DNA of 64,000 nt from Cucumis sativus (Eukaryota; Streptophyta; Magnoliopsida; Cucurbitales; Cucurbitaceae). The stretch lies in assembly GCF_000004075.3 (NCBI RefSeq), contig NC_026660.2, forward strand, positions 26,043,498 through 26,107,497. Direction: 5' to 3'. Position numbers and translations under genes: made by a program. Below the pieces are notes generated by a model. The model made no database searches, had not been told where the DNA came from, and saw nothing but the letters and a program-made list of their open reading frames with translations. Positions 1-64,000 of this stretch are shown here, piece after piece (the stretch's first letter is position 1; every line of letters starts with the position of its first letter).

Positions 1-404
1 AAAAAACAAGTATTAATCAAACTTTTTCAGATGGTCTTAAAACAAAAACAAGAGCAAGGGAAAAATAAAAAAATTGACTGACCAAATAAATTGACAGATC
101 AAACTAAGAAAGAAACAGCAATTTAAAATCAAGGGAACGGTTGAGCTTGACAGATTCAAACTGAAAGATAGTGATTTTATCCAAACTGACAAGGAACGTT
201 AAACAAAGCATATGTTACTTTGGATCAATGATAGATCCCTTCACTAGTTTAAGTTGGAAGAACACAAAAGTCAATGCATTTCAGCAGTATAAGCAATGAA
301 TTGAAACCTTCAAACTAAGTGTTGGCATTGGAATATATGTAATCCTTTGACAGTATGAAATCAGAAAGGAAAAATGTGTGTCGTTCAAACTTTTAAGCAC
401 ACAC

Positions 405-3273
405 CTCAGAATTTAGTGGTTCTTCATATGGATCATCTATCCCTGTGAATCCTGAAAATAGAATGCAAACATCAACTCGAAGTTGAGAAATGATATCAGC
501 TGTGGAAATACACGAATGAAAAAATAGAAGCACAATAAATCTATATATTAATATTACAGAAACATAAAGTTATAATACAACTAAAGGGACAATCTGGTCA
601 ATTAGGTCCCTGAAATTGGCAACTAGAATTATTCCCGTCAAGTAAGTATTGAATCTTGATGAGTGATGATTGCTTATCATTATAAACCACATGCTTTCGG
701 ACAAGTTCAGCATAAAGATTTCATTAAAGATGGAGAAAGACAATTGGAATGCCAAATCTAAAAGGGTGAATCGTGTGAAGCCAAATATTGGGAAAACCGA
801 AGTAGTACCTTGTATCTTTCCTGCTCTAGACAGTTTATAGAGACCCTTTGGATCCCGAGCTTCACATACATTAAGTGGTACATCAAGGAAAACCTGTAAA
901 TGAATGACATAAATATACTGTCAACAATGAAGATATTGCCGTCCATCTATGTCAAACTCTATTGCCCTGTCCTAGTTACGAATTCTGTAAGGAGAAATGA
1001 AACTATGCCCTGATAACATGTACAGCAGAAATTATAATAACATACCTCAATAAAATCACCTTCTGCCAGCAAAGCACGACAGGCATCTCTATCCTTCCGA
1101 AAAGGAGATATTAAGCTAGCAATACAAATAATCCCAGCATCTGCAAAGAGGCTTGCTACCTCACCTGTAGACCATCTGGTTTAATATCCACTAAATTTGG
1201 GAGACACAAAAAGCAACAATGAATTTTTTTCAGCTAATAGAAAAGGACACCCACCAATTCTCCGTATGTTTTCTGTACGGTCTTCAGGTTCAAAACTAAG
1301 ATCACTGTTTAGACCATGCCTAATATTGTCACCATCAAGGATGTAGGTCAGTTTTCTTCTTGCATGTAAGCCTTGACTTAATGCACATGCCAGAGTGCTT
1401 TTTCCTATAATTAGAGCCCTAGGTGAGAGAGAGAGAGAGAGAGTAACTACAGTGAAAGGATCATCCTAAACATAAGCATTTTAAACAACAATCCTCTAAT
1501 TATACCAAACTACTGTACAATATGAAAAACCAGTTTCATGAAAGAAAATAATCTGATTGATGATGAGCAAAAGTTAGTTAGGAACCATAAATTTACTCAT
1601 ACCTTACGAAATATAAACAATAAACATGTTCGATTGCTGACAAGCAGCTCTGCTTTTGTATTTTCTTCTTTCAGAACCTAATTCTTTCCTTTTTTGCTTG
1701 AATTGATTAAAGTTGAAAAAACAGGAAATTCAACTGGGTCTAGCCCATTGGATCAATAATTTAGTCTCTTAATCAAGTACATGCTCAATGGAACATTATA
1801 TATGAAACAAACAGCTAAGTCATGTAATTGTAAATAACTTGAAGACAACATGCACGAAAAGGATAATATCAATCCAAATTGCAGATGGGCAATAAAAAAG
1901 AAACGAGTGATCTGCCCTGCAAATCTGATCAGTGAAGTAGGTCTTACAGGCTTCTTACTAACAAAGAAACAAAATAATAAGGATTGAAACGAAAAAGTTA
2001 AATCACTACTGAAAATATAAGTGAATCGTTTGGGATAAAAAAATTCTAAGCAAAATAAAGGTGAAAATATCGTAGAAAGAATAATATTCAATTATAATGG
2101 TAATGGTGACGATGGTTCTAAAAATGCAGCAGTAAATAACATAAGTTACCTGTTGGGAAAACGAGAACTAACCTGAACCACTCAGACCAGTTATCCATAT
2201 GACACAGCCTTTCTGCTGAAGCAACTTTTCTCTTTGAGGCTTCCCAACAGGACAATCGTGCCATACAATATTTTTTGACTTCCCACCAGTTGAGGTCTCA
2301 TGGCAACCTTTACCTATTTTTTTTTTTTAACGAAAAGCAAACTTTTCAGTGATAGATGAAAAGAAGAAAACTCTTACCCCATTATTAGATGGTTGGACTA
2401 AATTAGAGATACTCAAGTAAATTCAGTAAATTGCAAGGCTGGTGAATCATGGGTCACGACCTTACAAAATCAATCTCGGGACTATATTCGAAGCAATATA
2501 CCAATAAATCTAATTTTGCATGTCAGTCTTAGAAGTGTGCACAAAAAAAATAAAAGAAAAAAACGATAAGCATAAGCTAGAGCTATTTCAATGTTTTCGG
2601 AACCATAACCAAACTCGTGATTTTGTGATTTAGCTTTCTTTTATGGCTCATATATACCTACTGAAGACGAGTAATAACCCAACTGATGATCAAGATGGTG
2701 AATTAATCGGATATTTTCTAAGAACGGAAGTAATAAAAGCGGGAAAATGCTAGGTAGAGCAGCAAAACCTTGAGACACATACACCTACAAATTTTTACAA
2801 CTTATTGAGAACAAAAAGCTCGAGCCAAAATGCATTTCGTTTTAAACCTAAAACTGAAATACATACTAATCAGTAGTTACAATAAAATTCAAATAAAGCA
2901 GGTCTACGTGATATTGATTACAAATATAATTTCCAGAAGTTCAAACAACAACACCACCAATTTCCTCAAAGACAAGTTTAAAAAAATGAATCGGTAAAGG
3001 AAATTCTAACATTCTTCGTAAACAGAATTCAACGAGATTTCAAAAATAAGTACCGTGAATCGCAGAGCAAATGCTCGTCGCCGCTTTAAACGGCTGTAAG
3101 AAACTAGTTGGAACAGCATCGCAACAGAACCGCCATCCTCCACAACTCCGCTCCAGTCCAATGGCATTGTTCACTGCAATGTTAGCAGGCTTCAACCTCC
3201 CAAAAGATGAGAATATCAACGGCCGATATTCGAACATGCGAACCAGCGGTGGCGTTAATTGCGACGTGTCCAT
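405..3273 (-). CDS. APK4: Adenylyl-sulfate (APS) kinase, plastid type, 3' end outside window
   Basis: Phosphorylates adenosine 5'-phosphosulfate to PAPS, the sulfate donor for sulfotransferases. Six coding exons are seen on the minus strand: 3054-3273, 2173-2313, 1255-1404, 1046-1164, 809-893 and 405-451, giving 254 codons; the last exon must lie left of base 1. The first ~75 residues are unconserved and look like a plastid transit peptide. The P-loop GLSGSGKST (about residues 116-124) is split by the exon 2/3 junction. Family motifs follow: [45 protein letters not shown] and [10 protein letters not shown]. The exon 2 acceptor may be at 2313 (tag) or 2307 (aag); both keep frame. I chose the ATG at 3273 because it is in frame with the conserved part. 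The symbol rests on conserved neighbours, not on sequence distinction from APK1-3. Confidence 0.93.
1424..1443. repeat. (GA)n microsatellite in APS kinase intron
   Basis: A GA run on the plus strand. Read on the gene's strand it is a CT tract about 20 bases upstream of the exon 3 acceptor at 1405, so it probably doubles as the polypyrimidine tract of that intron. Confidence 0.85.
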
Positions 3274-3954
3274 CGAACTGAACAATGAAGCAGCATGCCA
3301 AAGGTAAACAAAAAAGCAGGAAAACGAGACAGGAAACACAGAATAGTAGTTTCGAATAGAGATTCGCAGGAACAGACAGGAATATACAAAAACAAGAAAG
3401 CAATGGATACAAGATACATACAAGACTGAAATCGAAAAGAGTGTTGAAAGAGGTCCGTGGGAGGTGGTGGCGGAGGAAGTTTCGTAAATAATGGGTGAGC
3501 ATCCACCTGTAATTGTACTCTGATATGAAAGTGGCAGCTGAAGAAAAGGCTGAGATACGACAGAAAGAGGATGTGGAAAGCAAAAGCATAAGCAGTGTGC
3601 GTGAGGGAGGCTCAGCTGTCACTTGGAAATGGAATCACCACTACTACTTTCTTTGCTTTTCTCGAACAACACGATAACCACTGTGAATAAGCCCTTGCTA
3701 CAATTTGATTCATCTGTTTATCCTTTCACACCCAGTCTTCCTCCTTCTTCCCATTAACATATATATCTACTTTGGAATAGATACAAATATCAACCATAAA
3801 TTTAAAATAATTAAATATATATAAATTTAGTAAAATCTAATAAATTAGGTTCTAAATCTTGGTCTATAGTTTGATTTAGTCTATCAATTATTGATTTTAC
3901 TACATTCAATTTTTTAAAAATTTATATTAGACTATTGCAAAAGTGAGCAAATGT

Positions 3955-4300
3955 TAGAGATAGTTATATATTTAAACTTATCTAATAAAAAAGTAAACAT
4001 TTCAAATCTCAGATTTATATTATACCAATTGCTAAAGTAAACATAACTAAACAATAGTTCTTTTAAAAAGCTAATATTAAAAGTAGGAAGCCAATAAATA
4101 TTATTTACATTTATTTAATAAAAAATAGTTAGATTTCAAGTCACATAAACTTATATTATGCTAATTGTTAAAAGGTAAAAGAGCTTTGAAAACAAGACTT
4201 GATATTAAAAGTAGGAAGCCAAATAATATTGTTTAAATCTAATTAATAAAAATAGTTAATTGTCTTAAAAACAAATCTATACAAATATTTGGTCAAATAT
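3955..4300. repeat. Degenerate tandem repeat, period about 128 bp
   Basis: About two and a half diverged copies lie head to tail in the spacer between the APS kinase 5' side and the NPH3 gene 3' side. The clearest anchor is attaaaagtaggaagcc at 4076 and again at 4204, a spacing of 128. Each copy also has a (t)taataaaaa(a)tag stretch and a 'ttatattat.c.aattg.taaa' stretch. No coding potential. Confidence 0.65.
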
Positions 4301-4896
4301 ACTATTCTCTTCCTATCTCTTTTATAACTATTTTGCTTTAAATAAAATTTATCCATTTCTTGTTTTATTCTACTCTTATCTCGACCTCTCCTCCTCCATT
4401 TTTTTCTTTTGTTTTTCTGTGCAGTTGGTCAGAGACACCTAAGTGACTAAATCAATCGAGGCCAATCCATCAAGTGATGGACAAGTTTACTACCATCGTT
4501 ATATGTGACAAGCCAACAATCGATAATCGCTATAATCCATCCATAAAATCAGAGGTGGATCCAAAAACTTTGTTGATGGAACTTCGTAATTTAATAAAAA
4601 ATAATATGAAATGGATGTAAAGAGTGTGGCTTTAACTTAGATCCAGACTCGTAAATAATTTTATCTCTATGCTATATAGTTCCTCCAGTGACATTATTTT
4701 AATTTTTTAGGAGTTTTACCAGTTATTAGTTGTAATATTATTTCATATTTTTAGGAAGCTTCACCCTTGAACCTATACTTACCAAGTTCAATCCTACATC
4801 TACATGTACATGTACAAGTTGCCTTAACCAACAGGAAGAATAAATTCGAAAACGTACACTAAAAAACTAAAAGCTCTTAACTAAATAAACCAACAA

Positions 4897-7800
4897 CTAA
4901 TTAACATAAAGCTGATTTCTTCTCATTACAACAATATCATCATCCCCATCATCATCTCCCTCCTCTTCAAACAAATCTTCCCCTTCCTCTTCATCACCTC
5001 TGTTCTGAACTTTACTCTCTGTTTCTCCTAAACTCGACACCCGAAACACATTCTTAATCCCATTCATCAATCTCTGTCCAAAACTACTACTTCTCCCAGA
5101 TTTCCTAGCCCCTTCATGATTCGACGACGACCCACGATCCGAGGATGGCTTGCACCCACCACCAAACTTAAAGTAATCTGTTTTAAAATCAGCACTCATT
5201 CGAGAAACAGAAAAGGAAGTGGACCCACGTTGGCCTCTAGCCACAACCTTGCTATTATTATTATCACAGCTACTCTTCTCGTCACCATAATGAAAGCTAG
5301 CGGAACGACCACGGCCAGCGTCCTGGGACAAACTCCTCTGTTTCTCAGAATCTTGGAGCTTCTTCTTCATGGAGGAGAGTTGGGATTCGAGGGTTCGTAT
5401 GCGAGAATTTGTGGCGTGCATGGCCGCCTTTAACTTGGCCGACTCGCGAGCGGCGGCGTCGCGCTTGAGAATTGCGCCGAGAGTGAGGGGGTCCTTGGGA
5501 ACAGGACGCGGCGGTAGAGGTTTGGTGGCTGCGGCGGCGACCGTAGTGGTGGAGAAAATGGAGTGACGAGTATTGAGCTGTTCGATTAGCATGGCGCGGA
5601 CCACGAATCTGAGGGGCATCAGTGGGTTTTGAACTGCGTGTAGGAGTAAGTTGGGGGAGAGCTTGTCGCAGTCTATGAAATTGCATATTAATACCTTTTG
5701 GTCTTCTGTGATCTTTCCTCCACGTCCCTGCCATTTTCATTGTAAACCATTGTATTCACACTCTTTGTAGGGTTGCTTCAAATAGACCAAAATAAATTAC
5801 TATGTATTATGAATCAAATAAGCTGTGATATTTTTATACAAATTAATTAATAAATAAAGTATCATTATTATTGTTATTTTACAAACTGTGGTGCATATGA
5901 ATGTGTTTATTAAAAAAATAAAAATTTAGAAGGAATGAAAAAACTTACCTTGAGATAAAGAAGAGCGATATTGTAGATTAAATCATGGCATTTAAACCGG
6001 CGGTTCAGCGACGAAGCCAAGACCATAAAATTCTCCACATCCACGCATTTGAAATCTTCAAAGCAGGTAATGTCTCCATTATCTCCCTCATCCTCCAAAC
6101 TCCAGGCTTCAAGACATCTACTACCCAAATACGCCATGGTTTCAGCCTCCGGCAGCAGCTCCAAACACGACCGGAACACCACCGATGCATAATCCCGGTT
6201 CACGGCCACCACTCGGCGGAAGTATTTTTCGGTGACGTCCACCAAGTTTTCGTCGTTGGTATTATTTTCCGTGTCGGACATTTCGAGCAACTCCGCCGCC
6301 GTTCTAAGTGCGGCGACGTTGAAGGGCGTTATTAAGATGGGAGCACCGTAGCAAAAATCGGCGACTAGAGTGAATATTTTGGAGGTTAATTTGAGCGGTG
6401 GAGTGAGGGTAACGTCGGATGCTGTGGCCAATTGTCGCTTTAAATATGATGATTTGGATGCCAGAGGATCCTAAGAAGAATTTTGAAAATTACCGTATTT
6501 GCAATTAATTGCTTTGATAAAAGCCCCCACTATATGTTTCCGTTGGATTACCATTACTCGCGGGAAGTTGCAGTAGGTTTAGAGAAAGAACACGTTTCCG
6601 CAATAAAAACTCTCCCTTTATTCATTATTATTTTCCAAGGAAAAAGAAAAAAAATTTACTCAACAAAAACACCTATGGCTAGAGAAGTAAATGAAATAGC
6701 ACAAAAGCAGATAAATGCAATTTAAAATACAATAGAGTCTTTTTTTTCAAAATAAAGTTTAAAATTTTAAAAAATAAATATGAGACTGGTTGCAATAAAA
6801 TTATAAAAACATACTTTTTTTTCACAAAAATAATATTGAATTAAGTTATCAAAACCTAAGTTTTTTTTAACACGTATTCCAAGGTAATTAAATTTACCAT
6901 ACTTTCTATAAATGTTTTTAAAATCAATTTTTTTTTATTCGAAGTTTGATTGTGAATTCAAATGGTTTGTAAAAAGTCTATGAATACTATTAAAGAAAGT
7001 GAGAAAAAAACGAGTGGAATTTTTAGGATAAAAAAGACGAATAAACTTTAAATAGTTAATATATAGAAAAAATCTGAGATTATAGTGTAGGGTTTGGTGA
7101 AGCTTATACATAAATATACCTATGTAATCTCAATGAACAACTATTTAAAAAAGATCACTCAATCATTATTATACATATTTATGTTGAAAAATGGAAATGT
7201 GAGAATTAATCACTATATTGGTGAACAATGGATGATAGAGGTGACAAATTATGTATCTGTTATTTACATCCAAATTTACACTTGTCTCAAATTATTTAAA
7301 ATAATGATTGTGACAATAAGAAAATGTCGTAATTATGAGGGACATGAAAATTAATGCTTTAAGCAAAACATACCATCATCTCACTTCCTATCTCTCTCAA
7401 TTCCCAAACCCCACTCTCATTTTCGCTTCATAAAAATAATATTAATTGGCATTTAAAATTCATAGTTTACTATCTTAATTAAATTAAATATTTTATCATT
7501 AATCTAAAATTCTTCAACCAAAGGGAAAATGGCTGATAGAACCGTTAGATAAAATGTTTTAGAAAGTAATGCTCATAATATTTATTCCCGTTGGGGTTAA
7601 CATTTAAATAAATCCATTTCAAATTATTTAATAATAATTAGATAAAATGTCACCGTAATTTTACAATTTATGCATGTTTCAATTAAATTATTATTTTTTA
7701 ATTCTTAATGTAATATTTTAATAATATCGTTTTTCTTCTTATATTATGTTACTATTTTCGTTTTTGTGTTTAATAGAAAATAAAACAAAGAGTACTGTGT

Positions 7801-8437
7801 TTATTGTATATTTTTACATGTTCTTAAAAATTAAATTACTAAAATTGACTCTCACCAATAATTCAATCACAATTTTTTTTTTAAAAAAAAAACATCATAT
7901 TATCTTTTTAAAAAACCGCATCCAACGTTAATTTCTTTTTAAAAAATAAAGTAAAATTAATAAATTTATACATTACATTATAGAGAACGAAGAAAAAAAC
8001 AATAATGCAGGAAAAATTATTCGAAAGGCCAAGAAAGGTGTGGAAATTACAATTTACAACATACCTTGTGGAGATGAAAACATTGCCCATTAACTCGAAT
8101 ACAAACATCTGTCTTAATTCCAGTTACATTACACCTAAAAATTGCAAGTAAAATTAAATCAAGTAAACAAAACCAATCCCTAAATTCAAAACTAGCTCAG
8201 AGCGAGAGAGAGAGAGAGAGATTGTTACCATTGACGAACTCTGGAATAGAGATGGTTGGGAGGTGGTGGAGGCGGCGGAGAGAGAGGTGGAGAGAGGGAA
8301 GAGGAGGAGGAGGAAAACTCATAATAATCTTCTTCATAAATTGTATCGACGGCGCGAAGGTTTTGCCAAACGGTAAAATCATCTGTTTCCTTCATTTCGT
8401 TGAAGGTCGCGTCTCTGGTCTTTGGGGGAGTGTGCAT
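4897..8437 (-). CDS. BTB/POZ and NPH3 domain protein (At3g49900-like)
   Basis: Probable substrate adaptor of a CUL3 ubiquitin ligase, by family; no specific role is known to me. Four exons: 8229-8437, 8065-8134, 5949-6470 and 4897-5727, joining in phase to 543 residues. The N-terminus is Ser/Pro-rich (about residues 40-65). The BTB part (about 71-160) starts TDVCIRVNGQCFHLHKDPLA, then YLKRQL and a segment with FCYGAPILITPFNVAALRTA. The NPH3 part is short, with CNFIDCDKLSPNLLLHAVQN and RAMLIEQ near 275-315. A coiled coil near 360-395 (RIRTLESQLSSMKKKLQ), a basic Ser-rich stretch and a very acidic tail follow. The exon 2/3 junction falls inside the conserved HK|DPLASKS motif, which confirms that the isolated upstream exons belong here. 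Its neighbour RPL26 matches the Arabidopsis order. Confidence 0.88.
6471..8064 (-). other. Intron 2 of the NPH3 gene
   Basis: A 1.6-kb AT-rich intron. Donor gtatgt after ...CTCCACAAG and acceptor ttcttag before GATCCTCTGG. It holds poly-T and poly-A runs; I see no gene or recognisable element inside. Confidence 0.8.
8204..8221. repeat. (GA)n microsatellite in NPH3 gene intron 1
   Basis: A GA run on the plus strand, a CT tract on the gene strand, starting 7 bases after the exon 1 donor (8228). Confidence 0.8.
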
Positions 8438-9660
8438 TTGGAAGCTTTATGAAATTTGGTTTCGTTCATTCTCATAGGCATTTACCATTAAATATTGGGG
8501 GTGAAGATGGAGGTGGAGGAGGGTGTGTGTATTAATGGCGGCCATGTGATTCCTCTTAAATGCTGTTCATCCTCCGCTTAATTACCGTTCACTCTTTACT
8601 CTCATATTTTTTGTAAATTTTAAAATTTATTCCAATTACGATACCCGTTTTGAATTTTCCTTAGCTTGAGAAACAAAGGAAAAAGAAATGGAATACGTGT
8701 CCTCTTGTCTACTCATTTTTTGTTGCGTCGAGCGATTCGGAGGAAATTTGTGGCCCATTTTTTTGTCCGCTCTTAGACCCATACATATTAAATTTGGGAT
8801 TCTAATTGTCAAATTGGCACTATGTTTTGTCTTTTCTGGCAACAAAAATTAATTAGGGTAAATAAATTCCAACATATCACCTAATTTGAAAATACAACCT
8901 TATGAGCTAGGGATTTGGGCTAAGAATCTATCTTTTATACGTTAAGATATATTAACTCACAAATCATGTTTTAATACTAACCAATTTAACATTTGATACA
9001 TCTTTTTTTTATTTGAATTGTGTTTGATTCCTCGTTCTTGTAATTGATATATATAAAAGATTCACACACTTTATAAAAACTAGTTAGGTGAATGAAATTG
9101 GGGAATGATTTAGTTACTTGTAGTTTTACCATAGGCTAACTAATAGTATAAAAATTACATATACAGTCTAATTTATGACTATAATTGGTACAACCTTGTT
9201 TAATGCTTCTCACATTCTATACACAAAAGAAATACAAAAAGGTAATTTAAAATTTAAAATAACCCCCTTACTTATTTTTATTATGTATACAATCTACGTT
9301 GCACACAAAATTTTCTAAAACAAAGTTTTAATACTTTCTTATGTTGTAATAACATATTTGTAGACACCACAATAATCTTAATAAATTTCGTGGTGACATG
9401 AGATAAAAAAAAATAATAAAGTAACGTAAAATTTATAAAACCAAGTTACGAAGTATTTATATATTTTATATTTGTTTGATACGTTCATCATTACACAAAA
9501 CCGATGGATAACATAATTCAAAAACGACAAAATCTCAATAAAGTGAACTTTTGCCATTTTCTTTTGCATACAACTATAGTATTTTATAAAAAAACAATAT
9601 GGTATACCGTATACTCAATTATATATTCTACGTTTGCGTATGATTAAATAACTCCATGCT
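8438..9660. other. Spacer between NPH3 gene start and MYB gene end
   Basis: Holds the promoter and 5' UTR side of the NPH3 gene (8438 to about 8900) and the 3' side of the MYB gene. AT-rich beyond 8850; short reading frames here show no family resemblance. Confidence 0.5.
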
Positions 9661-11094
9661 TTAGTAATCCAACAAACTTCTTCGGTAAGGAAAATAGCCT
9701 GAAGATGCAAATTGGTGTCGCATATGTAGTGGAAACGACGACGATAGCGGTTGAGTCACTGACAAAATACTTGGTTGACTTTGACCGATAGCAGTTGTTG
9801 ACGTCGTTACTAAACTGCCTTCTACGGTGGTGATATCGTGAATACTTGATCTTTTTCGATCCTTTTTGGCAGATTCTTGACGAAGAAAATATTTTTGAGC
9901 ATGACTTGCTACTTGAGTTGGAGTTCTTGTAATCACCGCATTTCTAGAAATGCTTCTCCAATCTCCCTTTCCAAATTTCTTCAGCCCTAATAAAAACAGC
10001 CTGCCACATTTGGAAAATTCATTTGAATTTCTTTTCTTATACATATCAAATATTTCTATTTATTTTTTGTCTAACTTTCAATTTTTATATAGTTAAATAA
10101 TAATAAGTCATCCAATTTTAGCAAGTAATTGACACTTTAAAATATTAATGGGTTAACATACATTTCTGTCATTATGATCGTTATATCAAAATACTTTTAT
10201 AAATCTTAAAATTTATTAGTTCTAAGAAGTTGATTTTATATATAATTTTTTAATAATATCAATAATTTCAATGCTAAAAATAAATAAACGTGTTTGCTAA
10301 AATCTACCATGAAAATGCTAATAAATAATAGTTACAATTACAAAGTTTTAAACTAATCTCTTGAATAAAATATATAATCATCAACCTTTTATTGAATATA
10401 ATTCTTTTACTTTTATAGTTGAAAAATTATGAAGTGAGTGATTGAATATTAAGAGATGGAAGTTATACTAATATAAACACATGCTTTTAACTTAGTTTCA
10501 ACTTTGATACAACTATAAATTTTCATGCGTCATTTGATAAATCTTAAATTTAGGTAGTAATAGTTGAACTATGATTATAATTAAGAATTGGCAAAAGAGT
10601 TTTTAGAAATCAAACTATTTAAAATGGTATTTTAAAATAGTTATATATGTACTAAAGAATATTAATAATAATCATATAGGAGAGGCTAAATTAAGTTGAA
10701 GTAACGTAACGTACTGATGTTCCTTTTTCGTCCAGGGTTTCCCCTTTTTCCTCTCAGTCGTCGAGGTTTTCTCCGATACTGGACGTGGCGACGGCGGCGA
10801 CCTCTCCCTCTCCGACGATTTGGCCACCGTCAAGTCATCAGCATAATTGGGCAACTCAACTCGTCCAGAGTCAATATCCAGTACGTCCGAAACCAAGACA
10901 TCATAATGATATCTAACGTCGGCCGCTGATTTACCAGGAACAAGAGCGGCGATTTTGATCCAACGGTCAGGAGAATTATCGGGGACCAGAACGAGAGCGT
11001 GCTCAAAAAGGTTATCCTGGTGGCGAGTCCAGGGAGTGGGAGAAGAAAGTGAAGCGACAGGGAAAAGGCCGAAGGAAGGAGAATGGGGTTCCAT
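9661..11094 (-). CDS. MYB transcription factor, two-SANT DIVARICATA/SRM1 type (SHAQKYF class)
   Basis: A nuclear DNA-binding protein of the plant family with two separated MYB repeats. Two exons, 10715-11094 and 9661-10000, give 239 residues. Repeat 1 (about 21-75) has [32 protein letters not shown] and [11 protein letters not shown] Ser/Pro-rich linker ends in [11 protein letters not shown]. Repeat 2 continues across the intron as [20 protein letters not shown] and ends in VASHAQKYF at 157-165, the signature of this class. The intron splits the CAG codon (CA|G) with donor gtacgt. After repeat 2 come the basic [11 protein letters not shown] and a Ser/Thr-rich tail. The family normally binds I-box-like (TATCC) sites through repeat 2. 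I cannot say which ortholog it is. Confidence 0.9.
10001..10714 (-). other. Single intron of the MYB gene
   Basis: A 714-base AT-rich intron at the position usual for this family, inside repeat 2. Nothing else recognised in it. Confidence 0.8.
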
Positions 11095-13345
11095 TGGCCT
11101 TTCCCGTGGCGGGAGTGAGAGAAAAAAAAAAGAGAGAGGGGGAGATGAAGAGAATTGGAGAGGGGAGGTTTTGGAATGAATGGGAAATTTGAAGGAAGAG
11201 GTTTAAAGTTAAAAGGGAGGTGGTGCACGTGCGAGAATGCAAATATTTGCGGGGCTAAAAATGGGAGAGCCAACGGATTGAGGCCAGTAAAAAGGTAAAT
11301 TGAAACACGTTTCTGCCTTTTTACCTTTTTCTTTCTTTTTTTAACACCTACAGTGCTCGTTTTTGGGTTGTGGGTGTCTCATTCTTTTTTAGACTCCTAT
11401 TTTAATTATTATGACACTATGCCCCGATTATTATTTAATTGTTTAATTATTTACTTATTTACTTATTTTAGTGTTGATGTGAGATATTTCATATTATTAA
11501 CCTTCTATTTCCCTTTCGTTCCCTCTTTCAATTTTCTTTCCAGTTTTTCTTTTAACAATTATATGAAATTTGTAAGTTTTAAATTTGAAGTAAAATCTGA
11601 TATTTTCTATGTTATTCACGCCCATTTCCATTGATTTTACTAAATATTTTATTTTTATTATAAATACACTTTAGGATTTCTTGGGATTGAGTTTTAAAAA
11701 AATTCAGTTTTATTTAAACTTTTCTTTCAAATGTTTAAAATACACTAAGAAATTTATTTTGAACGTGTTTAGAAAGTTTTAGTTTTTTTAGAATAACTTT
11801 TTTTAAAAAATTAAATACTTATGTAATCTAAACTCACTAATAATTTGAAAGTAAGAGTAGTTAATAGCTATTACAACTTAAAAGGTGAAACGAGTACAAT
11901 GACTACTTTCTTTTCTTTTCATTTTGGACTGGATATTTTCAATTTACTTTAGTTTCAACACACAATTTTCATAACTTATATTTAAATCGTGACGCCAAAC
12001 TAAACATTCAAGTATTCCGAAATTTAACTTTACACCTGAGTTGTATAGTGAACTATGAAAAAACATGAATTAAACAACAACAATAACTCGTACACCAACC
12101 CAACATTTTTGTACTCCATAACTTTCTTATCCAACTAGTAAATTTGCTGTATTAAATATGTTAACACGTTCCTTTAAAATAAAAGATAAAATTGTAGCTT
12201 TTCGCCTTTTGATAATATGATATAGCAAATATAATACATTATTTTGGAATTTTGCAAAATACCACAAAATTCTTACTCTTTAAAATACTTTATGTCTTAA
12301 ATTTGTTATTGTTCTAAAACTAAAGTCATTCAATAATTTGTTTATTCTTTCATTTTGTAAGGCTACAATCGTTCTCTCGTATGGAAAAAATAATTTGTTT
12401 ATTCAACAACGTTCATATTTCTTCTCCCATGTTTAAAAGTCTTAATCATCTTTCTCCTTATACGAGAAAAACGATTTGTTATTCCTGATCGGTAGAACAC
12501 AGTTTGTGTTCTAAATTGGTAAGGAAGTTTCCATCATCATCATCTTTTCCATTTTTTTTATTTGCAAATCGCTCACGTGAAGACTTTTTAAGTTTTATTT
12601 ATTGTTTTTTTTTCTTTGGTTTCGCAGTGGGTGTACTGCTATTATGCATCCATGAATTCTTATAATTTATATTGTATTAATATTGGTTTTATGTTATCAA
12701 TAATATATTAATTGCAATACAAAATATAATGGTTGTTAATCATAGTAGTTTAACTTTATTTGTGACTGTTTGCTCTATTTGACGTATTTTAGAGTTAAAC
12801 CTGATTTCAAATTATTTTATTTTATTTTTTATGTTGATTTTACTTTGTATTAGTTTTGTATATCAGTGGTGTGATATGCTTATATTAAATGTACAATGTG
12901 TATCAAACAGTATCAAGTGTATCAAAATCCAAAGGGTATCAAGAAGTATGAAATTTATATCAAGTGTATAAAGAAATATCACGTGTATTGATGGATATTA
13001 GGTGTATCAAATGTATATATTAGTAATAAGGATATTTGTGACATTTTATATTTTGTATATGTGAGCTAAATTTTGTTTTTGTCATTCTTGTAATAAACCA
13101 ATATTTGCTACATAGTATGTCATTGATAGATTTTGACAAATTTTGATATATTTACATTTTTTAAATACAACTATATACTTAATTATTTTAAATCTAATTA
13201 CTATATTTACATCTATTTTTTTATAAACAATAAAAATATTATAATTTGTTTAATTTTTTTTTGCAAGTGCAAACAAAACCTAACATGCATTTCGTGATCC
13301 AACATCTGGATTGGAAATATTTCAGCCCGCAAGTTCCATAGTCCA
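11095..13345. other. AT-rich spacer between MYB and RPL26
   Basis: The first 250 bases are the purine-rich 5' side of the MYB gene. The rest is AT-rich with no gene seen. A degenerate repeat of gtatcaa-type words lies near 12895-13015. Confidence 0.5.
12895..13015. repeat. Degenerate short tandem repeat of gtatcaa(g/a) words
   Basis: The word gtatcaa or a one-base variant recurs about nine times in 120 bases with irregular 8-20 base spacing (for example gtatcaaacagtatcaag). The irregular spacing suggests an old decayed array. Confidence 0.5.
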
Positions 13346-13350
13346 TATAA

Positions 13351-13425
13351 AGGCCCATTAAAAGTAAGCTAGGCCCAAATTAATTTGACAATTTAAGTAT
13401 AAAATGAAGAGAAACCCTAGGGTTT
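13351..13425 (+). promoter_or_regulatory. RPL26 core promoter: site II motifs, TATA box, palindromic telo-box
   Basis: Two GGCCCA site II elements (aggcccatta at 13351, aggcccaaat at 13371), a TATA box (tataaaa, 13398-13404) and a palindromic telo-box aaaccctagggttt (13412-13425) precede the coding start by 73-147 bases. This combination is typical of plant translation-machinery genes, where site II is bound by TCP factors. An ATG at 13404 overlaps the TATA box, so it is probably upstream of the transcription start and not used. Confidence 0.8.
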
Positions 13426-13497
13426 CTTCCATTCACCCGGGCTTCCTATCCCCTTTCCCTTTCCCCCCCTTCCCCATTCCCATTTTCGCCGGCCGCC

Positions 13498-13938
13498 ATG
13501 AAGTACAATCCGAGGGTTTCCAGTTCCCGCCGCAAGAGCCGCAAGGCTCATTTTTCGGCTCCGTCCAGCGTTCGTCGGGTTATCATGAGTGCTCCTCTCT
13601 CGACTGACCTCCGGTCAAAGTACAACGTCCGATCTATGCCGATTCGGAAGGATGACGAGGTCCAAGTCGTCCGTGGAACTTACAAGGGCCGTGAGGGCAA
13701 GGTAGTGCAGGTGTATCGTAGGAAGTGGATTATCCACATCGAGCGCATCACTCGGGAAAAGGTTAACGGTTCCACTGTCAACGTCGGCATCAAACCCTCG
13801 AAGGTCGTGATTACGAAGCTCAGGTTGGACAAGGACCGTAAGTCACTTCTGGATCGTAAAGGCAAGGGCCGCGCCGCCGCCGACAAGGATAAGGGTACCA
13901 AGTTCACCGCCGAGGATATCATGCAGAGCGTCGATTAA
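13498..13938 (+). CDS. RPL26: 60S ribosomal protein L26 (uL24)
   Basis: A cytosolic large-subunit protein that binds 5.8S/25S rRNA near the peptide exit tunnel. A single intronless exon of 146 codons plus stop, the same length as Arabidopsis RPL26. It begins [20 protein letters not shown] and contains the KOW motif ([20 protein letters not shown], about residues 58-77), then [12 protein letters not shown] and [15 protein letters not shown]-type sequence. The C-terminus is Lys-rich, including [17 protein letters not shown] content is well above the flanks. The start is the first ATG downstream of the TATA box and telo-box. Confidence 0.97.
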
Positions 13939-16900
13939 TTTTGAAAATGGTGATGTTTAATTTGATAGAACTGTTATTTTCTTTCATAGTTATCTATTGT
14001 GTTTTGTGTTCTTAAGATACTAGGAAAATTTTCCTCGGACATGTGGCTATAATTGTCGACTCTAGAGGCCTTAATTTTTATGGTATTTTTAAATCACATT
14101 TTGTTATTCCAATGAGAGCTACTCTTGATGTTTGATTCATAATGTTGCTTGCTACCTCTCTTTACATTTGCTTATTTGTAGTACATGATCTATGCAATCT
14201 GCTATGGATGACATCTATTAAGTTCTCATGGGGTTTGAACTGCTCAAAATTTTGGCATTCAGTTTTCTATGGTTTTCTGATCTGTTAGGAGCAAGAAGTA
14301 TATAATGGTAATTGAATACATTTTCCTAAGATTTAATCCATCGGGTTAATCTATTGTTAACAGTTGCTTTGTTTAATCGTTGATGGCCCTAATTTATTTT
14401 TCTTGACTTTAAGATGTAATGTTGCATTCCTATAAGAAATATAATGCTGTGGTGGGTTATCTCCCATTTGATTCGCGTATAATCCAATGTTTTGTGTTGG
14501 AAGTTTTAGTGGTCTGTATCATTTTTTTTAGTTGAATTGGTCTTTTAGATTAGGTAGTTGTTGCACTTATCTTGTGAAATATCAATGCACTAGTGTTATT
14601 CGAGTCACTACTCTTCTGACAAATCCTATTCTTGCTTACATTTGATGGAATGTTATTCGAGTCATTTTCACTTCTATCTTTCTTTAGTGAAGTGATTGAC
14701 ATTGTATACATGTTAGCACAAGTAACAAGATAGCTGCTTTCTTTGCATCAAGGAGACTTGAATAGTATTGGAAATGTTTTGAGCATAGTGTAGAATTGTT
14801 GATGACCATGGACATGTTTACACAATGAATGAATACGTTGAGATAATCTACTAACACTAATAACAATTGTTTGTTAGATGGATGTTGATTAATAAACTTG
14901 TTTCTTTTGTAATTATTGTTTGATATAAAATTGAGCTACTTCTCTTCTAACCTTGGGAGCTTAATTTGGGTAGAATTGTATCTGTAGAAACTCAGGTCGG
15001 TCGGATCTCTTCAAGTTGATTGAGAGACACCGTTGTCCTGATTGTCATGGCTTCTTTTAATATAAGTTGCTGCATTAGTGTGTAATATATACATGCTTGG
15101 AAGATGAACATTAAAAATGCTTGATTGATGTCAAATAATGCATACATCTCTTGTTGGGTTTTTAAGGTTAGTATTGAAACCAATAAATAAGGAATTAACA
15201 CATACATAATTTGAACTAATAACCAACTCATTGCTTTGGGTTACTAGTTCTTAAAAATCAACCAGTCAAAATATGTTATATTGGTCATATTATTGGAACA
15301 ACTAAAGTCTTTTCTGCATAAGAAACAATCTGATTATAAGTTGTATAAAAGTATGCGAATAAGCGAAATGGTGAATGGTGAAAGAACGAGAGAAAAATAT
15401 ATGAATGATGTATGATTCCAATGTGTAGCGTGTGAAGTCCTTGAGTAATCTCATAAAAGAAAATGTTCTTAATGAATTCATAATTAGATAAATATGTTCG
15501 TAGACCAAAAAAGCTAAGAGGCTCATAGACAAAGAAGATTAACTTAAAAACAAAATTTATTATAGACTTCACGATAGAATTAAGACTTAAACGAGCCAAT
15601 AAAGAAATCTCTTAATATATAATATTCTATTGAAGACGAATCTTCATATTCATTGGATGTCCAAATAAATCTAGGAGGAATCCACTATTTTGACTTCATA
15701 AATTTGAACTAATATATATACAATTAATATTTTATTTTATTTTAATTATCTCATATAAATTATTATTATTATTATTTATCACTGTTTTTACCAATTTAAT
15801 TTTTTTTAACTACTTAATTTAATTCAAAGGTATTATTAATTTGATTTACATTAATTGATCTCTTGCATCGAATTAAGTAAATATTTAGTTCTGGCTTGTC
15901 TATTAAATCATAAATATTTAATTTCCATAATTAATTATCTTATATTCCAAACAAAGATATTAAATACCTCATACATTTAGAATCTAGAAATTCAAACCTT
16001 ATCTAATTTACGTAGACATAAAATAATATGTGCGATTAGAAGAAAAAACTACTAAATTTAATTTATAAACTAAAATATCTATATGTTTTTTTTTATTCTT
16101 GCTCCATAGTAATAATAATACCCAATATCGAATTATAAAATAAATCCCTCAATCGTGGTATATTCTTACCAGAGAAGAAATTTTATTTTTATTTAATCAA
16201 TTTCAATCAAAAATCAAGAGTTTAAGTTATGTCCAATTTTATTATCATTTTATTTGTTGTTTTTAAAAATTAAGTTTATAGGTGTTACTTCCATCCAAAG
16301 TTTCTTCCTATATTGTCTATATTCTACTAATTGTTTAAAAGTAAAACAAAAAATAAGTAGGTGTAATTTTTCTTTTTGAAATTTGATAATTTAACAAATG
16401 TATATAATGATTTAAATGTAGGAGGTGTTTGGAGAGCTGAAATGTAATCAAAATTAATAGAAATCAGGTGATTGTTGGAATGCGTGTCAAATTGAGAACG
16501 AAACAAAAACAAAAATAAAATCGTAAAAAGTGAAAACGATGGAAAATAGAGTTTAGTTAAAAACTATCAAAATGACATGAGTTTATTACGATTTGGACTT
16601 CAATACAAACATGAATTTTAGATTACATTATAATACATTCAAAATGTCAAATTCCATATTATTGTTCAAACACCCTAGTAGAATCAATTGCAATTGCTCT
16701 ACAGTAAATGTCTTTTTAATTATTAAAGTTTGAGGATGGTTTTTGCAATTTTTCTATTTATTCTAGTATACGTTTTTAATAGATGCAATCAATAAAAATC
16801 TTAAGATAGATTATGGGATTAATTTTTTATATCATTGATAATCAAATGAAAATCACATGTAATCACATATTTTTTACAACGGTTTTGTTCATTCAAATAC

Positions 16901-19900
16901 TTCAATTGACACGTATCAAGAATTTTGTCATTTTTGAAAATTCTTAAGACATGGACTATGAACTTAACCAATCAATTGGACACTTTTGCAACTATCTCCA
17001 TATTGGACATTATATATTGCATGATATTACAAAGCAATAGTTATACACATTTTTTAACCTGAAACAATTTCGTAGTAATAGTTAATATCCAATTATTGAG
17101 TAACTAAATATATTTTCGAACACTTTTTTCATTTTTTTTTTCAAATTGGAATATAATTCTTTTGTTTTCAGAATTATATTTTCTTAGAAAGCAAGCCATC
17201 TCTAATTTACCAATTTCAAGTGGACTTGACTTGACTGACCCAGCATCAATTTTTGGGTAAATTACTGACTTTGGACTTATTTGACACAACAACTCGTGGA
17301 CTAAATTACCAACCCCTTTCATTGCACTTCTCATAGAAACTTCCTTCTCCCTTTGCCCCTCAACTTTGGACCCCTTTTGTTCTTTGGATACAAAGAGGTT
17401 TTCTTTAGAGCACCACTCTCCAACCCCAAAACTAAGGTTCAAACGTTAATGCATTGAGTTCCTGATTAAAAAGTTCCTGATTAAAAAGTTCGTTGTAAGT
17501 TATTCGATAATCATCAAACAACATGCATAGTAATATAAATTGATACACTTCATAATAATTATATAAATTAAATTGATTTTGACCGTGATATAAAATTGAT
17601 AATTGTCTTTATTATTAATTACAAAATTATATAGAACCAATTACTGTTGCTACAATACTAGAGACTGATAATGTGTTGATTGGCCACACCTTGACAAAAC
17701 ATTAAGAGTCCTTTAAGATGCGCTCCAGATTTATTTATAATTAAGTACATATTTGAATGGACTCTCTGAATGTTTATAAGCAATTTTTGTTTACTTATAA
17801 ACACTGATTTAAATACTAATTAGAGAGTCCAATCAACTTTATGCTTTATATGATTATATTTTACTTAATAATTTTAAAAAAAGTATTGAACATAGTTTAT
17901 AATGAAAAAAAAAAATGCTCTTGTGGTCTCTAGCTTTGATTTTGCTTTTGTTCAGAAAAATAACTAAAAATTGTGTATAGTTAAACCTCTCATCTCCTGG
18001 TATGCGAGTCATGTCAACATCCATTAATGATATGAGTATATCTAAACTCACACGAAATATTTCAAGGTTATTAACGAAACTTTTAAAAATTCATCCATAC
18101 CTTTTACGCAAAATACCAAGTTTAAAAATATTTTTATTATTCCGCATCAAATGTGCTTAGAAATATGTTCAGACAAATGTCGGTAACTTATTAGGAAAAA
18201 GAAAACCCAAAAATGTAGGTAGGAGGATACACGTTTTCCTTTTGTGCATCATAGTGCAATGCATGTCATCAACATATATTGATAGAACATTGGTAACAAA
18301 GGCCACCAACTTAAAGCAGTTTTGAAAACAAATGAATAATAACAACAACAACAAAGGATATTAATTATAATTAATTAAATAAATAAAATTCTAAATATAA
18401 AATATAATTCGATAATTTGAGAATTCAAACATAATATTTTAAATCACTTTAAAATTTTAAAATTATTTTACAAAATCCACTGTTTAAATTTACTACTCAA
18501 ACTATCATTCCATCCTAAAACTTTATAAACCAAAACTAAAAGACTATTAGTTAAAATAACTAAAATGGATTTTAATTTTTATTACAAAATATCTCTACTA
18601 TAACATGCTTCGTAAAAATAATAGACTTCATAAAATTGATTATTTTATTAAAATTCACAATGAATGATAAAAATCGTTTTCAGATTCTCATATTAAAAAA
18701 GATATTCCATGAAAACAAAAAAGTAAATATGAAAAGTTTGGGTCCTACTAAAAATTTATCCTCCAATTATCTCTAAAATGTTGCCTAACATGTTTCTATA
18801 CGCAATAGACACATATATCTTCATATTATTTGTTATAAAGCTAAGGGTACCCACACTTTCACCACTAACTTTTGAAACTCTATTATTTCTTATATAGAAT
18901 AAGCAAGATCAAAACAAAGCCGAATCAAATGAATTTTATCTTTCATTTTAAGCTGTGTTTTACTATATTTTTGTAAATAGTTTTATTATGTTTTTACTAT
19001 TTATGAGAAATCTCCCTAAACTTTTTTAATTTTTTAAACATAAGATTCCATAATTTAATTATGGTCAACTAAATAGAACCTTTTTGACATTGACTAGTCA
19101 ATTAAGTTTCATTCAACATTGTTGTCATTAACATATTAACATTGTTTAATTTATCAAATTAAATGATTCATTTTGGCAGGTTGCATATTAATTTAATTGT
19201 AAAGTAATTACTATTTAATAAAATTAATTTCCACAATTGTTTTTGAAAACAAAATTCAACACCAAAAATAAAGTTACAATAATTTTGAAATTTGGAGGAT
19301 GAAATAAAACTTCTAAAAATATTGATATATATGATAAAGTATATACCAAACTTTGGATATTTTGCTATAACTTAGTGTATGTGAAAATAGTTTTTTGTTG
19401 GTGGGGAAAGATTGGCCGTCGCACGCATCAGCCAAAGAAGATGGTGGCATTGTCCACGTATTATTGACGCGTTTGAAAGTCAGCTTTTTGAATTATTTTA
19501 CAATTCTTTCTTTCCGCTTTTAATCTATAAACAATAAAGCCAAAACCTTTTTTCCCATTCCTCTTTTCCAGCCATTGCATCCTTCTCCAAACTTCCTTTC
19601 TTTTTTAAAGAAATTGTATTAAAATATCAATTTGAGCCAATTGGTGTTGTATATCACCATATATAGATATGTGAATAACAAAGTATATTTGAAAATATTT
19701 CGAATAAACTGATAGACAGAAACGACCATACCTTTTCATATGACAATTTATAATGTTGATTAGACCTAAACCTTTTACTTTAATCAATCTTTTAACGATG
19801 TTTGTAATAAAGAAAGAATCCGCGTATAAAAAGAAACTCTTTTTAATGGATGTTGTCAAGAAAAAAAAAAAAAAAAGACGCAGATAAAAAGGAGAAAAAG

Positions 19901-20040
19901 AAAACAACTTTTTTTTTTTTGAAAAGAAAACAATACTCTTAATTCGCTAATTTTTGGAATTGAGAACGAGTCCGAGAAACAGAGGAGGATTAGACTGACG
20001 GTTATAAACTAAAGTAATGCAAAAAAATTCGGATCAACAC
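13939..20040. other. 6-kb gene-free AT-rich spacer
   Basis: No conserved protein, tRNA or rRNA recognised on either strand. Roughly the first 400-500 bases are probably RPL26 3' UTR and flank. A 112-codon minus-strand reading frame at 17104-17442 has no recognisable family. A stretch near 15285-15720 looks vaguely like an LTR on the minus strand but has no clear ends. Confidence 0.45.
17104..17442 (-). CDS. Uncharacterised 112-codon reading frame, doubtful
   Basis: Open from 17442 to 17104. The predicted product is Lys/Glu/Ser-rich, soluble, with no recognised domain (MRSAMKGVGNLVHELLCQI in the middle). Base composition is less AT-rich than the surroundings at 17200-17440, the only hint that it may be or have been coding. 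It could equally be an exon relic or chance. I do not assign a function. Confidence 0.15.
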   Translation of the reverse strand: MNLSFGVGEWCSKENLFVSKEQKGSKVEGQREKEVSMRSAMKGVGNLVHELLCQISPKSVIYPKIDAGSVKSSPLEIGKLEMACFLRKYNSENKRIIFQFEKKNEKSVRKYI

Positions 20041-20150
20041 TCAAATTGATTGATTAGCTCATACTAATTTCTTCACCATCCCTTCTTCCTCCTCCTCTGT
20101 AATTCATTGTGTTTTTGGATTTTGATTTCTGAATCCAAAATGGCGACGTA

Positions 20151-20211
20151 GAGATAGATAGATAGATAGATAGAGATAGGGAGAGAGAGAGAGAGAGAGT
20201 AAGAGAGAGAG
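20151..20211 (+). repeat. Compound (GATA)n(GA)n microsatellite in ACA2 leader
   Basis: GATA units from 20151 to about 20175 followed by GA runs at 20181-20199 and 20202-20211. They lie upstream of a candidate leader donor, ctg|gtaatt at 20248. The likely leader intron runs 20248-20422 and ends ttttcag four bases before the ATG at 20427, so the repeat is probably in the transcribed leader or the proximal promoter. Confidence 0.7.
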
Positions 20212-20426
20212 CTGCCACTACTACTGTTTATTATTATTATTTTTCTGGTAATTGTCGTAATTTGTTAATTTTGCACGAAGCATCGTTGCAACTCCGACCC
20301 AAGTTCCGTAGAAAGTGACTGAGTTTTGTATCAACATTTCCTTCCATCGTTTCCTTTCGTTTCGTTTCTATCTATCTATATATATACAAACTCTGATTAT
20401 AATCTAAAAAAATTGTTTTCAGAAAA

Positions 20427-20658
20427 ATGGAAAGGTTTTTGGAGGAGAATTTTAGTGGCGTCAAACCTAAAAACTCGTCGGAAGAGGTGCTGCAGAGGTG
20501 GAGGGAGCTTTGTGGTGTTGTCAAGAACCCCAAAAGAAGGTTTCGATTCACTGCTAATCTCTCTAAGCGTGGGGAAGCTGCTGCTATGCGCCAGAATAAT
20601 CAGGTTCTTCTTCTATTTCATTCTCCATACTTCCTCTCATTTTTGTATTTTGCTTATC

Positions 20659-20689
<31 letters not shown>

Positions 20690-23600
20690 TTTTGGAGCAT
20701 TGTTATTTTCAATGATCTGGGTTTGGTGTGTTTTCTTGCTGGCTATAATAACTGAATCCTCGAATGAAACAGTTGAGTTAAAAGTATAGCGTATGGTTAT
20801 ATCAAACTTCAAAGCTGGAGGTTCTCTGTTCGTATCCCTTTAATGTTATTAGTTTTCAAATAGTACTGGTAGTCGCTCATTGCGTTCAATTCACAAAAAG
20901 AATGGGGCTTTGTTTTGTGCTAATTTCTAAGTCCAAAAGTGAGAAGTATTAATAGAAGATTATAACGATTCTGTATGTTTAAATGAACATGATAACAGTA
21001 AAGCTTTTAGGTTGACAGATTTTTCTTCTGCTATGAGCTGACGTATCCAGTTTTGTTACTGTAGGAAAAGTTGAGGATTGCAGTTTTAGTCTCAAAAGCT
21101 GCGTTTCAATTCATCCAAGGTGAGTAGCTCTGGAATTTTGATGAAGAAATGTGGTTGTTTTGTGGTGGTTTTCTCATATTTGATGGAATTTGTCATCGTA
21201 TCTTTAGGTGTGCAACCAAGTGACTATACTGTTCCGGAGGAAGTCAAAGCTGCAGGTTTTCATATTTGTGCCGATGAACTTGGGTCTGTTGTTGAAGGCC
21301 ATGATACAAAGAAGTTTAAATATCATGGTGGGGTTGAAGGGATTGCTCAGAAGCTCTGTACATCAACAACAAATGGACTTACTGGTGATGCCGATGCACT
21401 CAATCATAGGCAAGGGATTTATGGAGTAAATAAATTTGCTGAGAGTGAACAGAGGAGTTTCTTTGTGTTTGTTTGGGAAGCCCTTCAAGACATGACTCTC
21501 ATGATTCTTGGACTCTGTGCTTTTGTCTCTTTGGTGGTTGGCATAATAACGGAAGGATGGCCACATGGAGCTCACGATGGCCTTGGAATTGTTGCTAGTA
21601 TCTTATTAGTTGTGTTTGTCACAGCAACTAGTGATTACAGACAATCCCTGCAGTTCAAGGACTTGGATAAGGAGAAAAAAAAGATATCAATTCAGGTTAC
21701 AAGGAACAGTTATAGACAGAAAATGTCAATCTATGACTTACTTCCTGGAGATATTGTTCACCTGTCGATTGGGGATCAAGTCCCTGCTGATGGACTATTT
21801 GTTTCAGGGTTTTCTGTGTTGATTGATGAGTCAAGCTTGACGGGAGAAAGTGAGCCAGTGATGGTGACAGCAGAAAACCCCTATCTTCTTTCTGGAACTA
21901 AAGTTCAAGATGGATCCTGCAAGATGATGGTCACTACTGTTGGGATGAGAACCCAATGGGGTAAGTTGATGGCCACTCTTAGTGAAGGTGGAGATGACGA
22001 AACTCCATTGCAGGTGAAATTAAATGGGGTGGCAACAATTATTGGGAAAATTGGTCTTTTCTTTGCAGTCATCACTTTCGCTGTGTTAGTTCAAGGAATG
22101 CTTAGCCGTAAAATTCGAGAAGGGACTCACTGGAGCTGGTCAGCAGATGATGCATTAGAGGTATTGGAATTCTTTGCTGTTGCAGTTACAATTGTTGTTG
22201 TTGCTGTGCCAGAGGGCCTTCCTTTGGCTGTGACGTTAAGTCTTGCCTTTGCCATGAAGAAAATGATGAATGATAAGGCACTCGTCCGTCACTTGGCAGC
22301 TTGTGAAACTATGGGTTCTGCCACAAGTATTTGCAGTGACAAAACTGGAACAATCACCACAAATCGCATGACAGTAGTCAAGTCATGCATTTGCATGAAT
22401 GTCAAGGAATCATGTAATAATGCATCAGATTTCTCTTCTGACCTTCCATCCTCTGTTGTCAAACTTCTGCTGCAATCCATATTCAACAACACTGGAGGAG
22501 AAGTTGTAATCAACCAAAGTGGCAAACGTGAGTTGTTGGGCACTCCCACTGAGACTGCATTATTAGAGTTTGGTCTCTCACTTGGAGGAGATTTTCAGGC
22601 TGAAAGACAGGCAGGTAAACTTATTAAAGTGGAGCCGTTCAACTCTTTGAAAAAGCGAATGGGTGTTGTCCTACAATTTCCTGAAGGCGGTTACCGTGCA
22701 CACACGAAAGGGGCTTCAGAAATAGTACTAGCTGCCTGTGACAAGGTGATCAACTCGAGTGGTGAGGTTGTTCCTTTAGATGAATCTTCCATCAAGCATC
22801 TCAATGTTATTATCAATCAATTTGCTGGTGAAGCTCTCCGAACACTTTGCCTTGCCTATATGGAACTGGAAAATGGATTCTCTGTCAATGATCCTATTCC
22901 AGGTTCTGGTTATACCTGTATAGGTATAGTGGGTATTAAAGATCCTGTTCGTCCTGGTGTGAAGGAGTCTGTTGCAGTTTGTCGTTCAGCTGGTATAACT
23001 GTACGAATGGTTACTGGTGACAATATCAATACTGCGAAAGCTATTGCTAGGGAATGTGGAATTCTCACAGATGATGGTATAGCTATTGAGGGTCCAGATT
23101 TCAGAGAGAAGAGTCAAGAGGAACTGCTTAAAATTATTCCGAAAATCCAGGTGCATAGTTATTTTCCTAATATTTGTGCATTATCTAATTTCCCACAATT
23201 AGTCTATTATGTTCGCAATCACAGTTAAGAACTTCTGATTTTTATGTAGGTGATGGCTCGATCTTCACCTCTAGATAAGCACACTCTGGTCAAGCATTTG
23301 CGGACCACCTTTGATGAAGTAGTTGCAGTTACTGGTGATGGGACAAACGATGCTCCCGCACTTCACGAAGCAGATATTGGACTGGCAATGGGCATCGCTG
23401 GAACTGAGGCGAGTTTAACATTGAGCTATTCAAACTCCAAGAAAACATATCTGCCTTAGTTAACTGTAAAGACTGTTTAATTGACATCTAATTCTGGCTT
23501 TCAGGTCGCCAAAGAGAGTGCTGATGTGATCATTCTTGATGATAATTTCTCTACAATAGTGACCGTTGGAAAATGGGGTCGTTCCGTTTACATAAACATT

Positions 23601-24467
23601 CAAAAATTTGTGCAATTCCAGCTGACTGTTAACATAGTGGCGTTGATTGTAAACTTCTCGTCAGCTTGTTTGACAGGTTGAAACACCACCTTATATTGCT
23701 TGTTTCACTTATAATATTATTAGGCCCAAAACTTCTTGTTTTCCTTCTTCTGCTAACCTTTTGGTGTGAAAATGTTGCTTCAGGTAGTGCTCCTCTTACT
23801 GCAGTCCAACTCTTGTGGGTGAACATGATTATGGATACACTTGGAGCATTGGCTCTCGCTACCGAGCCTCCAACTGATGAATTGATGAAGCGGTTACCTG
23901 TCGGGAGGAGAGGAAGTTTTATCAGCAATGTCATGTGGAGAAATATCTTGGGTCAGTCCTTTTATCAGTTCTCAGTCATATGGTTTTTACAGGCCAAAGG
24001 GAAATCAACTTTCGGTCTCGACGGCCCTGATTCTGATCTGATACTGAATACTCTCATCTTCAATTCATTCGTGTTCTGTCAGGTACACACTGTTTCTAAC
24101 CTTTTGCATTTATGCTATTATGAGAAGATGGTTGATGATATGATCAAATCCAACCACTTTCTGAATCTATATTTACTACATTATCGTAACCCATCTACTC
24201 GAATAATTTTGGATCTCATTCTTGCAGATTTTCAACGAAATAAGTTCAAGGGAGATGGACAAAATCGATGTGTTCAAAGGAATACTTGATAACTATGTGT
24301 TTGTTGCTGTTCTTGGTTCCACCGTCATCTTCCAAATAATCATCATCGAATTCCTGGGAACATTTGCAAGCACAACTCCTCTGAGTATGTCGCAGTGGAC
24401 GTTCAGCTTGGTGATCGGATTTCTAGGAATGCCAATTGCTGCTTTCTTGAAGACAATTGCAGTATAA
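20427..24467 (+). CDS. ACA2: Autoinhibited P2B-type Ca2+-ATPase (ACA1/ACA2 clade)
   Basis: Pumps Ca2+ out of the cytosol using ATP; members of this clade sit in endomembranes. Seven exons: 20427-20603, 21065-21119, 21208-23150, 23250-23408, 23505-23676, 23784-24082 and 24228-24467, joining to 1014 residues, the length of Arabidopsis ACA2. The N-terminus has the calmodulin-binding autoinhibitory stretch ([16 protein letters not shown], about 34-48). Then come the TGES loop ([10 protein letters not shown]), PEGLP in a membrane helix, the phosphorylation motif DKTGT (Asp near 455), the KGASE nucleotide-binding motif, MVTGDN and [11 protein letters not shown]. Later helices include QFQLTVN and [19 protein letters not shown]. 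The intron after exon 4 uses a GC donor (GAG|gcgagt). ATG 20427 gives the canonical ACA N-terminus. Confidence 0.97.
20661..20687 (+). repeat. Poly-T tract in ACA2 intron 1
   Basis: An almost pure T run inside the intron between coding exons 1 and 2; an ordinary homopolymer, liable to length variation. Confidence 0.8.
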
Positions 24468-25612
24468 ACAAAACCCAGATCCAAAAGCAGAGAGGAAGAA
24501 GATGTTTTCTTCAATCACATAGATTTTAGTGAGGCCGTTGTTTATTTATCGAACTGTAGTATAGCTCTGTGATTTTTCAATGTATTATATATTATTAGTG
24601 GCCAACGATTCGTTAAATTGAATATCTATTCTTCTATATACACCATTGTTTTATTCTTTCATTCTTCATCCCACGCCTGTGGCAGTGGTGAGGCGGATGT
24701 CAAACATACACTTGATACTTCCAATACCAAGATTATATTTTATTTTCTTCTTTCATCTTCAAAATTATTATGGGTTCAAGCTAATGAGTCTTTATTGTCA
24801 TTGTTCGGATACTTGTACTCGTTTGTATAGGTTGAAGCATTCCCTCTGTTCCACATTTTGGTTGACGGAGTGATTTAGTTTATGTATGAAGATCTCCTCT
24901 GCTAGTTTTTTTTCAAAAAAATTAAGCTTGTATATATTACTTTCACTTCCAACATTTTTTTAAAAAAAATTATTTCATAAACTTTTACAAAGACAGGTTT
25001 AGATTGACGTAAGAAAAAATATATTTTTGGGATATATTAGAGTTTGGTCGGCTAAACTCTTATAAAAATCCATTTATATGATGAACTCTCAGTGTGTTTG
25101 GGGTGGGAATTAGGAAAAAGGGGCCAAGGGTTTACATTTTTGGGATTAGAGTTAAATAACCCCACAAATATCCTTACTTCATCTTCCCATAATTCTACAA
25201 ATTTATCTATTTCATTTTTATCATAATACTACACTAGTAACACTTTCCCTAAACATAAGTTATAATAGCATTACAATTATAAACCTTCCTTCGTACGCAT
25301 ATTATCATAATTAATACAACAATAATTCTTTCTTCAAATACATGTTATTATAACATTACCAATAATAAATCTAATTCAAAATGGATCTTGTTTCTGTATG
25401 AAGGAGGTTAATAGAAATGATAAGTTTGGAAGTTGGGAGAGTATACAAACCTCTAAATTCGTCGATTTTTGGTGGGACAAATTAAATATCTAGAGGAAGG
25501 GCCAAGGGCGTGCTCGGTGCTCGCGTGTGCGCGGGGTTTTAGTCGAAGGCATATATAAATCAATAGCGCCTTTCTATCCAAAGCAATTTCTGTGGAACTT
25601 TTGCTTCCGGAA
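24468..25612. other. Spacer between ACA2 and the PPR gene
   Basis: ACA2 3' UTR and flank, then AT-rich DNA. From about 25090 it begins gtgtttgggg, similar to the end of the MITE-like element at 37096, but I find no matching inverted end. A GC-richer stretch at 25495-25545 is probably the PPR gene promoter. Confidence 0.45.
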
Positions 25613-28600
25613 ATGGAAGCTTTGAACTCAAATACACCAATTCCTTCACCAAAATTTGAACCAGATACCGATAAAATTAAGCGAATGCTTCTCCAGAAGG
25701 GTGTTTATCCCACTCCCAGAATTGTCCGCTCACTCCGCAAGAAAGAAATCCAGAAGTACAATCGCAAACTCAAGCGAGTGGCCGAACGACAATCCGCTCA
25801 GTCGCCACCTCTTTCTGAGTCCCAAAAGCAACTTATCGCCGAGGAAACTCATTTTCTGACGTTGAGAAGCGAGTACAAGGAGTTCTCGAAGGCCATTGAG
25901 GCAAAACCAGCCGGTGGTTTGATGGTCGGGAGGCCTTGGGAGAGACTGGAAAGAGTTAATTTTAAAGAACTTACGGGTGTTAGAACGGGATACAATCGGG
26001 ATAGTCTGAAGAAGGAGAGTTTGAGAGAATTGAGGAAGCTGTTTGAGACTCGTAAGCTCGAGGAATCGCAGTGGGCTTTGGATGACGATGTGGAACTGAA
26101 GGAAGAGTGGTTGGAGAGTGAAAATGATCGATATGACGTCGTGAAACGGAGGCGTGGCGACGGAGAGGTTATTCGCTTCCTTGTTGACAGGTTTGTATAG
26201 GTCGAATTCGGTTGGACGACTATGAAGTTTCGATAACTCAAGACAGCAACGTTACTATTTTCAGGCTAAGTTCGGGACCAATTTCAATGAGAGATTGGAA
26301 ATTCTCGAGGATGATGATACGGTCAGGCTTGCAGTTCAATGAAGGTCAACTACTTAAAATTCTGGACGCCCTTGGTGCTAAGGGATGTTGGAAACAGGCC
26401 TTATCAGTGGTTGAGTGGGTGTACAATCTGAAAAGTCATAGTCATTCTAAAAGCAGGTAAGATATTTAATCCATACTGAATTACATATGTAAACAATTAT
26501 AATGGTGAATGTTGTCTGTTACCTTCTTTGTTGGAAATTTCCTCAAGTTTGATTAATTGCTATTCATACATGTGTTTGATCAATGTATTAATTTTATTTT
26601 TTAGCTCCCTCATGAAGTACGTGTTTTTCTGTAGTTAAATAAGTTGTGCATTTTGCAGGTTTGTCTATACAAAGCTTTTAGCTGTTCTTGGGATGGCAAG
26701 GAAACCACAGGAAGCCCTTCAGATATTTAATTTGATGAGGGTAATGTTGTAGTGCCTTTGTTCTTCCATATTCAAAAAATATTTTTCAATATGTGTGTGA
26801 TGTTGTTAGATATGTTATAGTTACCTTATTCAGGGAGACGGCCAGATATATCCTGATATGGCTGCATATCACAGTATAGCTGTTACGCTAGGTCAAGCTG
26901 GCCTCTTGAAACAATTGCTGAAAGTTATTGAATTCATGAGGCAGCAACCATCTAAAAAAGTTAGAAACAAGTGCCGCAAATCTTGGGATCCTGCAGTTGA
27001 ACCCGACCTTGTTATATATAATGCTGTAAGAGATCATATTTATCTAGCATCTTGACACGTTTTTATATTTTTCAGTAATATGTTTTTAGTGTGGAAAAAG
27101 TACTTGATCTCCATGCTATGTCCTACAATATAGTAGAAGTTGCTAATCCCCTCCAAAATTATTGCTAGATTTTGAACGCATGCATTCCCACCCTTGAGTG
27201 GAAAGGTGTCTACTGGGTGTTCACACAATTGAGAAAGAGTGGTTTGAGACCTAATGGAGCAACATATGGACTTTCTATGGAGGTACCTGCTAAATCCTAT
27301 TTTTGAATAGTTGAACTGAAATTCCTGTTTTTTTTTTTTTTTTTGTGTGTGTTTAAATGGAGTGTACTCATGGTGATGCCTCGTATTATGAATGAACGCC
27401 ATGAGGTTAATACCAGAAAAGAGCTCTCTCTCTCACTGTGTGTGTGTGTGTCATACTTAAACGCATGCTTTGATTCAAAGTTATTGTTTTGAGATGGATG
27501 GTATTGTGTTTTGTACCTGCCCTCTGCTATTATGTTCCTGAACTGAACGGCTACTTTAGAGCTCTGGCATGTATAAAATTTGACCTCTCTTATTGAATGT
27601 GAACTAGGATGAAATACCAATTTTAATAGGAATATTTGGGGTGTATCCTTCACTCTATCTATTGTAAAATTTCCGCAAGACTGTGCATAATGTTTTCCAT
27701 GCCTTATGTCTAGATATATACTCATAGGTTTCTCATAAAAAATGGAAGGGTTAAGAAAGGATGGTGAAGGTAAAGGGTTGTGACAAGCCTGCAGGAGACA
27801 AAGCTTAGTACAACATTGATGAACTTCAATTTTCTGAGAAATCCTTCACCATCTTTTTGCAACTCTTCCCGAAATAGGCTTTAGAGCTATCCTTCACGGT
27901 CATCTATTAAACTCAAGTATAATTACTTCAACAGTGCATTAGTGAGCTGTGATCGGGTTGGACAAGGTTTTCCTTGTACCTTAGTTACTCACTTTCTACA
28001 ACAAAATGAGGATAGGTGGGCTATCCACCCAATGCTGCCTGTTTGACCTTGATATTCAAAAGAAGAAACAAAGGGATCATTATCCATCTCACTTAGTTTT
28101 TAATAGGTATTCTTCATGCACCATTGAAAAGATGTGAGGGTCACATTAGATCGGAATCACGAAAGTGCGTTAGTGGTTATTCTCCAACCATGTTAGAAAT
28201 CATATCCAAGCATTAAAAGTATAATTAACCACCTCTAATGCTCAGTATTAACTAACCACTACAATGATTATTTGAACATTCGCTCTTGGACATATATTAT
28301 AGCATATTATTTAATATAATTTTGCCCTTTGCTACTCTGAGCTGATAATAGTTGGACCCTCCATGATATTCTTGGATAACGTTTCCTAGTAAGTTGTTGC
28401 ATTTATGTTTTATTTTTTTTAATAAGAGGAAACTCATCTGATGTTTTGAGTGGGAGAAAGCATGTCACTTGATATTTCTGTCTTTGAGAAACTTTTGTTT
28501 AAGCCTTACTGTACATGATTGTTGCAAGGTTATGCTGAAATCTGGAAAGTATGAGCAACTTCACAATCTTTTTACAAAAATGAAGAAGAATGGACAAACT

Positions 28601-30658
28601 CTAAAGGCAAACACTTACAGAGGTATTTTCATCTGTATGTCTTCTGCAAATGGTTGTTTCTGGACCCTTGACTTAATGAATCTCTGACTCTGGCATGGGA
28701 CTGTAGTTCTTGTCAAAGCTTTTTGGGAGGAAGGAAATGTCAATGGAGCTATTGAGGCAGTCAGGGATATGGAACAAAGAGGAGTAGTTGGATCTGCCAG
28801 TGTCTATTACGAACTAGCTTGTTGTTTATGTTACAATGGGAAGTGGCAAGATGCATTAGTAGAGGTAGGTTCACCGTCAATATATTTAACTTACTTATTT
28901 AGCATACGGCTTTTCAGGACCTTTGTCTCGGATCATTTCTTTATTTAACTTTATAATCTCTACATCCTGACTAAAGCAAATTTATGTTCAACGTTCAATG
29001 ACGATTTCTTTTCTTTTTTCTTACTTTTCATGATTCTGGAAATAAATCTTTCCAGAAGGGTTTTGGCAGTGTTTATGATAAATTCAAATTTTAGGTGTTA
29101 TAATGCATTCAAATCTTGTGAAAAATATCATCACATTTATTAAACCACCAATTCATCCAAAAGCTTAAGTTGGTGGTTGAAGGCAAATTTAATTATATTT
29201 CACTAACAACATTCATGATCTTTTAGCAACACAATCTTGATTGTAACAGTTGCAGGTAGGAAGTTCTGTTCTCATTATATAAACGTGCCTGCAGGTGGAA
29301 AAAATGAAAACACTATCACACATGAAACCTTTGGTGGTGACCTTCACTGGCATGATCTCATCTTCCTTCAATGGTGGACATATTGATGATTGTATATCCA
29401 TTTTCGAGTACATGAAGCAAATATGTGCCCCGAATATAGGAACCATAAATACCATGCTCAAAGTTTATGGCCGAAATGATATGTATTCTAAAGCAAAAGA
29501 TTTGTTTGAAGAAATAAAGAGAAAAGCTGATAGTTCCTCCCATGATAGCGCTGTTCCTTCTTTAGTGCCGGATGAATATACGTATGCCTCAATGCTTGAG
29601 GCAGCTGCTAGTTCACTCCAATGGGAATATTTTGAGAGCGTATACAGAGAAATGGCTCTGTCGGGATACCAGCTTGATCAGAGTAAACACGCATTATTAC
29701 TTGTGGAAGCATCCAAAGCTGGGAAGGTGGAAACTCTTCCCTCTTTCCTTTATCTATATTTTAGAACCTTTAGCCAGTTCTTGAAAACTGAATCCTTCCA
29801 GTGTTTGGTTATTTCTTGACATCGATCTTTTAATTTTACATGTCCCTTCATTTGTAGTGAAGTTAGTCTTAAATAGATAGGCACCTGAACTAATATACTA
29901 AAGTTTATCTATTTCAGTGGTATCTGTTGGATCATGCATTTGACACAATCTTGGAAGCTGGACAGATTCCCCATCCATTGTTGTTCACAGAAATGATATT
30001 GCAACTCACAACTCAAGATAACTATGAGCAGGCTGTCACCTTAGTTAGAACCATGGGTTATGCTCCATTTCAAGTGAGTGAAAGGCAATGGACAGAACTT
30101 TTTGAAGGGAACACGGACAGAATTCGTCGGAATAACTTGAAACAACTGTTGCATGCTCTTGGCGACTGTGATGCTTCAGAAGCCACGGTCTCGAACTTGT
30201 CAAGGTCACTGCAGTCTCTTTGCAAATTTGACATACCAGAGAACACCTCCCAATCTGTAGCTTGTGACCATGATGCAACAGATGAATTGCAACTTCCTGA
30301 TTCTGAAAACATGGAGAATATGAAGCTTCACCCAGATGAAGACGAGTCATTGGATATCATTCCTGTTGACCATGCAAGTTTGAACATGAAAGTCAATAGT
30401 GAGTCAAAGATGTCTCCTTGGTCAGTGAGTATTTCTGATGGTGCTTTAGGGACTGGCCAATTTTCAGACGGTTCCAACAATGTGCACTCGCCTTTTGATT
30501 TATGCGGTGAAAGCGAGGACGATGAGGAAGAACTTAACACGTTACTTGATGAATTTGATGATGCTTATGATTCAAACTTGCCTGCTGTCAATGAAATATT
30601 GGAAACCTGGAAAGAGGAGAGAAAAGCTGATGGGTTATTTCTCCACTCTTTGAATTAG
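25613..30658 (+). CDS. DG1: Chloroplast pentatricopeptide repeat protein, DG1-like (At5g67570)
   Basis: Organelle RNA-binding PPR protein; Arabidopsis DG1 (DELAYED GREENING 1) supports early chloroplast gene expression. Nine exons: 25613-26190, 26265-26456, 26659-26740, 26834-27025, 27169-27282, 28529-28622, 28707-28864, 29295-29726 and 29918-30658, all phases matching, 860 residues. An N-terminal conserved block has KGVYPTPRIVRSLRKKEIQK. P-type PPR-like repeats follow, e.g. FVYTKLLAVLGMARKPQEAL, EPDLVIYNAILNACI, NGATYGLSMEVMLKSGKYE, NTMLKVYGRNDMYSKAKDLF and DEYTYASMLEAA. The C-terminus is acidic (SEDDEEELNTLLDEFDDAYD). No E, DYW or SMR domain is seen. The ATG at 25613 is the first in frame. 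The paralogous EMB2279 type is the alternative; neighbouring TRB2 and FRO1 orthologs favour DG1. Confidence 0.9.
27283..28528 (+). other. Large intron 5 of the PPR gene
   Basis: A 1.25-kb intron between the exon ending TCTATGGAG and the one starting GTTATGCTG. It contains poly-T (27328-27344), a compound CT/GT microsatellite (27424-27451), and two weak inverted repeats (near 27763/27845 and 28170/28254) that may be MITE relics. Confidence 0.7.
27424..27451 (+). repeat. (CT)n/(GT)n compound microsatellite in PPR intron
   Basis: A CT run followed after two bases by a TG run, inside intron 5 of the PPR gene. Confidence 0.8.
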
Positions 30659-31499
30659 TACTTTAGTACTGTCTTGTCATGTGTATGTATATAGTACATT
30701 TCTACATAATTTGCATATCCATAGCTTTAAATCGTTGCATTTCACTATAATGTAGTGTGGCGGCCTTTTTCCATAACGCTAGAGAGTATGTTTTACTGAC
30801 AAATAACCTCCCAATAACAACAACGGTCCGAATTCTTACCACTCGTCTGTTCAACTTCAGCGTCTTGAGATAATTTTGGAGATAATCTTTACATGAAACA
30901 TTTCTTAATATAGTGAATTGTTTTGCTTTATCTATAATAGATGTGGACAGTCAAATATGTACATACTAATTTTTAATTTTTCTTAAAAGATAGGTATAAA
31001 ACCAAAGCTCTCACTACCACCAACTCAAGCTCAACCCTACTATAATAGTGATTGATTTTTTATCTCTTTTAAGTTTTCTAATTTCCAAGATTACTATTGT
31101 GATTGTTTTTAATTTTTTTCACAAAAAAATAAAATAATAACAATAAAACTTTTTAAGTTAAAAAAAGTTACAAATTATGTTAATCTAATTCAATTTTTGT
31201 GTAAATGTGTGTTTGTATATAATAAAAAGTTAAAACAAACTAAAACGATGGATATTAAAAGTGTCAACATTTCATAGTTTAAATTTAGACTTGGAAGTAA
31301 ATTGAGAAATACTAAAATAAAATAGATTTAAAGAACTACAATAACAAAATTGAATGTTAATAAAAATGACGTGTGAAATCCTCCTTTTAAAGGGTAACGT
31401 GGACTTTTTTGCCTATTTTTGGACTATTATTCAAACTCTTGACATTGTAAGACATATTTCAAAATTTCAATTAGTTTTGAGGGTCACTAATGGAAGGTG
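30659..31499. other. Spacer between PPR gene and bL12m
   Basis: PPR 3' UTR followed by AT-rich sequence; no gene seen. Both neighbouring genes point the same way. Confidence 0.5.
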
Positions 31500-31587
31500 A
31501 AACCCTAATGAATTCAGAGACGCTTCGATGAAACACGATTCTCTGTGACTTACCAATACCGTCGTCGGTCTCCGCCACAAACCCTAA
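31500..31587 (+). promoter_or_regulatory. Two telo-boxes upstream of bL12m
   Basis: The telo-box aaaccctaa occurs at 31500-31508 and at 31579-31587, the second only 10 bases from the start codon. Telo-boxes are common in promoters and leaders of plant ribosomal-protein genes, and can be bound by TRB-type proteins such as the one encoded at 34-39 kb. Confidence 0.65.
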
Positions 31588-31596
31588 TACCTCGAA

Positions 31597-32103
31597 ATGC
31601 CATCAATTGCCTCCAAACTTCCGGCCAAATCTTTAGTGAGGCTTCTCACTGTCGCTCCAAGACCATTGCTAGTTCGGTCCCTCAGCACCGTCGCCGAGGA
31701 ACGAACCCAGAAACTCGAGAGGATCGCCGATGAGCTCCTCGACCTCACTAAAATCGAACGACATGACTATGCCATCCTCTTCCGGTATAAAATGGGTTTA
31801 AACAAGTACGGGCCTGCAGTTTCTGGGCTAAGTGCACCAGGTTCAGCCGCCGCCGGATCTGCCGCCGCCGAAACAAAAGAAGCTGAGAAAACTGTTTTTG
31901 ATATAAAGCTCGAGAAATTTGATGCGGCGGCCAAGATCAAGATCATAAAGGAGGTAAGAACGTTCACTGATTTGGGTCTGAAAGAGGCTAAGGATTTGGT
32001 GGAGAAGGTGCCCGTGGTGCTCAAGAAGGGAGTAACAAAAGATCAAGGAAACCCAATTATTGAGAAGCTTAAGGAATTGGGAGCTACTGCTGTATTGGAA
32101 TGA
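31597..32103 (+). CDS. Ribosomal protein bL12 (L7/L12), mitochondrial type
   Basis: A stalk protein of the large organellar ribosomal subunit, which recruits translation factors. One exon, 168 residues. Residues 1-35 are basic with few acidic residues (LVRLLTVAPRPLLVRSLSTV), a good mitochondrial presequence. The bL12 N-terminal dimerisation region follows (ERIADELLDLTKIERHDYAI), then an Ala/Gly hinge (PGSAAAGSAAAET). The C-terminal domain runs from about 98 to the end, with FDIKLEKFDAAAKIKIIKEV, LGLKEAKDLVEKVP and KLKELGATAVLE. The closest Arabidopsis set is the mitochondrial-type L12 genes (At4g37660, At3g06040, At1g70190). Targeting is inferred from the presequence only. Confidence 0.93.
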   Translation: MPSIASKLPAKSLVRLLTVAPRPLLVRSLSTVAEERTQKLERIADELLDLTKIERHDYAILFRYKMGLNKYGPAVSGLSAPGSAAAGSAAAETKEAEKTVFDIKLEKFDAAAKIKIIKEVRTFTDLGLKEAKDLVEKVPVVLKKGVTKDQGNPIIEKLKELGATAVLE

Positions 32104-34067
32104 CTTTTTTTCTTCTCCTCTGTCATTTCATACGTTATTTTTGGAGTAAAATAATGCTGCCCTTGTTGGAGAACTATCGAAATTTTTTCAAAGTGCCAAG
32201 ATTTATGAAGATTACAATTCAAAGTCATATTGTTGCTTGACTCGATTTTCAAAGTACATTTGGTTTTTTCCCCTTTGACATTTCTCCGCCGGATTTGCAA
32301 TGAGAATCAGTTTCATTCTGACGTTCCTAGCCGGACCTGATGAATTTAGCCAATCTATAATCCCCATGTAAACGAAGGGGAAGAATATGTCCTAAAAGCT
32401 CTCTCTCCTCTTCTACCCATTTGAGATGTGATATAAGAAAAATCTCTACTTCTTGTTCGGTAAAATTCCCCGAGGGAAAAGCTATATGTATTTTGTTCTT
32501 TCCATGAGATTCTTGAAGAACAATTGAACAATTTTAATTATGTTGCTTCTCTTCTCATGTGGGCTTAATTCTTGACAAAAAGTTGTCAAAGAATTGATCT
32601 TCGTTCTTTGACGATCGGTTTATTTCTTCCTTTTTCCATGGGTTTAAGGGGCTTTTATAATCTGAATTATATCTAATTAATCAAGTTTAATGATAAATTC
32701 TCCCTTTTTTCCCTTCACTTGTATTATTGAAGCTAAATTCATGGTTTTTATTAGTCTTGTAATGCATGGCTGAATGCAGGTAGAACAAAAATATGGCAAT
32801 AGTATTTTTCTTCAAATCACGAACCAGAAACTAGTAAAAGTTCTATTGGTTATGTTATGTCGAAACTCGTTTATCTCTAATAAGTGAAAACGTTCGTTTC
32901 CTTCAGTTCTGAAAAGTTAATTCTTGCAGAAACGCTTCAATCAGCAATTCAGTCTTTTGTTTTCGGAAATTGCAATCCGATTCAATCTACACATTCAAAT
33001 TGTTAAAATGTTTCCTCTTCTGGCTGTTCTGTTTCGACCTATTTATGCTGAAACAAACGCAAAAACAGATCACCAAGGAAGCATAATTAGGGTGAGAAAC
33101 TTTTTCTAAGATGTGCAGAGTGAACAAAAATCTTTGATTCACTTGGTAATTATTTTGTTTTTAAAAATGAAACTTATTTTCTCCCATTCATCTTACAATC
33201 TTTACAAGTATACGAGATGAAAATAAGAGAGATGTTTTTTAAAAAGTATTCAAAATTTAATGACAAGAAATTCAAATTAATTGTGGAATAAATGTAAGCT
33301 TAGAACCAAAAAATGGAAAGGAGGCCTTAATTTACAAATTTGATTTCTATTGGAATCATATAAAGGCAGTCTGCCGAGAAAACACCATTTTCGGGTATAG
33401 TAGTTCACAATGCTCTCACCAAAATCCTTTACTCTTTGATTCTAAAATCAAATACCGACATACACTTCTGATCATAAGATCCCCAGATGGTCTTTCTCAT
33501 AAGTCAATCAAATTCTGCAGATTTACAATGCTAACTATATCTACAGTTTAGTTACAATCACTTGCACATGGAAATCCAGCATCAGCACCACCTTCATCTC
33601 AGAACACATTGCCTACAGTTGTCATTGCAAAGTTTTGTTATCTGCCAAAATAATAAATAACATAAAATAAAATAAAAAAGAACAAAAGGAAAAAAGTTGA
33701 TACAAAAAGAAAAATCACTAGGCTCGAATTTTCCTTCCCATGGTTGTTTCGTAACAAGTCCAATAATGCTAGACATCAATGGAAGAAAAACGAGAATAAA
33801 ATGGTACATTGTGAGCCAGTTGATAACAAAAAATCAGACGTGGAATCATTGATATAAGAACTCAAACAAACTTGGTCAATAGCCATGGGATTTGATCACG
33901 AGGGGTAGTGAAGTGGAAGGTGAATCGTTAACAGACCAACGGGTAATTTATATTAAGCTTTTTGTTGTCTTTTTCAAGTTCATACTAGTTTATGAAAAAT
34001 CTAGATAACACATGTAGATATGTAAGTTTACAGAGTGCTAACTAAACAAGACATGCTGGTGTGTTAA
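32104..34067. other. Convergent spacer between bL12m and TRB
   Basis: 3' flanks of two convergent genes. No confident coding sequence. At 33594-33645 on the minus strand an acceptor-like attttggcag could begin an alternative TRB last exon (see the finding on the TRB C-terminus). Confidence 0.4.
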
Positions 34068-37000
34068 CTAATTACCTTGGAGAAGAACTTTCTGAATAGG
34101 ACTTCTATTAGGGAATGTTCTGCACTCCAATGCCTTCATTGCTGCTTCAGCAAAAACTTGTGCTGTTTCAGCTTCAGCCTCCGCTTGTTCTGCTTCTCTT
34201 GCTGCCCTTTCAGCCTCTGCAATGGCAGCCTCTGCCTCAGCTACTGCACGTGCAGCAGCTATAGCTGCCTCCTCTGCAGTCATTACCTTCATCTTTGAAA
34301 GTTCCGAGTCAACCTGGGATTTAGTGATAATTTTGACTTCACTCTTCTCGGTTTTTGAAGAATCCGTCTGCTTATCCTCAAGGAGCAACAATGGTGTATT
34401 TCTTCTTCCAGGTAAGGGAGAATTTGGTGCAATTCTGTACTTATGCTTTACCTACCCAAACAAAATTCATTTAAATTAGCGTCAAGTGCCATTTTCTTTG
34501 TGATTTTTTTTTTAAAAAATCCAGCATTACTTGCATTACACTTTACAACGCTGCCTTGACTTATCAATATATCAAACTTTTAACTTACAAAACGAAATGG
34601 AAAATGAACCCTCTAATTTGAGCATGGATTTGTTATACATGCCTGCATGGCATGATAGACCATAGTTCAAAAGTATTTTCTGAAATTGCAGCTTTAATAA
34701 AACACGTAATGCTTCAAAATGCCCTTAAAAATATTCTTAGCCACATAACTTGGCACTTTTAAAGTGTTTGATGTGCCATGTTATTATGACTCTAGCATCA
34801 TGGTCAATTAAGCTCCTCCTTGAGAAAATGGCTGCAGAAAGTGGGCGGAAGTTTCTCATTTGATCACTGGACAAGAGAATGTGGTCCATAGGGAGTAGCT
34901 TCACGAAAAGGAAAACCAAGTCACCTACCACAAAACTCAAATCCTTCCTCTTCTTGTTGACCAATGTCTTCACACATATATGCCAAGCCTGGAATATAAA
35001 ATGTCATGCTTTGGAACGTAGGGTAAAATGTAGGCAAAGGATGGATTGTTGTAGAGACTGTAAAGTTTTAGTATCTAATAGCTCTCCCTACAATAAAGAA
35101 GAATTAAGATATTTCTTCATGGACTATGATTTTGATTCAGGAAATGGTGTCCTTTGAAAATCATGCTCAATGAAAAAGGGAAGGGTGGCAACCTGGTGGC
35201 TTATGTGTGACATGTGGCCCTTTGCGACTCCATTAGTGGCTTGGCTTTGTTGCCTTGAAGTGAATGAATTTAAAAGAACGGGCTTGCAGAGCTTCTTGCA
35301 TAGAAGATAAGAAACGACTCAGCAGAGGAGAGGCAAGACTCTTTCACTAACTCAAGTTCAAGACCTCCGATTCAAATCCTCCTCAGGAGTTAAACCGTGT
35401 TTAGGTTTTGACCAGAGTGCTGTTGTTTTAAGGTATGAATTGTAAGAACAATTTCGGCCCAAATGCATCCAGCACATCCACTGGTTTGGTCTATCTGTGC
35501 AGCGTCAAGGATCTGCTTCTAAGCGGTCTGTTTACAATTGAACTGGTTATCCATTTGCAGGTGAAAGGAACTACTATTCTTCAAGTGCGTTTCCAGGTTC
35601 CTGAATAGCTGTTGCCAAAGAAAACTAAGAAATTCTTCTCCTTGTTGGATATGATTGAAAAAAATCCACGGAGCCATATGCCTCTTTAAAAAAAAAGGTC
35701 CCTTATACTCAAGCTGCGAAGGGATGCAGCAAAGAAGACATTGATACTTACTATAAACCCTATCCTTCAGAGTGGAGCAAGCCTTCATAAAATCCACTGT
35801 TATTTCCTCCTAAACTTGCTGAGATAAAGGTAGCAGCAATTCTACAGTCCTGCCATCATTGAATAATCAGTTTGTTCATCACACTTTATTGTAAAATCTG
35901 TTTTAATTCCTTCCCAGAAAAAATTCCCAGCTGATCATTTCTAGGAGCTTCACAAAGCAAGAGGTTCCTTTTAGAACCCCAATTAGCTTCTATGAAAAGT
36001 TAGTATCATTCAGCCCAGTTAAAACCCCGAGAAAATCATACATTGCTTCTTGTTAGAAATATAATTAGAATGAACATTCGAAATATTTTAAAGATACCTA
36101 GGGCATAGTGATCATTGGATAAAGGGTTGGTAATGGATGGTGGTTATATACAGTGTGGGTTAGGGGTGTAAGGAGTAAGTAGAGAACCCATGTTAAGGGA
36201 ACTGTAATCTTCCTTCAGTTTGAAGCTATTTTCTGTTATTTTCTATTTCAAATTCTAGTTTCTAACAGTCTCTAGTTTGGACTTAGTGTTAGAAAAAAAC
36301 ATGGTCTTCTCTGATGCTCCATTGAGCACCTTGGGATCAAAGATACTCTCCATATGACTGAGGTACCCCAGTTTCACTGAGGCAAATACACATTACTGAA
36401 AGTTAGCATATAGCCTTTGATCATGCGGTGATGCATCTCAATGCTGCACATAAGTATCCAGACTAGGGCCACAAACCAAAATGCCATTAAAAAAGACAAA
36501 CAAATCACCTCATCATGAAGTATGGCCTGTCTACTCAACCATGGGCTTGTGTCCTATTGATAATATCTCACTTCAGTGAATTTGTTTCCCAAACCAATCA
36601 ATTACAAGAATTGGCTACCTTGTATTGCGCAAACAGCAGGGATCACACAACTGATTGGTTTGCTCTCTCCTACTAGCTATCATAACCAGCTTACCCTTTC
36701 CCCCCTCCCCTTTCAATTTGTTTTGTATACATCGAACTTTCAACCTTACTCCCACCTGGACATATCTTATGAACATTCCCCACTATTGAACGACACATTC
36801 TCGTGCATAAAAGTTCAAAATCATTCTTGCAATTACCCTTCCTATTCTGTAATCTCCTAAGCCACTGCTCCTTCAGGCCTTTCTCCTACTGAAGACCTTA
36901 GCACATGCTTACCATTGACATTCAATTAGCTTTGCAGCTCAACTGTCTCAAGACTCATGAGCAGTTGCAAACTTATAATAATCATTGTTCCAGATAATTC

Positions 37001-39458
37001 TTGTATTTCATTTTTTTTAAACAAGGAGTTAGATCTTTGCCCCTATACTTGGGTGCCTGCCTGCCCCAAACCTGAGCCCGAAAAACATCAAGGAAGTGTT
37101 TGGGGCAAGGAGTGGAGTTATGAATTTTGGAGAGTGGCACAGTCGTGGAGCCCACAGATTAAGGAATTAATAAAGTGTTTATAGTCATGGGACCCACCAA
37201 CTCCTTTGACTAAACAAGGAGTAGAGTTCCCAACTCCAACTCCTTAGGCAAACCTTGGGCAAATCTCCCCGCAAGGGTTTGTGGCATTAAGCTCACCCCT
37301 CACCGAAAGAATTGAACTTAGGACCTCTAAGCCGGTATGACCAAAAAAACCCAAGTCCTGGCCAATGGGGCAGCCCCTTGGATATTATAATTTCTCAATT
37401 TGTAGTACGAGAATTACCTTTATCAACTTTCCATTTGCAGTCATATGCTTTAATTTTGTTGAAAGAAGTTTTTTAAGGTTTGACGGGGGCCAGTAATGCT
37501 CCTACACAGAAAATGAAAACTTCAGATTGTATAGAACCATGTTGTCAACAAAAAACAATCATGTAGAGGCATCAAGGTAGAAGAAGGAACTGAGAATTGC
37601 ATAAAGAACAAGGAACTGAGAATTGCATAAAGAACAAGGAACTGAGAATTGCATAAAGAACAAGGAACTGAGAATTGCATAAAGAACAAGGAACTGAGAA
37701 TTGCATAAAGAACAAGGAACTGAGAATTGCATAAAGAATAAGGAACTGAGAATTGTAAAGCTAGTGTCATAAAATTTTCTGTATTCATCTATACTTCTTT
37801 CAATATGTGAGGATTTACTATAATCTAAACCTTCAAATGGCCAGAGTGCACAATTCGATAGAGATCTAAATTATGAATGAGAAAAACCCAGAAACTGAAA
37901 GATATATAACTAAGCACCCAAATCTTCGAGATGATAAAATTGCATGAAATAAGTGAATTTGATAAACAAGAAAACATTTTTAGATTTTCCTTGGTTTTTG
38001 TTAGATGTCTTATCACTCTTTTTGTTTCTTTCCTCCTCTTTTAATGGAAAGTTATTTCCTACTTCCTACTCGCACAAGAGATTACCATGTAATGTTATAA
38101 ACAGAAAAAGAAATCACATTTGGCAGACTTTTGACTGATAGGCATTCCTTCCACAGAAAGAAAAAAATACAGCAGCTCATAACAATGACAACACTATGAT
38201 TTTGCTAATTATCCATTCTATTCATACAAAATAATTAAAGACGCCAGGAGGAAAGATGTTTACTGCAAATATAAAATTGTCAAACATTCGAATTCAACCG
38301 TGTTATGCATTAGCACCTCTATGTACATAGCAATTGCAGCTCGGTCAGAACCCCTTGGCTCCTTTAGGTTGTTAATTGCCTCTGATATAAGTTTGTCCAA
38401 TCTACATCATGCAAAAGAGGTCTTATAAATCAATCCAAAATCAGGAAAGGAAGGATGAAGCACCTGCAGTTTCCAATGAAAGACTAATTCTAGAGCATGA
38501 TGTTTAAAACCATGTCTAATGGATGTAAACCAATTTGGTAATTATATTTTCTCATTCTGAACGGAGGTAAAGAACCACTTAGATCAATAATGTGTCATTT
38601 CATAGTACAAGATAACCGACATAGAGGCAAAAGGAAATAGTGTAGAGCCAGAAAAGGCCTTTTGTTTCTCCAAAATAATATGAAAAAATAGAAAATAAAT
38701 AGAGTGTCACTGAATGCAATAAGGTCAAGGGCTTTGGTAATGCATTAAAGCCAATATTTACTTTACCAGAAAAATTAGCTTGCTGTGCACTATGGTATTT
38801 GATATTTTAAATGAAACAATGTGAACCCAAATAACAATTGGTTATGCAACAATCACAACAAATATCTGATTATTTCACCATGGAACAAAAAAAGATTCAC
38901 ATGATTAGCTGCCATAAGACCTTGCTAGTGGCTCTTTCGGACCATTGGAGCGACTTGTTCCATTTGAAATCGCAAGTGGCTTAGCGTCAACGATCTCCTC
39001 ATTTGGAAGCACAGTGCTTACAGGCACAAGATTATCATGATGTTTTATGGCCATAGAATTCTTTTTAAGTGCGAGCTTAGCCTTTTGCCTAGACCCCCAT
39101 ATTGCAGTAACATTTATATTTCTCCACTTATCCTGTTCAGAGCCAAAATTACATTGAAAAATCATTAAATGTTTCGGTAAACCAAGCACTGTATTTCCAA
39201 GTAGAATATTGAAAGAAAACTCAACATGAGATGTTTGGTGAATTTCTACATTCTGTGACTTAATACTGTGGTGAGTGAACGAGAAGTATGGGGACAGGGG
39301 GGAGGCACCTTGAGATCCACATTTGAGCGTTGATGCAAAATTGAGCTGAATTCAGGATCTGTGAGTATTGTGCGCCATTTTCCCGCTCCATGCTTGATCA
39401 CTCCTGCCTTAAGGGCAGCTTCTTCTTCAGCTGTCCATTTTTGCTTAGGGGCACCCAT
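34068..39458 (-). CDS. TRB2: Telomere repeat-binding factor (TRB; Myb/SANT plus linker-histone domain)
   Basis: A nuclear protein that binds telomeric and telo-box DNA and, in Arabidopsis, recruits chromatin regulators. Five coding exons: 39309-39458, 38921-39132, 38317-38401, 37418-37501 and 34068-34451, giving 304 residues (Arabidopsis TRBs are about 300). The N-terminal Myb begins [20 protein letters not shown] and reaches the telobox signature VDLKDKWRN (47-55). The central H1/H5-like domain (about 122-185) has [14 protein letters not shown] and [13 protein letters not shown] long Ala/Glu coiled coil follows at about 225-290 ([20 protein letters not shown]). The ATG is the first base after a splice acceptor. 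A strong donor at 39964 (aag|gtaaga) implies a 506-base leader intron. The final exon reads to a stop at 34070-34068, but a donor-like caag|gtaatt just before it leaves the last residues uncertain. Confidence 0.93.
34737..35010 (-). mobile_element. Fossil fragment of a Ty3/gypsy integrase C-terminus
   Basis: On the minus strand, translated sequence includes [16 protein letters not shown], which resembles the GPY/F-region lead-in of plant gypsy integrases (KRRDLEFxVGDxVFLKxxP). Only a short piece is recognisable, with no flanking LTRs or other domains, so it is an old broken remnant within the TRB intron. Family assignment rests on this one motif. Confidence 0.35.
36051..36267 (+). mobile_element. 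Solo-LTR-like fossil, 217 bp
   Basis: Begins TGTTAGAAA and ends TTTCTAACA, so it has TG...CA ends with a 9-base inverted match. Inside are a TATA-like ggttatatacag near 36143 and GT/T-rich sequence toward the right end, as in short copia-type LTRs. The flanks (gcttct / gtctct) do not give a clean target duplication. No internal retroelement sequence adjoins it with confidence. Confidence 0.4.
36990..37376 (-). repeat. SINE-like sequence interrupted by a MITE-like insertion
   Basis: On the minus strand, 37376 to about 37256 reads gggctgccccattggccagg, then a tRNA-like B-box stretch ggtcctaagttcaattc. Sequence of similar style resumes left of the MITE (gggctcaggtttggggcagg, through 36990). This pattern is that of a tRNA-derived SINE split by a later insertion at 37096-37255. 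No poly-A end or target duplication was made out. Confidence 0.35.
37096..37255. mobile_element. MITE-like element with about 22-bp terminal inverted repeats
   Basis: Left end gtttggggcaaggagtggag, right end in reverse complement gtttgcctaaggagttggag: the two match over most of about 22 bases. The body is about 160 bases with no coding capacity. The superfamily is unclear because a target duplication could not be fixed. It lies in the TRB intron 160 bases from exon 4. Confidence 0.5.
37584..37755. repeat. 26-bp minisatellite, about 6.6 copies
   Basis: The unit aaggaactgagaattgcata plus aagaac repeats with exact 26-base spacing from 37584, 37610, 37636, 37662, 37688, 37714 and 37740. The first five full copies are identical as read. 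The sixth has one change (aagaat for aagaac) and the seventh is cut short. It sits in the TRB intron between exons 3 and 4, 83 bases upstream of exon 4 on the gene strand. Confidence 0.95.
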
Positions 39459-39964
39459 CTGCAAAATCCAGCCCGACACTGCAACAATTTTTGAACTGTA
39501 CTCCCGTTAAGTAATAAAATCAACTCAAGGAACACAAATCAGTAGCCAGTAGGTAATTAGTAATTCCATTGTTTCCAAGAAATAGAGTGTTTTCAAAATA
39601 CATGAAATTGCTCACAAGAATCTTTCAACACAAATTTGATCGATTTTAGAACAAAATGGTAAACGATCAAATGGACCAATCAATGCTTCCATGTAAAACG
39701 ATTTCATCCTCAATGAGGATAACTCAATGTCACATTTAACACCGAAGTTGTAAAGTTGGTGATCAAATAAAGATAAATGCAAGATTATTTCAACCCAGTA
39801 ATTCAAATTGTTAGACATATGAAATAAATTTTCTCTCCGAAACGGTCCAAGCTTATAGTGCCTCGAGAATACTTCTATTTCCACCGAACGACTCATCGAA
39901 ACTGAAAAAAGAAAAAGCAAGAATTGAACAAACAGAAGTGAAACAAAATTCAGTGCCTTCTTAC
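39459..39964 (-). promoter_or_regulatory. Leader intron of TRB
   Basis: Donor aag|gtaagaagg at 39964 and acceptor gattttgcag at 39459, directly before the ATG. Both are strong, so the 5' UTR exon lies at 39965 and beyond. Leader introns with an acceptor abutting the start codon often raise expression in plants; that effect is inferred. Confidence 0.75.
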
Positions 39965-40009
39965 CTTACAAGAAATAGGGAACAACAATAGAAACCGGCA
40001 GTTGGGATG

Positions 40010-41317
40010 GACTTCCCAGAGAAGAAAAAAAAAAGGCCAGGGCTTAAACCATTTTTCTGTGGCTCAGATTGTCGTCAGCAATTAACGCGTGGGCGGGGTG
40101 CTGATCGAAGGGAAGATCGGATAAATTATTTGGAAGAGGAAAAATTGAGGGGTCACGTCGTCATCGAAAGTAGACGAATCTTGGGAGGAACAAAGAAATG
40201 ATAGAGAAGAAGAAATGAAGAGGAAATGGGTTTAGAAAAAAGTGGGAAATTGAGAATGGGAGGGACACTCTGAATTTATGTGTCCTAATAATTCAACCAC
40301 ACCAAACCCCCTCTGCTTTCAACCAAATTAACACAAATCACTGCCAATTGGACTATGGCTGATAAAGTAGAAGTTAATGTAATCAAATTCCATAACTACA
40401 CAACCATTTACAACTTACTGTTTAAATTCTCCCATTTGTATCCTAAATTTTGGTCCCCCGCCTTTCGTAGTTGCGAAAAAGTAAATAAATGTTAAATTTT
40501 TTATTTAACTCACCTATCATAAATAGAAACCATGTCAATATTATGTGTTGTAGTCAAGTTTAGAAGTCTTGGTATGAAAGAAATAATAATTAATGGACTA
40601 ACTTCAAATATCATTCCATCTAGAAGATGTGTAGAAATTTTGGAGAGGGAGATAGATATGGGGTTGGCCTCTAGTGTTAAAAAAGTTAAGCAAGAGGTAG
40701 AGAGCTCAAAAGAAGAACATCAAGTTACTTGGAGTATCATGAAGTTGGTATAATGATGGAATAGCTGTAAGAGCTTTTTTAAAAAAAATAAAATTATCAC
40801 ATCTCAACATTATTGTAATGTCCAATCAAGACATGTTTAGCTCAAGGATAAACTTTTTGTGACATCACAATCTTAAGTCATTTTCTTTAAAACAGATTAT
40901 TTTTTGTTACGATTATTTTGTAAGATGAAAATTTTAAATGCAAGTCTTTGTAAATGTTTCTTCTAAGATTTTATACAATCATTGTTGCGGTATTATAAAT
41001 TTTAAGTTGTGTATCTATCAATATATATTACTAACATACCTAAGGATGGAGTGAAGTTAAATAAACTTTTCCTTAATCATACTTAGGATAGTAGAATGAG
41101 TCAGCCAAATGAGTTACGTTCGGCCTCTCTCTTATTTGATGTTTTTCGTATTATTTTAAAGGCCAACCTCCATTTTCGACAAGTTTTAAACAAAACAACA
41201 CCGTAAAATAAATCTCTTCTCCGTCGTTCAAAGTTCAATCGAGTTGGAAGTTTGTTTGTAACGGGGGACGAGGCTGACGGAAAACTAGTTTTCGCGTCGA
41301 ATTTTCTTCATCCACGG
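40010..41317. promoter_or_regulatory. Divergent promoter region of TRB and NDUFS4
   Basis: About 1.3 kb between the TRB leader exon (minus) and the NDUFS4 start (plus). The TRB side is purine-rich near 40000-40270. AT-rich in the middle. No site II or telo-box pair was found. An in-frame TTG upstream of 41318 is not an initiator. Confidence 0.45.
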
Positions 41318-44292
41318 ATGGCTAACTCCTTGCAGCGAATCTGGAGCCACGGACGTGCTCTTCGGGGTACTCTGGCTCCTCTTTCCAGGTCATTCTCCAC
41401 CGATTCCTTGGTTGAAATGAAGCCTGGCGAGATCGGTGTAGTCTCTGGAATTCCAGAGGAGCATCTTACTAGAAGGGTATAGCCCAGATATTTCTTTTTC
41501 TTTACTTTTTATCAACGAGTTTCCAATTGCTTACATTTTAGTTTAATTTCGAGGGATCGGGTTATTGGATGTTAGTGATGTTTTTTGTGATTAGGTTTTT
41601 TTATACCCATCTGCTTGGGTGTTCTTTCTTGTTTGTAACTTGGCCTTATTAGAATGGTTTGCAGTGGCTAAACCCCCTTAGATGTTACTTTGTTACTAGT
41701 ATGTTGAAATGTAGTCGGTTCCCATGAGGAGATGGAAATGTCCGGCTGTTCATAACCAAAAATTGATTAAAATGAGGTTAAAGTATGTCGAGGAGCCCGA
41801 GTTCTCTTCTTATCTGCTACTTTATATTGCTATTGGTTGCAATCTCAAGATCCTAGTCAGTTGATAGGCAGAAATTCGTTTTTTTTTTAAGTTGATTTAA
41901 CATAGGTCTTGACCAATTACTATCTCACAGTTTCTGTAAGTCATTAGGACCAATTGTTCAATCATCTATTGTTTAGAGGTATGAAAGGCAAATGTTGAGA
42001 TTTTCTTTAAAAATATTGTTTTGAATCTCAATTATTTTAGGATTGATCTCTACATGTATTGAGGTTTAATCTTGTAATTCTAATACACTAATCATTGGTG
42101 CGGATTTTCCTGTCATGTTATTCGTTTTCTATACTGATCATCTAGATTCATTTGTTTTCCTTTTATGTAATTATGTCAGGTTGTAATTTACTCTCCTGCT
42201 AGAACTGCATCCCAACAAGGATCAGGCAAGGTTGGCAAGTGGAAAATCAATTTTGTGTCAACACAAAAGTACGAATTCTTATCTGATTGTTTTCTTTATT
42301 TTTTTCTGAGTTTGATCTTAAAGGGAAAAGAAATCAGAAAATTGTTGCGTCGATATTTAACAGCAATTTTAGTTCAGGTCTAGCTGATTTCTAGATGCTA
42401 GATTGAAATCTTGTGCAGAACATGTTATACTGGGCAAACTTCAAGTGCCCAAAAGTTACTGGTCCTTGTTCTTTTACTCTCTACAATTACAGTTTTTTGA
42501 CCCTTATAATTTTTTTCTTTTTGAAATCTTGTTTCTCTGATCAGGCACCTTTTCTGATGGATTGGTTCCATTTTCTATTGCCTGTGTGTAATATTTAATT
42601 TGTTTTCATAAATGTGTGGTTTGTCGTTTAGAGAAGGAAAATATCATACGGAAGGGCAAAAGTTTTTTATGCTTATCTGTCATGTTTGTAGGTGGGAGAA
42701 CCCATTGATGGGGTGGACTTCTACTGGGGATCCCTATGCCAATGTAGGGGATTCTGCACTGTCTTTTGATAGCGAAGAAGCTGCAAAGGCATTTGCTGAG
42801 AAACATGGATGGGAATATGTGGTAATGCTTGCTTTAACCATTTAGAAAGATTTTTCTTCTTGTAATACCTTTATGTAGTTTGAGTTGTCATATCCTAGGT
42901 TAGTTATTAATTATGTTGTTTTTCCACTGTCAGTTTCCTTCAAATAAGTAATACTTAGAGTCGGTAGTGTTGATTAATTGTGCACATACTCTAATATATT
43001 CTTGACAACAATCTTCGCATTTTCACAAGGTTGAAAGTGGAACAATGCATTCTGATTCTAAGTAAACTCGAAAGAGCCAAAAAGACAGCCTTAAGGGCAG
43101 GGGTTGAGGAAATCCCCTCCCATAAAACTAATATGGAACAAATAAATAATACTGAAATGAAATTGACATTGGATATGGTTGTTTAGTGTGTTTATTTAGA
43201 ATAACAAGTATGATTGATGATTTCTGCTTTTGGGCTATAACATGGTGTTTGACTCTAAATGTAAGATATTATTTTCGAAGATAGTGGAAATTTAGTCAGT
43301 TATATAATATCCCAGTATTAGTTTGAAGCTAGTCTTCATAAGCTTCGAGAGGAGAAATATGAGGGGGAGAAGTCAGTTTTTCTTTCATTAGATTAAGAAA
43401 ATTTATATTATTTATTTTAGCATTCTCTTAACATTGCATTACCATTCTGTTTTTGTCCGGAGTGATTAAAAGTTTCTTTAATGTTCAGATTGAGGAAATA
43501 CTTTTCTGGCCTACATATAATTATGAGACTACTACATTCATACCATCTCCAAAATTTGGGTTAACTTCTAATCTTTCTGTTGATTGTGTTTCTTGATTTT
43601 CTGTTTTTTTTCCCTTCTTTTTGTAGGTTAAGAAGCGCCACACACCACTTTTGAAGGTTTGAGATTCTTTCCCATTATTTCAATTTCACTGAGCTTGTTA
43701 ACTGTCTTTTTTAGTTCCGTGGGGGTTGGATGCCCAAGTATAGAGTGATTCGTCCATTGAGCTTTCTGTCTTATTTACAAGCATCGATTATTTCCAAGGA
43801 ATAAGCCCTTTTGTTAAGTTTATATATTTGATCAATGCAACTTCTTTCATCATCTTCTAGAATTCTGCTGGCGTCTTTTGGTAATTATAAATCCTTTTGC
43901 AATATAGTCTTGTGAATAGTTTAGGGGAGATCAGTTTCAGTTTCCTCTTGGTACCTTTAGTTATTTCTGTTTTCTAAATGACGTAAAATTTTATTTGTTA
44001 TTATTAGAGTACTTTATAGTCCTACTCCTAACTAACAGGTCAGAGTTCCGTTTAAGATAGATGAAGGAGAAGGATGAAGTTCGGACAAATTGGTTTGAAA
44101 GTCGATCATGTTTAACACCCACTGATGAAGGAATTTTGATGCTGCTTGTAATTTTTATATCATCTAACTAATGGGAGCATCCAAAATAAAGAAACAGAAA
44201 AAACTTACTACTCCCTGCTTTGACTGTAGGCGAAGGCATACGCAGACAATTTCAAATGGAAGGGCCCTCCTGCTGCAGCCAAGGAGGCTTAG
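41318..44292 (+). CDS. FRO1: NADH dehydrogenase (ubiquinone) Fe-S protein 4, complex I 18-kDa subunit
   Basis: Accessory subunit NDUFS4 of the NADH-binding module of mitochondrial complex I; the Arabidopsis ortholog is FROSTBITE1. Five exons: 41318-41476, 42180-42268, 42692-42821, 43627-43656 and 44230-44292, joining to 156 residues (Arabidopsis about 154). The N-terminus [20 protein letters not shown] is a typical presequence. The NDUFS4 domain covers [60 protein letters not shown] and ends [12 protein letters not shown]. Exon 4 is only 30 bases ([10 protein letters not shown]). Phases match at every junction. Adjacent to TRB in divergent arrangement, and convergent with NAGS. Confidence 0.96.
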
Positions 44293-45181
44293 ACCTTGTT
44301 TGACACTCCTTTTCTTATTTAATTGGAGGCTGAACAGACTGGAAGGTTTGTGTAGTCCGTTTCGTTGCTTATTTTTGAGGAAGTTGGTTGTAATAAGTGA
44401 GAACCGTGGTGTATACTCACTTGACCTTGTAACTTTGTTCTCTCTTTACGTTACCATTACAGAACACCAAATGAAAAGTCTCAAGAAACAAACGAGCATA
44501 GGAATTGATAAGTTGATTGTTTTGCGCGATGAATGAAATTTTTTAGCAATAGTATAGCGCAATTCCATCAACATTGTTTAGATCAGTGCCTATTAACTTT
44601 TAGTTATATCAGTCCACAAAGTATGGTCCATGTGCAAAATGTTATCAAGAGCGCAGCTGTAACTTTGTGGTACTGACAATTTTCTCCTCCAAACAACACT
44701 TGACTCCCTTTCTAATTTTCTTCTTCACGAGACAGCAGTTTGTGTTTTTCTTCGGGAAAATGTAAATCGATATAGTTCTGTAGTTCAAATTGATAAGGTT
44801 AATTGTGTATCCTTAAGGACGTAGAGAATGAAAGAACTATATGGGAACCCTTCTTGACTCTTTCACCCATTATTTTATTACTAAAAAAGGCACTTATATA
44901 TATAATTCATTTGCCAAAGCATAAATATGATGTAGACAATCAAAATTTTTTAAGGAGACCTATGATCTTCTTTTCAGCAGCATATATACATGTCTTGGTA
45001 AACGAATACATAGATCACCCATATGGTAAGACATGGTGACGACTGACATTGATACAGAATAAAACAAGAACAGTGAGAACCAAGAGGAAATTTTGCTTTC
45101 TTATATGGTCAGGGCATATTTTTTTCCTCCCTGACCAACCATATAGAATGAAATGCTGCTTCTTCAATGCTCCGTCAATCC
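44293..45181. other. Convergent spacer between NDUFS4 and NAGS
   Basis: 3' flanks of both genes; no separate gene seen. Several plus-strand reading frames here show no family resemblance. Confidence 0.5.
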
Positions 45182-48100
45182 TCAAGCAAAAGCTCTATCG
45201 ACGCTACCAATCCTGTTCCTATCTGGCAACAGCTTCTTCATGTAGTACTTTGAATTTCTGGATAGATTTATCTTACTTCTCCTCTTTTCAGGTATTGATT
45301 CAAATGAACATTCTGAGAAACCACGCCTCACAAACCTGTTAAACAACTGGGGCATCATTTCCTTCCATCGACAAAATCAACTAAATTATCAATGAAAACC
45401 TATAACCGAACATGTTGACATGTTCTTATCTTCTCACATTGCCATTCGAGACATAAAATTTTGCTCTCAAAAGCTAACGAGAACCATCTAAGAATTCAGA
45501 TTGATATTACTTAAAAACTGTTGCAGGAAGAGATACAATAAATTAAGAAAGATTGCAATCGAACCAGTCCGCCGTTCGGGTTGTCAACAGAAAGAGCCTA
45601 TCCAGTCCAAGTGAGGCAGCCTTCTTTTCCATGTAATCTGCAGATCAGGAAGCAAAGTTACGTATAAGTTAATGGAAAGAGTGAGCACCCAGGTCACCTG
45701 AATAGACTAGTAAAAAGGTGAAACCTCCCAAGTGAGAGGAGGGTATCTTTGGTATTGGGAATGGTAGAGAGATTTTGGGATGGAAAAGAACCCTCTCAAA
45801 CAGGCTAAGGCTGTATGGTAATATCTTTCACTTTGTTCTCTACTGATCATAAATAGTATTTTCCAAGATACCTATCGAAAGCTCAAGGTTTTAAACCATT
45901 TACTCTTCGGGACAGTTTAGAAAACATGCACATTAATATTTTATCTTACACAGAGACCTAGCATGAGTATCTGTTGGCTTTGATCTACGGTACATTACAA
46001 AATGCAGCACTTAAAATGTGAAAAGTGAAAATTCGTTTTGAAAGGTTCAAATGAAAATCCCAAAGATGCCATCATAAGAGCTATAACCAATATCCCGACT
46101 ATTTAGCTGTTTTGAAGTTTGAAAAAAGATTTTTTTGAATACTTAAAAAGTCAATCCAAATGACTCATTATCATAACAGCCAATTGATGTCACCATACAC
46201 TGGCATTGTAAACCATGACCTAAATGAGTTGAACAGAATTCGCTCCTTCTGTTGAGTATGTGATAAAGCAACAATTCATTATCATACCAAGCAATTTGTC
46301 GCCTTGTCCTTGTCCTCGGCACTCGGCAGAAACTGCAATGGCAGCAATCTCTCCACATCTCTCTTCAAAGAAGGGGAAGAGAGCTGCACATGCAATGATT
46401 TGACCTTCTCTCTCAACAACAACAAACGAGTCCAATGATTCAAGTAGCTGCAATAACAAAACAGGATCCAGACATTCTAATCAATCGATCTCAAAACTCC
46501 ATTTAAGCTCCATAGGAAAACAAAACATCACTACCCACAAACTGGGAATAACTTATTGGACAGTGGTTCTTGCAAAACACTGGAAAGGGTGGAAGTTGAA
46601 ATACAAACCTCTTCATCACTTCTACGAACTAAGGTACCAGCCATTTCTAAAGGTAGTATAATTTGTCTAATTCCACGAAGATCAGACACTCTGGCCATTC
46701 GTGTTCCCTCGTAAAGATCACTGGAAACAGAAAGTTCATCGTGCATATCAGTTAATGGATAAAAAATAGCCCATTGAATGCTTTTAATCTTCTTTAAAAT
46801 GAAGTTTTTAGGTCCTATTTGATAACTATTTAGTTTTTTATAATTGAGCATATGAACATTAAACGCTACGTCTACCTATGAGTTTCTTTTATGCAATCTC
46901 TATTTTATAAGTGTTTTCAGAAACCAAGAAAAAATTGGAGAACTGAAAAAAAGTGAACTTTAGAATTTAGCTAAGCGTTAACATGTTTCTTTTATGAAAG
47001 ATAAATAGGAATACAATTATAGAGAAAGGGTGTGAAAACAAGCACATTTCTTAGAAATAAAAAGGCAAAAGGTTAACAGTATTTACAAACGAATTCCTTC
47101 ATAGATATAATTCCCGGGCATTACTAGTTACTACTTGTAATTCTCCGAAATGATTTTAACAGTTTAGTCACCAACAATACATTCATAAACAATATACGGA
47201 TGAATACAATGAAACTTCTTAAAAAAAAAAACCAAAAACAATATCACTAAAATAGCTTCCAACACATAATTATAACGTGAGCTAGTTGACCTCAAAAGGA
47301 ACAGAACTTTTCACTGAGGGGTAAAAAACCCAAATAATAGTACTACGTGAAACTTATTGTCAAGTATATCCATTGTTTGAGATGAAGATATAACAGAAGA
47401 GACTTGCCTGGCTACCATAGTGCCCATTCCATCTCTCTTAAACAATTCAAGCAATAAAACTCCTCCAATAGTGCCATCTAGCAAATGCACTCTTTGAACA
47501 CCACCCTAAAAGTATGATAGCAAACTCAATAAAGCCCAATTCAGAACAGTCATCAACATGAATGAAAAATAATTCATTCCACAACGATCTAGATAATTCA
47601 GGTAATTTTCCAACCATCGAACGCCTATTGAGCCACATACCAAGGAACTAATGTCAAAAATGGACAAAGAAAACATGAACCAATTTCCAAATATAAAAGC
47701 CTTGCATAATGGTAACCGAGGAATTATCTATTGCGTCAGGAAATTTAGAGGGAGAAACTAGAGGATAACCACAAAATCTTAAATAGTAAGAACATATTTT
47801 AAATTACAATGAACTATTTGGAGGGAAATTGCCCCCTACTTTTTTGCATTCTTTTTCACTCTGCTGCTGATGATAACTTAAAAACGGAAATTTTCGATTT
47901 GAAATAGTTAATAACTTAATTACGATAAATAACTAAGCAACAGGCTGATCAGAGATCAAGAACATCAGAAGGAATAAGCAAGCCCCAATTCAATGAAACA
48001 CATGATTAGGCCTTTTTCTTGTTCCTGAAATATGCCTGTGTGAGAGAGAAGTATGAAGAAAGTTCATGTGAAGTATAAATTTAAGACAGTTAGAAAACCA

Positions 48101-50162
48101 AGAAAAGAACAAAAAGACACTGTGTAGATGACTTGGTGAATGGTAGTATATGAAAATTGTACCCGGCAAACAAAAGCTGCAGCAGCCAATTCTGAGAGGT
48201 AACCATTCATATGGCTATTCCGCTCACCTCCAATGGGAAACCCCTGTTCCGAAGACCAAAGCCCGGTTCCATGACCAAAACCAACTCCGTTTTGGAATAC
48301 TGGCATATGATGAGGGCCAAAACCCACCCCATTCTGGAATGGAGTATGAGCTTCCAAAGAAGCCTTTCCATTCTGCAGATGAATACTCCCATTTGAATCA
48401 TTATACCGAGTGAAATCTTCCTTACCAACAACTTTCACATAATTTGCAGCAATCTCACATTGCTTAGCCCTTTCACGAATTAACATGTCTGCTTCTTGAA
48501 GAGTTAGAAAACTAATATGGCGTCCAGCTTCATCTAGAATGGGACCATCAATGATGCATATAAGCTTGTCAGCTCCAATAGCCAAGGCACAAGCTGTTGC
48601 AACCTCATATGTACTGAAATCCACAAGACAAGAACATCAGTAATGGCTCTTCCTCCAAGTGATCTCAACAAAATATCCACCCTTTTAATTTAAGCACTAC
48701 ATTTTGTATGAACCAAAAACATATTTGGACTATCCCTTTCTCTTCAGTAAATTACTTCCCGGACATACAAGGGAAACAACTACACAAGCTGAGAAATAAT
48801 GAAATGCTCGTGATAGAGAGACTAAGAAATCAAACGCCCACAAAAAGAATCATAATTATAAAGGAAGAAACTATAAACAAGATTTAACAACAAATAACTA
48901 CAGGCATCATTGCATACTTGCAATTCAGAACTTCGCCAGAACTAGAATAACCAAGGTTGCTCAATATAACTATACAACCACCATCAAGCCTCTCACGCAT
49001 GCGAGCTACGTCTACTTTCTTAACTTCACCCGTTGCCCCATAATCAACACCATCAACAACTCCCCTTCTCTGCAAAAGGAGAGTAACCACTCATTCTACA
49101 AATTTACAATCAAATAATATCCCAAATCCACGATATATCATAGGCGTTTCAAGGAAAATACCATATTAACAAACTAAAAAGATTTCTACCTTAGCAGCAA
49201 GAAAGTTGCCACTAACAACGCTTACACCAACTTCATGCCAACGTCTGCTGTCTCCATGTCTACGGATATTGCAGATAGAAGGTCCGGGTGAAAGCTTTGC
49301 CTCAATCATCACCCGGATACCTCCAGCCGCTTCCATTGCAGCTGCTAGAGATTGGCTATCAGTAACCCTGTATTGACCAACAAAATTCGGCTTGCTTCCT
49401 GTAACGGGTACAGACATTTAAAATTAAAAATCATATCAAGGTCAACATGAGAATGAAAGAGAACTGAAAAAATAACAAATTCTTTTTTAAGTATACTAAT
49501 AGAATAATAGTAAAGTGGCCCAAGTCCTTGGTTTCAACAATATTGCATATGATAAACAAAAGACATCAAAGAACAAACCTCTCTCCGCCAAAAGTTTGTC
49601 AATTAAAACGTGGGTCCCTGGAACGAGAATGAATCTGATTCCAAGATGATGAAGAAAAGCAATGTCCTGGACGTATAAATAGCTTCAACAGGATAAATTG
49701 AAACCAACACCAAAACTAAAGAAATACATCATAAAACGTAGGTCCCTGATCAATATAAACACGAAAAAAGTCATATTAAAGAGATATGACAAAACCTGCC
49801 TTTAGAATAAGATCTAAGTAAGAGCTAGAAACAATTTCCCCAGAAATCATCACAACGAAAGTGCCTCCTCTATGTGCCCATAAGTAAGGCCAAGCCTCCC
49901 TAAACCAACGCACAAACTGCTTATCCTCCACAGAATTGTAATCCTCTTCCTCTTCCTCCACGTCCCCATTTCCGTAGTTGAATAGATTGAACCTTCTCGA
50001 GCTTTCCCCTACTTTCTTCAATCCCTTGTCCCGCAATTCTAACTTATTGAACTTAAACATTGCCTTCCCATTTTGGAAACTACGGCTATAAGGGACATTT
50101 TTAGAAGGAAATCCTCGGCTTGTCTGTAAATAAAGCTGAGAGCTTGAAAGGGAGGCAGACAT
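45182..50162 (-). CDS. NAGS: N-acetylglutamate synthase (amino-acid N-acetyltransferase), plastid; form using proximal exon 1
   Basis: First enzyme of ornithine and arginine synthesis: acetyl-CoA plus glutamate gives N-acetylglutamate, in the plastid. Ten exons: 49800-50162, 49579-49666, 49190-49398, 48918-49069, 48163-48613, 47408-47505, 46609-46720, 46288-46447, 45565-45637 and 45182-45335, joining to 619 residues (Arabidopsis NAGS1 is about 610). Residues 1 to about 80 are a transit peptide and variable acidic stretch. The kinase-like domain runs to about 320, with [56 protein letters not shown] and [20 protein letters not shown]. The C-terminal GNAT domain has [20 protein letters not shown] and the acetyl-CoA loop [11 protein letters not shown], then [11 protein letters not shown]. 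Introns 1 (AAG|gcaggt) and 6 (CAG|gcaagt) need GC donors to keep frame. Confidence 0.95.
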
Positions 50163-50985
50163 GGCAGACGAAGCGAGGCAAGAAAGTGACAAAATAGAAT
50201 TTTGGAGGTTTCAAACTTCCAACTTATAAAAGCCATTGCGGAGCCGCCGACCACGGAGAAAAGGGTTGTAGAATCTTGGGCCTTTTGGGCCACGAAGCTT
50301 TAAATGGGCTGAACCCAATTCTTTTGAGATGGTGGCTATCGCTATCGGATTTGTTTCGAGTCATGGAAATAGAAAGGAAGACGCGACTAAACGAAACTGT
50401 GGTGATGAGACCGAAAGCTTAGTTCAACACTTGGCCTTTGTCATTCACTGTTTTTTTCTAATACTTATCATAAAGCCCCTCAAGCAACGAAGAGCCGATG
50501 AGATACGCAAGAATATATCAAGCCAAGATAGAGCGACAAAACGGAAGCCTGTCTAAATCCTACACTACTCAACTTGTAAAACAACTTCTGATTTGGCCCT
50601 TCAAAGCACTTCCACCTCAAAATGCTTCCAAAGTCCAAAAATGTTCTACTTTTCATCAAAAGATAAAAACATGGGGATTGGGTTTGGTCCCAAACTCCAA
50701 AGTTTTTTTACTTTTTAAAATACTAATGTGTGACGTAAAGATATTTGAGTTTAAAATAATAAAACACTAATGTAGACATTAATTTTATGTTCTGTTTTTT
50801 CCTTTTTCGTGATGATCTAAACAAGGGGTCCCACTCGATAATTTCTCTCTCTGTCTGCCTCTTGCCTTTGGTTAAGTTCCCATTTAACTCAAACAAAACT
50901 AAAAGTAGAGTTCATAATTATCCGCCACCGATAGAAAGAATTAAAATGAAGCAATTTTTATTACAGAGACGAGAGAAAGAGAGAC

Positions 50986-51393
50986 CTTAAGCAAGGCATG
51001 GAGGCGAGGACTGGCTACAATTTCGGCGGATATAACGACGACAAAAGTACGGCCTATATGAGAAAAAATATAGGGATAAGCTTCTCTGAATTCTTCAATA
51101 AATCTCCTGTCTTCTTCAGTAACTTTTGTATAATACGCATCATTTTTAGTCTCAATTTCCGGCCCCTCAGCGGTTGTTTTGACCTCCTCCCGGTTGCAGA
51201 CTTTCCCCGCCGACAATCCCATATTCAATTTTCTTTTCCCACTCTCACAGCACATTGGACCTTTGATCGTCGTCCATCGCCGCAGATTCTTTCTGTACCC
51301 ACGTCCCACACCCACCGACTCAAAATCAAAGCAAGTAATTTCACGGTAACTACTCTTCGGAAAAACCCAAGTCCTTGTTGTGGGAGTAGCCAT
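50986..51393 (-). CDS. NAGS: Second, distal candidate first exon of NAGS
   Basis: An open exon of 136 codons from ATG 51393 to a donor AAG|gtctct at 50986. It encodes a Ser/Arg-rich leader, then EEDRRFIEEFREAYPYIFSH, a RTFVVVISAEIVAS strand and ALLK. Its last 35 residues match those of the proximal exon 1 at about 60% by eye. It ends in phase 0, as the proximal exon does, so it could splice straight to exon 2 (GACATTGCTTTT) and give a 634-residue protein. It has no following copy of exons 2-10. So it is either a true alternative first exon with its own promoter or the remnant of a tandem gene copy that has stayed open. The lack of any break over 408 bases favours use. Confidence 0.7.
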
Positions 51394-52072
51394 AACCACC
51401 AGTTTAATGGAAGTGAAACAGAATCCAGAAGGAAAAGAAAAAGGTTTTCTAAAGAGTGTATTGTGAAACAGAAACAGAGAAAGGCAGGAAGAAGAGAGAG
51501 GAAGAAGCTGAATGGCGAACGCGGCGAAACGGTGGGGTGGGAAGAAAAGAAGTGATAAAAGAGTAAAAAAATGTTTAAAGGAATTGTGGAGTGGCGATTA
51601 AATAGAAGAATGTATGGAATCGGTTGGTGAGGTTCAATTTTGAACTCATTCATTAATATTTATAAAATAATTGAGCAATGGCAATTGAGAAGCTGATGAC
51701 CTCTGCATTCATGGACGTAAATTCTTTTTTTATTCAAAAAAAGGAAGAAAAAAAATAGTCTGAACACATACATTTCAATTATTTAGAGAAAGACAAAAGA
51801 AATGAGTCATTGATATTATTCGAATTTTTTCTTTCGTTTATTCTTATTCCTAATTCGACTTTTTAATTGAACCTTTTTTTGTAATAAGAAATTGAGAAGA
51901 AATGAGAGTGAGGCGGGCGGGGGTTTCCATTGCACGTGACTTCCACTCCCTGAATATTCATTTGGGTTTACCTCAGCAGATTAGAAAGGGCACGTGGAGG
52001 AATTTAGAATGTCGTGGGCAATTTAGTAAATTCCTTGTAATTTAATATTTTTTTATACTTATCCGAAAAATA

Positions 52073-52112
52073 CTTTTTTTTTCTTTTTTTCTTTTTTCTT
52101 TTTTCTTTTTTC
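52073..52112. repeat. T(5-9)C polypyrimidine array
   Basis: Runs of five to nine T separated by single C, about six units. Confidence 0.8.
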
Positions 52113-54783
52113 TGTGAGGAGATGGCAAAGGGAAGTTACTTTATGGGAATGAGTTGAACTGATAAAGCAGAGAGAACAATGACCAACGGAATTAAGGAAA
52201 AGAACCACATAATATTATCATTGTTGTTATTGTTAATCTCATAATTACTGAGATGGAATTTGTATGATTTTGTTATCAAATTAAATAACCTGTTCGGATT
52301 TTTTTTTTACATAGTGTTCGAATAAGTTAAAGGAAGAATAGTGTTAAACATGTTCTTTTCTTTTTTTGGAGAACAAACAATTTTAAACCTCCCGACTGTC
52401 TCTTGTGTCTAATCAATACGTTAGAGATATTGCATGAGTACCAGGTGTTCGATCCACCGATGCTTAAAGAAAAGGTGGGAAATGCATTATTATTTTCGAA
52501 ATTGAGGAGAGCCCAATGGGCCATTTGAGAAAATAAAAATTAAAGCCCAATTGTCATTATATTGTAGATTGGGCTTGTAAACGGTATCACTTTGTGGTAG
52601 GGCATTTGCCTTCCGCGATGGCCCAAATTATGCAAAAGGCAGTAGGAAAAAGGGAAAAACTTAACAACTATATGCCCTTTGTAATTTACAAATATAACAG
52701 CCATGTTAAAACAATAATAATAAAGTATACAACATCTTGAAAAACTACAAATCTATCGAACCATGTTACAAATATTGATATATTATTTAATAGACTTTAG
52801 TATCTTTGCACTTTCTTTAAATATATTGCAATGTATTTAATTATTATTCATAAAATTGTTGTCCTTCGTAATTATTCAAAAAATAAATTAGAAAAAGCTA
52901 TCCATTATAGTTATTAAAAAATAAATTATAAACTGTTTTTCTAGTACAACTTACGTGTACAAGAGATTTTGAACCTCCCACCAAAAACCTGATAATCTAA
53001 ATTACTAGTGATAAAATAAAAGTTGATCTTATGTACATGGCTTTACCGGTAGAGAAGTGAAGATGACAAATTCAATCCTTAATCTTATTATTTGATTATA
53101 TTTATAATAACTAGTTATGTTATTTGATAACACATATTAAAAAATCAACACCATTATGTTAGAATTTTATCTTTTATATATGATGCCATATTGTAAAAAC
53201 TCATATACATGGTTGGGGATTGCCTAGGACAAGGGCTAAAGTTAGTGAGCAAGTTCAAGTCTAAGAAATTAAAATTGGAAGGGGCTACATGGGGAGAGAG
53301 TACCTGCATCTCAAAAGGGAAAACCCTCCAATTTTGTGACAGCGAGTCGAACAAAAAGGAAGTGTCTTATCTAAGTAAATAACCGAGTTGAATATATTAA
53401 GTCTAGCACTCTGCACCTTGAGAGTCATCATCTTTCTAACATTGTCCACGTAATAAGTAATAACTACATGTGAGTGTCAAATGAAAGAGATTCCAAAATA
53501 GTTCCACTGGTAAGATAGTGTGTTATAATGGCATTTTCTGTTGTGTTATTTAGTTTTGGTTTATTTAATAGGCAAAAACACATGGACCCAACTTATTAAT
53601 TATTTGAAGTATTTCAAGTTTCAACTTATTAATTGTCATTGCAGTAGATATTGAAATCTTAATATGAAACCTTCCCTCTCCCTATTTCTCTTAACTATTC
53701 CGAAACGTATACCTAAAAGAAGCAAGTAAAATCCAAACAACTTCCCAACCTTATTTTCTATACTTAATTGGTTCAACTATATCATTTTTTTTGTATTGAT
53801 CTAGATACTATATCATTCGTCAGTTAATTAAACATAAGTATAGTGTGAGTAACTCTCATGCAAGTCAACTCAAACGACAGAACGAGATCTGAAAAGTGAG
53901 TTGATAGATAATTCAAGAAACACGCATAACAATAATACCGCACATACCAAATTTTCAATGTACAACATGCACTCACAAATAGAATTGTTTGTTCAATTTA
54001 TTGTCCTTATATTTGTTAGAAAATATATAATTAAATTCATCTTCACTTGTTAATTAAGTTATTGAGTCAATCAATGATTTAATATGGTATTATAGCAAGT
54101 TAGTTTAGAAAAGTCTAATGTTGAAGTTGGTGCAATATTACTTTGTATGTAATCAATATTCTACTCACTTGTTTGAATGTTATGTGTATAGGAGCGGAGG
54201 GTATATGAACCATTTAACTGTTTTCAAACCGATAAACTTAAAAGCTTTCACACGACACACAAGGGAATTAATATGGACCCAAAAATAAAATGAGACGGCA
54301 AAATAATGCTTTAAATGAAGACAAAATCAAATACCCAATGATGTAGAAATATAGAGAGAAAGTGTTCATTTATTTTTTGACACGTAAAGTGAATTGGTCA
54401 TTTTCCTAAAGAAATTAAGATGGTTGAACATGAAACCACCCAAACCCCACACGAAAAACAATACACCCTACTTCCAAAAAATGGATTAATTTTGCCAAAG
54501 ATAATGTAATATGTGTAGTTCTTAATTTAAAGAGCCAAAGGAATCCAAGAAAATCAAAACATGTCCCATACGTTCAAACAAATATTTGAAACCACAAAAA
54601 GGTGACAATGGTACTTTTATTTATTTATTGAGAAAAAAGGTGGAACAACGAATATCCATTGTCCATGGTGCTCTTCCATTCATAACCACAAACCAAAGTT
54701 TTGTTCCTTTACATTATATTTACATAATGTCAGTAACCTTTTTCAATTCAATTGAAGCTTATCCAAAGGATTATGAAATTAAG

Positions 54784-55185
54784 GGAGTTAACTTTATTTA
54801 TTTTAACACACAAATAAGCCAATAAGCTACAAAAATAAATATCGATGAAATAGAAATTAATAAAAAAAATTGTTAAATTTATATTCTGGTTCTTGTATTT
54901 TGAGAAAAAAAAATAGTCTCTACGTTGTTGTTTCAAGTGATAGTTGAAATATCTACAAATATACATTTAAAAGGGTTAATAAAATGAAGGGAAAAAAAAC
55001 TTTTATTTAACCACACAAATATGCTTTAAGCTACTAATATTTACATGGATATTGATATAGAAATTAGTTACAAATTTAGTTAAATTTACATTTTCGTCAT
55101 TGTATTATGAAAGAGAGAAAAAACCAATTCAAGTTATTTTTTCAATTGATATTATATATTGTAGAAAATATTTACAAATATAAAA
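54784..55185. repeat. Two diverged tandem copies of an approximately 190-bp block
   Basis: Copy A (54784-54970) and copy B (about 54990-55185) share ordered blocks: cacacaaataagcc...aagcta / cacacaaatatgc...aagcta; gatgaaatagaaatta / gatatagaaatta; gttaaatttatattc...gtattttgaga / gttaaatttacattt...gtattatgaaa; tacaaatatacatttaaaag / tacaaatataaaag. A partial third start may follow near 55190. No coding capacity. Confidence 0.6.
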
Positions 55186-57200
55186 GAATTTTACTTAATT
55201 TTACTTTTTATCACTCAAATAGATGCCTATAATTATTTTAATGATAGGCACGAACAAATATTTATTTAAGTCTAAAATATATTATTGATAAAAATTAATT
55301 TTTTAATAAATATTTTCAATAGTTACTATATTAAAAACAATCTTAAAAAAATATATGGTTGTTTTCTTTAAATAAAAATGATTATTTAACCATTTTTAAT
55401 ATAAATTTTATATTTATTGAAAACATATATAAACTAAAAATTGAGAATTAAAATCACATGTAATAGAGTTAGAAAAGACCAAAATGGTATATTTAATCTA
55501 AAAATTATAACCATTCTAACTGAATAACAAAAAAATAAACATTTTTTCAACTTTTTCTTTTCCACCACGTATGATGTTTCACAAATGTTGTTTAAATATA
55601 GCGATTGGGTGATTTTCAGTTACTTGAAATCGAACATTTTAAAGCAAGAAATGATATATAATTAAGAAGAAAATGGCGTAGCCAAATTGAAGAATAATTG
55701 ATGTGAGATCAATGGAAGGCATATGGGAATTCGATTGAAGCCTCGTACATATAGATTTTGAATATATATATTATAGATATAGGAGAACAATGAGTGATTA
55801 AGGAATAATTAGAATCTTTGGAGATGATTCAAGTGAATCCATAAATATATAATATAGTGGGGTATATCCTTTTTGTTTTGTGGGATATGCAGCATGCGTA
55901 TGAATGATTGGCTCAATTATTGTAATCATATATGATCTCAAAACCATATGCTTTTAGACTACATAATGTATAAATCTGGATATGAACAGTTGGAAAGAAT
56001 AATAACGCATTATATCTTTAGAGATTAAACAAATCTCTAATTGGTTTTTTTTTATAAATTTTAGATTATATATATATATACTTATTTTTGGAAATATAAT
56101 ATATCTGACATTAGAATTTTGAAGTGCATATTATATATATATTTTTTCAATTATATAGATCACAAATCTCACCTATCAATTATTCCATCAATAGTAGAGC
56201 GTTTAAATGTCAAAACTTTTGATTGAGTTTATGAATTATGTGAATTGAGATATGTACATGTCTGTAATTCCATATATTAGAAAACACTTTAATGATATAC
56301 ATTTAATTAAATTAAAGAGAATGCATGGAAATTTTATTTTTCATATAATAAAATGAGTTGATAACTCATTTATAATTATAGAAAAATGACAAAAAAAAAG
56401 TTATACTTTGTTATTTCTTTTCATTTTAATATATTTGAAAAGCTCGTGACTTTTGTAGAAATAATTATTGTATATTGGCAAACTCGAGTTTATTTGAAAT
56501 GGTTAATATATAATTCTAACTGGAATAATACTTCTACTCCCAACTATATAAGCCAAAAACTCCTTATGGAAAGTTTTAAATGTATGGATGAAAGTTAATT
56601 AACATCTTGCACATTAACAATAATTTATTACAATGGTAGAAGGCAAGTGGAATAGAAAAATAAAAAATTTCTTATTAAACCATAGAATTCGGTTGTATTT
56701 ATGCAATTAATACACCAAACATTTAATGAAAATAATAATACACCAAACATCTACCATTATTGGTAATACAATTTTGTATGATATATCGTCACACTTAGTT
56801 ATCAGCCTAAACACATTATCAAACATGGCATATGATGCAATTAATTGAAAATGAAATAAAAGGAAGTTAATTAAGGCAGACGATCATTAAAGTAATTGCC
56901 AATAATTTACATTTAAAAAAGAAAACTAAAGCACCTCAACTAATGAAGTTCCGTACACTAATTTAAAATTAGATAGAAAGAAGTAATAAAAGTACTACTG
57001 CAAATACACAAAGAGACGTATCTAAATAATAAAGAGAAAAATATAAAAAGAGGTATATATAAAAGATAAAGATTGAGATTTTGACGTTAACTTCTTGTAG
57101 TAATTATTCATTGAAGATCATGAAAGCGAAAGGCCAATTTTTTTGTTTTGGTTTTTGTTCATATATTGCCTTTCCTTTTCCCTTTCCCTTTTTTTCCTTT

Positions 57201-59575
57201 TCAATTAATTCCAATTTCTGCAATGCTTTGTAAGGCTGGCCTCCATTGACTTCCACCACCATAATGTCTTCCCATACCTCTCTGTCCTCTTCCACCGCCG
57301 CTGCTTCCGGCGTTGCTGTTTTCGAGGCGGTGTTCGGCATCCTGCTCCGGCTGCGAAAATATCATTATTTTAGCATAATGTTTTTGATTTGACTCCAATG
57401 ATCAAAAAGTAGGATTGTTCACGTTCATTTGAAGATATTGGTTATCGACTTTGTAAAGAGCAAGCAAACAAATATCTTTCTACTTTATGATTATGATCAA
57501 AGAAAAGGCCATGTTATTTAGATTTTTTTTCTTTTTAATATATATATCAGCAAAAGAGAGAAAGGAGAAAGGAGCTAGAAAGTGTTGTTTTGAAAAGAAA
57601 AAGTATTAGAGTGTTGATTGGTTGTGTTGCACCTATATCTTTGCATACTCCAGTTTTTCAAAATAACAAGAAATTTTGACTTTTTTCAATGGACAAATTG
57701 TATTCAATCATTGTCCTTTTTTTTTTAAAGAGGGTCACTTGTAAACGTTCTCAAGAGTTAAAACCTCTAGATTTCAATATAAAATTGTTGATGAAGTCTG
57801 TGGGAAATGGAACTCAAATTGAAAATGAGTTAGTTTCAATATACAGGCAAACCCCATTATGATTTGGTCCCCTGAATAATTAATTCAACTTTTAAGTTAA
57901 GCAAACTTTTTTTTTCTTCCTTTCTAAATCTATAAGACAACATGCAGAGAATGCTTGCGAAAGCTGATAAAAGAAATTTCCCCTTTTATTTATTATTATT
58001 TTTTTAATCCTTAATTTATAATGAAGTTGAACTTTTTTTCATTTTCGAAAAAGAAAAAAAAAAAAAAAAAAGAACTGGGTTGAGTGAATATATCTGAGTT
58101 GAAGATGATATAAAAATTGAATACCGCTGGTGTGTACAGCTCTACTTCAATTCCTGACAAGATTCATGAGGTGACCCATAAAAAGCCTTTTCCCTCGATA
58201 TTTGTGGCCTTAAATTTCAAACCAATTTCAGATGCTTCTTTATTCAGAAAAAACAACTTTTTGTTTTTTCTTTTATTTCTTGGCTTTAATCAGAGTGTAA
58301 TCATGAAAAACGAAATTCAATAAATCGCGATATTTACCCCCAACCAATGGATTTTTTAAGAAAAGAAAAGGAAAAATCCCCTTTTGGGATTTGGAGCATG
58401 ATTAAGGGTTATGGGGTATTTGATTACCTTCATGTAATTTTGGGATTTAGAATTAGCATTCGGATTTGAACCAGAATCTGAGCCCTTTATCTTCATCCCA
58501 ACCGAAAGCGCTCCTCCCTCTTTCAGCAACTTTCCTAATTTCACACATTTCTTTGCAGCAAACTCCTTCAGTACATCTGAAAGAGGAAAGAAAATTCCCA
58601 ATTTAGCACACAATACACACATTAAATTTAGTTAGCAACCCACTCCAGTCTCTCTAATAACCGTTTTATTTGTTTAAATAAGTCCAACTCAACTATAACA
58701 GAAAACACTTTTAACTTTGAAGCTGATAAGTTTGATCTCACCATCTCCTTATATTATATTACTTGGGAAGTTCCATCTCACTATCTCCTTATATTATATT
58801 AAAGAGAGGACCATTTTTATATAAGTTTAAAATAAAATCATTCATTTATATTTCGAACTCTTAACAAAATAGCTTACTTTTAAGTATAATTCAACTGTGT
58901 GGTCGGCATATCAAGGATAAAGATATGCGAGAGTGGTAAAAAAAATAGAGATAGGCGAATCATATGATCAGATTCATCATTGTGTTTAGTAATGAACATC
59001 CCTTTAAATTTAAGAGTAATTATTAGGCGCAGCATAGTTTTTTTCCTTATTGCTGCATCTTTTTTTACACATGATAAAAGAAATCTTTAGGAAAAAAAAC
59101 CTACTGTACGTATGACATATTTTTATCCGATATTGACTAGATTGCATAAAAGATGGGTAAAGCCTGTGACATGCACTAAAGTTTTGTTTTTCTTCTTCCA
59201 ACTTTAAGAATATTTATTAAAAAACTATTCAACCAATGTACTTGTTCTATTGTTGCATTGCGAGAAAAGTAAGTGTGTGCGTGTATAATATAATTGTTAA
59301 AAATAAAGAAAAAGAAAAATACCTTCGAAAGTGATAAGGCGATAGACGTGGCCGATGAGAAGCGTGTCGTCAGGGCGGAGGAGCTTGAGCTGTTTGATGG
59401 GAGTTCCATTTTCGGACTTCATAGTAGAGGAAGTGATAAGGAGAGCAACGTAATGGCCAGGGTTAGAGTTCATGATCTCGTGTGCACTTACAGACCAATA
59501 AATCCTCTCGATCTTTTGATTACCAGGGTGTTGAATCACCACCGTCGCTGCCTCCGCCGCCTGACAGTTCCCCAT
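57201..59575 (-). CDS. PADRE / DUF4228 domain protein
   Basis: Plant-specific small protein of the PADRE family, many members of which respond to pathogens and abiotic stress; no biochemical function is established. Three exons: 59323-59575, 58428-58576 and 57201-57350, joining to 183 residues. It begins MGNCQAAEAATVVIQHPGNQ; the MGNC start is a likely N-myristoylation (Gly2) and palmitoylation (Cys4) site, so membrane attachment is expected. Conserved blocks follow: KIERIYWSVSAHEIM, NPGHYVALLI, LKLLRPDDTLLIGHVYRLIT and VLKEFAAKKCVKLGKLL. The C-terminal exon is Gly/Arg-rich and ends WRPALQSIAEIGIN, the WRPxLxSIxE motif usual for the family. Exon phases match (1 and 0). Confidence 0.92.
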
Positions 59576-60180
59576 TACCTCCCTATCTCTAAACCAAATC
59601 CTTCAACTCAAGAATCCCAAGTGCGCGTGTGGGTCGCGTGCGTTGGGGAAGTTGGCCTTAATTGTTTTTGAAGTAGAAGCTTAATCTTAAGCTATATATA
59701 TATATATATAGATATAGATATAAAAATTAATTAATCACAGACTATACACACGAGTAAATGAGTCTGACGCCTTTCTTTGATTGCTCTCTACACGATGCAC
59801 GTCAAGAATCTCAATTCTGAACAAAAGGACGTGACGTTTTCCAGATCACACACTTAAACGATTAAAGCACACCAACAAAACAATAAGAAGAAGAAATTAT
59901 TATACGAAACAAATTCAGAGACAGAGGAAGAAGAAGAAGGAAAAATAATTTCTGATTTTATTTTATTTTTTTCTGAAAATTTGAGAGAGAGAGATAGAGA
60001 AGGTAAAGAAGAAGGGAATGAAGTTGGTGAGTTGGGTAATGGGTACTTATAAAATGGTTCAGAAGGAACGTAAGAACTGAAAGCTCCCATCTGCTCGAAA
60101 CGTGTAAGATCTGCAAAACCCAACTGGGTCCTTTTAACCTAGGGCTGGGTCCCACCCTCAGCCTCTATTATAATGATTTT
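59576..60180 (-). promoter_or_regulatory. Upstream region of the PADRE gene
   Basis: Contains a (TA)n microsatellite at 59692-59710 extending into a GATATA stretch, a ggacgtgacgtttt sequence at about 59827 with ACGT cores that bZIP factors can bind, and GA-rich leader-like sequence near 59980. Minus-strand reading frames of 65 and 89 codons here look like untranslated sequence, not genes. Confidence 0.4.
59692..59710. repeat. (TA)n microsatellite
   Basis: A TA run about 120 bases upstream of the PADRE start codon, followed by gatata units. Confidence 0.8.
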
Positions 60181-63100
60181 TCTAATCTCCATCTCATCCC
60201 TACACATATCTATCGTTCATTGTTTTAGAACGGCGGTCTGAAAATATTGGAATATGAACTAACACAAATTTAAGAAACGAAACAGCAGTTTCGTTTTTAA
60301 TCGGAGTTGTAGTTTTATGTTCATTATAAACATTTAAGGTACCAATTTGAACCATAACCTTAGAAGTTCATCCCAAATTGGAACTTATGCTAATTTGACT
60401 AAATCAGCATGATTAAGTGTTAAAGTTCAGAACTTATTATTAAAAGCAATATAACTGACCAATGACGAGAGAAAAGTTATTTAATTTTTCTTTATTTCTT
60501 TTTTATTCAATATGAATATTGTTGATGAAGAACTGAAAAGGAGGTTGGAAACTTGAATTTCTATCACCCACTGTATGTCTTTAATTCTGAGTTTCTGACC
60601 TCAGGTTTCAGGGACCGTCAGAGTTGGCCCCAAGGACCGGTTTAGGCCGAGCTCTTTTTCTAAACAATTTATTTATTTATTTGTATTAAAAAAAAAAAAA
60701 AAAACCAAGTATGGGATGCTGACGTGGCCAATTAATTTTGGGATGTGACTCTAATTTGACGGGAGATTCCAACCTATTCTGCCTACTCAAAAACATATTC
60801 CCCCTCTCTTTTACTTTTTACTATCAGTCAAAAATATATATATACATATTAACCTTTAACCCACTCACTTTTAAACATTATCGGTATAAATTAGATCAAC
60901 AATTTTTGTTGATGTGTCCCACTATGGAAGACTTTGAATACGAATAGTACATTCTATTTCGTTTGTTGGGAAAATTCCAAACTAATTAATTTTGAAAGGA
61001 TATAGAAAAAGAGCTGAAATTTGAGGAGAGGGGCTGAATCACAGTTCACATTGAAATGAATGGGATCCATTTCTCATCATTTATGCATTTGGAATTAATA
61101 TCACCATCGATCTTATTGACTTTTCAAACCTTGTAACCACATGCCAAGTAAAGTGTTCGGATGGGCATGGTATGGCTCAAACTGCTTGCCCTCTATATAT
61201 TAATCTCAATATAAAATATCTTAATTTCAAGAGCTACTGTTTTGTAACTACTTCAAAGATAAAACACAGCTAATATTTGGCAGGTTGGGGATCAAATATA
61301 TTTATATAATTACCAATAATTATTTTGAATTCCTGTAGAATGTTTTAGATGCAACTGGCAACTCAATGGATATGATAAAAATGTAGAACCAATGAAAATT
61401 ATTGTAGGGATGTATAGATCGAATATGGTAACTGTGGAGAATGCCAGGCGTGCAATACAAAGTCAACAATTCAACCATTGTGAGTATGAAACTAAATCAG
61501 CAATTCAACCATTCACACGTCAAATACGTCAACCAAAGAAGAACTAACAAGTATGAAGATTTATTGAAAAATCTAGTTTGTTACAATTTGTTCTGTACAT
61601 TTTATTTATTGTTCCAGTACTTACAATAATATATTGTAGACTTCCCTTTTTTCTTCTATTTTTTCGATAAAGGATAGGAATGATTTCCTTTTCTCGATTA
61701 TTGGTTGAAACCATAAAAGAGATTTTGTGTGTACAAAAGGCCGTATTATTGCCCTCTACAAAAACAATTTTCTCCCATTTCTCAAGTATCCCCTAAAACT
61801 TCATTTTGTATCGGAACTTTATAAAACTTAAATTGACAAAATAAAAAAGAACAATTCCACATAGGAAAAATTAATGAAGGGATCTTACTCTCATTTAACA
61901 TAGCTATTCTTACATTGTCAAATAAGTTTTATTTAAAATGGAACTCCCTACCATCTAATATCTCTTCATCTATGAAGCAAACCACACTGAGTACCAAACA
62001 CAGAAAATCCCTTAACACACTAGGTTGATTAATTATTTGATCCTCGTTTGGTTAACATGTTGTTTTTTCCTTTTTGTTTCTTTTATCAAGCCTATTTTCC
62101 TCCTCTCTCACGTTATAATTTGCAACATCCTTTTATAATTGTTGAACTCCTTGTCAAATTTAAAAAATAAAAACAAACTTTAAATTTAGCTTAGATTTTT
62201 TAAACGAATGGTAAAGAACACATAAAAAAAATGTGGGAAGTTAAAAAGTGTAGATAGTATGTTTTGTGTGTTTAATTTTAAAAAATGAAACTACCCACTC
62301 ATAAGAAAGTGTGTAGAAGGTTATTATAAAGCCACAGCCTCCTAGAATCGGAAGTTGGGAGGAAAAAGTAAAGAATTAAAGGATATGGTGGAGTTTTAAC
62401 TAATACCTCCTGTATGTACGGGTTCTTTCCGTTAGGATTCTGGACTCTCGAAAATGTTATTTTACCAAACAAGAAAAAGAAAAGAAGCCCTAACTTTTAT
62501 TTTATCTTAAAGTCAACTTGCAACCGGGCCATCTGATACTAATTTTTCAACGCCAAACACAAACGCGGCTGCTGATTTTTTCCATGATGCTGTCATTAGT
62601 CACTAGCTAGTCGCTCCCGGCCGTGGGCATGGACGGCAAAATACTCTGTATCGAACTACTACCTGATTTTTCGATGAAACTTCATGATCGTCATGTTAAA
62701 ATTACAACTTCTATTTCTTAATTCAACAGGTCAATATTTTAATTCATATAGCATACGGTAAAATTTGAAACTGAATTGTAATAAATATGGTGGTTGATTG
62801 TGCTATATTTAAAAATATCTATTCGGTATATTGAACAACACCTGACCGAAAAAAAAAAAAAACAATAACATCTACCACATATTTTTGGTGTGATTTTTTA
62901 GCTAAATATATTAAGAACATACAATGAAGTATACATAATAGATACTTAGTAGAAATTAAATAATATATATAAATGTTGTAATTATTTATTATTTTTTAAT
63001 ACAAATTGAAAATAGAGAATTTGAACGCATCAACTTTTGGTCCTTACGTGTATAGCATAAATAGAGCTAATCTATTTTTAGCGTGTTTCATACATATAAC

Positions 63101-64000
63101 GCGCGACAACAAAAATAGTGAACATGGAGTAAAAAGTATTAAGGAAGAACTTAGGCCCAATCAGCACAAGCACGAGTCAGCAGCTCAGTCATCAGAGTTA
63201 AAAATCCTCATCTCATCCTACAAATACAGATTAGAAAATTCAGAAAGCAAGAGGAAATAATCTAGAAGCATTCATTGGTTAACATTCAGTTTTAAGGAAT
63301 ATTTTGCCTGGTATCAGCATCAGCGAAGTGTAAGATTAATTATTGATACTGTCTATTATTCTTTTGTATTTTATTGTGTGTTCTAATTGTAGGCGTACAC
63401 CAGTGTATAAAATGGGCAGGTTGCCTATGAAATGATATATAAGGAGAAAACAGAGAATTGATCCCCTCAAAGAAAGCTTTCCTTCCTTATTCTCAACTAG
63501 AAGTGCATGCAGTAACAACAATCTTTAATAAAAGTATTGATATAAAAAAAAAAGCATAAATTCGCGGACATGAGCTTAGCTCGACTGACACATGTATCTT
63601 CATGTAGACAAGAGGTTTTGGGTTTAACTTTCCACCTCAGCATTTATTACAATACATTTGCAAAAAGCATAAATTCAAAACGTGAAATCACTATAGGAAG
63701 AGATAGTTTCAACAAGGAGTAAAACTGTGAGTACAAAATAACATTCATGATAAATGGTAGTTGTCAATATTGTAATCATATTCCTTTAGTACATACCAAA
63801 GTTTTAAAAATATTACAAATATATCCAAATCGGTTAAATCTATCAATGTTAGGCAAGAATGTATGCAGTAAAAATCTATCCTCAATCAACTTTGTTATAT
63901 TTTTAATTTTTTTAAAACTGCTATGTGCTCGTCAATTATAGATTTGCAGTAATCTAAGACGGGGGTTTTAGAATGCATATTATTGGGCCTCATAACTAAA
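60181..64000. other. AT-rich spacer to the right edge
   Basis: No gene recognised on either strand. A tRNA-like SINE remnant may lie at 63560-63655. A less AT-rich patch at 62520-62650 has no open frame of note. Confidence 0.45.
63560..63655 (+). repeat. Possible tRNA-derived SINE remnant
   Basis: An A-box-like catgagcttagctcgactg followed about 40 bases later by a B-box-like ggttttgggtttaacttt, the spacing of a tRNA-type Pol III promoter. Both boxes are diverged and no target duplication was found; a decayed SINE head is the best guess. Confidence 0.3.

What the first reader, a model, noticed from the sequence alone, without database searches (positions are those of the whole stretch)
49800..51393. 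Two in-phase candidate first coding exons of N-acetylglutamate synthase
The distal exon (50986-51393) and proximal exon (49800-50162) each start with ATG, carry a different leader, end with a homologous 35-residue segment (FREAxPY...TFVV.IS.EIV.S...LK) and stop in phase 0, so either can join exon 2. Exons 2-10 occur once. This would give two NAGS proteins (634 and 619 aa) differing in targeting peptide and in the first strand of the kinase-like domain, from two promoters 0.8-1.2 kb apart. In Arabidopsis I recall two separate NAGS genes instead. I know of no description of this arrangement, but cannot search.
Basis: partly seen in the sequence, partly recalled or inferred. Interest (0 to 1): 0.8.

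Follow-up and report, generated by a model that had tools for sequence, protein, structure and literature searches.

The report
Arginine-pathway gene with two first exons
A plant gene for the first enzyme of arginine synthesis carries two related but long-separated starting exons, so it can probably make two enzyme forms that differ in the leader and in the part of the enzyme that helps sense arginine; this is predicted from sequence and not yet seen in RNA.

Summary
On the minus strand one plant N-acetylglutamate synthase (NAGS) gene has nine common exons (498 aa) and two coding first exons, distal 51393-50986 and proximal 50162-49800. Both end in phase 0 at the same homologous point, giving 634- and 619-aa products. 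In the window exons 2-10 occur once, exon 1 twice. The two share 23 of 42 residues with synonymous sites saturated (pS 0.87, pN 0.31): an old duplication under purifying selection. Each has its own TATA-like box and different promoter motifs. Both products pass NAGS family cut-offs. I read this as a type I alternative-first-exon gene making two NAGS forms from two promoters, possibly with different arginine response. No RNA data, plant relatives or targeting predictor were available; a different compartment for the distal form is open. Ten searches of open-access papers showed no description, but their listings were partly capped and most listed papers were not opened.

The parts
50986..51393 (-). 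distal alternative first coding exon, 136 aa, phase-0 GT donor AAG|GTCTCT
49800..50162 (-). proximal alternative first coding exon, 121 aa, phase-0 GC donor AAAG|GCAGGT
50986..51111 (-). distal copy of the homologous 42-codon segment (N-terminal helix and first strand of the kinase-like domain)
49800..49925 (-). proximal copy of the homologous 42-codon segment
49579..49666 (-). common exon 2 (acceptor shared by both first exons)
49190..49398 (-). common exon 3
48918..49069 (-). common exon 4
48163..48613 (-). common exon 5
47408..47505 (-). common exon 6, also with a GC donor (CAG|GCAAGT)
46609..46720 (-). common exon 7
46288..46447 (-). common exon 8
45565..45637 (-). common exon 9
45182..45335 (-). 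common exon 10 with stop codon
51659..51664 (-). TATAAA of the putative distal promoter, about 270 nt before the distal ATG; a pyrimidine-rich stretch follows (about 51580-51440)
51933..51938 (.). G-box CACGTG upstream of distal exon
51991..51996 (.). second G-box CACGTG upstream of distal exon
50277..50310 (.). three site II (TGGGCY) elements of the putative proximal promoter
50223..50229 (-). TTATAAG, TATA-like box of the putative proximal promoter, about 67 nt before the proximal ATG

Best explanation
One plant NAGS gene has two mutually exclusive coding first exons of common origin (type I alternative first exons). Each is transcribed from its own promoter and spliced to the same exon 2 acceptor; transcripts from the distal promoter are expected to skip the proximal exon, which as a first exon needs no acceptor of its own. 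Both products are NAGS enzymes sharing all catalytic sequence and the loop half of the arginine site, but each brings its own leader and its own N-terminal helix and first strand. The most likely use is to put the committing step of arginine synthesis under two transcriptional programmes, with a possible second effect on arginine feedback through the helix. Shown: exon anatomy, homology, selection, family membership, the arginine-site tyrosine in both forms. Inferred: promoters, splicing, expression, plastid location, regulatory consequence.
For: Anatomy and in-phase joins; one copy of exons 2-10 and two of exon 1 in the window; 23 of 42 residues identical with 30 of 42 third positions changed, pS 0.867 against pN 0.305, pN>=pS in 0 of 2000 bootstraps, neutral simulation mean 11.4 and maximum 20 identical residues in 5000; the distal leader (94 codons before the 42 compared) scores as coding, 0.41, against a maximum of -0.09 in 136 noncoding pieces; both products exceed the cut-offs of TIGR01890 and NF003641; TATA-like boxes and different motif sets before the two exons; arginine-site Tyr17 of N. 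gonorrhoeae NAGS (PMC3236213, passages) is the Y of the PY motif, present in both exons, while the residues matching its K201 and E270 (PMC4490483, passages) lie in common exons and are kept.
Against: No RNA evidence at all. The distal donor is the weakest of the gene's ten on the recalled matrix. The distal exon departs from bacterial NAGS at more conserved positions than the proximal one (keeps 11 of 15 against 14 of 15), including Gly, found in 25 of 25 bacterial enzymes, changed to Ala. The next frame of the distal leader also scores positive (0.263 against 0.41). Promoter motifs are short and are not proof; at least one site II triple within 120 nt arises in 83 of 2000 random placements. 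No plant relative could be found with the collections held.
Confidence: 0.77

Rival explanations
1. Two promoters only: the two N-termini are functionally equivalent plastid leaders plus interchangeable helices, and the arrangement serves expression alone (distal G-box type, proximal site II type).
For: Different promoter motif sets; the arginine tyrosine and 11 and 14 of 15 conserved positions are kept in the distal and proximal exon.
Against: The distal form changes an otherwise invariant Gly and a near-invariant Arg (25 of 25 and 23 of 25 bacterial enzymes), which is more than neutral interchange would suggest, though the proximal form departs at one conserved position too.
Confidence: 0.4
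2. The two forms go to different compartments (for example plastid for the proximal; mitochondrion, both organelles or cytosol for the distal).
For: Proximal leader: no acidic residue before position 42, 9 Ser in the first 30. Distal leader: acidic residue at 18, 6 Arg in the first 50, amphipathic Arg-rich windows within 25-48. Rice argininosuccinate lyase has a pair of forms in different compartments (PMC4520006, passage).
Against: Composition only; no targeting predictor was available. The proximal leader also has amphipathic windows (within 41-62), and Ser+Thr content of the first 50 residues is the same, 0.20, in both. The distal leader begins MAT and is Thr-rich, compatible with plastids. 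The review holds synthesis in chloroplasts to be apparently the only operating arginine route in plants (PMC4520006).
Confidence: 0.25
3. The distal exon is a relic of a tandem duplicate of NAGS that lost its other exons and is no longer used.
For: Weak donor; more departures at conserved positions.
Against: Open frame and protein-level constraint despite saturated synonymous sites; 4175 of 5000 neutral simulations had a stop in these 42 codons alone; coding-like leader; phase and boundary kept.
Confidence: 0.08
4. The proximal exon is the unused copy and the gene is read only from the distal exon.
For: Its donor is GC rather than GT.
Against: The GC site is otherwise near consensus and a second intron of the same gene also has a GC donor; the proximal exon is the better match to bacterial NAGS.
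Confidence: 0.04
5. Assembly error or chance resemblance.
For: None found.
Against: The copies are only 56% identical in DNA over the 42 codons, so they are not one stretch assembled twice; the protein score is far above shuffles.
Confidence: 0.01

Closest known systems
Type I alternative first exons of plants (Chen et al. 2007, PMC2174465; abstract, outline and passages seen)
   Same: Mutually exclusive first exons, shared downstream exons, starts more than 500 bp apart (the criterion used there for putative alternative promoters).
   Different: Type I clusters that both change the N-terminus and have a putative alternative promoter are few there (3 rice, 7 Arabidopsis of 137 and 99 type I); 5 and 1 overlap a functional domain. 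Here the two exons are homologous to each other and both code for part of the domain. 'duplicat' and 'tandem' do not occur in that text.
Rice argininosuccinate lyase OsASL1.1 / OsASL1.2 (as told in PMC4520006; passage seen)
   Same: Arginine-pathway gene with two transcripts giving different N-termini.
   Different: There the forms differ slightly at the N-terminus and in compartment, and only one complemented yeast; here both predicted forms have a complete NAGS domain set.
Arabidopsis NAGS1 (At2g22910) and NAGS2 (At4g37670); tomato SlNAGS1 (PMC4520006; passage seen)
   Same: Same enzyme family; Arabidopsis too is reported to have two predicted NAGS proteins.
   Different: In Arabidopsis two separate genes; tomato is reported as single copy. 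No alternative first exon is mentioned in the passages seen.
NCP of Arabidopsis, light-regulated alternative promoter (PMC12412214; abstract and outline seen)
   Same: Two starts of one gene give N-terminally different proteins.
   Different: There the downstream start gives a shorter, cytoplasmic form; here each start has its own leader and its own piece of the fold.

Membership tests
Bacteria-like (classical) NAGS | Amino-acid-kinase-like domain followed by GNAT acetyltransferase domain | tested here: met
   Pfam AA_kinase and Acetyltransf_1 above gathering scores in both forms
Bacteria-like (classical) NAGS | Score above the curated equivalog cut-off of NAGS models | tested here: met
   TIGR01890 400.5 and 410.2 bits (cut-off 202.85), NF003641 435 and 442.3 (cut-off 344), distal and proximal form
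Bacteria-like (classical) NAGS | Arginine-site residues matching Tyr17, Lys201 and Glu270 of the Neisseria enzyme | tested here: met
   Tyr in both first exons; Lys287 and Glu441 (proximal numbering) in common exons (residue roles). The loop motif reads E-L-F-K-x-x-G-x-G-T, with Lys where the review gives Thr/Ser.
Type I alternative first exons | Two first exons that can each join the same downstream exon in frame | tested here: met
   both phase 0 to the acceptor at 49666
Type I alternative first exons | Transcripts of both kinds exist and are mutually exclusive | not testable with these tools
   no RNA data; no genome held for the window
Alternative promoters | Separate transcription starts | tested here: inconclusive
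   start codons 1.2 kb apart, own TATA-like boxes and distinct motif sets, but no cap data
Differential targeting by alternative leaders | The two leaders direct different compartments | tested here: inconclusive
   composition and helical moment only

The most novel reading that the evidence does not exclude
An ancient duplication of a first exon lets promoter choice swap the arginine-sensing N-terminal helix of NAGS, so the plant sets the feedback of arginine synthesis by transcription start choice, and forms hexamers mixed from two helix types; the distal form, with Gly to Ala and Arg to Ile beyond the helix, would have a changed arginine response.
Probability: 0.22. Interest if true: 0.72.

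Novelty: new member of a known kind. Interest (0 to 1): 0.5.

Why it matters
Control of plant arginine synthesis at NAGS is poorly known: the 2015 review seen here says that only the tomato enzyme had been characterised (PMC4520006, passage). A gene in which each promoter supplies its own arginine-site helix makes a direct test possible: express two forms that differ only there and compare arginine inhibition. If the two exon types are as old as the saturated divergence suggests, they should be found, kept or sorted, across many plants, and species with one exon type may have lost the other.

Tried and rejected
Plant relatives: the collections offered are of bacteria, archaea, viruses, phages and plasmids. 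The full proximal form against genome contigs and viral contigs found no relative; each first exon alone against viral contigs found none. So conservation in other plants is untested, not absent.

Chance homology and assembly duplication were rejected. A second NAGS body in this window was rejected. DNA repeats linking the two promoter regions were sought; only short matches (18-37 nt, 70-89% alike or complementary) appeared. No Rfam family reached its gathering score in the window. An antisense ORF over the distal exon (50998-51555, +) was considered; the reverse-strand frames of the distal leader score 0.129, 0.123 and -0.088 against 0.41 for the coding frame, and the other two forward frames 0.263 and -0.074.

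I recalled, in thought only, parts of plant NAGS sequences from memory; nothing in this report rests on them.

The coding-score training set is the common NAGS exons and four other window ORFs picked by me. The 25 bacterial NAGS are the over-cut-off matches (5 of 57 genomes, 20 of 100, drawn from larger groups); one gene was read as L001 instead of its duplicate L007; some rows are near-identical. The neutral simulation puts all changes on one branch.

Full report
What is there. On the minus strand a complete plant NAGS gene runs from 51393 to 45182. Nine common exons (49666-49579, 49398-49190, 49069-48918, 48613-48163, 47505-47408, 46720-46609, 46447-46288, 45637-45565, 45335-45182) code for 498 residues, with AG acceptors throughout and GT donors except for exon 6, which has a GC donor, CAG|GCAAGT. 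Before them lie two coding first exons: distal 51393-50986 (136 codons) and proximal 50162-49800 (121 codons). Both end after Leu-Lys in phase 0 and join Asp-Ile-Ala of exon 2, giving 634 and 619 aa. The proximal donor is AAAG|GCAGGT: a GC donor, since the GT four bases on is in phase 1. The distal donor is AAG|GTCTCT, weakest of the ten on an approximate recalled matrix, with 10% of all GT sites of the window's minus strand scoring as high. That the window is from a plant is my inference from its genes; the species is not known and no genome is held.

Not chance and not an artefact. The two first exons align over their last 58 and 55 residues with score 126 (2000 shuffles: mean 26, maximum 51), and no other place in the six-frame window scores above 39 with the proximal segment. 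tblastn of both products finds the common exons once and the exon-1 segment twice in the window. Over 42 codons the two are 56% identical in DNA and 55% (23 of 42) in protein; differences at codon positions 1, 2 and 3 are 15, 10 and 30 of 42; pS 0.867 (saturated), pN 0.305; pN>=pS in 0 of 2000 bootstraps; neutral simulations with the same number of changes keep 11.4 residues on average, 20 at most in 5000, and 4175 of 5000 contain a stop. So the duplication is old and, I infer, both copies were held by protein-level selection for most of that time. The pairwise test cannot say on which branch selection is stronger today. The 94 distal leader codons before this segment also score as coding (0.41; 136 noncoding pieces: mean -0.53, maximum -0.09), with the next frame at 0.263.

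What the exons encode. Both products pass the curated NAGS cut-offs: distal and proximal score 400.5 and 410.2 with TIGR01890 (cut-off 202.85), 435 and 442.3 with NF003641 (cut-off 344). The best solved relative of both is Neisseria gonorrhoeae NAGS (2r8v and others). The swapped segment corresponds to that enzyme's N-terminal helix and first strand (alignment; that these are helix and strand is taken from the papers and recall). The PY tyrosine of both exons aligns with Tyr17 of that enzyme (numbering checked from its start codon), which forms part of the arginine-binding site (PMC3236213, passages seen). The review PMC4490483 (passages seen) places the arginine site by the C-terminal part of this helix and a loop at the end of the kinase-like domain, with Lys201 and Glu270 as key residues, and says that arginine binding moves the helix and reshapes the hexamer. 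The matching Lys287 and Glu441 (proximal numbering) lie in common exons. So each first exon supplies the helix half of the site and the common exons supply the other half.

How the two differ. Against 25 bacterial NAGS (the over-cut-off matches), 15 columns of the exon-1 segment are at least 70% conserved; the proximal exon keeps 14 and the distal 11. The distal one has Ile for Arg (23 of 25 bacteria have Arg) and Ala for Gly (25 of 25), and departs at two milder places; the proximal departs at one. The distal exon therefore looks the more derived. Whether that changes arginine response is not shown.

Promoters. Upstream of the distal exon lie TATAAA at 51664, a pyrimidine-rich leader, and two G-boxes (two of six in 64 kb); upstream of the proximal exon lie TTATAAG at 50229 and three site II elements within 34 nt (three of 29 in 64 kb). 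Names and usual roles of these motifs are recalled. At least one triple of site II within 120 nt occurs in 83 of 2000 random placements, so it is suggestive only. There is no cap or RNA evidence.

Targeting. The proximal leader has no acidic residue before 42 and 9 Ser in the first 30, as plastid transit peptides have (recalled rule). The distal leader has an acidic residue at 18, is Thr- and Arg-rich, and is ambiguous; both leaders have amphipathic windows and the same Ser+Thr share of the first 50 residues. A difference in destination is open.

What is known. Ten paper searches over the open-access library listed no paper whose title or abstract start describes alternative first exons in a plant NAGS gene. 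Limits: one search listed 15 of 292 papers, most listed papers were not opened, subscription journals are mostly missing, and the original tomato NAGS paper was not among the six hits. The one joint hit is a cancer study (listing only). Databases of gene models were not available, and an automatic annotation may well list both forms. Type I alternative first exons are a known class in plants (PMC2174465; abstract, outline, passages); those changing the N-terminus with a putative own promoter were 3 in rice and 7 in Arabidopsis. In the arginine pathway, rice argininosuccinate lyase has two N-terminal forms (PMC4520006, passage).

Verdict. A genuine, old, type I alternative-first-exon pair in a plant NAGS gene, as far as sequence can show; whether it has been described elsewhere I could check only in part. 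Two promoters and one shared body is the likely mechanism; the functional difference (expression only, compartment, or arginine tuning) is open.

Noticed in passing
52510-52625: Five site II (TGGGCY) elements within about 116 nt, 0.85-0.96 kb upstream of the distal TATA box; besides the proximal promoter this is the only other place in 64 kb with three or more within 120 nt. Possibly a further upstream start of this gene or a promoter of something else; the plus-strand reading frames of 75 or more codons listed in 52-58 kb are short, 99 and 77 codons.
   Followed up: partly
47402-47410: A second GC donor in the same gene (exon 6, CAG|GCAAGT, full match to the recalled GC-donor consensus).
   Followed up: no
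51803-51809: TGACTCA (GCN4-like) element about 140 nt upstream of the distal TATA box; 14 hits over both strands in the window, each site being counted twice.
   Followed up: no
about 41.2-44.3 kb (+): A gene that I recognise (recalled, not searched) as the NDUFS4 subunit of mitochondrial complex I, convergent with NAGS.
   Followed up: no
37525-37870 (-): Short tandemly repeated reading frame ([26 protein letters not shown] repeat), probably a DNA minisatellite.
   Followed up: no
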